A stretch of DNA of 64,000 nt from Candidatus Cloacimonadota bacterium (GCA_021108395.1 JAIOQZ010000032.1:124001-188000), one strand, 5' to 3'. Counted from the first letter of the stretch, positions 1 to 64,000 are shown. The notes: generated by a model not told the origin, from the sequence alone. Numbers and translations: made by a program.

Positions 1-1
1 T

Positions 2-1066
2 TCAATTGACCTGCGGCTCCCACACCACTGCCGCCACGTTGTGCATGCCACTGCGAGTGCGGAACGCAATGCGGCCGCCGGAGCGCTCTGCAAGCGGTTC
101 CGGCAGTAAGGCAACCACCTTCACGCCATGCCTGCACAACCGGCGCAACCGTTCCCAGTCATCCTGGCTCGTTTTCAACCGTATTCCCCAGGGCGGATTG
201 GTGACCACCGTCATGCCAGGCTCTGTTTTGAAGGCGGCGAATGGCGCCTGCTGGAATTCCAGGCAATCGCCAATATCCAGCGCCGTAGCGTTGTGCCGGG
301 CTACTTCCACAGCCCCCGGGTCGATGTCGGCGGCCATGACGCGAAAAGGCGCGGGGTCGGGCGCTGGGAGTTCCGTCACTGCCTTGCGCCACAGATCGGG
401 GCGAAAGCAGGGCCACGACTGAAAAGCGAAACTGCGGTTGCGGTGCGGTGAAAGCCCCAGACGCATGGCGCAGGCTTCGAGCGGTATGGTACCCGACCCG
501 CAGAACGGATCGGCCAGCAGCGCGCCCGACTGGTGCCAGCCGGCCACCCGCAGCAGGGCGGCGGCGATTGTTTCACGCAGGGGTGCCTCACCGCGCCAGG
601 CGCTCCAGCCGCGTTTGTGCAGATGGTCGCCGCTGCTGTCGATGCTCACGCGCACAACGTCCTGCTGTAGGGTGACGATGACAAGCTGCTCTACAGTGCC
701 GCGTGGATTGTGCGGCACAACCTGGCGCACACGTTCGGCCACGGCCGTTTCGTGGTAAAGCGCCGAGCGATAGCAGTTCACACGCAAGCGAAGCTTCTGC
801 TGACCCAGGAACGGTGACCAGTCAATGGCGGCCAGGCCTTTTTGCAGATCACGGAATCCATGTGCGGGAAAGGAAGCAGCCTCGACGAGAAGGCGGCTGG
901 TGAGCCGCAGCCTCAGGTTCAACCGCATGAGGGTTGTGAGGTGGCCGGGGAACGCGAAGCCGCCAGGTTGGAGCCTCGCGTACGTCGTCCCAGCTTCGGC
1001 AAGCTCATCGTTGGCGAGGGATTCGATGCCCTTCTGTACAACGGCAAATAACTGAAACGGTTTCAC
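2..1066 (-). CDS. THUMP-domain rRNA/tRNA guanine-N2 methyltransferase (RlmL/TrmN type)
   Basis: 354-residue SAM-dependent RNA methyltransferase of the THUMP + UPF0020 family, which methylates guanine N2 in 23S rRNA or tRNA. Seen: an N-terminal THUMP-like region (about residues 5-150), then a Rossmann methyltransferase with the SAM-binding motif DPFCGSGTIP and the catalytic-loop motif TNPPWG. The frame stays open upstream to 1243, but I place the start at a GTG (1066) because GGAGG lies 7 nt before it and the family-like sequence (KPFQLFAVV) begins there. The length fits the RlmL N-domain/TrmN family, without the second RlmK domain of E. coli RlmKL. The exact target, 23S rRNA or tRNA, cannot be told from sequence. 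The gene is divergent from the hypothetical gene at 1231. Confidence 0.85.
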   Translation of the reverse strand: MKPFQLFAVVQKGIESLANDELAEAGTTYARLQPGGFAFPGHLTTLMRLNLRLRLTSRLLVEAASFPAHGFRDLQKGLAAIDWSPFLGQQKLRLRVNCYRSALYHETAVAERVRQVVPHNPRGTVEQLVIVTLQQDVVRVSIDSSGDHLHKRGWSAWRGEAPLRETIAAALLRVAGWHQSGALLADPFCGSGTIPLEACAMRLGLSPHRNRSFAFQSWPCFRPDLWRKAVTELPAPDPAPFRVMAADIDPGAVEVARHNATALDIGDCLEFQQAPFAAFKTEPGMTVVTNPPWGIRLKTSQDDWERLRRLCRHGVKVVALLPEPLAERSGGRIAFRTRSGMHNVAAVVWEPQVN

Positions 1067-1230
1067 TTGGCGGCCTCCATCACTGGCGGGCGCGACTGAA
1101 ATCTGAGAAAATGCTTGCGCGCCTGGCTCTGTGTGCGTTGTATCGTCAGATACTTTGGGGGAACTCGAACCCCCGATAACATCATTGAACCGGATTGAAA
1201 ACTTGTAAAGAGAATCACAAGGAAACACGT

Positions 1231-2091
1231 TTGTTTTTTTCACGAGAAAAGAATGCGTCCCCCGTCCCGTTCACAGCTATCATTGAGGCCAGGAGCGCAG
1301 TGCACCTTGTTTTGCCGGTTGCTCCCGATGAGGCCTACCGCGTTCTGGGGGCTGTTCGCAAGTGGCCGTCGCTGTTCAAAAAGATGCAGATCATCGGCAA
1401 CGAGTGGGATATGCCTTTGTACCGGTGTGTCGTTCTCGAGGGTGAGGCGTCTTGGGCGGTTTTCAACAGCCGAGTCAAGTGGGCGGACGACTCGCTGGTC
1501 ATCGACCTGAACCGTCAGCGGCCCAAGGCCTTGCCACCCTACCCGTCAAAGGCGGCCGTGGTGCGCATGGGCGAGGGCAGCAATCTTGACCTCGAACCAG
1601 CGCCCACCAGCGCCGGGCAACTGCTGCACGAACTGGCCCGTCTCACCGGCCTGCCATTCGACCGCACCGACCCTGTGGCGACGATGCCCGAACGTGCGCT
1701 CGAAACCGCCAGGCGACAACTGCGCCCCAGCGGCAAACACCACTTCATCATCCATGCCGGTCATAAGCCGCGCAAGAAACCTGTGTTGGCTGCGGCAAGA
1801 TTTCTGAAGCAATCTTTCTCCGCCGCCGTTTACATTTCCGGTACCCCGAGTTGGAAGCACGATATTCCCGATGTGCATTATGTGCGCCCTGCCAATCTGC
1901 TCGATTTGCTGGCGCTGGCCCGGGTGTGTGACGCCGCCGTGATGGGCGACAGCAGGCTCGGCTCGCTGCCGCGCAAGCTCGTGCCCTCCACTCTGGCGCT
2001 GTCGCAGGTATCGTCTGCCGACCTGAGTGATGCGGCGCAAAGCGCCAGGTTGCAACGGTCTTTGCAGGAAGCTATGAACCGAAAGGCGTGA
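1231..2091 (+). CDS. Hypothetical protein, GT-B (heptosyltransferase-like) fold suspected
   Basis: I do not recognise this 286-residue protein firmly. Its second half reads like the C-terminal lobe of family-9 glycosyltransferases: HHFIIHAGHKPRKKP resembles the region before the sugar-nucleotide site, and ARVCDAAVMGDSRLGSLPRKL resembles the ADLVIGNDSGPMHLA motif, but the catalytic signatures are degraded. No signal peptide is seen. Start: TTG at 1231 preceded by AAGGAA (7-nt spacing); a TTG at 1195 in the same frame is the alternative and would add 12 residues. It lies 40 nt before the TPR protein gene and may be the first gene of that envelope operon. It could be an inactive glycosyltransferase-like protein; function unknown. 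Confidence 0.6.
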   Translation: MFFSREKNASPVPFTAIIEARSAVHLVLPVAPDEAYRVLGAVRKWPSLFKKMQIIGNEWDMPLYRCVVLEGEASWAVFNSRVKWADDSLVIDLNRQRPKALPPYPSKAAVVRMGEGSNLDLEPAPTSAGQLLHELARLTGLPFDRTDPVATMPERALETARRQLRPSGKHHFIIHAGHKPRKKPVLAAARFLKQSFSAAVYISGTPSWKHDIPDVHYVRPANLLDLLALARVCDAAVMGDSRLGSLPRKLVPSTLALSQVSSADLSDAAQSARLQRSLQEAMNRKA

Positions 2092-2131
2092 TGCGGCGCG
2101 AGTCAAATACGAATAACGTAAAGGATAGCTC

Positions 2132-5017
2132 ATGAAGCAAGCCAGAATCGTCAGCGTGTTTCTCGCGCTGATCATTTTCGTCCAAATTGCCGCCACCGAG
2201 GTGGAGGACGTGGGCTACATCGCCTACCTCTACCGTCTGGGCGAGACGCGCACGGCGCTGCTCAAGATAGATGATTTCCTGCGCCAGTATCCCGACAGCC
2301 GGCTCACGCCAGACGTGCTTTTTCTGCGCGCCGGTATCGACTTGATGTCTGGCCGCTTCGAGCGCGCCAGGGATACCTATGCCGATCTGCTGCGCCGCCA
2401 CGACGACCCGGCGATGCGCGCCGAGGTGTTGCTGGGGCTGGCTCAGGCGCATTACTTTCTGGGCGAAACAGAGGCGGCCGAGTCGCGGCTGCGGCAATTC
2501 GTGCGCAACGACCCGGCGCACCCGCTGAACATCAGGGCCTGGTATTTTCTCGGCAAGCTCGCCCAGGACGCTGACGACCACGAAACCGCGCTCGAACACT
2601 TCGAGATTGCCGCTCGCTTTGGCGCCGACGGCGCCCTGATTGTGGCGCGGGTGGCATCGCTGGCGCAGCTCGGACGCTATGACGCCGCCGAGCGCGCCAT
2701 CACCGGGCTGTTCGACCAGGACGAAACACGCAGGGGCGAAGAAGCCCTGCTGCTCTATCACGACATCAACCAGCGCCGTGGCCGGGCCGAGCGGGTGCTG
2801 GGCTTCGAGCTTGACCGCGTCCCGCCGGCGTCCCCCTTCTTCGATGACTATATGCTGCTGCTGGGGCAGGCAAACTTCGAGATGGGCCGCTACGACGAGG
2901 CGTTGCGCCGCCTCGACAGCATCAGCGCGGCCAACGGACAGGCCGCCTATCTGCGCGGCTTGTGTTTACTGGCCCTCGACCGCACAGAGCAGGCGTCAGT
3001 CATCTTTCGCAGTCTCTACGAGGAATCGGAAGACGAGGCCATCGCCGTCAACAGCTTCTTCTACATGGCGCGGCTCACTGCTCGCTCCGATCCCGCAACC
3101 GGCAACGGCATGCTCGAAGGTTTCCTCGCTCAACACACCGGTCATTCGCTGGCCGGCGCGGCGGCCTATCAGCTTGGCATGAACCACTATGACGCCGAAG
3201 AATCCGGCCTTGCCGCGCAACGTTTTGAGCAGGCGCTGTCGCTCGAACTGGAGCCGGTGAATCGCGAGAAAGCCCGCTTTCTGCTGGCCGAGTCGCACTT
3301 TCTGGCAGGCAGCCAACAACAGGCCGAAATCGCTTTCCAGGATTACCTCGAACTTCACCCGTTGGGCCGCTTCGCCGATGAGGCGTTGTTCAAGCAGGGC
3401 GTGCTCGCTTTCGAGACAAAGCGCTATGACCGCGCCACCGAGCGTTTCGGGCGGCTGCTCGATGAGCACGCAGATTCGCCCAAGGCCGGCATGGCCGAAT
3501 TCTATCTCGGTGAAATCTCGTTTTTCGACGGCCGCTACACTTTCGCGTTGCAACATTACTACCGTGCCCTCGACGGCGAAACAGACATTGGCTACACCCA
3601 GGAACGCATTGCGCGCATCCACTTCCAGAATAAGGACTACCAGTCGGCGATCCAGGCTGTCAGCTCGATTCCGGTTTCACCGCGCTATAGCTTCGACAAA
3701 TTCCTTTTGACCGGTGACATATATTTTGCCATGAAGGAGTATGCTCAGGCGTTGAATGCCTATGAACAGGCCGAAAACATCAGCGAAAGCGCCGAGAGAC
3801 GCGAAGTTGTGCGCAGTCGCCTGGCCTGGGCCTATTACCAGCAGGGGCAGTACGATCGCGCTGCACAGATATACAGCGAACTGACCACATCGAGCAGCAC
3901 GCCGGAGACCTTCCTCATGCTCGCCGCACAGGCGGCGTTCAGCGCCGACGACTATCTCTCCGCCATTCAGTCGTATCGACAGTATGTGCAAACCTACAGC
4001 CAGTCCAGCGGCTACGAGCAAGCGTTGCTGGGCATGGCCGACAGCTATTACAACCTCGGCAGCTATGAAAAAGCCGTGGACTACTATCGCCCGCTCATTC
4101 GCCCGCAGACAAAGCCCGACATCCTCGACAACGCGCTCAACGGGCTTGTGTGGTCGGCGCGGCAGAGCGACGCGATTGACCTGCCTGGCGAAATTGACCG
4201 CCTGCTGGCGCAAGCGGGTAGTGGCAGTCTTGCGCCTTCGCTGTTGCTGCGCAAGGCAGTCTGGATGCTGGCTCAGAAGCGCTACGACGAGTCGGTGACG
4301 GTGTGCAACCGCATCACGCGGGATTACCCTGAATTTGAACGCTCTGCGCAAGTGTATAACCTGCTGGCGCAGTGCTATCGCGCTCAAGGGAAGCTGGGGT
4401 TGGCCGAGAGCGTATATGCCCAGATGGACCAGCGCGCCGGTGGAACCAATGTCGATGTCCTGTTCGATTGGGCGCAGGTGAAGCTGGCGGCTGCGGACAC
4501 GCTGGGCGCCATCGAGAAGCTGGAGACCGCCGCCGATCTTTCCCGTCAATCACGAGTGTGGCTGAAGCTGCTGCAAACCCAGCTCGCTGTCGGCGACGAG
4601 GATTTTATCGAGCGTTATCAGGCGTTCAGCCGGTTTGCCACCGAGCGTGAGATGGCCGAGGCACAGCTTTTGTGGGTGGACTGGCAGGTGCGGCGACAGC
4701 AGTTGGGCCTTGTGGATGCCGTGCTGACCACGCTGTTGCAGTCGCAGTGGAAGGACGTACGGGCGCGGGCGCAATACTGGACTGGCCGAGTACTCTTTGA
4801 GCGGGGGCGATATGAGGAAGCTGTGGCCGAACTGCTGCGCGTTCGCTATCTCTTTCCCGAATCCGCCGGCGCTCAACTTGTGGCAGAGTTCTATGCCTGT
4901 CTCGCCTGGATTGAACTTGGCGAACCCGATAAGGCGCGTGAACGCCTCGAGACGATACGCCCCGGGCTTTCGCCGATGCAAGTGCGAACGCTCGAACACA
5001 AGCTGGGGGGTGAATGA
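2132..5017 (+). CDS. Periplasmic tetratricopeptide-repeat protein
   Basis: 961 residues with an N-terminal signal peptide (hydrophobic segment about residues 5-22, processed near TEVEDVG) followed by TPR-like helical repeats almost to the C-terminus. Typical phrases include ALEHFEIAARFGADGALI, GRYDEALRRLDSI and YDRAAQIYSEL. Proteins of this build are periplasmic scaffolds, often paired with outer-membrane assemblies (YbgF/BamD-like helical solenoids); no enzymatic motif is seen. ATG at 2132 has AAGGA 8 nt upstream. The stop overlaps the start of the following barrel gene by 4 nt, so the two are almost certainly co-translated. I infer that it organises or docks onto that barrel. High confidence for the TPR call, low for the role. 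Confidence 0.85.
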   Translation: MKQARIVSVFLALIIFVQIAATEVEDVGYIAYLYRLGETRTALLKIDDFLRQYPDSRLTPDVLFLRAGIDLMSGRFERARDTYADLLRRHDDPAMRAEVLLGLAQAHYFLGETEAAESRLRQFVRNDPAHPLNIRAWYFLGKLAQDADDHETALEHFEIAARFGADGALIVARVASLAQLGRYDAAERAITGLFDQDETRRGEEALLLYHDINQRRGRAERVLGFELDRVPPASPFFDDYMLLLGQANFEMGRYDEALRRLDSISAANGQAAYLRGLCLLALDRTEQASVIFRSLYEESEDEAIAVNSFFYMARLTARSDPATGNGMLEGFLAQHTGHSLAGAAAYQLGMNHYDAEESGLAAQRFEQALSLELEPVNREKARFLLAESHFLAGSQQQAEIAFQDYLELHPLGRFADEALFKQGVLAFETKRYDRATERFGRLLDEHADSPKAGMAEFYLGEISFFDGRYTFALQHYYRALDGETDIGYTQERIARIHFQNKDYQSAIQAVSSIPVSPRYSFDKFLLTGDIYFAMKEYAQALNAYEQAENISESAERREVVRSRLAWAYYQQGQYDRAAQIYSELTTSSSTPETFLMLAAQAAFSADDYLSAIQSYRQYVQTYSQSSGYEQALLGMADSYYNLGSYEKAVDYYRPLIRPQTKPDILDNALNGLVWSARQSDAIDLPGEIDRLLAQAGSGSLAPSLLLRKAVWMLAQKRYDESVTVCNRITRDYPEFERSAQVYNLLAQCYRAQGKLGLAESVYAQMDQRAGGTNVDVLFDWAQVKLAAADTLGAIEKLETAADLSRQSRVWLKLLQTQLAVGDEDFIERYQAFSRFATEREMAEAQLLWVDWQVRRQQLGLVDAVLTTLLQSQWKDVRARAQYWTGRVLFERGRYEEAVAELLRVRYLFPESAGAQLVAEFYACLAWIELGEPDKARERLETIRPGLSPMQVRTLEHKLGGE

Positions 5018-6483
5018 TGATGCGAGGCTGCGTCTCCGCCCTCATCCTTCTGTGCTTCTCGCTCGCCCTGTCCGCCCAGTCCATCGATATACCCGAGGTG
5101 GTCGTGGCCGGCGAGAGCAGCCTGCGAGACACTCTTCGCACCCAGCAGAAGCAAGACCTCGAAGCCTTTTGGCGGGTGGCTGCTCCCGCACGTTTCGTCT
5201 ATCGCTATCAACCGCCGTTCGAGCTGTCGCCTGTTTCGTCAGACAGCGCCGCACACGAAGGCCTGGCGTCGCTCGAGGTTGGCTCACCCCTGCATGGCGC
5301 GCTGCTGCTGGCCTATGCCGACCGCGAACAGCCGCTGCTCAATTTCTGGGTGGATGCCCGCACAGACGAGCCAGAAGACAAGTGGAAGACAAACGCCATG
5401 CGCGTACGCTGGTGGGGCGATACCCCCACCACTGGACTGGAGGCAAAAGCCGCCTGGTCAACTCACAGCACGCCGCTGTCCGGCGCCACGCTCACATGGT
5501 GGACACTCGGCGCCTCTGTCGATGTGCTGCCTGGCCGCATGGTCGCGCCGCTCACCAGTTTGCGGCTGCGGGTGGCTGCGCATGATTTTCTCGAAGAGAC
5601 CAACGCCGGCGATCGTGGCTTTTCCGAACTGGACGTGGTGGCCGAGTCCGGCTTTGCCTGGCGGCAGTGGGCAGGCCGCTTCGATGTCGCCGCCCTGAAG
5701 AGCGCTGTATCGGCGCAGATGACCATCTGGCGCGATGACATCGCCCCGCTGGATCGGGTCGGCGTCTGGCTGGCCGGTGACAGTGAGCACATCTATGGCT
5801 CGGTGGCGTTCTTTCATCGCTTCGAGCTGGGCGACAGCTATCCGTGGATTGCCGCGGTGAATGTTTTCAATGACCCCGGCATGGGGCGGCGCGGACGCGA
5901 CACCGACCTGGCCGAACTGCCTACCCAGCACATAGATGGCGCAAAATTGCAGGTGAAGCGCCCCATTGATCTGAACGCCGTGTTCGAGTACAATACCTTT
6001 CTGCCGTTGAGCATGAGCTATCGTTTTGCCTGGCTGCAAGACGCTCCCACCTTCGTACGCGCCGCCGACAGCCTCTATGTACTCGTTCCGCTGGACGCCA
6101 CGCTGCACGAGGCGAACCTGGCGGCGAGCTACACGTACTCCTTCATGCGCATTGGCAACGAGCTTACCTGGCGTCTGGGTGAGCCGAAGGATGGCGGGCA
6201 CACGCCCTGGATTGTCGGCTGGGAAAACCGCTTCTCGTTGCGCGCCGAGCGCCAGCGGTGGAGTGGCGGCCTTCTGCTGAATTGGCTGGCCGACCGCCGC
6301 GACGAGGCAGGCCTCGCCCTCGATGACGTCGTGCTGGTTGACCTCGACGGCTTCTATAGCCTGTCCGCCAACCTGCGTCTGCGCGTCGCCATCACCAACC
6401 TGCTCGACGAATCATACCGTCCATACCCGCTTCTGCCTGCCCCAGGACTCGGCCTCAGCGCCGGTTTCGACTATAATTTCTAA
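5014..6483 (+). CDS. Outer-membrane beta-barrel protein resembling a plug-less TonB-dependent receptor
   Basis: 489 residues: signal peptide (about 1-21, ...LALSAQS), then a short segment IPEVVVAGESS that looks like a TonB-box start. The rest is alternating hydrophobic/aromatic strands typical of a barrel, ending in SAGFDYNF with a terminal Phe as expected for BAM substrates. The end resembles the last strands of TonB receptors (LRLRVAITNLLDESYRPYP). A normal receptor has about 600-1000 residues with a roughly 130-residue plug; no plug is seen here. Translationally coupled to the TPR protein (ATGATGATG overlapping its TGA) and 11 nt before the PASTA lipoprotein. Could be a ligand-specific porin or a structural barrel. 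Confidence 0.7.
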   Translation: MMMRGCVSALILLCFSLALSAQSIDIPEVVVAGESSLRDTLRTQQKQDLEAFWRVAAPARFVYRYQPPFELSPVSSDSAAHEGLASLEVGSPLHGALLLAYADREQPLLNFWVDARTDEPEDKWKTNAMRVRWWGDTPTTGLEAKAAWSTHSTPLSGATLTWWTLGASVDVLPGRMVAPLTSLRLRVAAHDFLEETNAGDRGFSELDVVAESGFAWRQWAGRFDVAALKSAVSAQMTIWRDDIAPLDRVGVWLAGDSEHIYGSVAFFHRFELGDSYPWIAAVNVFNDPGMGRRGRDTDLAELPTQHIDGAKLQVKRPIDLNAVFEYNTFLPLSMSYRFAWLQDAPTFVRAADSLYVLVPLDATLHEANLAASYTYSFMRIGNELTWRLGEPKDGGHTPWIVGWENRFSLRAERQRWSGGLLLNWLADRRDEAGLALDDVVLVDLDGFYSLSANLRLRVAITNLLDESYRPYPLLPAPGLGLSAGFDYNF

Positions 6484-6494
6484 CTGGAGGAACT

Positions 6495-7028
6495 ATGCGT
6501 CACGTTATTCTATTGCTGTTTGTGGCTCTATGTCTATTTGCGTGTAACCAGAAAGCGCCTGAAATCCAAGCGCCCCGGCCGTTCGGGATGCCCACTCTGG
6601 TCGATAAATCATTCGACGAAGCACAGGCGATATGCGGCGAATGGGGCATGACGCTTGCCGTTATGGAAGAGCGCTTCGATGGACAAAAGAGCGCGGCGAC
6701 GGTGATGAGCCAGTGGCCAAAGCCGGGTGACAACGCCACGACGAACACTGTGGCCGTGGTTGTGCTCAGCAAGCGCCCAGAGCGCGTACGCATCCCCAAC
6801 CTGCACAAACTGACCGTAGCGCAGGCTGAGGCCAGGCTACAGGCCGCCGGTTTACGCATGTTTCCCCGCATGACATATCGCTTTAACGGCAACATTGCCA
6901 AAGGCCGCATCCTCGACTTCAATCCAGGCCAGCAAGTGTATGCCGGCTCTGCGGTGGAGGTGATGGTGAGCAAAGGCCCCGCGCCCACCGGCGACAGCGG
7001 CGTGAACAGCCTGCGGCTGGGGGATTAG
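6495..7028 (+). CDS. PASTA-domain lipoprotein
   Basis: 177 residues. A lipoprotein signal peptide ends in LFAC with the lipidated Cys at residue 17. The mature part holds two PASTA-like repeats: residues about 33-93 (MPTLVDKSFDEAQAICGEWG ... VVVLSKRP) and about 97-163 (VRIPNLHKLTVAQAEARLQAA ... VMVSKGP). PASTA domains bind peptidoglycan-related ligands in kinases and PBPs, so a free PASTA lipoprotein may tether the outer membrane to the wall. GGAGG stands 6 nt before ATG. It is the third gene of the TPR - barrel - PASTA unit. The C-terminal tail (TGDSGVNSLRLGD) has no recognised function. Confidence 0.8.
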   Translation: MRHVILLLFVALCLFACNQKAPEIQAPRPFGMPTLVDKSFDEAQAICGEWGMTLAVMEERFDGQKSAATVMSQWPKPGDNATTNTVAVVVLSKRPERVRIPNLHKLTVAQAEARLQAAGLRMFPRMTYRFNGNIAKGRILDFNPGQQVYAGSAVEVMVSKGPAPTGDSGVNSLRLGD

Positions 7029-7106
7029 CGCTCAGCTGTCATAATAGTGGAGATAGACGGAGCATTAAAGAAATAGCAGTTTGTTTATATGATGTGTTGT
7101 GTGCTT

Positions 7107-8027
7107 CTAATTCTCACCAAAATAATCAGAATCTATGGTTTTTATATTGTATGTGCTTACAGTAGATAAGCCTACACTATAGTCAATCATCAAGTTGGTT
7201 AGACGCTCACCATCAATCAAGATAATTTTATACTCGACTTTTCCTATAAAATCATATACACTTTTTGGGAAACTAGAAGTTGTAATGAATATCCCCTTTT
7301 TTGCTTTTTTGGATGCAAGTGCTCCCGTGAAGTCGCGGATCTCTTTTACAGGAACAGTGTTTTCCCATCGTTTTGCTTGAAGATATATTACATCAAGACC
7401 CAGTTTGTCTTCATTAATAATCCCATCGATTCCTCCGTCCCCTGATTTTCCCATTGCTTGACCTGCCTCTTTTCTTGAACCTCCATAGCCCATTGCAATA
7501 AGTAAATCAATCACAAGTTGTTCAAAGAAATCGGGGGAACATGATTTGATAATACCGAGAAGTTCTTGAGATAGATCTGAATGAAGTTTTTGGTATGCAT
7601 ATTCAAGAGCTTCTTCGGGCGTTTGGTCTGTGTTAGTGTTAAGATGTTCAGTCTTTGGAGATGCGTTTGCATTCTTCTCATTATTAGGCGTTTGAAACTG
7701 AACAAAATCATCATAACGCGATGAAAGAAATTTGGAATTTATCTCAATTGGATTTTCAGACAACAATTGATGTCCTTCTTCGCTAATCTGGAAGTGAGCT
7801 CGTTTGATCGAAGTAATCAGACCTGCTTTTTTCATATAAGTTATAGCCCATCCAACACGATTTCGAAAAATGGACTGTTTGCCGCTTGGTAGAAGTTCTC
7901 TGATTTCACCATCACTTAAATGAAAGTGTCTCGCAAGAGAATCACGAGTTTCACTAAGGCTATGTACTTTGCTGTCCTCTAGAAGTTTTAAGAGCGGTAG
8001 CATTATTTCTTCATATTTTGGGATCAT
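7107..8027 (-). CDS. mrr: Mrr-type (type IV) modification-dependent restriction endonuclease
   Basis: 306 residues matching the full architecture of E. coli Mrr. The N-terminal winged-helix region (about 1-90) has the family phrase SGKQSIFRNRVGWA. The C-terminal PD-(D/E)xK nuclease domain (about 165-290) carries the variant catalytic set GDGGIDG (Asp201) ... LQAKRW (Gln217, Lys219). Mrr enzymes cleave methylated DNA and need no partner methylase; none is present here. Start ATG with GAGG 6 nt upstream. The gene is AT-rich (about 38% GC in a sampled 60-nt row, against about 58-60% in neighbouring native genes), stands alone and opposes its neighbours' direction, all signs of horizontal acquisition. 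It has its own promoter at 8063-8091. Confidence 0.92.
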   Translation of the reverse strand: MIPKYEEIMLPLLKLLEDSKVHSLSETRDSLARHFHLSDGEIRELLPSGKQSIFRNRVGWAITYMKKAGLITSIKRAHFQISEEGHQLLSENPIEINSKFLSSRYDDFVQFQTPNNEKNANASPKTEHLNTNTDQTPEEALEYAYQKLHSDLSQELLGIIKSCSPDFFEQLVIDLLIAMGYGGSRKEAGQAMGKSGDGGIDGIINEDKLGLDVIYLQAKRWENTVPVKEIRDFTGALASKKAKKGIFITTSSFPKSVYDFIGKVEYKIILIDGERLTNLMIDYSVGLSTVSTYNIKTIDSDYFGEN

Positions 8028-8062
8028 GATAACCTCAATTATACTTCCATTTTGATTTTGTA

Positions 8063-8091
8063 AATAAAGTGCTATCTTTGTAATTTGTCAA
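8063..8091 (-). promoter_or_regulatory. Candidate promoter of mrr
   Basis: Read on the minus strand: TTGACA (8091-8086), a 17-bp spacer, then TTTATT (8068-8063, 4 of 6 to TATAAT). The predicted transcript starts about 30 nt before the mrr ATG. The surrounding 8028-8220 is AT-rich and shows no other gene. Confidence 0.5.
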
Positions 8092-8220
8092 GTAAATACA
8101 CTTCTAATCATTAGAAAGTCAACACGCTTTGTTGGCTTATTAGGTTTGAGTTTCAGCCTAATGGTCCAATATCAAATATGCATCTAGCGTGTTACTAATG
8201 GCTTGCGTTATATTGCGCGC

Positions 8221-9669
8221 CTACCCCCGCACCCGCTCGTTAAACTCCTCTATTTCCTCGTCCCACTTGTCCACCCGTGACCAGATGCGCTCCCAGTAGT
8301 CGGGGTCATACCACTGCGCGTTCAGGTCGGCCACGTCCTTGCCCTGCTGCTCCACCCAGGTGAAATATTTCAGGTTGTGCATGCGGCGGCGGTCTTCGTA
8401 GCGCAGTTCGAGCATGTTGTCGGTGCGCTCGCCCAGCAGCCAGTGGGCATAGTCGGCCTCGGCGTGAGCGTGGGTGTATTCGCCGTACCGCTGCCTGGCC
8501 TCATCGAGGCGAGACCCATACAGCTCCATCGAGTCGGTGGCGACGGTGAACAGGCAGTCGCGCTCGCCCAGCTCGTAGTATTTTGCCATTTTGATGCACC
8601 CCAGCACGTTGGCGATGGACGAGATACCCAGCAGGTCGAGGCGGTCGGTGAGCGGGCGGGGCACGCCTGCGCGGGCAAGAACCTCGCGCCCGGTCGGCTC
8701 GTTGCACAGCCGCATGAGCGACATGCAGGCGTTGTCGTCGATGGCGGCGACGAGGTCTGTGTTGCGCAGGTTGTGCACCCAGGGCACATGCTTGTCGCCG
8801 ATGCCCTCGATGCGGTGGCCGCCGTAGCCGTTGGACAGCAAAGTGGGGCATTGCAGCGCCTCGCCGGCGCCCAGCTTCAGCGCTGGCCAGACGGTCTTGA
8901 GGTAGTCGCCGCTGGCCAGGGTGCCGGCCGAGCCCTGCGTGAGAAACACGCCGAAGAACCGCTCGTCCTCGCGCTTCTGCTGCTCGAAGACCTCCTGCAT
9001 GGCGCGTCCGGTGACGTGGTAGTGCCACATCGGGTTGCCAAAGTCCGAGAACTGGTTGAGCACGACGATCTCATCGCCGCGAGCGGCCTTGAGGCGCTTT
9101 GTCTCGTCGTAGATTTCCTTCACGTTGCTCTCGCAGCCGGGGGTGCGCACTACCTCCGCGCCAATCTCCTCGAGCCAGGCAAAGCGTTCCTCCGACATCT
9201 CCTCCGGCAGTACCGCGATGGAATGGCAGCCCAGCAACGTCGAGTCGTAGGCGCCGCCGCGACAGTAGTTGCCCGTGCTGGGCCACAGCGCCTTTTGCGT
9301 GGTCGGGTCGAAGTGACCGCTGACCAGCTTTTCGACCAGCGGACCGAATGTGGCGCCCACCTTGTGCGATCCCGTCGGGAAGAACTTGCCCAGCAGCACG
9401 AAGATGCGCGCCGACACGCCGGTGAACGACGAGGGCAGCTCGAGAAAGTTCACTCCGCCAAAGCCGCCGCCGTGGCGCACAGGCTCGTTCTTCCAGTTGA
9501 GACGAAACAGGTTGCGCGGGTGCACGTCCCACAGCCCGATGCCGCGCAACTCATCCTGAATGTGCCCTGATATCTGTGTCGGGTCGATGAGCTGGCGGTA
9601 GGTGGGGATGATGACGCCGCGCTCGCGGCAGCGGCGCACTGTGTTGGTAAGCACTTGCTCAGGATTCAT
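8221..9669 (-). CDS. PLP-dependent enzyme of fold type II (cysteine-synthase-like), unknown substrate
   Basis: 482 residues in the tryptophan-synthase-beta/cysteine-synthase superfamily. Seen: a likely Schiff-base lysine in PTGSHKVGATFG (Lys103), an asparagine/serine loop STGNYCRGG typical of the family, and a glycine-rich phosphate loop GSAGTLASGDY. It is longer than cysteine synthase (about 310 residues), with an extended N-terminus and a charged helical C-terminus. I recall similar long stand-alone members in anaerobes annotated only as PLP-dependent proteins. The ATG overlaps the end of rmuC by 11 nt, making it last in the carbamoyltransferase - rmuC - PLP unit. An amino-acid lyase or ligase role is plausible next to a carbamoyltransferase, but the substrate is not inferable. 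Confidence 0.8.
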   Translation of the reverse strand: MNPEQVLTNTVRRCRERGVIIPTYRQLIDPTQISGHIQDELRGIGLWDVHPRNLFRLNWKNEPVRHGGGFGGVNFLELPSSFTGVSARIFVLLGKFFPTGSHKVGATFGPLVEKLVSGHFDPTTQKALWPSTGNYCRGGAYDSTLLGCHSIAVLPEEMSEERFAWLEEIGAEVVRTPGCESNVKEIYDETKRLKAARGDEIVVLNQFSDFGNPMWHYHVTGRAMQEVFEQQKREDERFFGVFLTQGSAGTLASGDYLKTVWPALKLGAGEALQCPTLLSNGYGGHRIEGIGDKHVPWVHNLRNTDLVAAIDDNACMSLMRLCNEPTGREVLARAGVPRPLTDRLDLLGISSIANVLGCIKMAKYYELGERDCLFTVATDSMELYGSRLDEARQRYGEYTHAHAEADYAHWLLGERTDNMLELRYEDRRRMHNLKYFTWVEQQGKDVADLNAQWYDPDYWERIWSRVDKWDEEIEEFNERVRG

Positions 9670-11092
9670 CGTGTTCCTCTATAGTGAGTTGTTCAGTTGT
9701 TTCGTCGTCGATGATGTCGCTTTCCGGCAGCAACGCCGTGGCGATTTCTTTCGTTGTTTTCACGCCCAGCTTCTTTAGCCGCTCGACGCGCCCAACAAGG
9801 TTGCCCTTGCCGGTATGGAGCTTGTTCAGCGCACTCTCGAAGGCCTCGTCGGTTTTGCCCAGATGCTTGCGTATTTCCAGCAAGTCTTCGCTGAAACCGA
9901 CGAATTTGTCATAGAGCGCGGCGCCCTGGCGGGCAATTTCCAGCACGTTTTTCGCCTGGTTCTCCTGCCGCCAGACATAGGCGATGGTGCGCAGGGTGGC
10001 CAGCAGAGCGCTGGGGCCCACCACCAGCACGTTCTTGTCCAGCCCGTGTTGATATAGCTCGTCGTCGGAGCGCATGGCATGAATGAAGCCTGCTTCGATG
10101 TACATGAACAGAAAGACGAAATCGGGTGAGTTCATGCCGCGAACGGCGCTGTAATGCTTGGAGTGCAGGTCGTTGATGTGAGCGCGGATGGAGGCGGTGA
10201 GTTCACGCTCGGCGGCATTGCGCTCTTCCTCGGTTTCCGCGGCAATCAGACGCTCGTAAGCCACAAGTGAGACTTTGCTGTCCACAACTATGTGGCGTGA
10301 GTCTGGCAGGTGCACCACCACGTCGGGACGCGGCTTGCTTTTGCCCGGCGCTGATTCCAGGTCAAGGCCTTTGCCCTGAGTGTGATATTCGATGTCCTTG
10401 CGCAAACCCGACATTTCGAGGATGCGCTCCAGAACCATTTCGCCCCAGTTGCCCATTACCTTCACGTCGCCCTTGAGCGCCTTGGTGAGGTTGGTGGCGT
10501 CGGTGGAAATCTGCTGGTTGAGCGATTGCAGGCGCTTTATCTCATCGATGAGGCTGGTGTTTTGCTTGATGGAGGTTTCGTGTACGCTCTCGACCTTGCG
10601 GCGGAAACTGTCGATGTTCTCGCGCAGGGGGTCGAGCAAGGGCTTGAGGCGTTCGAGGTTGAGCTTGCTGAAGCGTTCGCTCTTTTCGTCGAAGATGCGG
10701 TTGGCCAGGTTCTCGAACTGCTCGCCCAGGGCTTTCTTCATCTCGGCCAGCTCGGCGCGTTGCGCCTCGATGCGTTTCTCCAACGCCTCGCGTTCTTCTG
10801 TGACTTGTATGTTCAGATACTTGTTGCGCTCGACGAGTTGTGAGCGCTCACTCGTCAGCGCGGTGACCCGCTCGCGCTCGGCGGTCAGGGCTTTCTCGGC
10901 CTTGTCCTGTCGCTCGCGCAGGCCGCTCGCCTCTGTTTCGGCGCGGGTGAGAGACTGCTGTGCCGCGTGAAGCTCGATCTGCACCTCGTCGTGGCGTTTC
11001 TGCGGTATCCCGCGGTAGGTGACAAGCCGAATCGCCCAGCCCAGCAACACGCCTGCCAGCAAGCCCGCAAACAGCCCGACGAGTGGCGTCAC
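9659..11092 (-). CDS. rmuC: RmuC family DNA recombination protein
   Basis: 477 residues with the usual RmuC layout. An N-terminal membrane anchor (about 5-22) is followed by a long coiled coil (about 30-190, rich in E/R/L heptads). The conserved RmuC nuclease-like domain (about 200-430) carries VMGNWGEMVLERILE, VVVHLPDSRHIVVDSKVS and VGPSALLATLRTIAY. In E. coli RmuC limits inversions at short inverted repeats; the domain belongs to the PD-(D/E)xK superfamily. The GTG start at 11092 overlaps the stop of the carbamoyltransferase gene by 4 nt, with GGAG upstream. Full length and intact. Confidence 0.93.
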   Translation of the reverse strand: MTPLVGLFAGLLAGVLLGWAIRLVTYRGIPQKRHDEVQIELHAAQQSLTRAETEASGLRERQDKAEKALTAERERVTALTSERSQLVERNKYLNIQVTEEREALEKRIEAQRAELAEMKKALGEQFENLANRIFDEKSERFSKLNLERLKPLLDPLRENIDSFRRKVESVHETSIKQNTSLIDEIKRLQSLNQQISTDATNLTKALKGDVKVMGNWGEMVLERILEMSGLRKDIEYHTQGKGLDLESAPGKSKPRPDVVVHLPDSRHIVVDSKVSLVAYERLIAAETEEERNAAERELTASIRAHINDLHSKHYSAVRGMNSPDFVFLFMYIEAGFIHAMRSDDELYQHGLDKNVLVVGPSALLATLRTIAYVWRQENQAKNVLEIARQGAALYDKFVGFSEDLLEIRKHLGKTDEAFESALNKLHTGKGNLVGRVERLKKLGVKTTKEIATALLPESDIIDDETTEQLTIEEHDES

Positions 11093-12072
11093 TCGACTCC
11101 GCCCATGATGTGGGCCAGGAGCGCCTTCTGCACGTGCAGGCGGTTCTCCGCCTGCTGATAGATGACCGAGTGCGGCCCGTCGATGACGGCGTCGGTCACC
11201 TCGCGGCCACGGTCGGCGGGCAGGGGGTGCATATAGAGCGAGTCATCCTTCGTCAGCGCCATGCGTTTCTCGTCGCACACCCAGCTTGGGTAGCGGTCGA
11301 TGAGCGAGAGGCTCTTTTTCTCGTCCTGAGTGAAAAACAGCGGCCCCCAGCTTTTGGGGATGACCACGTCGGCGTTTTCGAAGGCTTCTTCAAAGCGGTG
11401 TGAGATGTAGAAGTCGGTGCCGGCGGCGGCAGCGTTGCGGGCAGCCTGCTCTTCGATTTCGGGCTGCAGCCTGAACTCTGCCGGATAGGCGAGCGTGACG
11501 TCAATGCCAAAGCGCGGCATGAGCAATATCAGGCTCTGCGGCACTGACAGCGGGCGGACGTAGTTGGGGGCGCTCGTCCAGGCCACGCCAAGTTTGAGAC
11601 GGCGTCCCGGCTCGAAGTTCTCGCGGATAGTCATGAGGTCGGCGAGCGCCTGGCAGGGATGATATACATCGCATTGCATATTGATGATCGGCGCACTGGA
11701 GTACTGGGACATCTCGCGCAGGACTTTGTTGCCCACGCTGTAGTCACACTGGCGGACGGCAACGGCGTCGCCGTAGCTCGACAGCACTCTCACGGTGTCT
11801 TTGATGCTTTCGCCGTGCGACAGTTGCATTTTATCCGGGGTGAGAAAGACAGCGTGGCCGCCGAGTTGTGTCATGCCGGTTTCAAAGCTGTTGCGCGTGC
11901 GCGTACTGCTGAAGAAGAACAGCATATAGAGCGTTTTGAAGAGCAGCAGCGGGTGCAGCGTTCCTGCCCTGCGCTCTGCCTTGAGGCTTACGGCGAGGTC
12001 GAGCAGAGCCTCCAGTTGGTCCTTGTCCCACTCCTGCGTTGTGATGAAATCTTTGTTTCTCATGCTTTTCAT
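11089..12072 (-). CDS. Transcarbamylase of the N-acetylornithine carbamoyltransferase type
   Basis: 327 residues. Carbamoyl-phosphate site STRTRNSFE and second motif HPCQALAD are intact. The C-terminal half is closest, from memory, to N-acetylornithine transcarbamylase (AOTCase): KSWGPLFF, the CDEKRMALT segment and AENRLHVQKALL near the end. The substrate-binding HCLP motif of ornithine and acetylornithine enzymes reads HPLP here (MHPLPADRGREV), so the amino substrate may differ. Start ATG 12072 has AGGAGG 5 nt upstream; a GTG at 12078 overlaps that site and an ATG at 12063 is also in frame. First gene of a three-gene unit with rmuC and the PLP enzyme. No other arginine genes are in view. Confidence 0.75.
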   Translation of the reverse strand: MKSMRNKDFITTQEWDKDQLEALLDLAVSLKAERRAGTLHPLLLFKTLYMLFFFSSTRTRNSFETGMTQLGGHAVFLTPDKMQLSHGESIKDTVRVLSSYGDAVAVRQCDYSVGNKVLREMSQYSSAPIINMQCDVYHPCQALADLMTIRENFEPGRRLKLGVAWTSAPNYVRPLSVPQSLILLMPRFGIDVTLAYPAEFRLQPEIEEQAARNAAAAGTDFYISHRFEEAFENADVVIPKSWGPLFFTQDEKKSLSLIDRYPSWVCDEKRMALTKDDSLYMHPLPADRGREVTDAVIDGPHSVIYQQAENRLHVQKALLAHIMGGVE

Positions 12073-12314
12073 ATGCACCTCCTGACAGGTTAAGCCATGA
12101 ATGCGCAGGAGAACTGGCGGCTGTCAAGCGTTTTGTCGGCTGTCGTCCTGCAATGGCCGCTGCCCAGAAAAAAGATTGACGTAAACATCGCCCAGCCGTT
12201 TTTGTTATGTGACTATAACGCTGGTCACACAGGTTGTTGCCAGAGGGCAACCCTGGTGCGCCAGGTTTTGGCAGCGATGCCGACATGACTGCGAATCCAC
12301 AAGGAGACGATTGT
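12073..12314. promoter_or_regulatory. Divergent intergenic region with inverted repeat
   Basis: 242 nt separate the carbamoyltransferase (minus) and the adaptor lipoprotein (plus). A TTGACG box lies at 12176-12181. A perfect 6-bp inverted repeat with 10-nt centre, TGTGAC...GTCACA, spans 12208-12229 and could be an operator. Further on, CCTGG/CCAGG at 12253-12267 and flanking TGCCA/TGGCA could fold in the leader. No gene is seen. The assignment of these sites is tentative. Confidence 0.3.
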
Positions 12315-13424
12315 ATGCGTAAGCTGATATTTATCATGATGATAAGCCTCATCCTGCTGGCCGCCTGTAACATCAAGCCACCTGGACTGAACGGCGATGG
12401 CCCTATACAGACCACTTTGGTTAAAGTGGGTTCGATTGTGGTCAAGCTCGAGGAGTTGGGCGAGATCAGGCCTCTTCGTGATGTCGATATCAAGACGAAG
12501 GTGGGCGGCAAGATCGTGCGTCTGCATGTGCGGGAAAACGAAGTGGTCACCTATGGCCAGCTCATCGCCGACATCGAACCCACCTACGAAGAATTGAGCA
12601 AGATTTCGCAGATTCAGCGGGGCTTGAAGCAGGCCGAGATTCGCTTGAAAGACGCCCGCAAGGCAGTCGAAGACCAGCGTCTTCTTCTCGAGCAGAACTA
12701 TTCTACGCGCACCGAATTTGAAAACGCCGAAGACGAACTCGCGCTGGCGCAGCTCAATTATGAAGACCTTGCCAGACAGTATGAACTCATCAGTGAAATC
12801 GACTTGGACGCCAGCATCTGGCGCGTCACAGCCACCGCCGCAGGCACCATCATCTCGCTGCCCATCGAAGAAGGCGAGATGGTGCGCTCCGACATCGGTT
12901 CTTATTCGGAAGGCACCGTCATCGCCAAGGTTGCCGACTTGGGAGAGATGATTGTGGCCGCCTCGATCAACGAGGTGGACATCTCGAAACTGAGCCTCGA
13001 TCAGAAGGTCACCATCAGGGTGGACGCGCTGCCATATCGCGAATATCATGGCCGTGTGAGCCAGGTGGCGGCCATGACCCAGTATGTCGATAACGTGAAG
13101 GTATTTCCCATAGAGATCTCGATCGACGATGCGGACGAGGCGTTGCGCCCCGGACTCACCGCCAGTATCAGCATTGTGGGCGAAACCCGCGACAGCATCC
13201 TCGTGATACCCATTCGCGCCATCTTCGTCAACCGCGACGGCATGGACATCGTCTGGCGCTACGAGAACGGCGCCATCATCGACAGCGTCATCGTCAAGAC
13301 CGGCATCAATGATTTCACCCGCGTCGAGATTATCGAGGGCGTGGCCGAGGGCGACTCGCTGGCGCTCTCCGAGCCGAGGCGTCGCGGCCAGGGCAACGGT
13401 CATGCCGAAATCAAGATTGACTAA
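12315..13424 (+). CDS. HlyD/MacA-type periplasmic adaptor lipoprotein
   Basis: 369 residues. Lipobox LAAC with Cys18. A beta-barrel/lipoyl half-motif (VKVGSIVVKLEELGEIRPL ... GGKIVRLHVRENEVVTYGQ) precedes a coiled-coil hairpin of about 75 residues (KISQIQRGLKQAEIRLKDAR ... ALAQLNYEDL). The returning lipoyl half (ATAAGTIISLPIEEGEMV) and beta-barrel/membrane-proximal domains (VPIRAIFV-like stretch VIPIRAIFV) follow. Such adaptors bridge an inner-membrane pump to an outer-membrane duct. ATG 12315 has AAGGAG 8 nt upstream. It is 5 nt before the Gld-type ATPase gene, so the adaptor probably serves that transporter, although Gld systems do not normally carry one. Confidence 0.88.
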   Translation: MRKLIFIMMISLILLAACNIKPPGLNGDGPIQTTLVKVGSIVVKLEELGEIRPLRDVDIKTKVGGKIVRLHVRENEVVTYGQLIADIEPTYEELSKISQIQRGLKQAEIRLKDARKAVEDQRLLLEQNYSTRTEFENAEDELALAQLNYEDLARQYELISEIDLDASIWRVTATAAGTIISLPIEEGEMVRSDIGSYSEGTVIAKVADLGEMIVAASINEVDISKLSLDQKVTIRVDALPYREYHGRVSQVAAMTQYVDNVKVFPIEISIDDADEALRPGLTASISIVGETRDSILVIPIRAIFVNRDGMDIVWRYENGAIIDSVIVKTGINDFTRVEIIEGVAEGDSLALSEPRRRGQGNGHAEIKID

Positions 13425-13429
13425 GCATC

Positions 13430-14455
13430 ATGATGATAGAGATTGACGGGTTGGTAAAGGACTACGGCAGCTTGCGCGCCGTCGATAATATTCACTTTCA
13501 GGTTCGTGAGGGCGAGATACTCGGGTTTCTGGGACCCAACGGCGCCGGGAAATCCACTACCTTGCGGGTGCTCACAGGCTATCTGTCACCCACAGCAGGC
13601 ACCATTCGCGTGGGCGATATGGACATCCGGCGCCACAGCCGCGCCATTCGCCAGCGTCTGGGTTACCTCCCCGAGCACAACCCGCTTTACACCGACATGA
13701 CGGTTTACGACTTCCTCTTTTTCTGCGCCGAGGTGCGGGGCATTCCGCTGCACCGGTTCCGCCGCGAACTCGACCGCACCGTGTCGTCGTGTGGTCTCAC
13801 AGGCGTGGTGCACCGCAAGATAGGAACGCTTTCCAAGGGCTATCGTCAGCGCGTGGGCTTTGCGCAGGCCATTCTGCACGACCCGCAGATATTGGTGCTG
13901 GACGAACCCACCTCCGGCCTCGACCCCAACCAGATACTCGAGATTCGCCGCCTCATCCGCGAACTGGGACGCGACAAGACGCTTATCCTCAGCTCGCACA
14001 TCATGCAGGAAGTGCAGGCTGTGTGCGATCGCATCGTCATCATAGATCGCGGGTGCATCGCCGCAGATGGCACGACTGAAGACCTGCTTCGCCAGTACGA
14101 GGGCGTCCCTGTTCTCGAGCTGGAATTCTTTGCCGACGATCCCATGTTAGACGCCATGTGCGAGGCCATCGAGGGCATCTCGGTGCGCACTGCGCAGCAG
14201 TTGCCCGACGGTGCTTGGAAGCTATGCCTCAACATCCCTGGCGACGACACTCAAAGCAGCGTATATGCCTGGATTCGAGCGCGAGGCTGGGTGCTGCGCG
14301 AGATGTATCGCCGCCGCGTAACCCTCGAGGGCATCTTTCGCCGCATCACAATGGGGGAGGCATCCGGCGAGGCGTCGAACGCTATTGAAGAAGCATCCGG
14401 CGAGACGCCGGACGCCGCAGAAGAGGCATCGGATACTGCTGGAGGTGACTCATGA
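13430..14455 (+). CDS. ABC transporter ATPase, GldA-like
   Basis: 341 residues. Walker A GPNGAGKST (35-43), signature-region LSKGYRQRVGFAQA, Walker B with D-loop LVLDEPTSGLDP, then the switch His in ILSSHIMQEV. The post-NBD domain (about 215-305) is typical of ABC-2 exporters of the GldA/NatA class. The C-terminal 30 residues are an acidic, alanine-rich repetitive tail built from EASGE/AEEASD units, unusual for the family. The gene follows the adaptor by 5 nt and its stop overlaps the permease start by 4 nt. I infer that it powers the Gld-type complex formed with the next two genes. Confidence 0.9.
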   Translation: MMIEIDGLVKDYGSLRAVDNIHFQVREGEILGFLGPNGAGKSTTLRVLTGYLSPTAGTIRVGDMDIRRHSRAIRQRLGYLPEHNPLYTDMTVYDFLFFCAEVRGIPLHRFRRELDRTVSSCGLTGVVHRKIGTLSKGYRQRVGFAQAILHDPQILVLDEPTSGLDPNQILEIRRLIRELGRDKTLILSSHIMQEVQAVCDRIVIIDRGCIAADGTTEDLLRQYEGVPVLELEFFADDPMLDAMCEAIEGISVRTAQQLPDGAWKLCLNIPGDDTQSSVYAWIRARGWVLREMYRRRVTLEGIFRRITMGEASGEASNAIEEASGETPDAAEEASDTAGGDS

Positions 14456-15168
14456 TTCGCAACGCGCTCATCGTCGCTCGGCGTGAAACCAGGGTTCTGA
14501 CGCATTCTCTGTCGTTCTACATTGTCATTGCGGCATTTCTGCTCATCACCGGATTCGCTTTCTCATCAGAGGTATTCGTTCGGATGCAGGCCAACATGGG
14601 GACGATGTTCAACACGGTGCCGACGGTGTATCTCTTTTTCATTCCGGCCATTACCATGAGTCTCATTTCCCGCGAGAAAAACGCAGGCACCTTCGAGCTG
14701 CTGGCGACCCTGCCGCTCGACGATACCGAAATCGTGCTGGGCAAGTTTCTGGCGGCGCTGCAACTGGTGGTCACCGCGCTGATGTTTACTCTCATTCAGC
14801 TTGTCACCATCGTGCTGCTGGGGCACAACGTCGATTTCGGGCCAATTCTCTGTGGCTATCTGGGGCTGATCATGCTGGGCGGAGTGTATTGCGCCGTTGG
14901 CATCTTCGCATCGAGCCTGACAGACAACCAGATTATCGCCTTCATCACCGGGTTTCTCATCCTGTTCGTTTTCTTCATCATCAGCAGATTCATGCACTTG
15001 GCGCCCGTCGAACTGCTGAACGTTGTCCAGTACATCAGCGCGCTGCATCACCTCGAACGAATGACGCGCGGTGTGCTCGACACTCGCGACTTTTTGTATT
15101 TCATCACCCTCACTGTGCTGTTCCTGCGTTTGGCCATCATTGCGCTTGAATCGCGGAAGTGGAAGTAG
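14452..15168 (+). CDS. ABC-2 type permease, GldF-like
   Basis: 238 residues, hydrophobic, with six predicted membrane spans. Conserved features of the GldF/NosY-type permease include SREKNAGTFELLATLPL after the second span (the family's SREKxxGTxELLLTxPL signature) followed by VLGKFLAAL. It starts inside the end of the ATPase gene (ATGA overlap) with GGAGG upstream, and is 10 nt before the GldG-like gene. Partner of the ATPase at 13430; the transported substrate is unknown. In gliding Bacteroidota, GldAFG is needed for motility, but non-gliding FCB bacteria also have it. Confidence 0.9.
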   Translation: MIRNALIVARRETRVLTHSLSFYIVIAAFLLITGFAFSSEVFVRMQANMGTMFNTVPTVYLFFIPAITMSLISREKNAGTFELLATLPLDDTEIVLGKFLAALQLVVTALMFTLIQLVTIVLLGHNVDFGPILCGYLGLIMLGGVYCAVGIFASSLTDNQIIAFITGFLILFVFFIISRFMHLAPVELLNVVQYISALHHLERMTRGVLDTRDFLYFITLTVLFLRLAIIALESRKWK

Positions 15169-15178
15169 GGGAGGGGTG

Positions 15179-16876
15179 ATGATACCGATTCGCAACCGCC
15201 GTTCTATGTGGGTAAACCTGCTTCTGCTACTGGCTATTCTTATGCTGGTGAACCTGGTGAGCAACTCGCTGCATGGCCGCCTCGACCTTACAAAAGGCAA
15301 GGTGTACAAGCTCAGCGGTCTCAGCCGTGAAACGTTGAGCGAGCTTGATGACAGGCTGGTCGTCACCGCATACTTTACCCGCGACCTCCCCCCCCGCGAA
15401 GACACCGTGCGCGACTATGCCCTCGACCTTCTGGCCGAATATTCGGCGGCTTCCGGCGGACAGGTGCACCTGAGCGTGGTCAACCCCGCCGACAGAATCG
15501 AGACGGTCGAGGACGCCAGAAGACACGGAATCCCGCACTTCACCGCCGAGTACTTCGAGGACGACAAGAACATCGAGAAAGAGGTGTTCATGGGGCTGGT
15601 GCTTTCCTATGCCAACCACGAGGAAATTATCACCGTCGTGCGCGAAACACGCGGCCTGGAATATGAGATTACCCTGCGCATCCGCCGGTTGATGGCCAAG
15701 CAACTGCCCCGTGTGGCCTGGTTGCGCCCGCTCGATATGCGCCTGCGCGAGATTCGCCCCAGCTATAACCGCCAGATGATTGGCGACATGATGCAGGAAA
15801 TGGCCACCTCGCCCATCCTCGACCAGCAGATTCGCGACGAGCTCGAACGCAAAGACCCGCTGGCTGTCATCAAGCAGCGTATGCGCCTTGTATATGACAT
15901 GGAGATGGTCGATTTGTGGCGTCCGCTCGACCCTGAGATAAACTGCCTCATCATCTCGGCCATTACCGATTCCCTGTCAACGTTGCAGCTCTACAATCTC
16001 GACCAGTTTTTCATGCGTGGCGGAGACCTGCTCATCTTTCAGGATCGCGTCATTCCGCACCGCGACGACCTCTACGATATGCCCACCAACCTGTTCGACC
16101 TGCTCGACCACTGGGGACTTGTTTTGCAAGACGGCTTCGTGATGGACCGCGCTTCGATGCGGCATCCAGAGAACCCGTCCAGGTCGATGTTCGAGATTGT
16201 TCGCATCGACAACTTCAATGAAGAGCACATCATCACCACAGACCTGGTGCGCATGTATCTCAATTTCGTCTCGCCCATCGACACTACCCGCGTCAATGAA
16301 GGCGTCGCATTCACTCCTTTGCTTTTCAGCTCGAACGAATCGATTCTGGTCAAGGCGGAAGGCATGCATCAGCGCATGCAGGGGTTCTCGTCAGGCAACT
16401 ATCTGCGCGAAGACCCCAAGGTGCTGGGCGGGCTGTTCGAGGGCCGCTTCACCAGTTTCTTCGCCGATGGAACAGCGCCCGGAGAACGTGCGGCGCTGTC
16501 GGAAACCCGGCGTGGCCGTGTGCTGCTGGTGGGCGATACCGACTGCCCCGAATACAGCGACAAGCAAACCCGCATGATGACCCCCAACGAACTGTTCGCC
16601 CTCAATGGGCTTGACTATATGCACGACCAGATCGAGCTCATTCAGTTGCGCTCCCGCCGCATCGCCCACAGTCCCATTACCTGGGGGCGGTTCTTCCCGA
16701 CCAGCTTCGAGTCTGTCGAGGAGATGATGTGGATGGCCGGGCGCATCCGGGGGTGGAAACGGGCGGTGAAATGGATCAATATCCTGTTGCCCTCGCTGCT
16801 GCTGATGGTCGTGGGCATTGTTCGCTGGCGGCTCGACGTTCGCAGGCGCAAGTCTTTGGGCCGTCTTTTCGAGTGA
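15179..16876 (+). CDS. GldG-like auxiliary component of the ABC transporter
   Basis: 565 residues. N-terminal membrane helix (about 10-28, VNLLLLLAILMLVNLVSN), a large periplasmic ABC_transp_aux domain (about 35-500; segments such as GKVYKLSGLSRETLSELDD, VTAYFTRDLPP and REIRPSYNRQM), and a C-terminal helix (about 527-548) with a basic tail. This is the arrangement of GldG/IFT52-like components. The frame is open from 15071, but the ATG at 15179 has AGGGGAGGGG just upstream and follows the permease stop by 10 nt. Third member of the Gld-type set. Confidence 0.85.
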   Translation: MIPIRNRRSMWVNLLLLLAILMLVNLVSNSLHGRLDLTKGKVYKLSGLSRETLSELDDRLVVTAYFTRDLPPREDTVRDYALDLLAEYSAASGGQVHLSVVNPADRIETVEDARRHGIPHFTAEYFEDDKNIEKEVFMGLVLSYANHEEIITVVRETRGLEYEITLRIRRLMAKQLPRVAWLRPLDMRLREIRPSYNRQMIGDMMQEMATSPILDQQIRDELERKDPLAVIKQRMRLVYDMEMVDLWRPLDPEINCLIISAITDSLSTLQLYNLDQFFMRGGDLLIFQDRVIPHRDDLYDMPTNLFDLLDHWGLVLQDGFVMDRASMRHPENPSRSMFEIVRIDNFNEEHIITTDLVRMYLNFVSPIDTTRVNEGVAFTPLLFSSNESILVKAEGMHQRMQGFSSGNYLREDPKVLGGLFEGRFTSFFADGTAPGERAALSETRRGRVLLVGDTDCPEYSDKQTRMMTPNELFALNGLDYMHDQIELIQLRSRRIAHSPITWGRFFPTSFESVEEMMWMAGRIRGWKRAVKWINILLPSLLLMVVGIVRWRLDVRRRKSLGRLFE

Positions 16877-16878
16877 GC

Positions 16879-17838
16879 ATGAGCCGCAAAACGTTGGTGT
16901 ATCTCGTTATTGTGCTGGCGCTTGCCGGTGGCTGGCTGCTGTTGCGCACACGCTCGGAGCCCATCGAGAAACGAGCGCCCATGCTCGATATCGATGCCTC
17001 GCAGGTGTGGCGGGTTCACATAAGTTCCGCTGAAGGCGAAGTGGATTTGCTCCGTCATGAGGACGGCTGGCGGCTCATCCATCCCATCGAAACGCCCGTG
17101 GACGACGAACGGCTCAATAGCTTCTTTCAAGCTGTTCTGACCGCCGAAATCTACGAGACCCCCGTCGCAGCATCACCTTCCTCGCATCCGCTATATGCCG
17201 TTGACGCCGCCTCTGGCACAAGACTTCGCCTGTTCGCCGCCGCCGACACCCTGCTGGCGGATGTCTGGCTGGGCAGCAGAGGCAACCGCTTTTTCAGCGC
17301 TGTGCGCGTCGAGGGGCACAACGAGGTGTATCGCGTCACCGAAGACCTCACTGGCGTCGTCACCTCCGACTCGGAAAAATGGCGCGAGCATGACCTGCTG
17401 GTGCTCGACCCAGATGACATCGCCCGCATAGAGGTGCGCTACAGGCTTGGACATTACAGCCTCACCTGGGAACCATCGGTGTGGGTATATCGCAGCGAAG
17501 GCGGCACCCGCCCAGACCTGCCCTCGTTTGATGTCCCGCGAGACAACCGGACGTTTTTCAAGCTGGTCAACGTCCTGACGCAGGTTCGCTCGCTGCGGTT
17601 CTACGACAACGCCTGGGAGGAGTGGGCGCCGCGCTTCGAGGAACCGGTGCTGCAAGTCTGGCTCACACTGAAAAACGACGAGACGCACGAGCTGGTGTTC
17701 GCTCGCACCGACAGAGAGAGCACCTTTGTGATGCGTCTTGACGGCCGCACAGACATGCTGTATTTACAGCCCGACGATTTCGTCAAACGGTTCACGCTCT
17801 CAGCCGAGCACTTTGCCGACCAGTCGGCCGCTCCCTGA
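16879..17838 (+). CDS. DUF4340 protein, membrane-anchored, linked to the Gld-type transporter
   Basis: 319 residues. One N-terminal span (about 5-21), then a repeated beta-rich pattern (RVHISSAEGEVDLLRHEDGWRL ... IARIEVRYRLGHYSLTWE) typical of DUF4340 proteins, which commonly follow GldG in operons. No catalytic motif. The ATG lies 2 nt after the GldG stop, so translation is coupled; the longer frame from 16729 is not needed. Probable periplasmic accessory subunit of the exporter. Last gene of the five-gene unit; the next gene converges with none of its sequence. Confidence 0.8.
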   Translation: MSRKTLVYLVIVLALAGGWLLLRTRSEPIEKRAPMLDIDASQVWRVHISSAEGEVDLLRHEDGWRLIHPIETPVDDERLNSFFQAVLTAEIYETPVAASPSSHPLYAVDAASGTRLRLFAAADTLLADVWLGSRGNRFFSAVRVEGHNEVYRVTEDLTGVVTSDSEKWREHDLLVLDPDDIARIEVRYRLGHYSLTWEPSVWVYRSEGGTRPDLPSFDVPRDNRTFFKLVNVLTQVRSLRFYDNAWEEWAPRFEEPVLQVWLTLKNDETHELVFARTDRESTFVMRLDGRTDMLYLQPDDFVKRFTLSAEHFADQSAAP

Positions 17839-18312
17839 TTATTTCAAGACTGGTTGCAGTATTTCCTCGTTCTGCGCGGCAGCCAGCGACATGACCTCGG
17901 CAATGAGGCCGCCCATCATCCCAGCCAGCATTCCAGAGTTCATCCGCGAGATATAGACCTTGCCGTCTGATTTCTCGTAAACCGCCACACGACAGGGCAT
18001 GAGCGTTGCGACTATGCGCTCGTCGTCTTCCTGCAATATCCTGTTGGCATGATCTGGATGACACAGCTCGATCACAGTTACCGGCAGCACTTCGTGACCG
18101 AATTTGGCCATCGAGCGCTGGAGGTTGTGGGTTTTGGGAATCGTCCAGCCGTGATCGTCAACGGATTGCGTCAGAATTTCGATAGTCTCGTCGAAGCCGT
18201 AGGGGCTTTCATCTTCGCTCAACATCATGCCGGGAGCGCTGGCATAGACGACGATGAGAGTAATAATCGCGCCTGCGATGAATCCGACAGTTCCATAGAT
18301 AACTGGTTTCAT
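17839..18312 (-). CDS. DUF302 protein with N-terminal membrane anchor
   Basis: 157 residues. One N-terminal span (about 5-24, GTVGFIAGAIITLIVVYA) then a DUF302 domain (about 40-157): ESPYGFDETIEILTQSVDDHGW, VIELCHPDHANRIL, ATLMPCRVAVYEKSDG. DUF302 proteins are small alpha-beta proteins, often periplasmic, of unknown function. The MPCRVAVYE segment is the family hallmark. ATG 18312 has GGAGG 6 nt upstream, better than the in-frame start at 18342. The gene is convergent with the Gld-type operon, with its stop directly abutting the DUF4340 stop. Confidence 0.85.
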   Translation of the reverse strand: MKPVIYGTVGFIAGAIITLIVVYASAPGMMLSEDESPYGFDETIEILTQSVDDHGWTIPKTHNLQRSMAKFGHEVLPVTVIELCHPDHANRILQEDDERIVATLMPCRVAVYEKSDGKVYISRMNSGMLAGMMGGLIAEVMSLAAAQNEEILQPVLK

Positions 18313-18475
18313 ACTTGCCTCCGATGTGGTTGCTACCATCAAAAGTTGTTAGTGACAAATAAATGTCAAGATGTTTCTCACCTGTGTGGTTGCTGTGTGG
18401 AACGCTTCAAATATGTGGGCTGTAGCGAGCCTGCTCCAGAAACAACTGAGAGGGCGCTTCACATTGAAAAATCAG

Positions 18476-18504
18476 TTGACAGGAAAACGCCTCTCGCATT
18501 CGAT
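18476..18504 (+). promoter_or_regulatory. Candidate promoter of tRNA-Asn
   Basis: TTGACA at 18476-18481, 17-bp spacer, then TTCGAT (18499-18504; weak -10). The 5' end of the tRNA is 22 nt further on. Confidence 0.35.
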
Positions 18505-18525
18505 GCTCTTTCATAAAGCGTATAT

Positions 18526-18600
18526 TCCTGAGTAGCTCAGCGGCAGAGCGGGTGGCTGTTAACCACTAGGTCGGGGGTTCGAATCCCTCCTCAGGAGCCA
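18526..18600 (+). tRNA. tRNA-Asn (GTT)
   Basis: A complete cloverleaf can be drawn: acceptor TCCTGAG pairs with CTCAGGA, the D-arm is GCTC/GAGC, the anticodon stem GGTGG/CCACT holds loop CTGTTAA with anticodon GTT, and the T-arm is GGGGG TTCGAAT CCCTC. Discriminator G and an encoded CCA end at 18600. Two terminator-like hairpins follow. Confidence 0.95.
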
Positions 18601-18629
18601 TAATTCATCTGCGCAAGCGGGTGCCAAAT

Positions 18630-18651
18630 AAAGCCTGGGCAACCGGGCTTT
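18630..18651 (+). terminator. Terminator hairpin 1 after tRNA-Asn
   Basis: AAAGCCTGG and CCGGGCTTT form a 9-bp stem closed by a GCAA tetraloop, followed by GTTCTTTT. The same 22-nt hairpin occurs again 35 nt downstream. Confidence 0.75.
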
Positions 18652-18664
18652 GTTCTTTTCAGGC

Positions 18665-18686
18665 AAAGCCTGGGCAACCGGGCTTT
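18665..18686 (+). terminator. Terminator hairpin 2 (tandem copy)
   Basis: Exact copy of the 9-bp stem and GCAA loop at 18630, followed by GTTTCG, a weaker T tract. The pair arose by a 35-nt-period tandem duplication and may give double termination before the large kinase gene. Confidence 0.6.
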
Positions 18687-18739
18687 GTTTCGTCGGGCTG
18701 CCGCTACGCTTGCTTTGGCGGTGCGCGTTCATTTCATGG

Positions 18740-18769
18740 TTGACATTTCGGTGAATCGGATTACACTTG
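18740..18769 (+). promoter_or_regulatory. Candidate promoter of the hybrid kinase
   Basis: TTGACA (18740-18745), 16-bp spacer, TACACTTG (18762-18769), which matches the FCB-type -10 element TAnnTTTG at seven of eight positions counting the two free ones. It lies 26 nt before the ATG at 18796. Confidence 0.4.
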
Positions 18770-18795
18770 ACGATAGAAAACCATTTTGAGCGACG

Positions 18796-21700
18796 ATGCG
18801 ACCAGTCTACAAAAAAAAACCGACATTCATCGTCGCAAAATCAGGTGAGTTGCAGCGACAGTTGAGCAGGAGGCTTCTTTTGAGGGAAACGGGTATAATC
18901 CACCAACGGCACACGAGCGTTTGGCTCTACACACTGGTTCTGGCAGCGATGTCGTTGTTCTGGGCTTCTCCTGTTTCATGTGATCTTTTGACCGAAGCGG
19001 AGCGCGACTGGGTGGATGGCCACGGCGAAATCATCTTTGTCAGTCAGACCACCTACCCGCCGTTCGAGTTCATCGACAGCCACGGTAATCACGAGGGCAT
19101 GTGCATCGAGCTGGCCCGTTGGATTTCAACCGAGCTTGGCTTCAAGGCCAGTTTTTGCGATATGACGTTCCAGGAGGCGCAGGAAGCCGTGTTGTCGGGC
19201 GAGGTGGATGTGCTCACCAGCCTGTTCTACAGCGAAGAACGGGACGGGCGGTTCGACTTCTCCGAAATGACCTGGGAGGTACCCGCGCTCATCTTTGTGC
19301 TGGCCGAGCGGCCCGACATTACCTGCCTCGATGACTTGCAGGGCAAACGCGTGGCCATGCAGCGCGGAGACTATGCCGCCGAGTTTCTCGATTCCAACGG
19401 CATCTGCTACGAACTGGTTCCCACCGCCACATTCGCCGAGGCCACCGACCTGGTGATTTCCGGCGAGGCCGACGCCGTGATTGGCGATGAACAGATAGTT
19501 CTCCACCACCTGTTCAGCAACGGCCTTTGCGACCGCGTGAAGTCCGTGGGTGAGCCTCTATACGTTGGCCAGAACTGCATGGGCGTACGCGAAGGGCAAA
19601 CGGAGCTGAGAAACATCCTCAACAAGGGAATCGAGTATGCTTGCCAGCGGGGCGTGTTTGACCGCATAACGCAGAAATGGCTCGGTAAACATTACGCTTT
19701 GCACAGCTCCTGGATGCACCGGCACGGGCCGGACATTCTCATCGCGCTTGTAGTTCTCGCGGTTTTTGCAACGCTCGTTGTGGCTTGGAGTCTGCGACTG
19801 CAACAGCTCGTTGCCCGGCGCACACGCGAACTGGTCGAAACTCACGATCCGCTGATATCCATAGTGCGTCATTCAACCGGAAGAATCGGCCTGAAAAGAT
19901 GGATACTGGTTGCCGTCATCATGCTTCCGCTGCTGCTTGTATGTGGTTATGTACTGAAGCAATACGTCATTATGCCCAGCTTCTATGCTCTCGAACAGGA
20001 ACAAGCCAAAACAAGCATTGCCGGCTGTGTGGACGCTCTCCAGCGCGAGGCGTATCATCTTGGCCAGGTCGGTGGTGACTGGGCCATGTGGGACGATACA
20101 TACCAGTTTGTGCAGGACGGTAACTCGGTGTATGAAACGTCCAACTTCCAGTGGGAGAGCATGCACAACAGCGGCATACACCTCCTTTATGTCTGCGACC
20201 TCGAAGGCAATGTCATCTGGGGAGGTGTCCGTTGTCCGAGCTATGACGCTGATATATCGCTTGTCGAGTTCCCGCAGGACGCTTTGCCAGTGAGTCATCC
20301 CCTGTTGCGCCATGAGTCACTCGACAGCAGCATCAATGGTTTTGTCCTGACCGAGCATGGCCCGATGCTGGTCAGCTCTCATCCCATTCTCACGAGCCTG
20401 GGCGAAGGCCCGAGTCGGGGGACTATCATCATGGGGCGGTTTCTCGACGAAGTGATAATCCAGGAGTTGTCGCACCAATATGGCATTTTCTTCAGTGTCC
20501 GCAATCAGCGCACCTCTGAACTGAAAGACAGCGAAAGGGCGATATTCGCACGGCTGAACAACGAAACGCATGTTATCGAAGCGTTCGATACCGACACCTT
20601 GATGGCCTACGGCATGCTCACCGACCTGGAAGGCAACACTGCACTGCTCGTCTCTGCCAGTTTTGGTCGCAGAATCGTGCAGCGCGGCCTGGCCATGTCC
20701 AGCCTGGTTATGCTCATTCTGCTAATCACCGGTGGAATCCTCAGCGTTTTCCTGGTTAGCTGGCTTACGTCTTTTCTCGCCGAGAGCGTCCGGCGGCAAG
20801 TGCACATTGAGGCACTGGTGGAAGAACGCACCTCCGCGTTACGCGAGAGCGAAGAGCGCTATAGGGATTTCTTCAACAATGCTCTGGTAGGTCTTTTCCG
20901 TTCACGGTTGTCCGATGGCGTATTCATTGAGGTCAACCACATAACTGCGAAATACTTGAAGCTTCCGGTCGAAGAAATCGTCGGGAAGCTGAGTTCCGCT
21001 GACTTATATCGAAATCCCGGGCAGCGGGATGAGCTTCTTTCGATACTCGAACGTGATGGAGAAGTACACGGCTTCGAGACAGATATGAGATTTCATGATG
21101 GCGCGGAGGGTATCTTCTCCTCATCGGTGAAAGCCTATCCGGAAATGGATTACATGGAAGGTGCCGTACTCGACATCACCGTACGCAAGCGGGCGGAGGA
21201 GGATGTCAAAATATTCCGAACGATGTCGGATATGGCTATGCACGGCAGCGCAATTGTTGATCTTGATGGAAATATGAAATACGTTAACGCTTTTTTCGCC
21301 AAGATACACGGATTCATTCCCGATGAACTGATTGGCCGCAACCTGAGCGTGTTTCACAGCGAGAAGCAGATGAAGCGTACTGCCCAGCTAAACGACAGCC
21401 TCATCAAGAAGGGACACTACAGTGCAACTGAGGTATGGCACATACACAAAGACGGCACGGAATTCCCAATGCTTATGACCGGTACCCTGATGCGTGATGA
21501 GAGTGGCAGTCCCCAATATATTACCGCAATTGCAGTTGACATCACCGAACGCAAGCGGGTGGAAGAGGCGCTGCGGAAAATCCACAATGACTTACAGGCA
21601 ACGTTGAACGCCATTCCGGATATCATGTTCGAGGTTGATCCGGAAGGCCGTATTTATAATTTCAACGCCCCTTCAGAAAAATCGCTTCATGTCCCGCCGG

Positions 21701-24700
21701 AAGAGTTCATGGGGAAAACCGTTAATGAGGTGATGCCGGAAGAGGCTGCGAAAATCATTATGGACGCCATTGCACAGGCACGGGAAAAAGGGAGTTGCCA
21801 TGGAGCGGTTTACAGCTTGGATACGTCAGAAGGCGAGAAGTGGTTTGAGCTTTCAATTTCCTGTAGAGAGTGTAATGGTAGCGGCTACGAGCGGTTGATT
21901 GCGCTGGTGCGCGACATCACCGACCGTAAGCGAGTCGAGGAGGCCCTGCGTGAGAGCGAAGAGCGCTACCGGGCATTCTTCGATAATTCTCTTGTCGGCC
22001 TTTTCCGTTCACGGCTGTCGGACGGCATGTTCATTGATGTCAACCATAAGGCGGCAGAGGATCAGGGGTTGAGGGTTGAAGACATCATCGGCAAGGTGCG
22101 TACCCCCGACCTCTACCGCGATTCCGAGAGACGGGATGAGCTTTTCGCGTTGCTTGCACGAGATGGAGAGGTAAATAATTTTGAGATAGACATGACGCAT
22201 CCCGCCGGCAATGACGTCACCTTCTCCATCTCCGTGAAAGCCTATCCAGAGAAGGACTTCCTGGAGGGCGCCGTTCTCGACATCACTGCGCGCAAGCAGG
22301 CGGAGGAAGCCTTGCGCGAGAGCGAGGAGCGCTATCACTCGTTTATCAACACCAGCACCGACCTGATGTTCGTGAAGGACGAGAAATCCCGTTACATCGT
22401 TGCCAATAAGGCTACACTCGAGTTTTTCGGCACGAGTCGTGACGAGCTGCTTGGTGGAACCGGTTTCGAGCTGATGGACGAAGTCGGCGCACGGTATTGC
22501 GCAGCTTCGGACAAGCAGGTACTGGAAATGCTACAGGTTGCCGTTGTGGAAGAACCTCTCAACGATCGAGTTTATGAGATGACCAAGTTTCCTCTCAAGT
22601 TGTCCGAAGGGGTCATTGGCATTGGTGGGATTGGTCGCGACATCACCGCACGCAAGCGGGCGGAGGAAGCACTGCGGGAGAGCGAAGAACGGATGGAACT
22701 GGCCTTGCGGGGCGCGGACCTTGGTACCTGGGACTTAAATATTGAAACTGGCGATGTGACCCACAACGAGCGGTGGGCTGAAATGCTGGGTTATATCCTG
22801 GACGAGATTGAGCCTGACTCGACCACATGGGGAAAACTAACCCATCCCGACGACCTACCGGGCATTGAAGCAGCGTTGAACGCGCATCTGGCGGGCAAAA
22901 CGGTTTTTTACGAGACAGAGCATCGTCTGCGGCACAAGTCAGGTGAGTGGGTCTGGGTGTTGGACAGGGGCCAGGTGATCGAACGCGCCCTCGACGGTAA
23001 ACCACTTCGTGCTTGCGGTACGCATCTCGACATCACCGAACGCAAACAGGCTGAGGAAGAGCGCGAACGGCTGAAGCTGGCCATCGAGCAGGCCAGCGAG
23101 ATGATCGTCATCACGGATGTTAGAAGTGTCATTCAGTATGTCAATCCTGCATTCGAGCATGTCACGGGCTACTCCTCAGACGAGGCTATCGGCCAGGACA
23201 CATGCATTCTCGAGAGTGGAGAGCACGATCCTTCCCAATACACGGAAATGTGGAAGACGCTTGAGACCGGCGAGTCCTGGAGCGGCCAATTTATCAACAA
23301 GAAGAAGGATGGAACGCTCTATACCGTCGAGGCGGTAATCTCGCCGGTGCGTGACGCTTTGGGACGGACTGTCAGCTATGTGGCGGTCGAGCGTGACATC
23401 ACCGAGCGCAAGCTGGCCGAAGAGGAACGCGAGCGTCTGATGCTGGCCATCGAGCAGGCTTCCGAGGTGATTGAGATTTTGGACGTTGAAGGCGTCATAC
23501 AGTATGTGAATCCGGCGTTCGAGCGCATTTCAGGCTACACCCGAGACGCGGTGATTGGCAAGAACATACGCGATCTCAGAAGTGGAGAGCATGATGACGC
23601 CTTTAACCAGGAATTGTGGGAGAAGCTTGTGTGTGGAGAGACTTGGAGCGGTCGGTTTGTCAGCAAGAAGAAGGACGGAAAACTTTACACCGAAGAGGCG
23701 GTCATCTCGCCGGTGCGAGACGCTTCGGGAAAAATAGTTAACTATGTGACGGTGAAGCGTGACATCACCGAGGAGCTGAAGCTGACGGCGCAACTACAGC
23801 AGGCGCAGAAGATGGAATCCGTAGGGCGTCTGGCCGGCGGCGTGGCCCACGACTTCAACAACATGCTGCTGGTTATTCTCGGCCATACCGAGCTGCTGCT
23901 CGATCAAATGGGGCCGAACGACCCCCTGCGCTCCAACATCGAGGAGATTCGCAATGCCGGCAATCGCTCGGCAGACCTCACACGCCAGTTGCTGGCATTC
24001 GCCCGCAAGCAAACGGTATCGCCCGTAGTTCTCGATCTGAACAAGACCGTTGATAGCATGCTCAAAATGCTGCGACGGCTCATCGGCGAGGACATCGATC
24101 TCATTTGGAAGCCGGGTGAGGGGATCGCTCCCGTCCGCATCGACCCCGCTCAGGTTGACCAGATGCTTGCCAATCTGGCCGTCAATTCCCGTGATGCAAT
24201 CGAGGATGTCGGTACCCTGACTATCGAAACCGCCAACTTTGAAATCGATGATGAGTTCTGTGAGCGCCACGCCGGTTTCAAGGCGGGGTATTATGCCATG
24301 CTGGCTGTTACGGATACAGGATGCGGTATGAGCAAAGAAGTCCAGTCGCATATCTTCGAGCCGTTCTTTACCACGAAAACTGTGGGTGAGGGCACCGGCC
24401 TCGGACTGGCTACGCTATACGGAGTCGTCAAGCAGAACAAAGGCTTTGTGAGCGTGTACAGCGAATTGGGCAAAGGCACGGCCTTCAAGATATTCTTGCC
24501 GGCCTGCGGCGACCGCGAAAAGGACGCCGTTCAGGAGGTTACGTTTGAAGCGATTGACGGCGGCGGCGAAACCGTGCTGCTTGTCGAAGACGAACCAGCC
24601 ATCCTCAAAATGGGCGCAACCATGCTGGAGCATCTCGGATACTCGGTGCTCAAGGCGCATACGCCCGGTGAGGCTTTGCAGATTGCCCGTGAACACCCCG

Positions 24701-24933
24701 GCAATATTGACGTGCTGCTAACCGATGTGGTGATGCCCGAGATGAATGGCCGCGAGCTGGCCAAGCGATTGCTGGCGCTCTATCCGACGATAAAGCGGCT
24801 GTTTATGTCTGGTTACACGGCCAACGTAATCGCTCATCAGGGTGTGCTGGACGAAGGCGTTCACTTTCTTCAGAAGCCGTTTTCCTTCAAGACGCTGGCC
24901 GAGAAGTTGAAGGAAGCGCTTCACAACGAATAG
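18796..24933 (+). CDS. Giant hybrid histidine kinase: SBP_bac_3 - CHASE4 - 8 PAS - HisKA - HATPase - receiver
   Basis: 2045 residues. A leader peptide (h-region near 43-60) is followed by a periplasmic solute-binding-3 domain (about 63-297, starting EIIFVSQTTYPPFEFID), a span (about 313-332), a second span (370-389), a CHASE4-like sensor (about 402-615) and a third span (630-660). Eight PAS domains start near residues 682, 806, 926, 1052, 1173, 1293, 1421 and 1542. HisKA has the phosphoacceptor His1685 in VAHDFNN, HATPase has DTGCGMS and GEGTGLGLA, and the C-terminal receiver has Asp1977 in LLTDVVMPEMNG. PAS1/PAS4 and PAS7/PAS8 are near duplicates. A TTG at 18880 (AGGAGG with 6-nt spacing) is a strong alternative start that gives a more normal signal peptide. 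It lacks an adjacent regulator. Confidence 0.92.
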   Translation: MRPVYKKKPTFIVAKSGELQRQLSRRLLLRETGIIHQRHTSVWLYTLVLAAMSLFWASPVSCDLLTEAERDWVDGHGEIIFVSQTTYPPFEFIDSHGNHEGMCIELARWISTELGFKASFCDMTFQEAQEAVLSGEVDVLTSLFYSEERDGRFDFSEMTWEVPALIFVLAERPDITCLDDLQGKRVAMQRGDYAAEFLDSNGICYELVPTATFAEATDLVISGEADAVIGDEQIVLHHLFSNGLCDRVKSVGEPLYVGQNCMGVREGQTELRNILNKGIEYACQRGVFDRITQKWLGKHYALHSSWMHRHGPDILIALVVLAVFATLVVAWSLRLQQLVARRTRELVETHDPLISIVRHSTGRIGLKRWILVAVIMLPLLLVCGYVLKQYVIMPSFYALEQEQAKTSIAGCVDALQREAYHLGQVGGDWAMWDDTYQFVQDGNSVYETSNFQWESMHNSGIHLLYVCDLEGNVIWGGVRCPSYDADISLVEFPQDALPVSHPLLRHESLDSSINGFVLTEHGPMLVSSHPILTSLGEGPSRGTIIMGRFLDEVIIQELSHQYGIFFSVRNQRTSELKDSERAIFARLNNETHVIEAFDTDTLMAYGMLTDLEGNTALLVSASFGRRIVQRGLAMSSLVMLILLITGGILSVFLVSWLTSFLAESVRRQVHIEALVEERTSALRESEERYRDFFNNALVGLFRSRLSDGVFIEVNHITAKYLKLPVEEIVGKLSSADLYRNPGQRDELLSILERDGEVHGFETDMRFHDGAEGIFSSSVKAYPEMDYMEGAVLDITVRKRAEEDVKIFRTMSDMAMHGSAIVDLDGNMKYVNAFFAKIHGFIPDELIGRNLSVFHSEKQMKRTAQLNDSLIKKGHYSATEVWHIHKDGTEFPMLMTGTLMRDESGSPQYITAIAVDITERKRVEEALRKIHNDLQATLNAIPDIMFEVDPEGRIYNFNAPSEKSLHVPPEEFMGKTVNEVMPEEAAKIIMDAIAQAREKGSCHGAVYSLDTSEGEKWFELSISCRECNGSGYERLIALVRDITDRKRVEEALRESEERYRAFFDNSLVGLFRSRLSDGMFIDVNHKAAEDQGLRVEDIIGKVRTPDLYRDSERRDELFALLARDGEVNNFEIDMTHPAGNDVTFSISVKAYPEKDFLEGAVLDITARKQAEEALRESEERYHSFINTSTDLMFVKDEKSRYIVANKATLEFFGTSRDELLGGTGFELMDEVGARYCAASDKQVLEMLQVAVVEEPLNDRVYEMTKFPLKLSEGVIGIGGIGRDITARKRAEEALRESEERMELALRGADLGTWDLNIETGDVTHNERWAEMLGYILDEIEPDSTTWGKLTHPDDLPGIEAALNAHLAGKTVFYETEHRLRHKSGEWVWVLDRGQVIERALDGKPLRACGTHLDITERKQAEEERERLKLAIEQASEMIVITDVRSVIQYVNPAFEHVTGYSSDEAIGQDTCILESGEHDPSQYTEMWKTLETGESWSGQFINKKKDGTLYTVEAVISPVRDALGRTVSYVAVERDITERKLAEEERERLMLAIEQASEVIEILDVEGVIQYVNPAFERISGYTRDAVIGKNIRDLRSGEHDDAFNQELWEKLVCGETWSGRFVSKKKDGKLYTEEAVISPVRDASGKIVNYVTVKRDITEELKLTAQLQQAQKMESVGRLAGGVAHDFNNMLLVILGHTELLLDQMGPNDPLRSNIEEIRNAGNRSADLTRQLLAFARKQTVSPVVLDLNKTVDSMLKMLRRLIGEDIDLIWKPGEGIAPVRIDPAQVDQMLANLAVNSRDAIEDVGTLTIETANFEIDDEFCERHAGFKAGYYAMLAVTDTGCGMSKEVQSHIFEPFFTTKTVGEGTGLGLATLYGVVKQNKGFVSVYSELGKGTAFKIFLPACGDREKDAVQEVTFEAIDGGGETVLLVEDEPAILKMGATMLEHLGYSVLKAHTPGEALQIAREHPGNIDVLLTDVVMPEMNGRELAKRLLALYPTIKRLFMSGYTANVIAHQGVLDEGVHFLQKPFSFKTLAEKLKEALHNE

Positions 24934-25235
24934 CGAAGGTGTCGATAGGATTGCTCCCGCGAGCGTCTTGCTTCGTCCGCGTCCAACGATTTCAGCGAGC
25001 CGGCGATTGTTCATCGTAGTGGTGAATTTGTTGCCACGCAATTTGTTAGCCCCCCAGCATCCGCCAATAGCAACATCGCCGCTTCCACTTGCTCGACGTT
25101 CAGAATCCGGCGCTTGACAGAAAAGCGGCATGAACAAAGCTGAGAACATGAACGATGAGGGCTGGTATATCGAAAGCCCGAAACAGGCCGCGACCTTTCT
25201 TGAACTCTTGCGACGGAGAAAAGGAGCAGATGGCT
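24934..25235. other. 302-nt intergenic region, no gene recognised
   Basis: Between the hybrid kinase and the DUF3795 gene. A TTGACA lies at 25114-25119 without a convincing -10 at 16-18 bp. Overlapping frames here (for example from 25130) lack ribosome-binding sites and family features. No repeat, RNA or terminator stands out. Confidence 0.4.
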
Positions 25236-25640
25236 ATGGAAAAGGAATCAATTGCCTATTGCGGGCTCAATTGCGCGCTCTGTCAACGCAAATCAGCAGA
25301 CATCAAAGACAAAGCTCATGCGCTGATGGCGGCGCTGAACGGAGTGAACTTTTCGGAAGTGGCCAAGGTCATCCCGTTCATGAACTCCAAGTACAAGAAC
25401 TTTCTGAAGATAGTCAAGTTTCTGAGCGGCGAGTGCCCCGGCTGCCGCCAGGGTGGTGGCAATCCTTTCTGCGGCATCAGGAAGTGCGCGAAGAAGAAGG
25501 AATACTTCACCTGTGCCGAGTGCGAGCAGCTCTGCAAACGGTTCAAGATGCTTTTTCGTGTCCACATTGATAACGAGGTACAGGACAACATAGCGCGGAT
25601 TAAGCAAGAAGGCATCGATAAGTTTGTCGAAACAGACTGA
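25236..25640 (+). CDS. Cys-rich DUF3795 protein
   Basis: 134 residues. Begins with the DUF3795 hallmark IAYCGLNCALCQ, followed by CPGCRQGGGNPFCGIRKC and FTCAECEQLCKRF: ten or more cysteines in CxxC-type clusters, suggesting a metal or Fe-S site. DUF3795 proteins are common in anaerobes; function unknown. Start: ATG at 25236, with AAGGAG 9 nt upstream; the ATG at 25230 is only 3 nt from that site. The gene lies about 85 nt before the reductase gene and may share a role in redox/sulfur chemistry, but a separate RBS and gap make an operon uncertain. Confidence 0.85.
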   Translation: MEKESIAYCGLNCALCQRKSADIKDKAHALMAALNGVNFSEVAKVIPFMNSKYKNFLKIVKFLSGECPGCRQGGGNPFCGIRKCAKKKEYFTCAECEQLCKRFKMLFRVHIDNEVQDNIARIKQEGIDKFVETD

Positions 25641-25725
25641 TTCACCGCTTCCAATAGTTCATTGTCCCGCGTCCGACGATAGATAGAGAACCAAGACTGA
25701 GAAACATGAAATAAAAGGAGACATC

Positions 25726-27417
25726 ATGGCAAAACGTATTCTGGTAATCGGCGGCGCCGCCGCAGGCCCCAAGACCGCCGCCAAGGCACGCCGTCTGGAC
25801 GAAACAGCAGAGATAACCCTCATTCAGAAAGGCTCGTACATGTCGATGGCATCGTGCGGCTACCCCTACTACATCGGCGGTGTTTTTGATGAGAGGGAGA
25901 AGCTGGTGTGCACTCCTACCGGCGCCCCCCGCGACGAGGTTTTCTTTCGCAACGTGAAGAACGTGAACGCCCGCACCAACACCGAAGCGATTGACATCGA
26001 CCCCAAGCGCAAGCTGGTGACGGTGCGTTCGCTCGAAAGCGGCGAGACAGAAGAACTGCCCTACGACAAGCTGATGCTGGCCGTGGGCGCATCCCCCATC
26101 CGTCCGCCCATCCCTGGCATCGACCTCGACAACGTGACGACGCTGCATAACATCGACGACGCGACATTCATCAAGGAGAAGGTGAAGAGCGGGAGCGTGA
26201 AGCAGGCCGTCATCATCGGTGGCGGACTCATCGGCATCGAAACCGCCGAGGCCTTCGCGCTGGCCGGCATCAAGGTGACGGTGGTCGAGATGCTGCCGTA
26301 CATCCTGCCGTTCCTCGATCCCGAGATGGCGCTGATCGTTCAGAATCACCTGTGGCAGAAGGGAGCCACTGTGCTCACCGGCGTGGCCGCCGAGGCGTTC
26401 ACGGGCGATGATGCGGTGAATGGCGTACGCCTGAGCAACGGCGACGTGCTCCCCGCCGATTTTGTGGTGGTGTCCATCGGCGTGAAACCCAACAACGACC
26501 TCGCCAAAAAGGCCGGCCTCAAGCTGGGCGTAAAGGGCGCTATCTGCGTCAACCGCTTCATGCAGACCAGCGACCCCGACATCTTTTCCGCCGGCGACTG
26601 CGTCGAGGTGACCGACTTGGTGACATACAACAAGATTCACTGGCCCATGGGCGACGCCGCCAACCTTCAGGGCCGCGTGGCGGCGCAAAACATGATCGAA
26701 GGCAACAGGGCGGAATACGAAGGCGCCGTGATGACCGGCGTTTGCAAGGTGTTCGACTATAGCGTGGGCAGTGTCGGGCTATCCGAGACCCGCGCCCGCG
26801 CCGAGGGTTACAGCGACATCATCACTGCCATCCACGCCGCGCCCGACAAGCCAGGCTTCATGAGCGGCAAGCTGCTCATCATCAAGCTGGTTGCAGACCG
26901 CTCGACAGGCAGGCTGCTGGGTATGCAGGCCGCCGGCCCCGGCGATGTCTCGAAGCGGCTGGGAGTTGCCGCAATGGCGCTGCACAACGGGATGCATGTG
27001 CACCAGCTCGTCAACCTCGACTTGCCCTACGCGCCGCCGTTCTCGCAGGCGCTCGACAGCTTCATCACCGCTGTGCATGTGCTCGAAAACAAGCTCCTCG
27101 GGCGTATGACAGGCATCAGTTCGCTCGACTTCAAGGCCATGCTCGATCGCGGCGAGAAGCCATTCATGCTTGATGCGCGTGGCGCTGACGAATACGCCCA
27201 GATGCGCATTGGCGTGGGTGAGACGCTGATCCCGCTCGGCAAGCTGCGTGGCGCCAAATCGCAGCTTCCCGCCGACACGGACGCGCTCATCATCACCTGG
27301 TGCAAGATTTCGTTGCGCGGTTACGAGGCGCAGTGCATTCTGCGCGGCATGGGCTACAACAACGTGCTGGTGCTCGAAGGCGGCCTCATGGCCTGGCCGT
27401 TCGGGCTTCAGAAATAG
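25726..27417 (+). CDS. CoA-disulfide / persulfide reductase with C-terminal rhodanese domain
   Basis: 563 residues. FAD/NAD(P)-dependent pyridine-nucleotide disulfide oxidoreductase of the single-cysteine class: FAD site VIGGAAAGPKTA, redox Cys44 in MASCGYPYYIGG (in place of SNCGLPYYIGG), NAD site VIIGGGLIGIETAEAF, second FAD motif FSAGDCVEV. The dimerisation domain (about 330-450) is followed by a rhodanese domain (about 460-563) with candidate persulfide Cys526 in ITWCKISLRG. This fusion is known from CoA-disulfide reductases and NADH-dependent persulfide reductases, which reduce CoA-S-SH or polysulfide to H2S. AAAAGGAG precedes ATG. A terminator follows at 27435. Confidence 0.92.
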   Translation: MAKRILVIGGAAAGPKTAAKARRLDETAEITLIQKGSYMSMASCGYPYYIGGVFDEREKLVCTPTGAPRDEVFFRNVKNVNARTNTEAIDIDPKRKLVTVRSLESGETEELPYDKLMLAVGASPIRPPIPGIDLDNVTTLHNIDDATFIKEKVKSGSVKQAVIIGGGLIGIETAEAFALAGIKVTVVEMLPYILPFLDPEMALIVQNHLWQKGATVLTGVAAEAFTGDDAVNGVRLSNGDVLPADFVVVSIGVKPNNDLAKKAGLKLGVKGAICVNRFMQTSDPDIFSAGDCVEVTDLVTYNKIHWPMGDAANLQGRVAAQNMIEGNRAEYEGAVMTGVCKVFDYSVGSVGLSETRARAEGYSDIITAIHAAPDKPGFMSGKLLIIKLVADRSTGRLLGMQAAGPGDVSKRLGVAAMALHNGMHVHQLVNLDLPYAPPFSQALDSFITAVHVLENKLLGRMTGISSLDFKAMLDRGEKPFMLDARGADEYAQMRIGVGETLIPLGKLRGAKSQLPADTDALIITWCKISLRGYEAQCILRGMGYNNVLVLEGGLMAWPFGLQK

Positions 27418-27434
27418 ACTTCGCTCGACATATA

Positions 27435-27462
27435 AAGTCCTCGCAGTGCGGGGGCTTTTCTT
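27435..27462 (+). terminator. Rho-independent terminator after the persulfide reductase gene
   Basis: AAGTCCTCGC and GCGGGGGCTT pair over 10 bp (two G-T pairs) with an AGT loop, followed by TTCTTT. Its core resembles the terminator at 30516 on the far side of the next operon. Confidence 0.75.
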
Positions 27463-27545
27463 TGTCACCTCTGACACCATCGTTCAAAACACTTATCGAG
27501 TAAACATCCTGCTATATAGGAAGATAAAGAAAGTGAAGAAATTGC

Positions 27546-27575
27546 TTGACAAATGAACTATAGTAATTAACTTTG
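27546..27575 (+). promoter_or_regulatory. Promoter of the DUF134-NifX operon, FCB-type
   Basis: TTGACA (27546-27551), 16-bp spacer, TAACTTTG (27568-27575), a perfect match to the Bacteroidota-type -10 element TAnnTTTG. The first ATG follows at 27599. Confidence 0.55.
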
Positions 27576-27598
27576 TTGTATAAATGAAGGAGATGGAG

Positions 27599-28054
27599 AT
27601 GCCGAGACCAAAGAAACGCCGCATGGTGCACGCACCGCCTGAGTTCGAACGCTTCAAACCGGCAGGTATTATGCGCACCATGCTCCAGTTGCAAAAGCTC
27701 TCCCTCGAAGAATACGAAGCTGTCCGCCTCGCCGACTACCTCGGCATGGGGCATCAGGAAGCAGCCACCGAGATGGAAATCTCGCGGCCCACCTTCACGC
27801 GGCTGATCGAAAAGGCGCGGCACAAGGTGGCCACGTTTCTCATCGAAGGCCGCGAACTGCTCATCGACGGCGGGCACATCCATTTCCGCGACAATCTGCT
27901 GAAGTGCCGTGACTGCGGTCACAGCTTTCGCATCACCATCGAACGTGAAATCACAGAATGCCCCGCCTGCGGCTCGACCAATCTCGTCGATTTCGCGGGA
28001 GGGTATGGCCATGGCCGCTGTTGCCGTGGCCGCAACCGAAATGGCAGGAGGTAA
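27599..28054 (+). CDS. DUF134 family predicted DNA-binding protein
   Basis: 151 residues. N-terminal MPRPKKRRMV and a helix-turn-helix region (about 40-85; LSLEEYEAVRLADYLGMGHQ, then EMEISRPTFTRLIEKAR), then two CxxC pairs (CRDC, CPAC, about 104-126) that look like a zinc ribbon, and a Gly/Arg/Cys tail. DUF134 proteins are predicted regulators that commonly accompany NifX-like and MinD-ferredoxin genes. Start ATG 27599 has AAGGAG 6 nt upstream; two upstream in-frame ATGs (27584, 27593) overlap that site. First gene of the operon, 2 nt before the DUF5320 gene, so it may be the local regulator. Confidence 0.88.
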   Translation: MPRPKKRRMVHAPPEFERFKPAGIMRTMLQLQKLSLEEYEAVRLADYLGMGHQEAATEMEISRPTFTRLIEKARHKVATFLIEGRELLIDGGHIHFRDNLLKCRDCGHSFRITIEREITECPACGSTNLVDFAGGYGHGRCCRGRNRNGRR

Positions 28055-28056
28055 CC

Positions 28057-28362
28057 ATGCCAGGACAAGATAGAACCGGACCATTTGGAGAAGGCCCACT
28101 CACAGGCCGAGGCGCAGGCGGCTGCGCCGACGGAGGAAACGCAGGCTTCGGACGCAATGCTGGATTTGGCCCAGGCCGTCGCGGCGGATTTGGCGGAAGG
28201 CGCGGCGGAGGTCGCAGGGGCGGCTTTGGCCGCATGTTTGGCGGTTTTGGCTGGAACGCGGCCCCCGCTGACGAAAAAGGCCACCTCGACTCACTTATCG
28301 ATTATCTGGCCGAGCGGCTCGATAGCCTCAAGAAGCGTCGCACCGACATCGACAACGACTGA
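28057..28362 (+). CDS. DUF5320 Gly/Arg-rich small protein
   Basis: 101 residues. Starts with the family hallmark MPGQDRTGPFGEGPLTGRG, then a glycine/arginine/phenylalanine-rich stretch (about 25-65), and ends in a short coiled-coil helix (LDSLIDYLAERLDSLKKRR). Members of this family occur beside NifX-like and MinD-type genes in anaerobes; function unknown. AGGAGG stands 6 nt before ATG 28057, within the DUF134 tail. The Gly/Arg tract suggests nucleic-acid binding or a flexible, multimerising segment, which is only inference. Confidence 0.85.
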   Translation: MPGQDRTGPFGEGPLTGRGAGGCADGGNAGFGRNAGFGPGRRGGFGGRRGGGRRGGFGRMFGGFGWNAAPADEKGHLDSLIDYLAERLDSLKKRRTDIDND

Positions 28363-28419
28363 TAAACCATACCGGCCGGTGGGAAGACTCATCGGCCGGC
28401 ATTTTCGTCTGGAAGGCTC

Positions 28420-29283
28420 ATGAAAATCGCTATCGCCAGCGGCAAGGGCGGCACCGGCAAGACAACTCTGTCGGTCAACCTTGCGCTTTATATGCAGCAG
28501 TCGCAGGATGTTGTCCTGTGCGATCTCGACGTGGAAGAACCCGATGCGCATGTGTTCATCGGTGGCGAGCGCATCGCCCACCAGATGGTGCACAAGGTTG
28601 TGCCGGAGGTGAACGAGTCGGCCTGCACAGCATGCGGATTGTGCCGCGAGGTGTGCGCTTTCCACGCTATCACTCTCATTGCGGGCAGGGTGCTTGTGTT
28701 CCCTGAGCTTTGCCACAGTTGCCATGCCTGCATCGAGCTGTGCCCGCAGCAGGCATTATTGCCTCGCAAGGTAGAGCTGGGCGAGATTACCGAATACCGG
28801 CGCGACCGCCTGCGGTTCGTCGAAGCGCGGCTGCTGGTGGGGCAGGAGCAGGCCGTACCGCTCATCCGCGAAGCTCAACGCTACATCGACCAGAACGCTC
28901 CCGCGTCCATTGTGATTTACGACGCCCCGCCCGGCACATCGTGCCCCGTGGTGCAAACGCTCTACGACGCCGATTATGCCATTCTGGTCACCGAGCCAAC
29001 CCCCTTCGGCCTGCACGACCTCGGTTTGGCCGCAGAGACGGTGAGACTGCTGGGCAAGCCGCTGGGAGTGGTCATCAACAAGGACGATGGCGACGACAAC
29101 GACATCGTTCGCTGGTGCGAGAGCGAAGGCGTGCCGTTGTTGGCGCGCATCCCCCACAAACGCTCGCTGGCCGGGCTTTGCGCGGGCGGGCACACGCTGT
29201 TTGACGCCGACCCCGATGTCGCCAGAGCCATTGCAGACGTCAGCACAGCTATACTGTCAATGCAGGAGGGCGGCGATGCGTGA
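28420..29283 (+). CDS. MinD/Mrp-family ATPase with inserted 2[4Fe-4S] ferredoxin domain (copy 1)
   Basis: 287 residues. Deviant Walker A GKGGTGKTT (8-16). A ferredoxin module is inserted at about 62-112 with two CxxCxxCxxxC motifs (Cys69,72,75,79 and Cys98,101,104,108), then Walker B-like IVIYDAPPGTSCPV. P-loop ATPases with this insert are related to NifH/Mrp/NBP35 and are thought to handle Fe-S clusters or electrons; the physiological role is not established. It overlaps the second copy by 8 nt. The two copies have the same Cys spacing and positions, which suggests an ancient duplication and a heterodimer. Confidence 0.9.
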   Translation: MKIAIASGKGGTGKTTLSVNLALYMQQSQDVVLCDLDVEEPDAHVFIGGERIAHQMVHKVVPEVNESACTACGLCREVCAFHAITLIAGRVLVFPELCHSCHACIELCPQQALLPRKVELGEITEYRRDRLRFVEARLLVGQEQAVPLIREAQRYIDQNAPASIVIYDAPPGTSCPVVQTLYDADYAILVTEPTPFGLHDLGLAAETVRLLGKPLGVVINKDDGDDNDIVRWCESEGVPLLARIPHKRSLAGLCAGGHTLFDADPDVARAIADVSTAILSMQEGGDA

Positions 29284-30160
29284 GATAGTCGTCATTTCGG
29301 GCAAGGGCGGTACCGGCAAGACCACCCTCACTGCCACCCTGGCATATATGCTGGGAGCAAGCGTCACCGTTGCCGACTGCGACGTCGATGCCGCCGACAT
29401 GCACCTGCTGCTGCAACCGCAATCAACGCGCGAGGAGCGCTTCTACAGCGGCGATGAACCGGAGATTGACGCCTCGCTGTGCACAGGCTGCGGCTGCTGC
29501 GAAGAGGTTTGCCGCTTCGATGCGATTCATGTGGTGAACGGCGTGGCCGTGCTCAATCCGTTTCTGTGCGAGGGCTGCGGCTACTGCGCACGGGTATGCC
29601 CGGTCGAGGCAATCGCCATGCGCCCCTGCTATGTGGGATTGCTTTTTGAGTCGCAACTGAGCACAGAGGCGACAATGATTCATGCCCGCCTCACGCCAGG
29701 CGGCGAGAACTCCGGCAAGTTGGTTGCTCGGGTGAAGAAAGACGCACGCGCCGCCGCCGAACGTGACGGATGCGATATCGTGCTCGTTGACGGCTCGCCC
29801 GGCATCGGTTGCCCGGTCATCTCGTCGCTCAGCGGGGCTGACTATGTGGCGCTTGTCACCGAGCCGACGCAATCGGCGCTGCACGATCTTGGCCGCGTTG
29901 TCGAGCTGCTCGAACGGTTTCATCTGCGCGCCGGCTGCGTACTCAACAAGAGCGACATCCATCCGGCTGTTGCCATGCGGGTACGGGAGTTCCTTGCCGA
30001 CAAGGACATCCCGCTGCTGGCCGAGATACCATACGACGAGCGCGTACTGGAGGCCATACGCCTCGGCAAGACGCCTGTCGAACACGCGCCGCAGGCTTTT
30101 CAACCGCTATTCAAGAACATTCTCGATACCTTATTGAATGAAAGCAAGGAGGACAAATGA
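29276..30160 (+). CDS. MinD/Mrp-family ATPase with inserted 2[4Fe-4S] ferredoxin domain (copy 2)
   Basis: 294 residues, same fold as the preceding protein: Walker A GKGGTGKTT (9-17), ferredoxin motifs Cys69,72,75,79 (with an extra Cys74) and Cys98,101,104,108, and IVLVDGSPGIGCPV as switch/Walker B. The real ATG at 29276 overlaps the end of copy 1 (GATGCGTGA) and has GGAGG upstream; the longer frame from 29087 is a shadow of copy 1. The stop overlaps the NifX-like start by 4 nt. The pair plus NifX protein form a compact Fe-S handling cassette. Confidence 0.9.
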   Translation: MREIVVISGKGGTGKTTLTATLAYMLGASVTVADCDVDAADMHLLLQPQSTREERFYSGDEPEIDASLCTGCGCCEEVCRFDAIHVVNGVAVLNPFLCEGCGYCARVCPVEAIAMRPCYVGLLFESQLSTEATMIHARLTPGGENSGKLVARVKKDARAAAERDGCDIVLVDGSPGIGCPVISSLSGADYVALVTEPTQSALHDLGRVVELLERFHLRAGCVLNKSDIHPAVAMRVREFLADKDIPLLAEIPYDERVLEAIRLGKTPVEHAPQAFQPLFKNILDTLLNESKEDK

Positions 30161-30495
30161 TTATCGCCATTTCCGCCGCCGGAAACACACCAGACGCAGT
30201 GCTCGACCCCAGGTTTGGCCGTGCCGAGCATTTCATGCTGTATGACACGGAAACCCATGAATACAGCCATCTCGACAACGGAGCCGTGCGTACTACCGCT
30301 CACGGCGCAGGGCCGCAAACTTCACAGAAGATAACCGACGTCGGCGCCGAGGTGGTCATCACCGGCAACGGCCCCGGCGGTAACGCCGCACGAACGCTAC
30401 AGGCCGCCGGCATCCGCGTGTTGCTGTGCAAGAAAGACGCTACCGTGAAGCAGGCAGTTGGGCTGTACATGCAGGACAAGCTGACCGAAGCCTGA
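30157..30495 (+). CDS. NifX/NifB-C-terminal-like (dinitrogenase FeMo-cofactor family) protein
   Basis: 112 residues covering one Nitro_FeMo-Co domain. Family features: DPRFGRAEHFMLYD, HGAGPQTSQKITDVGAEVVITGNGPGGNA, and VLLCKKDATVKQAVGLYM. In diazotrophs such domains bind Fe-S/FeMo-co precursors; stand-alone copies in non-diazotrophs, next to MinD-Fd ATPases, have an unknown cargo. ATGA overlap with the ATPase gene and GGAGG upstream. No nif structural genes are in the window. A strong terminator follows. Confidence 0.92.
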   Translation: MIIAISAAGNTPDAVLDPRFGRAEHFMLYDTETHEYSHLDNGAVRTTAHGAGPQTSQKITDVGAEVVITGNGPGGNAARTLQAAGIRVLLCKKDATVKQAVGLYMQDKLTEA

Positions 30496-30515
30496 AAAAC
30501 GAATTCGCAACGAAA

Positions 30516-30551
30516 CAGCCCTCGCACTGTGCGGGGGCTGTCACTTTTTTC
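30516..30551 (+). terminator. Rho-independent terminator of the DUF134-NifX operon
   Basis: CAGCCCTCGCA and TGCGGGGGCTG form an 11-bp stem around a CTG loop, followed by TCACTTTTTT. Strongest terminator in the window. Confidence 0.85.
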
Positions 30552-30568
30552 ATGAAACAATTTATTTC

Positions 30569-30597
30569 TTGACAAGGACGGCAGTCTTGTATCCACT
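30569..30597 (+). promoter_or_regulatory. Candidate promoter of the LamG/FN3 protein gene
   Basis: TTGACA (30569-30574), 17-bp spacer, TCCACT (30592-30597, weak). The ATG follows at 30664 with AGGAGATG directly before it. Confidence 0.35.
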
Positions 30598-30663
30598 CTG
30601 CATTATAGCGTGTTACTTGTTTCCACTCCACTATAAACAGCCGGTGCAACAATAGGAGATGAA

Positions 30664-33600
30664 ATGAAAACGGGAATCCTCTGCGTTCTTATCATGCTAA
30701 CTTCAACTATGTCTGCCGATGTGCTGTTTTATGATAACTTCGACAGAGCCGATGGCGAAGTCGGCAACGACTGGCAGTTCAATACCCCGCCCCATCTCAC
30801 GAACAGCGCCATCGTTGACAGCGTATTCAATATCTCGCTCATCGCCACCGGCAACGCCTCTCACGCTTTCGATTCCCTCAGTTCGGGCAAGGTGTACGTC
30901 GAGTATGACTGGAAGCTCGATACAAATGACTGGACAGCCTGCATATATCCCGTCGAAGACATGATCTACCTGCGCTGTGACTGGCAGGGAAACATCGCCT
31001 ATGACGAAACGAGCAATTTCACCACGCCCACGCCGGTAACGCAGATCAACTTCGGCCAGTGGTACGAGCTGAAGATATGCTACGACCTCGACAACGACAC
31101 CTTCTCGTTCTGGCTGGACGGTACACAATTTGTCACCGATGCACCCGGAAACACTGTCAGCTTCATCAATGCGTTCTACTTTCTCAACCTGAACGCTACC
31201 AACTTCGTTCAGCAGATCGACGACTTCATCGTCTATGACGACACTCCCCCCGACACTCCCGCGAATCTCACGGCCACAGAGAACATCGACAGCATCGTTC
31301 TGGACTGGGACGCGGTTCCAGAGCCGATGTTCGTCACCTACAAGGTGTACCGTGACATTACGCCCAATCCCACGACAGAAATAGCCGAGGTGGGGCCGGA
31401 CAGCACAACCTACGTGGACATGGTGCGGGCGACTCAGAACACCGATTACTACTATCGCGTTAAGGCTGTTGGCCTCGACGGGCAGACAAGCGCTTACTCG
31501 AACGAGGTGCAGCTTGTTCATTTGCTGCCCGACATCAGCGTTACCGGCACTCCGGTAAATATCGATGTTGGTTATGGCTATACCGATTCTACTTGTTTTA
31601 CCATTCACAACAATGGGAATTATGATCTGGAGTATTCAATTACAGGAGTGGATACAACAGGAGTGGATACAACAGGCTTGGTTGCATATTATCCGTTTGA
31701 TGGTAATGCTAATGATGAGAGCGGACACGGAAATAATGGAACTGCTTACGGCGCAACTTTAACGTCAGATCGATTCAATAATGATAATAGTGCATATTTC
31801 TTTGACGGGGTGAATGATTATTTGCTTGTTGGACAAAGCAATGATTTCATTTTTGATACAGCTGATTTCACTATTGATTCCTGGTTCAAGGCTACAAATA
31901 TAGTAAATACTGACCCAGTGATATTTGCCGGAGCTACTGACTTGTGTTTCATGTTACAATTGAGCTATAATAGTGACGATCCAAAATTAGCGTTATCCAT
32001 TTCTAATGGAATATCACCATGGGGAGTTGACGGTTTTTATTGTGAGATGGGATCAACAACTATCTTGGAAGATACTTGGAATCATGTGGTATTAGTGCGT
32101 AGCGCCAATACTTTTAAGGTGTATCTAAATAGTGTCGAAGATATTACCAGATATCAAGTAATAGATATTCCTGATCCCTATGGTTTTAGAATAGGAATAC
32201 ATGCGAATACGAATAATCCTTTCTTAGGCTCAATTGACGATATTCATGTCTATAATCGAGCGCTGTCTGAAACCGAAATACACTATTTGTATGGTGTAAG
32301 CCATCATACAGTCTCCCCTTCCTCTGGAACAATCCCCGCCAACACGAGTGCGGACATCCAGGTAACCATAGACGCAAGTGACCTGGAACCCGGAGTATAT
32401 AACGACACTCTGTTCGTATATTCCAATGACCCCGATGAACCGCTCGTAAATGTGAGCGTGAGCTCGACCGTGCACCCGCCCGATATAGATATTACCGGTA
32501 TTCCGGTAAATATTGATGTTGGCTATGGATATATCGATTCAACAACATTCAATATTGGAAATGTGGGTGATGGTCTATTGGAATATTCAATCACTGGAAT
32601 GGATACAACAGGCCTGGTTGCCTACTATCCGTTTGATGGTAATGCTAATGATGAGAGCGGGAATGAACACATAGGATCGGTAAATGGTGCCGTATTGACG
32701 ACTGACAGGTTTGAAAATGTCAACAAGGCTTACGAATTCTTTGGAACGGATGAATATATCTCTGTACAAGATAACAATGATTTTGATCTCTTTTCCTCAA
32801 TAGATTCAAAAGCTACGATATCTACTTGGGTAAAACTGAATGTGGTTTCCGGAGAACATACGATATTGACTCATAAGACAACAGGAATCGATACGAGATG
32901 GGTATTGGGACATTATAGTGCTCCGGGTAACGGTATTTTCTTTGCGATTATCAATGCCGGGACCATTTCTTATCAACTCCATAACTTGGAAGAACTTAAT
33001 GACACTGACTGGCATCATCTGGCACTTGTGAAAGACGGCAGTCAATATAAAATATTCATAGATGGAGAGATTTCTTTCACAGGCACTTCAACAGCAACAG
33101 TAAATGCTAATGGCAATTTATGGATGGGTGTCAAGTGCGACACTTGGCCTGGTGATTTGAATGGTAAACTTGATGAAGTTAAGCTTTACAATCGTGCTCT
33201 TTCAGGAATTGAAGTTAGAGCTTTGTATAATCAACGTGATTTTCTATCTAATATGTCAGTATACCCAACCAGCGGTATTCTCTCAAGTAACGAAAATGAG
33301 GACATTCAAATCACAATCGATGCAACTTCTATGAATCTTGGTACATATACTGATACTCTAAAGGTTTTCTCAAATGATCCTGACGAAGATAGTTTGAGTG
33401 TAATTGTTAACACTACCGTCCATCCGCCGGCAATAAGCACAGACATCGCCGAGCTTGAGGTGAGGCTGAACGCCGGCGGTAACACCCATCTCGATACTTT
33501 CGATATCATCAACAGCGGGATTGGAAAACTTGAGTACGAGATATGCGGGAATGATACTTTGAAAGATTTTGGAAACAGTTTGGAATTTGATGGAAATGGA

Positions 33601-35037
33601 GATTATGTTCAAATTTCTGATGATGCACTTTGGGATTTTGGCCCAGGAGATTTTACAATTGAATTGTGGGCAAATCCTTCGAATATTTATAATAATGATA
33701 CTTATATTGAAATCGGTCAAGTACCAAATTCTATTTTACTTCGTCAGGAGAATTCGACGACACTTTATATTCAGATTTTTGGGAGTCCGTTCTCATTTCC
33801 TTTTATTCCTTCAATCGGTGAATGGTTTCACCTTACTGTTACTCGTGCTTCTAATCAGTTGAAGGTACTCATAGGAGGAGAACAAATAGGCAATGCAAGT
33901 TGTAATCATAATATTCAAATATCTAATGTAGTAAGAATTGGTTCTTCTGTTCATGCAACCGGGCAATATTTTAATGGCAACATTGATGAAGTTCGTATTT
34001 GGAATATTACTCGCTCTCAAACAGAAGTTCAAACAAATATGCATTTGGAATTAATTGGTGAAGAAATCGGGCTTGTCGGCTACTGGAAATTTAACGAGGG
34101 AACCGGAGGGACAGCTTATGATTCGACTCCTAACGGAAATAACGGTATTCTTACCAATATGAATTTAACAACATGTTGGAGCTTATCAAATCCAAATATC
34201 TCTACTTCTGCTTCAATCCTATTTTTTAATCCATTCGTGGGAACCATCGACGCCGGACGGCTGTCACAGCAGATAGAAATGACCACCGCCGGCGCCGGCC
34301 TCACAGATGGCGTCTATGAAACGGCGGCGGTAATCACGTCCAACGCGCCTGCGCCCGACGACAGCATCGAGATTGCCGTGACCGTGAAGGTTGATTACAC
34401 ACCGCCGCTACAGGTGCAGAGCGTGGCGTTCACCTCGAGCACCGAAGAGGAGATTGTGCTGGACTGGGATGCAAATGCCGTCAGTGACAGCGTTTATCAT
34501 TACAATGTTTACCGCCGCAGACATGACGAACCGGTCTATGTGCTGGCGGGAACTTCGCTGGCGCCTCAATACACCGATACCACTTTCGTGGCCGAGGATA
34601 CACTCTATATCTACTACAAAATAGCCGCGGTTGACTGGGTGGAAAATGAGGGAGCGCAGTCGGACAGCGCTCGCACCTGGCTGGGTGAATTCGCTGTGCC
34701 CCAGAACATCACCTTCGAGTTCATCAACGATTATCAGGATGGCCTGGTTCAGTGGGGCGAAGTTGTAAGGCCTGGAACACCCACATGTTACGTTGTCTAT
34801 CACAGCTACTTCGCCGACTCGGAATTCATCTTTCTCGACATCAGTGATTCAACGGCATATGTTCACGAGAACGTCGGGCTGTTCCAGGAGCACGACAGGA
34901 TGTTCTATCGAGTCACCGCCTTCGGCGGCAGCTTACGAGCGCTCAGATATTTCAGAGAAAACGACATCACGTTCAGCTATGGCGAGTTAGAGAGAATGGT
35001 CGCGGAATTCACTGAGAAGCAGGTGCGCCGACCCTGA
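30664..35037 (+). CDS. Secreted multidomain protein with FN3 domains and three nested LamG domains
   Basis: 1457 residues. Signal peptide (1-18, ...TSTMSA). Domain order: a LamG-like lectin fold (about 20-197), FN3 (about 200-285), then three Ig-like ASH-type units, each apparently interrupted by a LamG/concanavalin domain (inserts about 339-543, 650-859 and 967-1180), then two FN3 domains (about 1245-1440). Scaffold halves repeat: PVNIDVGYGY...LEYSITG before each insert and SGTIPANTSADIQVTID...SNDPDEP after it. LamG phrases: GLVAYYPFDGNANDESG and VYNRALSETEI. Inserts are AT-rich (28-40% GC in sampled 60-nt rows) while scaffold and flanks are about 58-60%. There is no sorting motif at the C-terminus. 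Probable adhesin or glycan-binding surface protein. Confidence 0.85.
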   Translation: MKTGILCVLIMLTSTMSADVLFYDNFDRADGEVGNDWQFNTPPHLTNSAIVDSVFNISLIATGNASHAFDSLSSGKVYVEYDWKLDTNDWTACIYPVEDMIYLRCDWQGNIAYDETSNFTTPTPVTQINFGQWYELKICYDLDNDTFSFWLDGTQFVTDAPGNTVSFINAFYFLNLNATNFVQQIDDFIVYDDTPPDTPANLTATENIDSIVLDWDAVPEPMFVTYKVYRDITPNPTTEIAEVGPDSTTYVDMVRATQNTDYYYRVKAVGLDGQTSAYSNEVQLVHLLPDISVTGTPVNIDVGYGYTDSTCFTIHNNGNYDLEYSITGVDTTGVDTTGLVAYYPFDGNANDESGHGNNGTAYGATLTSDRFNNDNSAYFFDGVNDYLLVGQSNDFIFDTADFTIDSWFKATNIVNTDPVIFAGATDLCFMLQLSYNSDDPKLALSISNGISPWGVDGFYCEMGSTTILEDTWNHVVLVRSANTFKVYLNSVEDITRYQVIDIPDPYGFRIGIHANTNNPFLGSIDDIHVYNRALSETEIHYLYGVSHHTVSPSSGTIPANTSADIQVTIDASDLEPGVYNDTLFVYSNDPDEPLVNVSVSSTVHPPDIDITGIPVNIDVGYGYIDSTTFNIGNVGDGLLEYSITGMDTTGLVAYYPFDGNANDESGNEHIGSVNGAVLTTDRFENVNKAYEFFGTDEYISVQDNNDFDLFSSIDSKATISTWVKLNVVSGEHTILTHKTTGIDTRWVLGHYSAPGNGIFFAIINAGTISYQLHNLEELNDTDWHHLALVKDGSQYKIFIDGEISFTGTSTATVNANGNLWMGVKCDTWPGDLNGKLDEVKLYNRALSGIEVRALYNQRDFLSNMSVYPTSGILSSNENEDIQITIDATSMNLGTYTDTLKVFSNDPDEDSLSVIVNTTVHPPAISTDIAELEVRLNAGGNTHLDTFDIINSGIGKLEYEICGNDTLKDFGNSLEFDGNGDYVQISDDALWDFGPGDFTIELWANPSNIYNNDTYIEIGQVPNSILLRQENSTTLYIQIFGSPFSFPFIPSIGEWFHLTVTRASNQLKVLIGGEQIGNASCNHNIQISNVVRIGSSVHATGQYFNGNIDEVRIWNITRSQTEVQTNMHLELIGEEIGLVGYWKFNEGTGGTAYDSTPNGNNGILTNMNLTTCWSLSNPNISTSASILFFNPFVGTIDAGRLSQQIEMTTAGAGLTDGVYETAAVITSNAPAPDDSIEIAVTVKVDYTPPLQVQSVAFTSSTEEEIVLDWDANAVSDSVYHYNVYRRRHDEPVYVLAGTSLAPQYTDTTFVAEDTLYIYYKIAAVDWVENEGAQSDSARTWLGEFAVPQNITFEFINDYQDGLVQWGEVVRPGTPTCYVVYHSYFADSEFIFLDISDSTAYVHENVGLFQEHDRMFYRVTAFGGSLRALRYFRENDITFSYGELERMVAEFTEKQVRRP

Positions 35038-35044
35038 ACCTTGA

Positions 35045-35168
35045 ACACCCCATCCCCGGCCCTTCCCCTGCATAGGGGAAGGGGAAAACGAGATAAGACG
35101 TTGTAGCACCACTCTTTACCCTCCCTTATGCAGGGGAGGGTCGTCGGTACTCCGACGGGGTGGGGTGT
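35045..35168. repeat. Nested palindromic element between convergent genes
   Basis: Outer imperfect arms ACACCCCATCCCCG (35045-35058) and CGGGGTGGGGTGT (35156-35168) enclose three hairpins: CCCTTCCCCT/AGGGGAAGGG (35060-35083, loop GCAT), CCCTCCC/GGGAGGG (35119-35140) and CGTCGG/CCGACG (35142-35157). It lies between the stops of the LamG protein and the CheA-like gene and may act as a two-way terminator. Elements of this look are common intergenic repeats; only one copy is in the window. Confidence 0.65.
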
Positions 35169-35183
35169 CTTCGGGACGCCGCC

Positions 35184-37817
35184 CTACAGCACAAAGGCGT
35201 CTGGGTTGAGCACGATGGCCACTTCCTCGTTGCCCAGGATGGCTCCGCCGCTGATGCAGTCGCTGAACTCCTCGAAGCCATTGATGTCCTTGATGACCAC
35301 CTTGCGCGCGCCTAACACCTTATCCACCAGCATGACGATATATCTGTCGCCGACCGAGATGGTTACGCCCACTCCCGATGTCTTCGGCGGGCCAATGTCC
35401 AGCTCTTCCTGTAGACTGAGCAGGGGTGTTACTCTGTCATGGCGCAGTATGCACACGCCACTGCCAGTCACCGTTGTCAGCATGTCGGTGGTGACGTTGA
35501 AGGATTCGCCAATGCTGTCGATGGGCACGATGAAGCGACGTCCACCAGCCTCTAACATCATGCCTTGAACAATTTTCACCGTCACGGCTTTGGGCAGTTG
35601 CAGAGTGATGGTGGTGCCCTTGCCGAGGTCAGTATCAACCAGAATGCGGCCGTTGCCCTTGTCCACGTTCTTCTTCACTACATCCAGCCCAACGCCGCGG
35701 CCACTGATGTCGGTAACCTGCTCTGCGGTGGAAAGTCCGGCGGAAAAGATGAGCATGGCAGCCTGGCGATCAGACATTTTGGCTACTTCATCCTCGGTGT
35801 GCAGTCCGTTGCGCACCGCTTTCGCCCGTATTTTATTCAGGGGGATACCGCCGCCGTCGTCGGAGATTTCCAGGAAGATGTCGTTGTCTGTCTCACGGCA
35901 GAGAATCTTGAGAGTGCCCTGCTCCGGTTTACCCGATTGCACTCGCTTCTCTGGCATTTCGATGCCGTGATCGACAGAATTGCGCACCAGGTGGGCAAAG
36001 GGCCCGTCGAGGATTTCCAGCAGGCTTTTGTCGATAAGGGTCTCGTCGCCCTCGATAATGACCTTCACCTTTTTGCCTTTTGCGCTCGCCACGTCACGCG
36101 CCATTTTCGGCGCTCTCATTGTCAGGTTGCGCATGGGAACCTTTCGCACTTCCAGAATCGATAGTTGCAGGTCGTCGGACAGCTTCTGGAACATCTCCGT
36201 GCTCTTGCGCAGTTCCGAAATCCCGTGAACGTTGCCCACTTCCGCTAGCAACCTGCTCTGCACGTGGGTAAACATTTCACCGATAACCACCAGTTCTCCC
36301 ACGAAGTCCAGAAACGCGTCGATACTGGCCTCGGCGACGCGCATTGTCTTGCCCGACTTGGCCTCACTTCTGGCGGAGTCCGATTTGCTCCTGGCTTCAT
36401 CGACTGATTTCCCGGCTGCGGCCGGTTCATCGTCCTTTTCTCCAGAAGTTGTGATTTCCAGAAGAGGCTTCAGTTTCTCCAGGACAATATCCTTCATGAA
36501 AGATGTGAATCCGGTGGACTCGACAGCGCTTTCATATATTTTCACCAGTTCAGCCGCCGCTGCGCCTATCTTCTCGTCCGCGTTGCCGCTCAGCAGCGTC
36601 AGATGGTTGTACACAATCTCGCACTTGGGGGCAGGCAGCGGGTCGATGAACTCATTCTCGAGTATATTACAGATTTCCCCCAGAGCTTTACCGACGGGAA
36701 TCACCGGCACAGCCGCCGCAGGTGCGGTGGGAACAGCGATGCCCTCTGTCTTTTCCAGCACAAGGTCTTTCAAAAAGTGGCCGAACCCCAGGGCAGGTAC
36801 GGTCTGGTCATACACCTCCAGCAAATCTTTCAGCTCATCCTCCATCTCTGGCAGCGCATCAATCATGGCTTGCAGCGCCTGCCGCACTTCATCTGCCTTT
36901 TCGGGAGGCAACGGTTCGACAAACTCGTCTTTCAGCAGGCGGTTCAGCGTTTCAAGGTGAGCGGCAACATCACTGTCAGTCGGGCCGACCACCGGCATCA
37001 GCGGGTCAAGACGCTCGATGATGAGATCGGCGAGAAACCGAGTAAAGCCCTGCTGCGGCACCGTCGCGGTATAAACTTCTATCATCTCGCTCATGGGGCC
37101 TGCCTGCTCGCTGCCAAGCGCCTGCTCGATCTCGGTCAACAGCTTCAGCGCCTGCTCCGCGTCTGCGGACGGCATGGGCTCACTGAACTTTGCGCTCAAC
37201 AGTCGGTGAAGCTGCTCCACCTGGGGGACAGCCTCGGCAACTCCCGCGTGGTCGGCGTCATCTTCCTGTGTCGGCGCAATTTTGTGCAGCGAGTTTTCGA
37301 TAGAGCCGGCCAGAGTCTCAAGCTCCTGTGGCAGTTGAGCGCGCAATGAGGCGAACTGCTCGAACGCCTGCTTCCAGAGCTGGGCTGTATGTTCCAGAGT
37401 AGTTTCACCGGTTTGACAAACCTCGACCCGGCCGATGAGCTTCTGTAGGGCTTCTTCGTCGGCGACTTCGGAGAGGCTTTCCCGCACACGGCTCAACATC
37501 TCCTTCAGTTTGTCAATGCCTTCGAGCAGAACGTCAATTATTGTCTCATCGATCGATATTTGGCCCATGCGGATAGCTGTCATCAGGTCTTCCAGCACAT
37601 GAGCCAAAGATTTGACCTTGAACAGATTGAAGAATGCCGAGTTGCCCTTGATCGTGTGCACGATGCGGAAAACCTTGTGAATAGCGTCCTCATCGGCGGG
37701 GTTGTCTTCGAGGATAATGAATAGATTGGCCGCTGAGTCCAACAGCTCGTTGCTTTCGTCCACAAACTGCTCGATAACTTCTGGTTCTACTCCGTAATCC
37801 ACAGTCGCGGCGCTCAT
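35184..37817 (-). CDS. CheA-like histidine kinase with Hpt, triplicated unknown module and CheW domain
   Basis: 877 residues. N-terminal Hpt domain with phosphoacceptor His54 (RIVHTIKGNSAFF). Three similar modules of about 75-90 residues follow (about 200-273, 289-361, 378-453); each opens with LL..EF.EPLP and ends with Y...V...GF..FL.D...E. Then come a dimerisation helix pair (about 480-560), a CheA HATPase (LVRNSVDHGIE, DDGGGI, GRGVGLDVV) and a CheW-like domain (about 745-877). The normal CheY-docking P2 domain is not seen; the triplicated modules occupy its place. No chemoreceptor, CheR or CheB is nearby. ATGA overlap with the response regulator gene. Likely the hub of a non-chemotactic relay. 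Confidence 0.88.
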   Translation of the reverse strand: MSAATVDYGVEPEVIEQFVDESNELLDSAANLFIILEDNPADEDAIHKVFRIVHTIKGNSAFFNLFKVKSLAHVLEDLMTAIRMGQISIDETIIDVLLEGIDKLKEMLSRVRESLSEVADEEALQKLIGRVEVCQTGETTLEHTAQLWKQAFEQFASLRAQLPQELETLAGSIENSLHKIAPTQEDDADHAGVAEAVPQVEQLHRLLSAKFSEPMPSADAEQALKLLTEIEQALGSEQAGPMSEMIEVYTATVPQQGFTRFLADLIIERLDPLMPVVGPTDSDVAAHLETLNRLLKDEFVEPLPPEKADEVRQALQAMIDALPEMEDELKDLLEVYDQTVPALGFGHFLKDLVLEKTEGIAVPTAPAAAVPVIPVGKALGEICNILENEFIDPLPAPKCEIVYNHLTLLSGNADEKIGAAAAELVKIYESAVESTGFTSFMKDIVLEKLKPLLEITTSGEKDDEPAAAGKSVDEARSKSDSARSEAKSGKTMRVAEASIDAFLDFVGELVVIGEMFTHVQSRLLAEVGNVHGISELRKSTEMFQKLSDDLQLSILEVRKVPMRNLTMRAPKMARDVASAKGKKVKVIIEGDETLIDKSLLEILDGPFAHLVRNSVDHGIEMPEKRVQSGKPEQGTLKILCRETDNDIFLEISDDGGGIPLNKIRAKAVRNGLHTEDEVAKMSDRQAAMLIFSAGLSTAEQVTDISGRGVGLDVVKKNVDKGNGRILVDTDLGKGTTITLQLPKAVTVKIVQGMMLEAGGRRFIVPIDSIGESFNVTTDMLTTVTGSGVCILRHDRVTPLLSLQEELDIGPPKTSGVGVTISVGDRYIVMLVDKVLGARKVVIKDINGFEEFSDCISGGAILGNEEVAIVLNPDAFVL

Positions 37818-38293
37818 GAGCTCATCCCCGTTAGTTGCTTCAATTTAGACCGCCAGTTATCAATCATTGCGGAGGCCTGGCTCACGGCTGTTTCCAGCTC
37901 GGTGATGTCTTCAATCGGTTTGAACACGCAGGTGTCGGCTCCGTGGCGCATACACGAAAGGATATTCTCCATGGTGACATAGCCGGTTATCATCACCACA
38001 TGTGTCATGGGGTAGTTGCTGCGTACCTGGCGCAAGAGGTCGATGCCGTCCATTTTCGGCATCATGATGTCTGAAATCACCACCTGGAATCTGCGCTTTC
38101 TCATAATCTCGAGCGCCTCCACTCCGTTGGCGGCGGTTTCCACATCGTAGTCGAGAAACCGGAAATGACGCGACAGCGAGTCCCTGATGTCGGCCTCGTC
38201 ATCCACGATCAGCAATCTGGGCATAATTGTATGCGGAGATTTCTCAGTCGTTTCAGTTGACTTCTCGGCTGTTTTTGCTTTGACTCTGGGCAT
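37814..38293 (-). CDS. Stand-alone receiver-domain response regulator
   Basis: 159 residues: a 24-residue Lys/Thr-rich N-terminal extension, then one receiver domain (LLIVDDEAD, phospho-acceptor Asp75 in VVISDIMMPKMDG, conserved Thr in MITGY, Lys in VFKPIE) and a short C-terminal helix; no output domain. CheY-like single receivers pass phosphoryl groups or bind a target protein. GAGGA 6 nt before ATG; starts 7 nt after the receiver-kinase gene and overlaps the CheA-like gene by 4 nt, so it is the middle of a three-gene relay. A second in-frame ATG (MPRLLIV, residue 24) is possible. Confidence 0.9.
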   Translation of the reverse strand: MPRVKAKTAEKSTETTEKSPHTIMPRLLIVDDEADIRDSLSRHFRFLDYDVETAANGVEALEIMRKRRFQVVISDIMMPKMDGIDLLRQVRSNYPMTHVVMITGYVTMENILSCMRHGADTCVFKPIEDITELETAVSQASAMIDNWRSKLKQLTGMSS

Positions 38294-38300
38294 AGTTTCC

Positions 38301-39521
38301 TCATTCCTTCAGCAGCGGCAGGCGGATGATGAACTCCAGCCCTCCGCTTTCAATGTTGTCGGCTACAATCGATCCGTCGTGGTTTTCGATAATAGAGCGA
38401 ACGATTGACAAACCCAACCCCGTGCCTTTGCCCACTGCTTTGGTGGTGAAGAACGGGTCCCATATCTTATCCAGAATGGCTTCGCGCACCCCCGGACCAT
38501 TATCGGTGAGCGTGTAGGTGGCTTCTGAGGCCGATGTGTCCAGTGTGAGCGACAAAGACGGGGTCTCACAGTCGCACATGGCATCGGCGGCGTTTACCAC
38601 CAGGTTCACCAGCACCTGCTCGATTTGCTGCTGATCGCCGTCAATCATCACAGGCGTTTCAGGTTCTATGCGGTCAATGTTCAGTCCGCATTTCTTGATA
38701 GCGTTGCGGCACAGTTCCATCGTGTTTGTAGTTGCATCACGAAGATCAAAAACGGCCTTCTCGATTTTTTCTTTGCGGGAATATGTTTTCAGGCTGTTTG
38801 TGATACGGTGGATGCGAGTCACGCCGTTCTTCATGCCGGCAATCAACGGGGGCATCTCGTTTCTGATGAACTCCACTTTTCGGGTGAAATCACCCTCGTT
38901 GTCCTCAACGGAAAGCAACAGCTTCTCCACTGTCGCCCAGAACAACTCGAGTGTCTGTAGGTTGGAGCTGATGAAGGTCGTGGGATTGTTTATTTCATGG
39001 GCGATCCCGGCCGAGAGTGTGCCCAGCGTGGCCAGTCGGTCGGCGTGGACAAGCTGGTGGGTGCGCTCTTCCACCTGTTGCTGCATCGTGCGGCCAAATT
39101 CATCGAGTTTGCGCCGTATAAGACTCAACTCGAGCATGTTTCGCAGGCGCACTCCCAGCTCGCGCGGGTTGAAGGGCTTGATGATGTAGTCATTAGCCCC
39201 TGCCTCGAAAACGCGCACCAGGGTGTCGGTGGTTTCCATCGCAGTTATGAAAATAACCGGCAGGTTCTGCCATTTTTTCTGCTGTCGCAGTTGCAGGCAG
39301 AATTCATAGCCGTCCAGGTTTGGCATCAGATAATCCAACAGAAGTGCATCAGGGTTGACTTCATCGATCCTGGCAAAGGCGTCCTGGCTGTCTTGAAAGG
39401 CAATGCCGGCATAGCCCAGTTTCTTGACAAAACGCTCGATCAGCGTGAGCGTCGTGATATCGTCATCGACAATCATTACCCTGGCGTTTTTCAGCAGATT
39501 TGATATTTCGTTTTTATCCAT
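38301..39521 (-). CDS. Receiver-first sensor histidine kinase
   Basis: 406 residues: N-terminal receiver (VMIVDDD, Asp63 in ALLLDYLMPNLDG, Lys in IIKPFNP), a coiled-coil linker, HisKA with His175 in AGIAHEINNP, and HATPase_c (DNGPGV, KGTGLGLSI). No membrane span, so cytoplasmic and controlled by phosphorylation of its own receiver. GGGGA 6 nt before ATG. First gene of the three-gene set with the lone receiver and the CheA-like kinase, giving two possible phosphate entry points. Confidence 0.92.
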   Translation of the reverse strand: MDKNEISNLLKNARVMIVDDDITTLTLIERFVKKLGYAGIAFQDSQDAFARIDEVNPDALLLDYLMPNLDGYEFCLQLRQQKKWQNLPVIFITAMETTDTLVRVFEAGANDYIIKPFNPRELGVRLRNMLELSLIRRKLDEFGRTMQQQVEERTHQLVHADRLATLGTLSAGIAHEINNPTTFISSNLQTLELFWATVEKLLLSVEDNEGDFTRKVEFIRNEMPPLIAGMKNGVTRIHRITNSLKTYSRKEKIEKAVFDLRDATTNTMELCRNAIKKCGLNIDRIEPETPVMIDGDQQQIEQVLVNLVVNAADAMCDCETPSLSLTLDTSASEATYTLTDNGPGVREAILDKIWDPFFTTKAVGKGTGLGLSIVRSIIENHDGSIVADNIESGGLEFIIRLPLLKE

Positions 39522-39692
39522 TGAATTCCCCGCGCCCTGATGTGCTTGCTTGATATGAAAAAAATAGGTTGAGATAAGGCTATGTCAAATTCTTAATGGC
39601 CGAGTTTCTGCTTGACGCTTTGCGAACAGCCCGTAAGCTGTTGATAAGAGGTGGCGAACAATGACGATTGCAGCGAGAGAAGGCGGGATTGT

Positions 39693-39992
39693 ATGAGCCT
39701 GCGTGAGAAGGCCGCCAAACTGAAAACGCGCGCCAGGCATGAATTCGCCGTGGCGCGGTGCGTTCTGTTGCACCCCGACACGCCCTGGTGGGCGCGAGCG
39801 TGGCTGCTTGGCGTACTTGCCTACGCGCTCAACCCGCTCGACCTGATTCCCGATTTCATCCCCGTGCTGGGCTATCTCGACGACCTGGTTCTCATTCCGC
39901 TTGGGTTGTGGGTTGCCTGGCGGATGGCGCCGCCACATGTGCAGGCGCAGTGCCGCGCACGAGCGTGGGAGGAAGTGGAGGGGCAGAATTGA
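39693..39992 (+). CDS. DUF1232 (YkvA-like) small membrane protein
   Basis: 99 residues. Hydrophobic core with the DUF1232 hallmark [20 protein letters not shown] (about 47-66), preceded by [15 protein letters not shown]. The family is widespread, membrane-associated and uncharacterised. ATG 39693 is chosen over the GTG at 39651 because the family homology begins there; the Shine-Dalgarno (AAGGCGG) is modest. Stands alone between the divergent kinase gene and the following lipoprotein. Confidence 0.8.
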
Positions 39993-40020
39993 TTTCTGCT
40001 CGTTGTGCTTGAAATAATGT

Positions 40021-40049
40021 TTGACATTGTTTTTGTATTCTGGCAAATT
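40021..40049 (+). promoter_or_regulatory. Candidate promoter of lipoprotein gene
   Basis: TTGACA (40021-40026), 17-bp spacer, CAAATT (40044-40049). The ATG at 40075 follows with AAGGAAGG upstream. Confidence 0.35.
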
Positions 40050-40074
40050 AAAAGCTGAACAAGGAAGGAAACAC

Positions 40075-41301
40075 ATGAAAACTCTGATTTACGCATTAGC
40101 CGTCATTGTGGCAGTTTTGATGTTGGGATGCAACAAGAGCACATCACCAGAAACGACTCTCAGAATATTCATTGAAATCTTGCAGAATGGGACATTGCAT
40201 AACACCTATGTTATTACTGAGGAAGATGATGAAAACGTCTATCCCATTATCTATGAATTGCAACAGATTGGTGAACTGGAGATAGATGTATCTCGTTATA
40301 CAGATTACATATCCGGAGATGAGATAAATGTGATATACACTTTTCACTCAATTGCCCGCAAAAACGGTTGCTATTCGAAATTTAACACAATAATTCATTA
40401 TGATACTTTGCGGATAGACTATCAACAGGATTTTGATGAATGCAATGCAAGCTTGAACTGCGGCACTATCAGTGGAACTTATTGGGGATTGCTTCAGGAT
40501 ACCGGATTTTATGTGTGGAAAGACTCCGTTTTTATAGACTCGATTGTTACTGACGATCAGGGGAGATTTGTAACCGACATAGCGGCAGATGATTACATGT
40601 TGACGTATGAGATAGTTCGTGATTTTTACGAGATTGAGTTTCAATTGATCGCAGGTTATTCTGACTACACTGTCCCCATTTCTATTGAAATAGATGCTAA
40701 ACCGAATATCTACCTTTATCCCCAGGCCACCATAGACCTGGACGTAAATATCTCGTTTCCACTCAAAGGCGAAGTCACCACGTCAATACCGCAGTTCCCG
40801 GATGAATGGCAGAATCTGCGCGTTGAACCTGACGGGACAATCAATGGTCAGTTCAACTACCTCTTTTATGAATGCGTTGTGCCTGCTTTCTCTCAGAAAA
40901 CGGCAGGCTGGGTTGTTAAACGGGAGGAACTGGAAGCCTTCTTCATCGACAACCTGCAAGAAACAGGTTTCATTCAAGCCGAGATAGACGACTTCATCGA
41001 GCACTGGATACCGAGGTTGCTGGATGCCGAGTACTACGCCATCTACCCGCAATACAACGAACAGCTCGATCCGCTCATCCGGCTCGAATTCTCGCAGCAA
41101 CCGGACAATGTTTTGAGATTATCTTATTATGTCCAAGAGCTTGACTCGAATGACCTCGAACTGCAAGCGCCCGTGATTCCGCCATTTGAACGCGCCGGTT
41201 TTGCCGTTGCCGAATGGGGATTGATTCGTGCCGACAGATCACTCAACCTGGCTTGTGTACAAAACGGTGAAGGTGCATTTTTCGGGAAAACCACACCTTA
41301 G
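40075..41301 (+). CDS. Lipoprotein of unknown function with a KPxIYLYP domain
   Basis: 408 residues. Lipobox MLGC with Cys19. The N-terminal half (about 25-205) is AT-rich and contains a CarboxypepD_reg-like stretch (GTISGTYWGLLQDTGFYV ... DDQGRFVTDIAADDY). From about residue 213 the composition becomes GC-rich with the phrase KPNIYLYPQATIDLDV and then W(Q)NLRVEPDG...YLFYECVVP, which I recall as a widespread uncharacterised secreted domain. ATG 40075 has AAGGAAGG upstream. Stands alone. The two halves probably have different origins. No function assigned. Confidence 0.75.
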   Translation: MKTLIYALAVIVAVLMLGCNKSTSPETTLRIFIEILQNGTLHNTYVITEEDDENVYPIIYELQQIGELEIDVSRYTDYISGDEINVIYTFHSIARKNGCYSKFNTIIHYDTLRIDYQQDFDECNASLNCGTISGTYWGLLQDTGFYVWKDSVFIDSIVTDDQGRFVTDIAADDYMLTYEIVRDFYEIEFQLIAGYSDYTVPISIEIDAKPNIYLYPQATIDLDVNISFPLKGEVTTSIPQFPDEWQNLRVEPDGTINGQFNYLFYECVVPAFSQKTAGWVVKREELEAFFIDNLQETGFIQAEIDDFIEHWIPRLLDAEYYAIYPQYNEQLDPLIRLEFSQQPDNVLRLSYYVQELDSNDLELQAPVIPPFERAGFAVAEWGLIRADRSLNLACVQNGEGAFFGKTTP

Positions 41302-41438
41302 CCGCGCTGAGCATAAAATCATTTCCTTGACAACTGCGCGCCTAATCGCAACTGTGCAAATACTTTCGCAATACAAGCGCGTTTGGCGTTCCCGCCATCG
41401 TACCTGCATGCGGAAAATCTACATTGCGGGGCTGCTAA

Positions 41439-42863
41439 ATGGACATCAGCCAGGCGTTCATGCAGGACTTTGAAGCATTCGTCGAGCAGCACAAGCTGAT
41501 TCAACCGCGTGACTGCATCCTCGTCGGGTTTTCCGGTGGGCCGGACTCCACCGCCCTGTTGCAGGCGCTGTCTCATCTGCGCCCCAAATACCAGATTAAC
41601 CTGCTGGCGGCGCATGTGAACTATGGCCTGCGCGGCGCCGACTCCGACGCCGACGAGCGCTTTGTGACCGAGTTCTGCTTCGCCCGCAACATCAACATCG
41701 TCAGCAAGAAGGCGCAGCTTCCCCACAAAGGCAACCTGCAGTCACACGCCCGCGACGTGCGCAGCCAGTGGTTCGGCAGCCTGTGCAAGCCCTACCGAGT
41801 GCAAAAGATTGCCCTGGGGCACAATCGCAATGATCAGGCCGAGACCGTCTTGCTGCGGCTCATCCGGGGTGCCGCCACCTCTGGCATGAAAGGCATCCTG
41901 CCACATGCCGGCAGTGTCATCCACCCGCTGCTGCCCTTCAGTCGCCAGCGTCTCGAGGGCTTTCTCGAATCCGAAGGGCTGTCGTGGCGTACCGACTCCA
42001 GCAACGCCGAAACGAAGTATAGCCGCAACCGCATCCGCCATGAACTGCTGCCGTGGATACGCGACAACATGAACCCCGATATAGTTGACCGGCTGTATGA
42101 AACGGCGCAGGTGTTCGCCCAGACCGACGAGGTGCTGAACCAACTGGTCTTGCATCGATTGCAGAAGCACTCGGTGGTGATGAGCGACGACCAATGCAAG
42201 CTGCCGCTGCAAAGCGTGCGCAACCTCTCGCCGGTGCTGCGGTTCTATCTCTACCGCTCACTCTACGCCCATCTCAACGGAGACGAAAAAGATTTCTATG
42301 GCGCCCACTTCGACCGCATCGAGCAGATCCTCGACGCCGCCGGCAGCAAATACATCAACCTGCCCGGCGACATCGTGGCGGTGAAGCAATATGACGACCT
42401 GCTTTTCTGCCGCGCCGATTCCCTCTCGCCCGTCGATGCAGAAAACAACCGAGAAATCAGCACACTGCGCAACCGCCTGTTGTTCGACAACTATCGCATC
42501 AGTATGAAGAAAATAAAGAAGCTGCCGACCCGCCATTCATTCGAGAACCGGCACGTCGCCTACATGGACTTCGACAAGGTGACGTTCCCGCTCACGCTTC
42601 GTCATCGCCAACAGGGTGACCGTTTCATACCCTTTGGCATGAAGCATCACAAAAAATTGCATGATTTTTTGATTGACGAAAAGGTGCCCAGGTTCGACAG
42701 AGATAAACTCGTGATTATCGAAGACGCTGAGAAAATCATCTGGGTGTGCGGAATGCGCGTGGACCAGCGGGTGGCCGTTGACGACAACACACGCAGTATC
42801 CTCATGGTCAGCGCCGACCGGGTGGCGAGCTCCCGTCCGCGCTCAGCCGAGCGTAAAAAATAG
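41439..42863 (+). CDS. tilS: tRNA(Ile)-lysidine synthase
   Basis: 474 residues. ATP pyrophosphatase PP-loop SGGPDSTALL (about 31-40), then HVNYGLRG and GHNRNDQAET, the TilS signature, and a C-terminal TilS substrate-binding domain (about 385-460; RHRQQGDRFIPFGMKHHKKLHDFLID). It converts C34 of tRNA-Ile(CAU) to lysidine and is essential for AUA decoding. First gene of the tilS-hpt-ftsH-hslV-hslU unit. The pairing of tilS, hpt and ftsH is common across bacteria. ATG 41439 lacks a strong Shine-Dalgarno. Confidence 0.93.
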   Translation: MDISQAFMQDFEAFVEQHKLIQPRDCILVGFSGGPDSTALLQALSHLRPKYQINLLAAHVNYGLRGADSDADERFVTEFCFARNINIVSKKAQLPHKGNLQSHARDVRSQWFGSLCKPYRVQKIALGHNRNDQAETVLLRLIRGAATSGMKGILPHAGSVIHPLLPFSRQRLEGFLESEGLSWRTDSSNAETKYSRNRIRHELLPWIRDNMNPDIVDRLYETAQVFAQTDEVLNQLVLHRLQKHSVVMSDDQCKLPLQSVRNLSPVLRFYLYRSLYAHLNGDEKDFYGAHFDRIEQILDAAGSKYINLPGDIVAVKQYDDLLFCRADSLSPVDAENNREISTLRNRLLFDNYRISMKKIKKLPTRHSFENRHVAYMDFDKVTFPLTLRHRQQGDRFIPFGMKHHKKLHDFLIDEKVPRFDRDKLVIIEDAEKIIWVCGMRVDQRVAVDDNTRSILMVSADRVASSRPRSAERKK

Positions 42864-42916
42864 GAAACACAGGCTGCAACAGACGGCCTGGCGAGCGTTT
42901 CCCTTCTGGAGGAATA

Positions 42917-43453
42917 ATGAACAACGATATATCTACTGTGCTGTTTGACGAAGCGGCTCTGCTGTTGCGCGTACGCGAACTCGGCGCCGAAATCTCACGC
43001 GATTATGAGGGCAAGCGCCCTGTGCTCATCAGCATTCTGCGGGGCGGTGTCGTCTTTCTGGCTGACCTGATGCGCGCCATCACAGTGCCGCTCGAGATCG
43101 ATTTCATGTCCATCTCCAGCTACGGTGATTCCACCAAATCCACTGGCGTTGTCCGCATTCGCAAAGACATCGACATCGACCTCGCAGGCCGTCATGTGCT
43201 GGTGGTCGAGGACATCGTCGATAGCGGCCTCAGCCTCGCCTACATCCGCAACTATCTCGCCGGCCATAACCCGGCGTCCATGCGCATCTGCGCCATGTTC
43301 GACAAACCAGCCGCTCACAAGACCGACGTCGTAATCGACTATATCGGCTTCAACATCGGCAATGAGTTCGTGGTCGGTTATGGCCTCGATTACGCCGAAA
43401 CCTACCGCAACCTGCCCTTTCTGGGAGTCCTCAAGGAAGAGGTTTATAGATGA
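42917..43453 (+). CDS. hpt: Hypoxanthine phosphoribosyltransferase
   Basis: 178 residues. PRPP-binding loop VLVVEDIVDSGLSL, substrate-loop ISILRGGVVFLADLMR and dimer motif SSYGDSTKSTG are all as in bacterial Hpt. It salvages hypoxanthine/guanine with PRPP to IMP/GMP. CTGGAGG lies 5 nt before ATG. The stop overlaps the ftsH start by 4 nt (ATGA), so it is co-translated with ftsH. Full family length. Confidence 0.95.
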   Translation: MNNDISTVLFDEAALLLRVRELGAEISRDYEGKRPVLISILRGGVVFLADLMRAITVPLEIDFMSISSYGDSTKSTGVVRIRKDIDIDLAGRHVLVVEDIVDSGLSLAYIRNYLAGHNPASMRICAMFDKPAAHKTDVVIDYIGFNIGNEFVVGYGLDYAETYRNLPFLGVLKEEVYR

Positions 43454-45561
43454 ACGATAACCGTCAGCCGAATAAACCGGGCCGCTTCAGCCGCTTCCGC
43501 AAATCGCAGTCCATCACTTTCTGGATTGTGTTGCTGCTGTTCCTGGTCATCGTATATCACGTTTACACAAGCTCACAAAAGGAAGTTCAACTGGTCGCTT
43601 TCTCGGAGTTTATCGAGATGACCGACGCCGGCGAGGTGCTCTATGTCGATATAAGCGAAAAAGATATCCGCTTCCGCGACCGCGAGAACAATCGCTTTAT
43701 CGCCTACATACCATACGAGGATCCCGCCCTCGTGCGCGAGCTTATCCCCAAGGTGGGGCTGCTCACCAGCCAGAAGCCCTCACGGCTCGTGGCGCTGCTT
43801 GTCAGTTGGCTGCCGTTCCTCATCTTCATCGGTTTCTGGATATTCATGCTGCGCAGTATGCAGGGCGGCGGCAACCGCGCTTTCAGCTTTGGCAAGAGCA
43901 AGGCCAAGCTCTTTGTCGGCGGCAAGACAAACAAGAGCTTCAAAGACGTGGCCGGCGTGGAGGAGGCCAAAGAGGAGCTCGAGGAGATCATCGACTTCCT
44001 CAAGGCGCCGGAGAAGTTCCAGCGGCTGGGTGGCCGCATCCCTCGCGGCGTACTGCTGCTTGGTCGGCCAGGCACCGGCAAAACCCTCTTGGCCAAAGCC
44101 GTTGCCGGTGAAGCAGGTGTGCCCTTCTTTTCCATCAGCGGTTCCGACTTCGTCGAGATGTTTGTGGGGGTGGGCGCAAGCCGCGTCCGCGATCTCTTTG
44201 AACAGGCCAAGCGCAGTGCGCCCTGCATCGCGTTTATCGATGAAATCGACGCTGTGGGCCGTCACCGAGGCAGCGGCATCGGCGGCGGGCACGACGAGCG
44301 CGAACAGACGCTCAACCAGCTTCTGGTCGAGATGGATGGCTTCGAGGCGAACGACTCGGTCATCATCATCGCCGCCACCAATCGTCCCGACGTGCTCGAC
44401 CCGGCGCTGCTGCGCCCTGGCCGCTTCGACCGCCAGGTAATCGTCGATCTGCCCGACATCAAGGGCCGCGACGCGATTTTGAAGGTGCATGTGAAAGGGC
44501 TGCCCCTGGGCAAGAACGTCAAGCTGGGGGTAATCGCCCGCGGCACTCCTGGGTTCTCCGGCGCCGACCTCGCCAACCTGGTCAACGAGGCCGCGTTGCT
44601 GGCCGCTCGGCGTGACCAGAAGGCCATTCGCATGGAAGACTTCGAGGAGGCCAAGGACAAGGTGACGATGGGCAAGGCGCGCCGCAGCAAGGTTATCAGC
44701 GAAGAGGAGAAGCGCATCACCGCATACCACGAGGTGGGCCATGTGCTCTGCTCCATTTTTCAAGACAAAACCGAGCCTGTGCACAAGGTGACAATCATCC
44801 CGCGTGGATTCGCTGGCGGCGCCACGCATTACCTGCTCACCGACAAGACCAACTACTCGCGCAGTTACCTCGAACAGACGCTCATTGGCCTCATGGGTGG
44901 TCGCGCAGCCGAGGAAATCGTCTTTGAGGACCTGACCACAGGCGCCGGCAGTGACATCCAGCGCGCCACAGACATGGCCAAGAAGATGGTGTGCAACTGG
45001 GGCATGAGCGCTCGCATCGGCCCAATGACCATCGGTCGCGAAGAAGGGCAGGTGTTTCTGGGTAAGGAAATAGGCCAACGCGATCACTACAGCGAAGAAA
45101 CGGCTCGAATCGTCGATGCCGAGATTCGCGGGTTCATCGAGGTGGCGCACAGCGGCTCCAAAGAGATTCTGGCACAGCGCCGCGAAGTGCTCGAGCACAT
45201 GGCCGAGAGACTGCTCGAGGTCGAAACGCTGGGCACCGACGAAATATTCGAGATTATCTTTGAACACATTACCGACGCCGACCGCGAAATCGTTGAGAAG
45301 AAGCATGAGAAGGCGCTCGAGCTACGACTGGACACCACTCACGATGACGACGCGGACGAATCCGATGACGCCCGCCCCGATTCCGCTGAGGCGCCACCCA
45401 ACGACGTTTCGTCCAATGAAGATGGCGCCGCTGAGAGCGTTGAGCCAGAGTCGAAGGATGCATCTGAAGAACCGGCAGGCATTTCCGAAGTCCCAGCATC
45501 AAACGACTCCGCGAACGAGCAGGCAGAAGAAGAGCCGAGTTGGCCAGAGGATGAAGCATGA
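43450..45561 (+). CDS. ftsH: ATP-dependent zinc metalloprotease FtsH
   Basis: 703 residues. Two membrane spans (about 22-38 and 113-134), Walker A GRPGTGKT (205-212), Walker B FIDEID (262-267), second region of homology ending [18 protein letters not shown], and zinc site HEVGH (427-431; the second variable position is Val where HEAGH is usual). The C-terminal 75 residues are highly acidic and low-complexity, longer than usual. Degrades misfolded membrane proteins and regulatory proteins. ATGA overlaps on both sides, with hpt upstream and hslV downstream. Confidence 0.96.
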
Positions 45562-46094
45562 ACACCGAGCTGCACGGCACCACCATTCTCGGTATATTGC
45601 GCGATGGCCATGTGGCCCTGGGCGGAGACGGCCAGGTTACATTCGGGCAGACGATTCTTAAGCCCAACGCGATCAAGCTGCGGCGCTTGTTTGACGGCGA
45701 AGTGCTGGCCGGATTCGCCGGCGCCACAGCCGACGCATTCACCCTCTTCGAGAAGTTCGAGGGGCGGCTGAAGGAGTATAAGGGCAACCTGCGGCGCGCA
45801 GCCGTGGAACTGGCCAAGGACTGGCGTAGCGACAAGGTTCTGCGTCGCCTCGAGGCCATGATTGTGGCCGCCGACTACTCGACTTTGCTCATCATCACCG
45901 GCAACGGCGATGTGGTGGAGCCGTGTGACGGCATTGCCGCCATCGGTTCGGGCGCATCCTATGCCCTGGCGGCGGCACGCGCCCTCGACGCCGCCACCGA
46001 CCTCGCTCCCGGCGACATCGTGCGCCGCTCGCTCGACATCGCCGCCGATATCTGCATCTACACCAACCACGTAATTACGCTGGAAGAACTATAA
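45558..46094 (+). CDS. hslV: HslV peptidase subunit of the HslUV protease
   Basis: 178 residues. Propeptide MNTELHG precedes the catalytic N-terminal threonine ([10 protein letters not shown]), followed by [10 protein letters not shown] and [12 protein letters not shown], all typical for HslV/ClpQ. Double-ring dodecamer that cleaves proteins unfolded by HslU. ATGA overlap with ftsH, and followed by hslU. Placing two AAA+ proteases in one transcript gives a protein-quality-control block. Confidence 0.96.
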
Positions 46095-46133
46095 GCCGCG
46101 CATCACGCCGTGGCGAACTCTGAGAGACGCAAT

Positions 46134-47510
46134 ATGCTGCCTATGCAAGAACTTACACCGCGCCGCATCGTAGTGGAGCTCGACAAGTACATCATCGGCC
46201 AGGACGACGCCAAACGCGCCGTGGCCATCGCCTTGCGCAACCGCTGGCGCCGTCAGCAGGTGGGTGGCGAACTCCGCCAGGAAATCATGCCCAACAATAT
46301 CATCCTCATCGGGCCCACCGGTGTGGGCAAAACCGAGATTGCGCGGCGGCTGTCGCGGCTTGCCGACGCGCCGTTCATCAAGGTGGAGGCGAGCAAGTTC
46401 ACCGAGGTTGGCTATGTTGGCCGCGACGTCGAATCGATGATTCGTGAGCTGTTCGATATCGCCATCAACGAGGTGCGCACCGAGATGACGCGCCAGGTGC
46501 GCGACAAGGCCGCCTCGGCTGCGCGGGAAAAGGTGCTCGACTTGCTGCTGCCTCCCCTGCGCATACAGTCAGATGACCCGAACGAGAGCGATGATGATTT
46601 TCGGGAGCGGCTGGGGCGTCAGGAGCGCACCCGCAACAAGCTTGCCGGTATGCTCGACGCTGGCCGCCTCGACGACCGCGAGGTCGAGTTCGAGCAGCAG
46701 CGTGGCGTCACTCCGCCGCACATCGAGATATTTTCGGGATTCGGGCTCGAACAGTTCGAGGCGAACCTGGGCGAGATGTTAGGCAATATGATGCCACAAA
46801 AGCGCGAACAGGGCAGTCGCCGCATGAAGGTGCCGCAGGCCCTGGCCTGGCTCACAGAGCAGGAGCAGGGGCGCATGGTGAGCAAGGATAAGGTGCTGGC
46901 CGAGGCCAAGCGTCGCGTCGAGGAGAACGGCATTGTCTTCATCGACGAGATCGACAAGATTGCCAGCCGCGAGACCGATGGCCGCGCCGATGTGAGCCGC
47001 GCCGGAGTTCAGCGCGACCTGCTGCCGATCATCGAGGGCAGCAGCGTACCCACCAAGCACGGCATTATCGACACCAGCCACATCCTGTTCATCGCGGCAG
47101 GCGCGTTTCACACCGTCAAGCCCAGCGACCTCATCCCGGAGCTTCAAGGGCGGTTCCCCATCCGCGTCGAGCTGAACAGCCTCACCGAGGAAGACTTCAA
47201 GCTCATCCTCGCCCAGCCCGAAAACGCGCTGACCAAGCAGTATGTGGCGCTGTTTCTCACCGAGGGCGTGAAGCTGAAGTTCACTAAGGGCGCTATCGCC
47301 GCGATTGCCGCTATGGCCGCCGCCGCCAACCGCAAGATGGAGGACATCGGCGCCCGCAGGCTGCACACGGTGGTCAACACGCTGCTGGATGAATATCTGT
47401 ACCAGATGCCAGAAACAGTGTATGACACTGTGAAGATCGAGGCAAAAACGGTGCACCAGCGCCTGGACGACATCATCCGCGACGACGATCTCTCGCGTTA
47501 CATTCTGTAG
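46134..47510 (+). CDS. hslU: HslU ATPase subunit of the HslUV protease
   Basis: 458 residues. Walker A GPTGVGKTE, the HslU motif FTEVGYVGRDVESMIREL and its I-domain (about 105-230), Walker B FIDEIDKIA and a C-terminal end in RYIL, which inserts into HslV. Start: ATG 46134 (MLPMQELTPRRIVVELD) rather than the GTG at 46110 or the ATG at 46143; GAGAGA is 6 nt upstream. Last gene of the five-gene unit, followed by the structured repeat. Confidence 0.95.
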   Translation: MLPMQELTPRRIVVELDKYIIGQDDAKRAVAIALRNRWRRQQVGGELRQEIMPNNIILIGPTGVGKTEIARRLSRLADAPFIKVEASKFTEVGYVGRDVESMIRELFDIAINEVRTEMTRQVRDKAASAAREKVLDLLLPPLRIQSDDPNESDDDFRERLGRQERTRNKLAGMLDAGRLDDREVEFEQQRGVTPPHIEIFSGFGLEQFEANLGEMLGNMMPQKREQGSRRMKVPQALAWLTEQEQGRMVSKDKVLAEAKRRVEENGIVFIDEIDKIASRETDGRADVSRAGVQRDLLPIIEGSSVPTKHGIIDTSHILFIAAGAFHTVKPSDLIPELQGRFPIRVELNSLTEEDFKLILAQPENALTKQYVALFLTEGVKLKFTKGAIAAIAAMAAAANRKMEDIGARRLHTVVNTLLDEYLYQMPETVYDTVKIEAKTVHQRLDDIIRDDDLSRYIL

Positions 47511-47574
47511 AATTGCCAGAGGGGTGTGGCGATACTTTGCAACCTGTGTACAACAGTAATTCTCATTGCACATA

Positions 47575-47650
47575 GGAAACGCAGTTTCCGCAAAAGTTTT
47601 TGATTCCACTTTTTACAAAAAGTGGACGGGGTTCAGGGGTGGAACCCCTG
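47575..47650. repeat. Three-hairpin structured repeat, copy A
   Basis: GGAAAC-GCA-GTTTCC (47575-47589), TCCACTTTTT/AAAAAGTGGA around AC (47605-47626), and CAGGGGT-GGA-ACCCCTG (47634-47650). The same architecture recurs at 58500-58574 with different stem sequences that keep all pairings. Lies between hslU and the convergent S41 protease and overlaps the last codons of the latter. Confidence 0.8.
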
Positions 47651-49237
47651 TCTTGAGGCCACTGGCTCTGTCGTTTCTGCCAGCGCGAACAACTGTTCCT
47701 GCGTTTCGGCTTGCGCCAGCAACCGTCGCGCCTGCGTCACCAGCGGGTCTATCTCGACGCGCAGCCGTTGTCCCGCCGCCGCGTTCAATCCCATATCGAG
47801 GTAAGTGGCCTGCAACTCCGTCAACACCCACTCCATGTCCGGTTCCAGCTCTTCGCGGATTTCATCTGTGCTCGCATAGCGCTGGAAGTAACTCTCGATG
47901 TCGGCCTCAGACAGGCGGGATGCGGGTGTAATCACGGTTTGCCGCTGTTGCAGCAGGTTCGAGGTGAAATGAAAGAAGGTGTTCCTGGCGCGCAGGCTCG
48001 TGGCGGCGCCGCCCAACAACACGGGCGTGAACTGAATATCGGGTGTGACGCCGCCGCCGCCCTCGACCGTGCGGCCACTGCTGGTATGGAACTCCGCCGA
48101 GGTGTCGCCGGCGTTGAAAGCGCCGTTGAGGTTTACCGGCCGGCTACGCAGCAGGTCGTCGTTTTGCGGCTTGTGTATGCAGCGGCCAGAGGGGATGTAG
48201 TAATAGCTGGTGGTAAGCTTGAGGCCGCCCTCGGTGAGCGGAAACAACTGCTGCACCGACCCCTTGCCGAATGAGACCTCGCCCATAATCAGGGCGCAGT
48301 CGTAGTCCTGCATGGCGCCGGCGAATATCTCCGAGGCGCTGGCCGAGGCTTCATTGATGAGCACGACGATGGGCAGGCTCGGTTGGTGGCCCTCGAAGCG
48401 CGTGTAGAAATCCTGATCGTATTCAGGCAGCCTGCCACGGGTGCTCACAACAAGCTTGTCGGGACCCAAAAACTCGCCGACAGTGTCGATGGCCTCGGAA
48501 AGCAGGCCGCCGGGGTTGTTGCGCAGGTCGATGACAAGCCCCTTCGCGCCCTCGCGCGCGAACTTATCGAGAGTCGCGCTCAGTTCGCTGGTGGCGTTGG
48601 CGTTAAACTGCTGTAGCCGGATGTATCCGATGTCGCTATCAAGCATGAAACTGTAGGGCACGCTGTCAATCTTGATTCTGTCGCGGAGCAGGTCGCAGGA
48701 GCGCTCTCCGCCGTTTCCCAAACTCATCAGCGTGATTTGAACGCGGCTGCCTTCTTCGCCCCGAATGTGCTCGACGGCCTCATCCTCCGAGGCGCCGACA
48801 AGGTTGTGGCCGTCCACCGACAGTATGCGGTCGCCAGTCAGAATGCCGGCTTCCCACGCGGGGGCGTCGGGGATGATCGACATCACGGTGATGGTGTCGT
48901 CTATGCTCTGGATGGTGAGGCCGATTCCACCGAAATGGCCTGCCGTGTCGTCCTGGAAGCGGGTGAACTCGGCGGTATCGAAGTAGCGCGTGTGCGGGTC
49001 GAGATTGTCGATTGCGCCTTCGATGGCGTCGCGGATCATCTCACCGCTGGCGATGTCGTTCACATAATGCCGGTCTAACATCACCATGATTTCGTTGAAC
49101 AGATGCAGGTTGGTGATGATGCTGTCGGCGCTGGAATAATCCTGTCGCTGTGGGACACCGTGGAAGGCCCAGTGTCCCATCAGGAAACTGGCGAGGATTA
49201 TGGCCAGCAAGCCAAGACGTTTCAGCGTATTGTGCAT
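47633..49237 (-). CDS. S41 family C-terminal processing protease (CtpA type)
   Basis: 534 residues. Signal-anchor/leader (about 8-24), N-terminal helical cap, PDZ domain (about 95-175; GGIGLTIQSIDDTITVMSI) and S41 catalytic core with Ser in INEASASASEIFAGA and Lys in VSFGKGSVQQL. It cuts C-termini of periplasmic or envelope proteins. The C-terminal 120 residues are extra relative to minimal CtpA. ATG 49237 is 11 nt after the stop of a second, larger S41 protease; the Shine-Dalgarno is weak, so translation may be coupled. The last codons lie in a repeated hairpin element. Confidence 0.92.
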   Translation of the reverse strand: MHNTLKRLGLLAIILASFLMGHWAFHGVPQRQDYSSADSIITNLHLFNEIMVMLDRHYVNDIASGEMIRDAIEGAIDNLDPHTRYFDTAEFTRFQDDTAGHFGGIGLTIQSIDDTITVMSIIPDAPAWEAGILTGDRILSVDGHNLVGASEDEAVEHIRGEEGSRVQITLMSLGNGGERSCDLLRDRIKIDSVPYSFMLDSDIGYIRLQQFNANATSELSATLDKFAREGAKGLVIDLRNNPGGLLSEAIDTVGEFLGPDKLVVSTRGRLPEYDQDFYTRFEGHQPSLPIVVLINEASASASEIFAGAMQDYDCALIMGEVSFGKGSVQQLFPLTEGGLKLTTSYYYIPSGRCIHKPQNDDLLRSRPVNLNGAFNAGDTSAEFHTSSGRTVEGGGGVTPDIQFTPVLLGGAATSLRARNTFFHFTSNLLQQRQTVITPASRLSEADIESYFQRYASTDEIREELEPDMEWVLTELQATYLDMGLNAAAGQRLRVEIDPLVTQARRLLAQAETQEQLFALAETTEPVASRQGFHP

Positions 49238-49247
49238 ACCAGGCGCT

Positions 49248-51362
49248 TTACTGGGTCATGTCGTCGAGGATGGACATGGCCTCGTCGATGTAGATGTCTT
49301 TGCGCAGGGCGGCCACCCAGTTATCATACGTTTCCTGGGCGGCTTCGTCGTCGATCTGCTCGCCATTATCGAGCACTGTGATGTAATCATGCTCGATCTG
49401 GTTGTCTCGAAAGGCTTTGGCCTCGCGCCGGTTTTCGAGGCGCTCGGCGATCATCGTTTCGATGTCCAGTTCGACCAGCGTGTCGTCGCGGCCTTCCGCC
49501 ATGCGCTGGTTGCGTTCTGCGATAAGCTGGAAGGCATCGCTGTCTTCGAGCCGCAACTGGCTGGCGCGTGACAGCGCTTCTCGGGCGATATGGTGCCGCC
49601 AGGTGGTGTAGGGCACAGTTCGCAGCGAATCAAAGGCCAGCGCGTAGTCGTAATCGCGCTCACCAATGTCGATGGTGTCGAAGGTGTTTGGCAGCACGAT
49701 TTCGGAGTGAACGCCCTGCCACTGGGTGGTGCCGCCGTTGATGCGATAGAACTTCTGAATGGTGAGCTTGAGCGAGCCCAGCGGCTTGAGATAGTCGAAC
49801 ACAGGGCGCACGGCACGGTCGAGATCGACCAGGTTTTGCACCGTGCCCTTGCCAAACGACTGCTCGGAGCCGACAATGACAGCGCGGCCATAGTCTTGCA
49901 GCGCCGCGGCCAGAATCTCGGATGCCGAGGCGGAAAACTGATTGATGAGGATAACCAGCGGCCCGTCATACACGATGTCGCGGTTGGTGTCGCGATAGAC
50001 CACCGCGCCGCGCATTTTGTCTTTCACCTGCACGACTGGGCCTTCGCGGATGAACAGCCCGGCGATGCTGACAGCGTCACGCAGGGCGCCGCCGCCGTTG
50101 TTACGCAGGTCAAAGATTACGCCGTCGATGTCATGTTCCTGCAGCTCGATGAGCGCAGCGCGTACGTCGTCGGTCGAGTTGCGCTCGACGCGGTTCGAGA
50201 AATCGCGGTAGAAGCCTGGCAGCCGGATGTAGCCGAAGGTCTTGCCATAGCGGTCGTGGCGCAGGGCGCTATGCTTCGCATAGGTTTCCTCGATGATGAC
50301 CACGTCGCGGACGATGGGGATCACCACGATGTCGCCGCCCGGCTTCAGCACGGTCAGGCGAACCTCGGTGTCCTTGGGGCCGCGAATGTACTTCACCGCC
50401 TCGTCCACCGGCATATCGATGACGTCCAGCGGCTCCTCGTCGCCCTGGGCCACCTTGATGATCCTGTCTTCCGGCTGTAGCTCCCCCTGTCGCCAGGACG
50501 CGCTGCCGGGGATGATTTCGGTAATCTTGATGTAGCCGTCAACATCGGTAAGGCGAGCGCCGATTCCCTCGAACTGGCCGGTCATGTCGATGTCGAAATC
50601 CTCGCGGTCTTTGGGCGGCATATACACTGTGTGGGGGTCGATGGAGTTGAGTACCGAGTTGAGGAACAGGGCGAACTTGTCGTCGGCATCTTTTTCGAGC
50701 AGGCGGGTGAACAGCCGTTCGGTGTTTTTGAGCACTTTCTCGCGGGCCTCGGCCTCGATCTCGGGATCGAGCCGGCCGCCGGGCATGAAGTCGATGTCGA
50801 GATCGATCTCGTCGAGGCCGGCGTCAACGGGTTTGTCGCGTTCTTCCACCAGTGCGAAGTAGCGCAGGATGGTCTGATATTTAAGCCATTTGCGCCAGCG
50901 CTCCCGCAGGGCGGCTTCGTCTTCCGGCCAGTCGAGGTTGTCCGGCTCGATCTCGATTGCCTCGTCAACTGAATAATCGAAAGGCTGGGCGAGGATTTCC
51001 CCGTAGAAGCCGCGCACCTGCTCGACTCGTCTTTCGTAGGCCCCCAGCGCCTGCCGGTAGAAGATGAATTTCAGGTCGATGTCGTCTGCGTCGAGCTGGT
51101 CGTCGATGGTGTCGCGGTACATATCCAGCGCTTCGATGTCGCCGGCGAGAAAGAAGCGTTTGCGGTAGTCGAGGCGTTCAAGGTAGAGATTGAAAATGCG
51201 CAGGGAGTAATCATCATCATACTCCTGCGGTTCATAATGGGCCTGCCTGATGAGGTGCAGTATCTCCATCATCACCACTTTGTTGCGGTCTGTAATCTCG
51301 ACGCTCCCCAGTAGCTGCGCAGCCATGACAACAAAGAGCAGCAGCGTCAGGTATCGTTTCAT
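49248..51362 (-). CDS. S41 family tail-specific protease (Prc/Tsp type)
   Basis: 704 residues. Signal peptide (about 5-18, LTLLLFVVMAAQLLG). An N-terminal helical domain (about 25-200), PDZ (about 220-310; FEGIGARLTDVDGYIKITEI), S41 core with Ser in INQFSASASEILAAAL and Lys in QSFGKGTVQNL, and a C-terminal domain (DUF3340-like region) as in E. coli Prc. Degrades or trims periplasmic proteins with nonpolar C-termini. Start ATG 51362 (MKRYLTLLL) is 2 nt past the tmk stop; the longer frame from 51452 is rejected. Paired with the CtpA-type protease downstream. Confidence 0.92.
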   Translation of the reverse strand: MKRYLTLLLFVVMAAQLLGSVEITDRNKVVMMEILHLIRQAHYEPQEYDDDYSLRIFNLYLERLDYRKRFFLAGDIEALDMYRDTIDDQLDADDIDLKFIFYRQALGAYERRVEQVRGFYGEILAQPFDYSVDEAIEIEPDNLDWPEDEAALRERWRKWLKYQTILRYFALVEERDKPVDAGLDEIDLDIDFMPGGRLDPEIEAEAREKVLKNTERLFTRLLEKDADDKFALFLNSVLNSIDPHTVYMPPKDREDFDIDMTGQFEGIGARLTDVDGYIKITEIIPGSASWRQGELQPEDRIIKVAQGDEEPLDVIDMPVDEAVKYIRGPKDTEVRLTVLKPGGDIVVIPIVRDVVIIEETYAKHSALRHDRYGKTFGYIRLPGFYRDFSNRVERNSTDDVRAALIELQEHDIDGVIFDLRNNGGGALRDAVSIAGLFIREGPVVQVKDKMRGAVVYRDTNRDIVYDGPLVILINQFSASASEILAAALQDYGRAVIVGSEQSFGKGTVQNLVDLDRAVRPVFDYLKPLGSLKLTIQKFYRINGGTTQWQGVHSEIVLPNTFDTIDIGERDYDYALAFDSLRTVPYTTWRHHIAREALSRASQLRLEDSDAFQLIAERNQRMAEGRDDTLVELDIETMIAERLENRREAKAFRDNQIEHDYITVLDNGEQIDDEAAQETYDNWVAALRKDIYIDEAMSILDDMTQ

Positions 51363-51363
51363 T

Positions 51364-51999
51364 TCATAACTCCATTTTCTGTAGTAACGGATACACATGG
51401 CGCTTGATGCGCAGGTGTAACTCTTCGATTTTCTCCTGGCCATCCACGACAAGATAACGTTGTGGCTCCACTTTCGCTACGTCCAAAAAGCCCTGTCGCA
51501 CCCGTTGGTGAAAGGCGAGGTCTTCACGTTCGAGGCGGTCGGCGCGAATCGGGTCGATGCGCCCCAGGCCCACCTCTACCGGCAGGTCGATGAGGATGGT
51601 GGCAGCGGGAACCAGCCCGAAGGTGGCAAAGGTAATCTGTGCGCGTATTGCCCTCTCGCTGAGCTTACGGGCGGCGCCCTGGTAGGCTAAGGTGCTGTCG
51701 TAATAGCGGTCGCACACCACCACCTGTCCGCGGCGCAGGGCCGGCAGAATCCGCTCGCCGGTATGCTGGGCTCGACTGGCCATATACAGCAGCGCCTCGG
51801 TTTCGGGCAGCATCTCGGTGTTGGCGGGGTCCAGCAGCAGGGCGCGAATCTTCTCGGCGATGGGCGGGCCGCCGGGTTCACGCGTGCGCAACACGGTGTA
51901 CCCTTGTGCTTCAATGGCGTCGGCCAGCAGCCGCACCTGGGTGCTCTTGCCACAGCCCTCGACGCCCTCGAAAGTGATGAATAAGCCGTTGTGTTTCAT
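51364..51999 (-). CDS. tmk: Thymidylate kinase
   Basis: 211 residues. P-loop FEGVEGCGKST (about 9-19), DRYYDSTLAYQGA (the DRY motif) and a lid region with RADRLEREDLAFHQRVRQGF. Phosphorylates dTMP to dTDP. AGAGGAA 6 nt before ATG. It sits between nadB and the tail-specific protease on the same strand, with gaps of under 12 nt, so it belongs to a long minus-strand operon. Confidence 0.95.
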   Translation of the reverse strand: MKHNGLFITFEGVEGCGKSTQVRLLADAIEAQGYTVLRTREPGGPPIAEKIRALLLDPANTEMLPETEALLYMASRAQHTGERILPALRRGQVVVCDRYYDSTLAYQGAARKLSERAIRAQITFATFGLVPAATILIDLPVEVGLGRIDPIRADRLEREDLAFHQRVRQGFLDVAKVEPQRYLVVDGQEKIEELHLRIKRHVYPLLQKMEL

Positions 52000-52008
52000 T
52001 CATTTCCT

Positions 52009-53607
52009 CTATATGATGGTGTCACGCTGGAAATTCTCGTCGTCGTGGCCGGGGTGATCGACGACCTGATGCAGACCGCGGCTTTCCCTGCGGGTGAGCG
52101 CCGAGCGCACGATGATGTCGGCGACGATGGCCAGGTTGCGGCTCTCAATTACCTCGTGGCGCACCACGTTGTGCTGATAGAAATTCTCGATTTCCTGGTA
52201 AATGTTATGAATGCGCGCCCTGGCGTACTTCAGCAGTCGGCGCGACCGCGTGATGCCCACATAGCCTTGCATGATCGACTGCAGGATTTCGCGGTTATAG
52301 CCGATGACCACCCATTCGTTCTCGTTGAACGTGCCCACGTCCTGCCATTCGGGAATGTCGGGGAAGGCCACTTCGTCTTTGTTCGAGGGGTGACGCCCCG
52401 CCCGCAGCGACATGACCAGCCCGGACAGCAGCGAGTTGGATGCCAGGCGGTTCGAGCCGTGCAGCCCTGAACACGCCACCTCGCCCGATACAAACAGGTT
52501 GTGCACGTCGGTAAGGCCGTCGGTGGTGGCCAGGATGCCGCCGCAGAAGTAGTGCGCCGCCGGCACGACGGGAATGGGCTGGCTGGTGAAATCGACATCG
52601 CGTTTGCGGCATTTGCCGTCGATGTACGGGAAGCGCTCACGCAGCCGCTCGGCGGGAATGGCGGTTGCATCCAGCAGCACATAGCGGTCGCCGCGCTTTT
52701 TCATCTCGAAGTCGATGGCCCCCGCCACGATGTCTCGCGGAGCCAGGCAGCCGTCGGGGTGGTGGCGCTCCATGAAGGTCTCGCCGCTTTGCAGCCGCAG
52801 CGCCGCGCCTTCGCCGCGCAGAGCCTCGCTGATGAGAAAGGTCTTGCCTTCGGGGCTGTAGAAGGCGGTGGGGTGGAACTGGATGAACTCCATGTTCACC
52901 AGCCTGGCCCCGGCGCGCCTGGCCATTGCATAGCCGTCGCCGGTGCAAATGGAGGGGTTCGTGTTGTTCTTGTACACCTGTGCGCCGCCGCCGGTGGCCA
53001 GCATGGTTTTGCGGGCGCGGAAGGCAAACACCTCGTTGGTGCGTGTGTGCAGCGCATAGGCGCCCCAGCACGAGACGCCGGGAACGAAGCCGTCGGCGTT
53101 GCTGATGTGGTGCTGCGTAATCAGGTCGATGGCGATGTGATGCTCGAAGATGGTGATGCGCTCGTTCTTGTTGCATGCGGCGATGAGCGCGAGCATAATC
53201 TGGTGGCCGGTCGAGTCGGCGGCGTGGGCCACGCGGCGCTCGGAGTGCCCCCCCTCGCGGGTGAGGTCGAGGTTTTCGAGGGCGCGGTCGCCGCTGCTGT
53301 TGCCCAGCGAGAAGCGGGTGCCGATGTCGAGCAGATAGGCGATAGCTTCCGGCCCGTCCTCGATGATGGCACGGATGACCGGCAACTTGCCCAGCTCGTG
53401 GCCTGCTCTGTATGTGTCCTTGACATGTTTCTCGAAACTGTCTGCTTCTGCCAGCACCGCCGCAATGCCACCCTGCGCGTAGTCGGTGGTGCACTCGATC
53501 ATCGTGCCCTTGGTGAGCACGGCTACGCTGCCCAGTTTGGCCACCTGTAGCGCATAGGTGAGCCCGGCGATGCCGCTGCCGATAACCAGAAAATCAAACG
53601 ATTGCAT
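52009..53607 (-). CDS. nadB: L-aspartate oxidase
   Basis: 532 residues. FAD-binding GSGIAGLTYALQ (about 11-22), TDYAQGGIAAV, HPTAFYSPEGKTFLISEALRG (succinate-dehydrogenase-family active-site region) and GSNRLASNSLLSGLV. Converts aspartate to iminoaspartate for NAD synthesis, using O2 or fumarate; in an anaerobe fumarate is the likely acceptor. GGGGGAG precedes ATG. The start overlaps rimI by 14 nt. No nadA or nadC is within the window. Confidence 0.95.
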   Translation of the reverse strand: MQSFDFLVIGSGIAGLTYALQVAKLGSVAVLTKGTMIECTTDYAQGGIAAVLAEADSFEKHVKDTYRAGHELGKLPVIRAIIEDGPEAIAYLLDIGTRFSLGNSSGDRALENLDLTREGGHSERRVAHAADSTGHQIMLALIAACNKNERITIFEHHIAIDLITQHHISNADGFVPGVSCWGAYALHTRTNEVFAFRARKTMLATGGGAQVYKNNTNPSICTGDGYAMARRAGARLVNMEFIQFHPTAFYSPEGKTFLISEALRGEGAALRLQSGETFMERHHPDGCLAPRDIVAGAIDFEMKKRGDRYVLLDATAIPAERLRERFPYIDGKCRKRDVDFTSQPIPVVPAAHYFCGGILATTDGLTDVHNLFVSGEVACSGLHGSNRLASNSLLSGLVMSLRAGRHPSNKDEVAFPDIPEWQDVGTFNENEWVVIGYNREILQSIMQGYVGITRSRRLLKYARARIHNIYQEIENFYQHNVVRHEVIESRNLAIVADIIVRSALTRRESRGLHQVVDHPGHDDENFQRDTII

Positions 53608-54058
53608 TGCTTGTCTCCCCCGGTTTAACTCGTTTTCCCATTACCACCGCGTCTTCGATGGGGTGGCGATAGTATCCACGCCGCCGCCCCACCGGTGCAA
53701 ATCCGAAAGCTTCGTACAGAGCTATGGCGGCGACATTGCCTGCCCGCACCTCGAGAAACATCAGCCGACAGCCCGATGCCGCCTGTCGCTCGATAACAAA
53801 CGCGAGCAAAATGCGGCCCAATCCCTCTCGCTGGCACTGCGGCGCAATGCCGATGTTGGTAAGCTGGAACTCGTCGAGCACGCGCCAGCCACAGGCCATC
53901 CCGGCAATCTCGCCGTCCTGTTCGATCACCCAAGCCTCGTGCCCGGCGATTTCCTCGGCATACATCTCGCGAGTCCAGGCGTCGGAAAACAGCGCCCGCT
54001 CGATGGCGAGGACGGCGTCGAGGTCGGCCTCACACATGGGACGGATGGTCGGCTCCAC
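53594..54058 (-). CDS. rimI: Ribosomal-protein-alanine N-acetyltransferase RimI-like GNAT
   Basis: 154 residues of GNAT fold. Acetyl-CoA motif QREGLGRILLAFVIER, then the RimI-type LEVRAGNVAAIALYEAFGF and VGRRRGYYRHPIEDAVVMGK. Acetylates the N-terminus of ribosomal protein S18 in E. coli, and other proteins elsewhere. GTG start overlapping the stop of the lytic transglycosylase gene by one base (TAGTG); ends 14 nt inside nadB. In many bacteria rimI neighbours tsaB; that gene is not here. Confidence 0.9.
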   Translation of the reverse strand: MEPTIRPMCEADLDAVLAIERALFSDAWTREMYAEEIAGHEAWVIEQDGEIAGMACGWRVLDEFQLTNIGIAPQCQREGLGRILLAFVIERQAASGCRLMFLEVRAGNVAAIALYEAFGFAPVGRRRGYYRHPIEDAVVMGKRVKPGETSNAIV

Positions 54059-55596
54059 TAATATTTCAGTTTCTGGCCGGGCTGGATGATAACAATTCGC
54101 TTGCCCCGCTGATTGTGCACGACTAGGTTGTTCAGGTCAATCAGGTGCTTGCGGGTCACCTTGAGCTTGCGGGCGATGCCGTCGATGGTGTCCCCGCGCA
54201 TCACCACATAGATGCCAGGCGTTGCGCCACGCGGGGCACTGCCTGCGACGGCGGACGTCCCGCCGCTCACAGAGCCGATGAGCCGCAGCCTCTGGCCAAC
54301 ATAGATAACATCCGAGCGCAGGCCGTTCAGCGCCTTGATGCGTGACACGGTGGTGCGGTATTTCAGGGCGATTCCCGAGAGGGTGTCGCCGCGGCGAACG
54401 ACATGATGCGAGAAGTAACCGGAGTTCTTCTCCAGCAGTTTCCTCTCGTGGGTGGCCAGGGCTACAGAATCTGTCAGGCAGTCGATGGGCAGCAGGATTT
54501 CATAGTCGCCTGGTGGCAGCACCACGTCGTTTATGGGCGAGTAATTTCCGCCGCGCCGCCGCTGATACATCTTTATCCACGGGTTCAGATGCCACACCTG
54601 GCTCACATTGGTGCCGTGCGCCTGCGCCCAGTCGTCAATCTTGTGGTGGCCCTTGAGCGACACAGTCGCAATGCGGGCTGATTCATACAGCGAGGGCTCG
54701 CGCTCGAACGGCTGGCCAAACAGCTCCTTCTCGTGCTCGAAGATCATCTTGATGGCCACTGCGCGCCAGACATAGCGGTTGGTCTCGTCCACCCGCATGA
54801 TGAGATCGAAGAAGTCGCTGCCGCCCTGCTGGCGGATAGCCTTCTCGACAGCGCCAACGCCGGCGTTGTAGGCGCACATGGCCAGCAGCCAGTCATCGGC
54901 GCCCTTGCCGGCCAGTCGCAGCCGCGCTTCTTCGAGATAGCGGCCTGCGGCGGCGGTGGACTTGAAGATATTGCGGCGCTCGTCGATGAAGTCGTCCACC
55001 CGCAGTCCGTAGCCTTTGGCTGTGCGCGGCATGAACTGCCAGATACCTCCGGCGCCCACCCAGCTTTCGGCCATCGAGTTGAGGTTGCTTTCGGCGATGG
55101 CGAGATATTTCACGTCCAGCGGAACGCCCGTGCCGGCGAACAGCGAGTCGAACACCGGGAAGTAGGCGCCACTGCGTGGAATCCAGCGATGCGCCGACTT
55201 CAGTTCCTGCTGGAATATTTCCTCGAACTTGGCGAAAACGCGGTCATTGCGCAGCTCGAACTCGCGGCCTGCAAAGGTGATGGAAAGCGGAATCTCGAAC
55301 CCCGGATTGACCGCGATGCGGCTGTTGGCGGTTTCGAGCGCCAGATGCAGCGAGTCGAGCTGAAAATAGAGGCTGTCGATGGCGTGCAGCAGTTCCTCGA
55401 CCTGCGCTTCCTTGAGAGCCAGCAGCGAGGTTTCACTGGTTGTCGCCACTGTGTCGGGGGTGTCGCTTTCAGCCTCAAGCTCGGCAGATACGCCAGGCGA
55501 GGCGTAATAGACAGGTATCGGTTCGCGGCTGGCGCCCAGCCAACTGCAACCGGCCACCAGTGTGGCCAGAGCACATATCAGCGGCAGCCATTTCAT
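54058..55596 (-). CDS. MltD-like membrane-bound lytic transglycosylase with LysM domains
   Basis: 512 residues. Lipobox VAGC with Cys17. Helical linker, SLT transglycosylase domain (about 130-290) with the catalytic Glu in AIAESNLNS, and GGIWQFMPRTAKGYGL. Two C-terminal LysM repeats: HHVVRRGDTLSGIALKY and YVVMRGDTIDGIARKL. Cleaves peptidoglycan glycan strands from the outer-membrane side. Start ATG 55596 with GAGGA 6 nt upstream and 4-nt overlap with rfbB; the ORF track of the same frame continues to 55683 without support. Confidence 0.92.
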   Translation of the reverse strand: MKWLPLICALATLVAGCSWLGASREPIPVYYASPGVSAELEAESDTPDTVATTSETSLLALKEAQVEELLHAIDSLYFQLDSLHLALETANSRIAVNPGFEIPLSITFAGREFELRNDRVFAKFEEIFQQELKSAHRWIPRSGAYFPVFDSLFAGTGVPLDVKYLAIAESNLNSMAESWVGAGGIWQFMPRTAKGYGLRVDDFIDERRNIFKSTAAAGRYLEEARLRLAGKGADDWLLAMCAYNAGVGAVEKAIRQQGGSDFFDLIMRVDETNRYVWRAVAIKMIFEHEKELFGQPFEREPSLYESARIATVSLKGHHKIDDWAQAHGTNVSQVWHLNPWIKMYQRRRGGNYSPINDVVLPPGDYEILLPIDCLTDSVALATHERKLLEKNSGYFSHHVVRRGDTLSGIALKYRTTVSRIKALNGLRSDVIYVGQRLRLIGSVSGGTSAVAGSAPRGATPGIYVVMRGDTIDGIARKLKVTRKHLIDLNNLVVHNQRGKRIVIIQPGQKLKY

Positions 55597-56633
55597 TCGC
55601 GATCCTCGTACATGGTTTTGATGTAATTGCGATAAGCGCCGGTGACAATGTTTTCGATCCAGTCGGGGTGGTCGAGATACCACTCGACAGTGCGCGTCAT
55701 GCCTTCATCAAAGTCCACTTCTGGCTTCCAGCCCAGTTCATTGCGCATCTTGCTCGCGTCGATGGCATAGCGCCAGTCGTGGCCGGGCCGGTCTGTCACG
55801 AACTCGATGAGGCTTTCGGGTTTGCCCAGCTGACGCAGGATAACACGCACAATATCGAGGGTGGTTCGCTCGCTGTCCGCGCCGATGTTATATATCTCAC
55901 CAGCCCGTCCGCCATGCAGAACCATGTCGATTGCCCGGCAATGGTCGCCCACATAAATCCAGTCGCGCACATTCATGCCGTCGCCATACACGGGCAGCGG
56001 TTTGTCGTTCAGGGCGTTGTGAATCATCAGCGGGATGAGCTTTTCGGGGAACTGGTATGGGCCGTAGTTGTTCGAGCAGCGGGTGGTGACAACGTCCAGT
56101 CCGTGTGTCTTGTGAGCGACGCGAACGAAGAGGTCGGCGGCGGTTTTGCTGGCCGAGTAGGGGCTGTTGGGCGCCAGGGGGGACGTCTCGCTGAACAGGC
56201 CGGTGGCGCCCAGCGAGCCATAGACCTCATCGGTGCTCACCTGCAAGAAGCGGCGCGCTTCATTCATGCGGGCGAAGTCGAGCAGCACCTGGGTTCCCAT
56301 CACGTTGGTGCGCACAAAGATATCCGAGTCCAGGATGCTGCGGTCAACGTGTGACTCGGCGGCGAAGTGGACGATGTAGTCGGGATTGAACTGCTCGAAC
56401 ACGTCCTGCACGTCACGCGGGTTGGCCACATCGCCATGCACGAAGTGGTAGTTGGGATTGCCGGTCAGCTCGTCAAGATTCTCGATATTGCCGGCATAGG
56501 TGAGGGCGTCGAAGCAGATGATGCGCGCATTGGTGTAGCGTTTTATCATGTGCCGTATGAAGTTGGAGCCGATAAACCCGGCGCCGCCTGTGACAAGGTA
56601 GATGCCTTGTCCCTGTGTGTCTGTACTTTGCAT
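55593..56633 (-). CDS. rfbB: dTDP-glucose 4,6-dehydratase
   Basis: 346 residues. NAD-binding TGGAGFIGSNF (G16-G22), STDEVYGSL (catalytic Thr-Asp-Glu of dehydratases), YSASKTAAD (YxxxK) and RCSNNYGPYQFPEKLIP, the RmlB signature. Makes dTDP-4-keto-6-deoxyglucose for surface polysaccharides. ATG 56633 has AAGGAG 6 nt upstream; the longer frame to 56714 is rejected. rmlA, C and D are not adjacent. Translationally coupled to the lytic transglycosylase gene. Confidence 0.95.
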   Translation of the reverse strand: MQSTDTQGQGIYLVTGGAGFIGSNFIRHMIKRYTNARIICFDALTYAGNIENLDELTGNPNYHFVHGDVANPRDVQDVFEQFNPDYIVHFAAESHVDRSILDSDIFVRTNVMGTQVLLDFARMNEARRFLQVSTDEVYGSLGATGLFSETSPLAPNSPYSASKTAADLFVRVAHKTHGLDVVTTRCSNNYGPYQFPEKLIPLMIHNALNDKPLPVYGDGMNVRDWIYVGDHCRAIDMVLHGGRAGEIYNIGADSERTTLDIVRVILRQLGKPESLIEFVTDRPGHDWRYAIDASKMRNELGWKPEVDFDEGMTRTVEWYLDHPDWIENIVTGAYRNYIKTMYEDRE

Positions 56634-56804
56634 TACATCTCCTTCCGCGGCGAATATATGCGCCGGAGAATAGAAAAAACCCCTTCGATAATGTCGGCAC
56701 GGAGATTCTGTCAACCGATTTCTTGCTTTCTTTCTATCGGCTGTGAGCGAGAGTGACGTAAGCAGAGGAAAGGCCGTTTCCGGCGATGGGTGATTGTGTG
56801 GGCG

Positions 56805-57179
56805 TTAGTGCATAACAGGATCGCCGGCGCGTTCTTCACGCTCGTAGAGCTCGGTAATCCAGCGGGCGAAGTCCTCTTTGTCCACGCCCTCGAACTCGAC
56901 CAGCAGCAACCCCATGCCACGCGGCTTCTTCCAGCGGTTTGCCCAGCGAACCAACGCCTTGGCGCGTAACGGCATGGGCCTGTTGTCCTCGCCATCGAAC
57001 TCGATGGTGATGATGCTGCCGACAGGACAGGGATGCTTCGTGGCCACGAAGATGCCATGCCGACCCAGGTTGCCGGCAATGCCTGCAAGGTATTCCTGCG
57101 TACGCTTACCGACCCTGGGGCCGAGGTAGCGCACCCGGATGTCCGAAGCAATTCGATGATACTCGCGCTTGTCGCTCAT
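56805..57179 (-). CDS. PilZ-domain protein
   Basis: 124 residues. RxxxR-type N-terminal motif in KREYHRIASDIRVRYLG, then a degenerate second motif NLGRHGIFVAT in the place of D/NxSxxG, and a beta-barrel pattern (GSIITIEFDG). PilZ domains bind cyclic di-GMP; the altered second motif leaves binding uncertain. ATG 57179 has GGAGG 6 nt upstream. Its promoter and the 44 bp upstream are duplicated at the next gene, suggesting co-regulation. The 170 nt between it and rfbB hold no gene. Confidence 0.85.
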   Translation of the reverse strand: MSDKREYHRIASDIRVRYLGPRVGKRTQEYLAGIAGNLGRHGIFVATKHPCPVGSIITIEFDGEDNRPMPLRAKALVRWANRWKKPRGMGLLLVEFEGVDKEDFARWITELYEREERAGDPVMH

Positions 57180-57201
57180 AGAGGCCTCCGCTTGCAACGA
57201 T

Positions 57202-57230
57202 AATATGTGTAGCGAGCAGGCGATTGTCAA
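57202..57230 (-). promoter_or_regulatory. Promoter of the PilZ gene, in duplicated cassette
   Basis: Minus strand: TTGACA (57230-57225), 17-bp spacer, CATATT (57207-57202). The -35 box lies inside a 44-bp sequence (57220-57263) found again at 58432-58475. Confidence 0.6.
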
Positions 57231-57278
57231 TCATTATGCAACGGGCGAGGCAATTATCCTGCGGAGGAACGAGGGGTG
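57220..57278 (-). repeat. Duplicated promoter/operator cassette, copy 1
   Basis: 57220-57263 is identical to 58432-58475; similarity continues to 57278 with small changes. It contains the -35 box and about 33 bp upstream of it. In both places it sits about 45 nt upstream of a start codon on the minus strand. Probably a shared regulator site rather than a mobile element. Confidence 0.8.
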
Positions 57279-57290
57279 CGAGATCGACAT

Positions 57291-58388
57291 CTAAGGAATC
57301 GGGATTTTCTGGATGAAGCCGGACAACCCAATTCTGCGATGCCCCCACATGCCGTAAATGTATATTGTGTCATTCAGCAGCGCTCCGGTGGGAATCATGT
57401 AACCGCCGGCCTCGAGTGTTCGCACCAGGTTCAGTTCATTGCTCTCCGTGATTTCATGGAAATAGCTTATAGAATAGACTCGCGGTCCTACTTGAGTGTT
57501 GGAAAGCGCCTCGATCATTGGTTTATCGCGATAGATAAACATTTCAGTGACACATCCATCTATCGGAATTTCAACAGGAGGGTTGTCAGCTTGTAAGCAA
57601 TAGAGCTGACTTTCAGTAATGAACTTACTTACCATAGTGTCGATGCTGAGAAAAAACGCATCGTTGTGTTGTAGAATCTCGCCGACATACTCTGGATTGG
57701 TTATCGGGATTGATTTGATGAGTCTGATTTCGCGATTGCCCACATCCAACAGCAGGATGTCAGCGGATTCTTCTGTTGTCCGCCCCGCGTAGTACGAACC
57801 AGGAGCTTCGGTGTTGGGAATGAACTGATCCAGGGATTGATCGATTATCCACGGCTCTGGATCAATCGAGTCTGTCGTGAACGTATAGATGGCAGTTTGA
57901 TCGGCCATATTCAAGATCGCAATACCACTGTCACCTGATGTTCTCAGCCTTGTACCGATTATTTCATCGGTGGTGGGTAACGCATGACGGTGGATTTCTC
58001 TGCCATCACTATCAAAAGCCACAAGCGAATACAGGTAGGTTTTATCCTCTGTATATATTTGTGTCACAAACCAGAACGTGGATAACAAAGCCGTGGCGCC
58101 CTTGGGTATTGCTTTCGGGTTGAGCGGGAGCGGTGTCGATTCCAGATGTTTCATTTGTTGATCAAATCGATACAGTTCCTTTGTGGATTCCTGCTCACCA
58201 ATCTGAGTCGATACAACAATTGCCGTCATAGAGCTGTCCGGGTTCAGGAAAACACCTGCTATCAGGGATTTCGCCGGGTAGTTTATGTCACGGATTGTTG
58301 TATTTGAGACATCAGATTCCACACAAAACAATGCAGTCATGATACACATCATGAAAACAAGCGCGATTACAACAGAGCGACGATACAT
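57291..58388 (-). CDS. Secreted hypothetical protein, beta-propeller-like
   Basis: 365 residues that I do not recognise. Signal peptide (about 5-23, SVVIALVFMMCIMTALFC; a Cys at residue 23 could make it a lipoprotein, though the lipobox TALFC is not canonical). The rest alternates short beta strands in blades of 40-50 residues (TYLYSLVAFDSDGREIHRH, ADILLLDVGNREIRLIKSI, and similar), as in 6-bladed NHL/6-phosphogluconolactonase-like propellers. GGAGG 6 nt before ATG 58388. The promoter cassette is shared with the PilZ gene. Moderately AT-rich compared with neighbours. Confidence 0.65.
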   Translation of the reverse strand: MYRRSVVIALVFMMCIMTALFCVESDVSNTTIRDINYPAKSLIAGVFLNPDSSMTAIVVSTQIGEQESTKELYRFDQQMKHLESTPLPLNPKAIPKGATALLSTFWFVTQIYTEDKTYLYSLVAFDSDGREIHRHALPTTDEIIGTRLRTSGDSGIAILNMADQTAIYTFTTDSIDPEPWIIDQSLDQFIPNTEAPGSYYAGRTTEESADILLLDVGNREIRLIKSIPITNPEYVGEILQHNDAFFLSIDTMVSKFITESQLYCLQADNPPVEIPIDGCVTEMFIYRDKPMIEALSNTQVGPRVYSISYFHEITESNELNLVRTLEAGGYMIPTGALLNDTIYIYGMWGHRRIGLSGFIQKIPIP

Positions 58389-58413
58389 GATAACCTCCAG
58401 AGTTTTCAATGTA

Positions 58414-58442
58414 ACTATGCCTGGTGAGGGAGCGATTGTCAA
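58414..58442 (-). promoter_or_regulatory. Promoter of the secreted hypothetical gene, in duplicated cassette
   Basis: Minus strand: TTGACA (58442-58437), 17-bp spacer, CATAGT (58419-58414; 4 of 6 to TATAAT). Confidence 0.6.
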
Positions 58443-58489
58443 TCATTATGCAACGGGCGAGGCAATTATCCTGCGAGGCGCGAGGGGTG
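58432..58489 (-). repeat. Duplicated promoter/operator cassette, copy 2
   Basis: Second copy of the 44-bp exact repeat (58432-58475), extending with reduced similarity to about 58489. Same orientation and same distance to the following gene as copy 1. Confidence 0.8.
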
Positions 58490-58499
58490 TAAGAGATTA

Positions 58500-58574
58500 G
58501 GATGCGAAGCATCCGCAAAAGTCTTCGGTTTCGCCTTTTACAAAAGGCGAACGGGGTTCAGGGGCGGCGCCCCT
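58500..58574. repeat. Three-hairpin structured repeat, copy B
   Basis: GGATGC-GAA-GCATCC (58500-58514), TTCGCCTTTT/AAAAGGCGAA around AC (58530-58551), and AGGGGC-GGC-GCCCCT (58560-58574). Linkers GCAAAAGT and CGGGGTT are shared with copy A at 47575. It overlaps the end of the trmO-like gene. Confidence 0.8.
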
Positions 58575-59022
58575 ACTCTTTTGTTCGGCGTTCCCACCAG
58601 CCCACTCTGGCGTCGGGAGAGCCGTCGATGTCGGCGAAGCAGGGCTTGATGTCCAGCAGCGGCGTTCCGTCGACGCAGTCCAGTCCATGCACGGTGAGGA
58701 TGCGTCCCTTGAGACGCAGCAACTCGCAGGTGGCCAGTGCGATGGGATTGGGGCGATGGGGCGAGCGCAGGGCGAAGGTGCCGTGGGGTTGGTTATCCCA
58801 GCGGTATCCCTGGGTGAGAAGATCGCGGCGGGCGAGGTGCATCCAGTAGAGCGCCAGAATGTGGGTGCAGGTTTCAACGCTGTTCAACGCCGGAGCGTAT
58901 TCGGGGAATACCTCAATGCGGTAGGTTTGCTCGCGGCTCTCGCTGTAGGCGGGGCAGTCCTCTACGGTGGCGTATGGACTGTGGATAACTCCGATGGGTT
59001 GGAGCGTCATCTGCTCTCTCAA
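58573..59022 (-). CDS. TrmO-like tRNA t6A37 methyltransferase
   Basis: 149 residues covering one UPF0066/TrmO beta-barrel domain. Family signatures: PIGVIHSPYA, SHILALYW-like THILALYWM, and FALRSPHRPNPIALATCELL, the SAM-binding motif. TrmO N6-methylates t6A37 in tRNA; this copy has only the SAM domain, without the C-terminal extension of E. coli TrmO (235 residues). Start: TTG 59022 with GGGAGGTG upstream; an ATG at 59010 is the alternative. The stop lies in a repeated hairpin. Confidence 0.85.
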   Translation of the reverse strand: MREQMTLQPIGVIHSPYATVEDCPAYSESREQTYRIEVFPEYAPALNSVETCTHILALYWMHLARRDLLTQGYRWDNQPHGTFALRSPHRPNPIALATCELLRLKGRILTVHGLDCVDGTPLLDIKPCFADIDGSPDARVGWWERRTKE

Positions 59023-59083
59023 GTGACACCTCCCAGGCGTTCGCTTGCGGGATTGGACAGTGAGACGAGCATGTCTGCTCCGC

Positions 59084-60811
59084 TTACTTCAGCAGCAGGC
59101 ATTTGCCGGTGGTTCTTTCGCCGTTCACGCTCAGTTCATAGATGTATATGCCCGAGCTTGCCGACTCGCCGTTTTGGTCACTCCCGTTCCACTGTGCAGT
59201 GTGCTGCCCAGCCTGCAAACGCCCGCGTAGCAGTGTCTGCACGCGCTGCCCGGCGACGTTGAACACCGTCAGTTCAATGTCACCGGCCGTGTGCAAGGTG
59301 AACGAGATGGTTGTGTCGGGATTAAACGGGTTGGGGTAGCAGCGCAGGCCAACCATGCTCTGCGGGGCGCTCGCCTCGTCGATGGCGGTGTAGTCGGTTG
59401 CGATGCTCACCTCGATGTTCGAACCCGCCGGCAGGTCGGCGCTCACATAGCACACGTTAAACTGACCGCTTCTGTCCACCTGAAGCAACTCGCCGCCGGA
59501 GAGCGTGTAGCCGTGGTCGCCGGCAGGCATGATGAATTTGATCCTGGCATCGGTGAAGCTCTGGCTGTAGAGGTTGACGATGACGGCTGTAACCGAATCC
59601 GCTACCCCGCTGTTCGAGGGCAGGTAGTCAATCTCGAGACGCTGGCCTTCCGCGCCGGCGTACATCGTATTATGCGGCTGTAGGACGTTGTCGTTCACGC
59701 TGATGAGCCGGAAGGCGCGGTTGCCGTCACATACGCTTTCGGTTGCCAGATCGTAGGGCTGGGTGTATATACTGCCGGAGTTACTGTGAATGTGCCCCCA
59801 CAGGCCCATCTCGATGCCCAGTTGCTGTAGGTCTATCTGGTTGTCGAAATCGTAATGATAGAACAACACGCGGCTCGTGGCCTCTATGTGAAGCTCGAGC
59901 TGCTCTTGCAACCACAGCATCTGTAGATTGGTGAAGCTCTCACCGCCGTAGATGTTGTAGCGAAAGTCATCGTAGTTGATGTAAGCTTCCATTCCCAGGA
60001 AAACGATGGCGTCATATTCGAAGCTGTAGTTCTGGGTGTAATATGGATCGGCGGGGGGCGGGTCATCCAGCCGGGGCCAGCCGAAGAACTTCCACCAGTT
60101 GTAACGGGCGGTTCCGTCGGGTTCCGGTGTCGCGTCCCAGCCGCCGACATCGTGATTGCCGGCGACGATGTACACCGGCACCTCGAATTCTGCGAGCAGT
60201 CGTTTCGCCCGCGTGAAGTATCGCCGGTTCTGGAAATCCTCGAGCTCGCCCTCGTTGACCACGTCTCCGGTAAACAGCACGAACTCCGGGTGTATCAGGT
60301 TGATGTCACGGATTACCTCGCGCAGGTCATCAACTTCGGTCGAGTCGGTCAGCGATTCAGGCTCATAATAGTAATAATGTGTGGGTAGATGCGTGTCGGT
60401 GAGGTGCACGAAGGTGTAATCGGTTTTGTATTCCGGCACGAGGTGAACCGCGTTTTTCTCGGTGTCCGGTTCGATGCCCTCAGCCGAGACGCGTAAATCG
60501 TATAGCTCATAGAGGCCGGGGGTAGGGGACTGCACCTCGATGAACCAGCGCTCGAAATCGGCGTCGTGATACTGGGAAACGAGCGTGAGCGGCAGGGTGA
60601 CGCCTTCATGAACGAGCTGGGCCGACCAGTCCTGTGTAGCGGCAGGCGCGTTGCATTCGATGATGAAGCTTTGCCCCGGCGTAACGATCTGCGGTACGCT
60701 GAGCAACGGGCGCTGAATGACGGTGAGGGTGTCACCGATGGGCATTTGGGCGGTCAGCAAGCCAGCAAAGCAGACCAACAAGGTGATAGCGCAGCATCTG
60801 AAATATCTCAT
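59084..60811 (-). CDS. Secreted metallophosphoesterase with C-terminal sorting-like (FlgD-type) domain
   Basis: 575 residues. Signal peptide (about 1-21). N-terminal Ig-like region (about 30-130) and a calcineurin-like phosphoesterase (about 135-370) with metal motifs LTDTHLP, FTGDVVNEG, VAGNHDVGG and WGHIHSNS. After a beta domain, the C-terminal 85 residues (YPNPFNPDTTISF ... GQRVQTLLRG ... GIYIYELSVNG) match the T9SS type-A/FlgD-like Ig module common in FCB phyla. Not followed by sorting genes here. No Shine-Dalgarno precedes the ATG; see promoter at 60817. Confidence 0.88.
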   Translation of the reverse strand: MRYFRCCAITLLVCFAGLLTAQMPIGDTLTVIQRPLLSVPQIVTPGQSFIIECNAPAATQDWSAQLVHEGVTLPLTLVSQYHDADFERWFIEVQSPTPGLYELYDLRVSAEGIEPDTEKNAVHLVPEYKTDYTFVHLTDTHLPTHYYYYEPESLTDSTEVDDLREVIRDINLIHPEFVLFTGDVVNEGELEDFQNRRYFTRAKRLLAEFEVPVYIVAGNHDVGGWDATPEPDGTARYNWWKFFGWPRLDDPPPADPYYTQNYSFEYDAIVFLGMEAYINYDDFRYNIYGGESFTNLQMLWLQEQLELHIEATSRVLFYHYDFDNQIDLQQLGIEMGLWGHIHSNSGSIYTQPYDLATESVCDGNRAFRLISVNDNVLQPHNTMYAGAEGQRLEIDYLPSNSGVADSVTAVIVNLYSQSFTDARIKFIMPAGDHGYTLSGGELLQVDRSGQFNVCYVSADLPAGSNIEVSIATDYTAIDEASAPQSMVGLRCYPNPFNPDTTISFTLHTAGDIELTVFNVAGQRVQTLLRGRLQAGQHTAQWNGSDQNGESASSGIYIYELSVNGERTTGKCLLLK

Positions 60812-60816
60812 AGTCT

Positions 60817-60845
60817 AGTAGGTCGCGCAGGTAGATAGGTGTCAA
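60817..60845 (-). promoter_or_regulatory. Candidate promoter, possibly giving a leaderless mRNA
   Basis: Minus strand: TTGACA (60845-60840), 17-bp spacer, CCTACT (60822-60817), then only 5 nt to the ATG at 60811. An inverted repeat GTGTC-GCGAT-GACAC lies 12 nt upstream of the -35 box (60857-60871). Confidence 0.4.
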
Positions 60846-60904
60846 TGAATTAATGTGTGTCGCGATGACACTTGCGTTACGGGTGAAGGAAAGGAGGTGC
60901 CTAA

Positions 60905-61009
60905 ATGACTCAGGTGTCGTGGTTACAGAGTTTTCAAACGCTGAACGACACTTCTATCAATAACGTCATTGATGAACTGATTGCAATTCGTAATTCTGAT
61001 ATACTGTGA
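60905..61009 (+). CDS. Possible 34-residue small protein
   Basis: ATG at 60905 preceded by AAGGAGGTG (7-nt spacing), one of the best Shine-Dalgarno sites in the window. Encodes 34 residues starting MTQVSWLQSF and ending AIRNSDIL, with an amphipathic look. It overlaps the 3' end of the convergent HATPase-DUF4325 gene by 87 nt. It has no family I know. It may be a chance frame; its main support is the ribosome-binding site. Confidence 0.3.
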   Translation: MTQVSWLQSFQTLNDTSINNVIDELIAIRNSDIL

Positions 61010-62161
61010 AAAACGTGAGAAACCGATGTTTGAGATTAGCTTGCCAATCAATTCGTCGGCAAATGAAGAAGAGATTACGCTGATATTGCTGAAATCGACT
61101 TCAATTGGTTTATCGGTCTCAATTAATATATTGTGGATTTCATTTCTGAGCATGGCCCCTGACTGTCGAGTTCCTGTACCTCCTTGCTTCTCTGCCAGTT
61201 TGAACAGAATTGCGCCGGATCCGTTTTCGAGAAGTTCCATGCGGGATTGAAACGGTGGAGTGTAGATAGTGGATTGTTTCCACGGCAGAACAATTTCTTT
61301 GTCAATATCGAGCTGGAAGTCAACAGTAGTGTTCCTGTGCTTCTTATTATAGGACAATATTGGTATGTTACTAGAGGTGTGAGCTTTACCGCGCACAAAG
61401 AAATATGTTGCGGAATCCGAAATAATGGACAGTCTGCCCTCATTATTCACTACAATTTGATGCATACCCCATAACCCGTTTCCCTGACCGATGTTCTTAT
61501 CTCGAGTAACTCCCTCCTGAATGCTTGATGTGATCGCATCGACAGGACTGGATGGGGGAATATTGCTTCGGCGTAGCGACTCATAGATACCGATTCCATA
61601 GTCGAAAACGCAGAAGGCGACATGCTTTGCCGAAGTGTGTACCTGGCACATGACAAAACCACGATCCACTTCCGAGTGTTGAATGACGTTGTCCATAACT
61701 TCATTCATCGACCATTCAAGGCTGTCAAGCGCGCCACGCGCAAATGAACCTGACTGTGCAATACTGGTGATCAGTTTAGTGACAAGAAAGTTAATATCAT
61801 TCGAGTCAGTGAATTCCCACACCTTGTTCATAACATGTGCGGTTGGGATTGCAGATGAATTGAATCGCAGAGGATTCAGGATGATATTGTCTTCAACAAG
61901 GGGATGATTGGTTATTTCAATGTCAAGTCCGTCGCGCTTCAAGCACTCAACGATACCAGTAATGGGCACACAAGCATTAGGAAAGTACTTATCTGGTTTA
62001 TCAATAGCAATTGTTAACCGACGCGATTTAATTGACCTAAAGCAACTCAAAGCAGTAATAAAATCACTAACTACTTGGGAGTGATTCAGATTATGAAGAG
62101 TAATCGTTGAGTATTTTGTAGTGACATTAGCATTCTTTTTATTAAACGATGTCGTGTGCAT
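60923..62161 (-). CDS. Single-chain HATPase (anti-sigma-kinase-like) fused to STAS-like DUF4325
   Basis: 412 residues. An N-terminal domain of about 140 residues with no recognised family is followed by a GHKL ATPase (about 145-260): N-box SLEWSMNEVMDNVIQHS (Glu154, Asn158), DYGIGI (187-192) and glycine loop GQGNGLWGM (226-234). The C-terminal DUF4325 (about 317-410), a STAS-like domain, has VDFSNISVISSSFADELIGKL with candidate phospho-acceptor serines. This fuses an SpoIIAB-like kinase and its SpoIIAA-like substrate. AT-rich (about 35% GC in a sampled row), directly downstream of tRNA-Val, with AGGA before ATG 62161; the frame through the tRNA to 62284 is not coding. Likely horizontally acquired. 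Confidence 0.82.
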   Translation of the reverse strand: MHTTSFNKKNANVTTKYSTITLHNLNHSQVVSDFITALSCFRSIKSRRLTIAIDKPDKYFPNACVPITGIVECLKRDGLDIEITNHPLVEDNIILNPLRFNSSAIPTAHVMNKVWEFTDSNDINFLVTKLITSIAQSGSFARGALDSLEWSMNEVMDNVIQHSEVDRGFVMCQVHTSAKHVAFCVFDYGIGIYESLRRSNIPPSSPVDAITSSIQEGVTRDKNIGQGNGLWGMHQIVVNNEGRLSIISDSATYFFVRGKAHTSSNIPILSYNKKHRNTTVDFQLDIDKEIVLPWKQSTIYTPPFQSRMELLENGSGAILFKLAEKQGGTGTRQSGAMLRNEIHNILIETDKPIEVDFSNISVISSSFADELIGKLISNIGFSRFSQYIRITNCNQFINDVIDRSVVQRLKTL

Positions 62162-62177
62162 AATATCCTCAATAAAA

Positions 62178-62253
62178 TGGTGGGCGCTGAGGGACTTGAA
62201 CCCCCGACCACCTGCGTGTAAAGCAGGGGCTCTTCCAACTGAGCTAAACGCCC
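62178..62253 (-). tRNA. tRNA-Val (TAC)
   Basis: Complete cloverleaf: acceptor GGGCGTT/AGCGCCC (one G-T pair), anticodon stem CCTGC/GCAGG holding TTTACAC with anticodon TAC, T-arm with TTCAAGT loop, discriminator A and encoded CCA (62180-62178). Lies 36 nt after tRNA-Pro and 16 nt before the HATPase-DUF4325 gene. Confidence 0.95.
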
Positions 62254-62289
62254 ACACTATGTGTAATACATCTGCGACATTCACAAAAT

Positions 62290-62367
62290 TGGTCGGGGTG
62301 AGAGGATTTGAACCTCCGACTCCTGGTTCCCAAAACCAGTGCGCTAACCGGGCTGCGCTACACCCCG
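62290..62367 (-). tRNA. tRNA-Pro (TGG)
   Basis: Complete cloverleaf: acceptor CGGGGTG/CACCCCG, anticodon stem CTGGT/ACCAG with loop TTTGGGA and anticodon TGG, T-arm with TTCAAAT loop, encoded CCA at 62292-62290. First tRNA of the Pro-Val pair. Confidence 0.95.
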
Positions 62368-62375
62368 AACACGGG

Positions 62376-62405
62376 CAAACTTCCGTTTGTAGTCACAGGT
62401 GTCAA
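62376..62405 (-). promoter_or_regulatory. Promoter of the tRNA-Pro/Val pair
   Basis: Minus strand: TTGACA (62405-62400), 16-bp spacer, GAAGTTTG (62383-62376), close to TAnnTTTG. The tRNA 5' end is 9 nt downstream of this element, so transcription would start almost at the mature end. Confidence 0.55.
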
Positions 62406-62459
62406 GGTTTTCCGCGCAACCCTGTCGTCAGGCCGAGGTGGCCGTGTATCTGCTCAGGC

Positions 62460-62669
62460 TTACAGAAGCTGTTTTGCGCGTGCTTGTTGGTTCGGCGCCA
62501 AATCGGCAGGCACGGCGCTCCTTCCCAATTTCTTGAAAACCATGTAGCGGGCGCAATTATCGAAATCACCATGGCAGTACTTTTTCTTCAGCATGTTTTT
62601 CACAGCTTCCAGGCCTTTCATCCTGTCATTGAAAAATGGGCATCCGGTTACTAAGCTACAGTCAGGCAT
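62460..62669 (-). CDS. Small Cys-containing protein
   Basis: 69 residues. Begins MPDCSLVTGCPFFNDRM and continues KKKYCHGDFDNCARYMVFKKLG, four cysteines spaced in two pairs (C4/C10 and C32/C39), then VPADLAPNQ. I recall the same short sequence pattern as an unannotated protein in several anaerobic FCB and deltaproteobacterial genomes; function unknown, metal or Fe-S binding possible. AGGAGG 6 nt before ATG. Stands alone, upstream of the tRNA pair. Confidence 0.75.
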   Translation of the reverse strand: MPDCSLVTGCPFFNDRMKGLEAVKNMLKKKYCHGDFDNCARYMVFKKLGRSAVPADLAPNQQARAKQLL

Positions 62670-62768
62670 AACATCCTCCTAAGAATTTCCAAGAAGATAT
62701 TTCAAAAAATGACATATGTCAAGATATTACGAAAAGGAGCAGAACGAGGCTGGGTGATTTGAATGAAA

Positions 62769-62791
62769 AACCCCGCCGGAACAGCGGGGTT
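62769..62791 (-). terminator. Terminator of bamA
   Basis: Minus strand: AACCCCGC and GCGGGGTT form an 8-bp stem with a 7-nt loop, followed by TTTCATTC. It lies 22 nt past the bamA stop. Confidence 0.8.
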
Positions 62792-62813
62792 GAAGACGGT
62801 GTAATTCCCTGGC

Positions 62814-64000
62814 TTAGAACGTGGTACCGAACTGGAAGTGCGGCTCCCACTGGTTGGCGTCAAAGTTGTGCGCGTAGTCGAAACCGATGAGCCCGAAGGG
62901 GCTGCGCACACGAAGCCCGAGGCCGGCGCCCTTCTTCATCTTCCAGAAATTGAACTCGGTGAGATCGTCGTAGCTGTCGCCGGTGTCGAAGAACAGCAGG
63001 CCGATGATCTGATCGCCGGCGATTGGGAAGGCATATTCGGATGACATGATGACAGCGCGGTGCCCGCCGTCATCGGGGCCTATCGAGTGGTCGGGATAAC
63101 CGCGAACGCCCTCCACGCCGGTACCGCCGAGGTAAAAGCGCTCTTCCGGCGGGACGAGGTCGCTGCGACCGTAGGCGGTTACGTAACTATAGCGCACTTT
63201 GGTGCGCAGTACGAGTTTCCAGAAGGTCTTGATGAACCAGCGCATTTCACCGATAACCTTGTAGTAGTCGAAGTCGCCGCCGAGGATACCACCGGCGATT
63301 TCCTGATAGATCGTGAATTGCGAACCGGCAGTGGGGTAGAAGACGTTGTCGCGGCTGTCGCGAGAAAAGGTCAGATAGGCCGAGCTGTTATGCTGCCATT
63401 TCAGCCCGTCGAGCTCGGTGATATAATCGGAAGCGTCGTCGTTGCTGTTCTGAATCTCGTATTTCTTGGCGCTGTATGAGTAGCCCAGAATGAATTTGGC
63501 GTAGTTGAGGAAGTGAACGCTGCGTCCTGCACGCACCGAGCCGCCAGTGGACAGAACCTGGTAGTTGTAGCTGTCCCACTCCTTCTTCGTGTGGAACACG
63601 CTGAAACCGGACGAGATATTCGAGTCGAGGAAGTAGGGATTGTTGAAGTCGAACTCGAAGTTGTTGGTACTGCCGCCGAATTCCCAGGAAAGTCCGGCGC
63701 GCATGGCGCTGCCAAAGAGGTTGTTCTGGCTGATCGAGAACTGACCGACGAAGCTGTCCTGCGTGTTGTAGCCAATGCCGCCATTGGCCGAACCAGAGGT
63801 CTTGTCGTTCACATGGATGACGAGATCGACATCGCCGTTGGCATTGATGGGCTGGATGTCGGGATAGAGGTCGGGCTCGAAGAAGCCGAGGTTGTAGATG
63901 TTCTGCTGCGACTTCATCACCAGCGACTGACGGAAGTAATCGCCAGGGTGGATGATGATCTGACGTCGCAGAATCTTCTCTCTCGTGCGGCGGTTGCCCT
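62814..64000 (-). CDS. bamA: BamA/Omp85 outer-membrane assembly factor, 3' part
   Basis: 395 C-terminal residues; the 5' part lies beyond the window. Seen: the end of the last POTRA domain (HPGDYFRQSLVMKSQQNIYNLG), then the 16-stranded barrel with GGIGYNTQDSFVGQFSISQNNLFG, the Omp85 lid-loop motif VRGYPD, the signature GLGLRVRSPFGLIGFDYAHNF, and a terminal Phe (QFGTTF). Inserts beta-barrels into the outer membrane, including presumably the barrel at 5014. Transcribed on the minus strand into the terminator at 62769. Confidence 0.93.
   Translation of the reverse strand, partial: GNRRTREKILRRQIIIHPGDYFRQSLVMKSQQNIYNLGFFEPDLYPDIQPINANGDVDLVIHVNDKTSGSANGGIGYNTQDSFVGQFSISQNNLFGSAMRAGLSWEFGGSTNNFEFDFNNPYFLDSNISSGFSVFHTKKEWDSYNYQVLSTGGSVRAGRSVHFLNYAKFILGYSYSAKKYEIQNSNDDASDYITELDGLKWQHNSSAYLTFSRDSRDNVFYPTAGSQFTIYQEIAGGILGGDFDYYKVIGEMRWFIKTFWKLVLRTKVRYSYVTAYGRSDLVPPEERFYLGGTGVEGVRGYPDHSIGPDDGGHRAVIMSSEYAFPIAGDQIIGLLFFDTGDSYDDLTEFNFWKMKKGAGLGLRVRSPFGLIGFDYAHNFDANQWEPHFQFGTTF

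Follow-up and report, generated by a model that had tools for sequence, protein, structure and literature searches.

LamG domains nested in predicted split ASH-type Ig domains of a candidate adhesin gene with two codon dialects

In RTX adhesins such as AhLap of Aeromonas hydrophila, FrhA of Vibrio cholerae and MpIBP, split Ig-like domains project ligand-binding domains off the adhesin axis, and one protein can carry several guest types (PMC12077191, PMC10865825). A gene from a Candidatus Cloacimonadota bacterium resembles these adhesins in that a putative ligand-binding domain would bud from a predicted split Ig-like holder. Its holder, however, is of the ASH/BACON/HYDIN type and is split after the fourth strand, whereas FrhA uses a BIg-like domain with a single first strand; unlike the RTX adhesins, its product has what reads by eye as a Sec-type signal peptide at the N-terminus, and its family combines orthologous sockets holding different folds with a foreign codon dialect. 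Pfam and NCBIfam scans of the open reading frame (ORF) found no RTX families, and we found no earlier description of lectin domains nested in ASH or BACON domains in the open-access literature. The parts and split-Ig display are already known, the latter from gammaproteobacterial RTX adhesins; new here are the unrelated holder domain, the lineage, the apparent exchange of guests among orthologs and the presence of two codon dialects in one gene.

The window, the whole stretch of 64,000 nucleotides that was analysed (C1:124001-188000; 56% GC), belongs to a draft genome of 2.9 Mb, which consists of 62 contigs. A plausible ribosome-binding site, AGGAG, lies just 5' of the ORF, and an M-K start is kept among orthologs. 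Features, with the basis of each assignment, are as follows (positions counted from the first letter of the window):

30664..35037, + strand: whole gene, predicted secreted protein of several domains, split Ig domains among them (open frame, 1457 aa)
30664..30717, + strand: N-terminal signal peptide MKTGILCVLIMLTSTMSA (by-eye reading of the sequence)
30718..31251, + strand: N-terminal domain of ~178 aa (conserved in orthologs; GC3 0.72)
31252..31521, + strand: fibronectin type III domain (PF00041, 24.6 bits, slightly below the cut-off of 25)
31528..31647, + strand: ASH1 N-half, LEYSITG at its end (sequence and profile comparisons)
31555..32331, + strand: AT-rich tract 1, GC3 0.29 (two-state segmentation)
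31648..31677, + strand: 15-bp tandem duplication, VDTTG VDTTG, where the ASH1 N-half meets LamG1 (DNA repeat comparison)
31672..32301, + strand: LamG1, guest of ASH1 (PF13385; AlphaFold2 fold)
32302..32475, + strand: ASH1 C-half, resuming with SGTIP (PF22544)
32479..32598, + strand: ASH2 N-half, LEYSITG at its end (sequence and profile comparisons)
32482..33408, + strand: AT-rich tract 2, GC3 0.31, covering almost all of the ASH2[LamG2] unit (segmentation)
32608..33252, + strand: LamG2, guest of ASH2 (PF13385)
33253..33426, + strand: ASH2 C-half, resuming with SGIL (profile comparisons)
33427..33549, + strand: ASH3 N-half, LEYEICG at its end (custom HMM, 53 bits; no Pfam match)
33550..34197, + strand: LamG3, guest of ASH3, permuted subtype (PF13385; AlphaFold2 fold; tree)
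33550..34233, + strand: AT-rich tract 3, GC3 0.23, starting at the exact ASH3/LamG3 junction (segmentation)
34198..34392, + strand: ASH3 C-half, resuming with VGTID (custom HMM, 82.5 bits)
34393..35034, + strand: two fibronectin-like domains and the conserved C-terminal tail YGELE (ortholog comparison)

The N-terminal domain had no Pfam match and, by eye, looks like a ConA-type beta-sandwich. Laminin_G_3 (PF13385) was found three times in the ORF (E 3.6e-66 in total), with each of LamG1-3 scoring 81-82 bits against a cut-off of 27.6 and covering nearly all 151 profile positions. The three matches lie between the N-halves that end in LEYSITG, LEYSITG and LEYEICG and their respective C-halves, which bears out an earlier note on this DNA that had described three repeats, each split at the same place by a LamG domain. 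LamG3 is of another subtype, in which the motifs are permuted and YWKFNEG comes at the C-terminal end. Elsewhere, domains of PF13385 are usually tandem or terminal, whereas in this ORF they are nested. Foldseek placed the guest LamG near domain 4 of the arabinanase AbnA and near trans-sialidase lectin-like domains, and returned LamG/jelly-roll matches only, including the sugar-binding domains of sialidases and clostridial neurotoxins, a likeness at the level of fold that has no bearing on toxicity. Since the guests thus resemble carbohydrate-binding jelly rolls, glycan binding is probably their role.

The flanking ASH halves, 40 and 60 aa long, match complementary parts of one profile. When the halves of repeat 1 were joined, they matched PF22544 (the HYDIN/CFA65/VesB-like Ig model) at 32.9 bits, in one match that runs through the junction and exceeds the curated cut-off of 25.5, and at 28.1 bits they also exceeded the curated cut-off of BACON_2 (PF19190); the C-half by itself reached 20.0 bits to PF22544, and the N-half by itself had no match in Pfam. 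The joined halves of repeat 2 gave 25.9 bits to PF22544 (cut-off 25.5), again continuous across the junction, and those of the orthologous repeat in genome G074 gave 26.7 bits. From these profile matches, the ASH halves of repeats 1 and 2 are predicted to form one split Ig domain in each case. Repeat 3, unlike repeat 1, matches neither PF22544 nor PF19190, and its joined halves had no match to any Pfam Ig model; both ASH3 halves score high in a custom profile, for which the same repeats and their orthologs supplied the sequences, so that it is not independent. The ASH3 halves are likely to be one split Ig domain as well. Structure prediction, which the earlier note had named as the way to see whether the halves pack as one domain, spoke for this in repeat 1: AlphaFold2 (mean pLDDT 81.3, pTM 0.71) placed four strands before the LamG and five after it, and this model together with the profile tests favours a single split domain. 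For repeat 3, which had a shallow alignment, the LamG alone was folded and the ASH halves were not resolved. The site of interruption is consistent: in several proteins, split-Ig matches stop between positions 40 and 44 of the 100-position profile and restart between 35 and 43. Where ASH repeats are intact, as in G120 of the same class of organisms, LNWSI and W..V.P.SGT are joined at this site by a hairpin a few residues long, and PF22544 and PF19190 likewise have a short C-D hairpin where the window gene has a guest of ~215 aa.

The gene is compositionally divided along its length. GC3 was 0.73 in the N-terminal region and 0.66 in the C-terminal region, compared with 0.29, 0.33 and 0.23 in the three inserts, and by this unevenness the ORF ranked 1 of 230 sampled ORFs of the genome, whose background was drawn from the window and about 20 sampled stretches. 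The low GC3 of the inserts is synonymous (Mantel-Haenszel OR 0.16, Z -14.0, stratified by amino acid), a test that excluded amino-acid composition as its source. The AT-richness that the earlier note had seen in the inserts stands; its figure of 58-60% GC does not hold uniformly for the scaffold, as we obtained 52-57% for the terminal scaffold and 37-56% for the internal halves. Two-state segmentation of third codon positions defined native-like segments at residues 1-297, 557-606, 916-962 and 1191-1457 and AT-rich segments at residues 298-556, 607-915 and 963-1190. Each of the six borders (297/298, 556/557, 606/607, 915/916, 962/963 and 1190/1191) is no more than 10 codons away from the edge of a domain or half-domain, a placement that random points would reach with P about 3e-5. 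The proposed division into insert and scaffold is nevertheless too simple, because the AT-rich tracts take in, besides the guests, most of the ASH1 N-half and almost all of ASH2; the ASH3 halves and part of ASH1 are GC-rich and adjoin AT-rich guests. The AT-richness of nearly all of ASH2 and most of the ASH1 N-half suggests that a whole ASH unit with its nested LamG was inserted between two older ASH domains. LamG1 and LamG2 share 72% DNA identity over their first 140 nt and the N-halves of ASH1 and ASH2 share 80%, and monophyly of LamG1 and LamG2 was not rejected (p 0.46); on these comparisons, a single unit may have given rise to slots 1 and 2.

Codon usage separates the inserts from the rest of the gene. 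Insert codon usage was uncorrelated with that of native genes of the host genome (r -0.02; 110,149 codons) and correlated closely with that of several AT-rich relatives from its order (r 0.90-0.93) and of AT-rich genes of its own genome (r 0.91). The terminal scaffold has the opposite pattern, with r 0.90 to native genes. The composition of the inserts is foreign to the host and resembles that of possible AT-rich donors. We excluded the idea that LamG domains are AT-rich by nature, as other LamGs in the same genome have GC3 of 0.73-0.82, with two on contig C26 at 0.45. That nesting itself brings about AT-richness was excluded by a choice-of-anchor-J guest nested in a protein on contig C35 of the same genome, with GC3 of 0.72 versus 0.74 for its gene.

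Among 107 genomes of the order, only 5-6 have the gene: G012, G024, G042 and G074 carry the scaffold, and G025 carries its C-terminal part. The loop that holds LamG in the window gene is occupied by LamG in G012, by a C-type lectin in G024 (PF00059, E 9.6e-20), by LamG and then a C-type lectin in G074 (PF00059, E 1.2e-16), by an unknown module and then LamG in G042, and by LamG in G025. Guest folds differ between G024 and G042 even though their scaffolds are 70% identical at both ends; the window and G012 scaffolds are 64% identical. These comparisons support the presence of foreign modules of different fold in one loop across orthologs and, together with the foreign codon dialect of the inserts, uphold the proposal of a foreign domain placed in one loop. 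The accompanying idea of repeated, independent insertions fared worse: repeats 1 and 2 look like one copied unit, ASH2 appears to have arrived AT-rich and nearly whole, and the loop is already filled in G074 and G042, relatives with two ASH domains rather than the three of the window gene, which argues for replacement and unit duplication instead of repeated first-time insertion. The contrast between inserts and scaffold recurs in part of the family. In G074, G024 and G042, too, the middle zone is richer in AT than the ends; there is little or no contrast in G012, whose gene is AT-rich throughout (GC3 0.27), as expected for an AT-rich genome, and a weak GC3 shift only in the wholly AT-rich gene of G025. 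An AT-rich middle zone in four orthologs with different guests fits repeated import and could also reflect a lasting regional pressure.

The history of the guests also departs from that of the scaffold. The G012 LamG groups with LamGs of G050 and G043 (99/99 support); sisterhood of window LamG1 and the G012 LamG was rejected (AU p 0.019), as was monophyly of the three slot-1 LamGs (AU p 0.001). The LamG tree has long branches and few supported forks, so the AU tests carry some model risk; within this weak resolution, guest phylogeny appears discordant with the rest of the gene. No close donor was found, the best LamG relatives being 34-41% identical, and a search of viral contigs, plasmids and phages returned distant LamGs only (29-33%). 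The window and G012 genes have a higher same-codon identity in the AT-rich tract (0.62 against 0.27), which we considered as a mark of a shared donor and dropped, because non-sister LamGs give 0.59 and shared AT-richness alone accounts for such values.

A nested layout at the same site in orthologs, different guests per socket, discordant histories and a codon switch are the observations for which we propose a model. We consider it rather probable that the gene encodes an adhesin with exchangeable binding cassettes, held in split ASH Ig sockets and recently derived from AT-rich donors. The product would be a Sec-exported adhesin or binding protein, presumably displayed at the surface, whose terminal domains (the beta-sandwich-like N-terminal domain and the fibronectin-like domains) would be inherited vertically. 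Between them, the row of ASH/BACON-type Ig domains would serve as sockets, each guest budding from the loop that connects strand C (LEYSI) to strand D (vsPsSGt). Both ends of a guest would sit together on the rod with the ligand face outward, and the ASH holder, by analogy with the RTX adhesins, would present its guest sideways. Because a guest enters and leaves at two neighbouring strands, different folds could replace one another in frame. Guests, or whole ASH units with their guests, may be replaced through recombination; AT-rich bacteria, probably members of the same order, may be the recent source of the present ones, and such import would leave a foreign codon dialect within an otherwise native gene.

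An old, stable nested architecture could instead be kept AT-rich by selection or mutation acting across the whole zone, for example through slow codons that let a guest fold before the Ig domain closes. The middle is AT-rich in the window gene, G074, G024 and G042 despite their different guests, and ASH halves within the zone are AT-rich like the guests, as such a pressure would predict. We nevertheless judge it unlikely: GC3 stays at 0.72 in a nested guest of the same genome and reaches 0.82 in its other LamGs, the window ASH3 halves and part of ASH1 stay GC-rich next to AT-rich guests, the guests fail to track the scaffold, and the codon usage of the inserts fits that of AT-rich genomes as a whole, which goes beyond a selection of slow codons. 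Horizontal transfer of the entire gene, with ends that were since ameliorated or refreshed by homologous recombination and guests as the unameliorated remainder, would suit the AT-richness of the close ortholog G012 throughout its length, the sparse distribution of the gene in the order, and its gene neighbours, which differ among the window, G024 and G074. Mutational amelioration, however, would be even along the gene, whereas the ends are fully native and composition borders coincide with domain borders, and guest phylogeny differs from that of the ends; the ends alone could have been replaced by homologous recombination, at the cost of two extra events. Transfer of the whole gene is therefore an improbable account.

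Two further readings concern whether the arrangement is real. Sharp changes in composition are a usual sign of a chimera, and a draft in 62 contigs could have been assembled or binned from an AT-rich and a GC-rich genome, but the frame stays open across six borders and 1457 codons on a 285-kb contig, and the architecture recurs with a comparable contrast in orthologs from other genomes; we find a chimera scarcely credible. An ordinary tandem mosaic, with LamG and Ig domains in alternation and the "halves" as small separate domains, has precedents in the tandem LamG/PKD/lectin arrays of many proteins of the order and in G120, where LamG comes after intact ASH repeats. It is very doubtful here, as the two halves fit complementary parts of a profile and attain a full-domain score only when joined. 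Exchange of binding cassettes remains the reading that we prefer.

Comparable nesting occurs elsewhere in the order. The choice-of-anchor-J guest on contig C35 sits at the same profile position as the window LamGs, G027 has a GEVED guest in the same ASH socket position, and a 6.9-kaa protein of G002 carries LamG and propeller-like pieces there. Lectin_C, GEVED and choice-of-anchor-J domains, which are absent from the window gene and have folds unrelated to LamG, occupy the same socket in orthologs or in other proteins of the order. Tentatively, the C-D loop of ASH/BACON domains could be a standing exchange socket across the order, in which lectin-like domains of unrelated fold, namely LamG, C-type lectin, GEVED, choice-of-anchor-J and possibly propeller pieces, are swapped in frame between species at one fixed place; we rate this reading as less likely than not. 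If true, binding specificity would travel as a cassette while the holder gene stays native. Orthologs with different guests per socket and the codon usage of newcomers would make cassette exchange testable directly from genomes, and the succession of an ASH N-half, a long gap and an ASH C-half offers a simple rule for locating where uncharacterised giant surface proteins carry their binding tips. Non-nested tandem arrays are common in the order, so nesting is the minority arrangement.

The junction between the first split Ig domain of the main gene (ASH1) and the guest nested in it (LamG1) falls exactly on a 15-bp tandem duplication (window 31648–31677) that encodes VDTTG twice; repeat 2 holds a single copy of the motif, as MDTTG. 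In G042, another genome of the same order, the main-gene ortholog lies across two contigs (C355 and C330), and the guest of its first ASH domain, which measures 180 aa or more, is rich in glycine and has no Pfam match.

Split ASH domains also occur in other proteins, including the product of a second gene in the window's own genome (G000):

Residues 944–1203 of a 1924-aa ORF, minus strand (contig C35, locus L116): split ASH domain with choice-of-anchor-J guest

Its third-codon-position GC (GC3) is 0.72, a native composition. In a 6893-aa protein of G002, from the same order (contig C316, locus L153), ASH domains hold one LamG and, at other sites, inserts of 211 and 271 residues that look like beta-propeller pieces. 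Two adjacent short LamG proteins of G000 (253 and 275 aa; contig C26, locus L061) are intermediate in composition (LamG GC3 0.45); their identity with the first part of LamG1 is 55% and 46%.

Other notable genes in the window are:

7107–8027, minus strand: Mrr-type restriction endonuclease
18796–24933, plus strand: 2045-aa sensor kinase (solute-binding domain, CHASE4, many PAS domains)
28420–30495, plus strand: two MinD/Mrp-type ATPases with ferredoxin inserts, then a NifX/NifB-like (Nitro_FeMo-Co) protein

The last group lies immediately 5′ of the main gene. The endonuclease gene, with the lowest GC3 among sampled genes (0.28), looks like a recent import.
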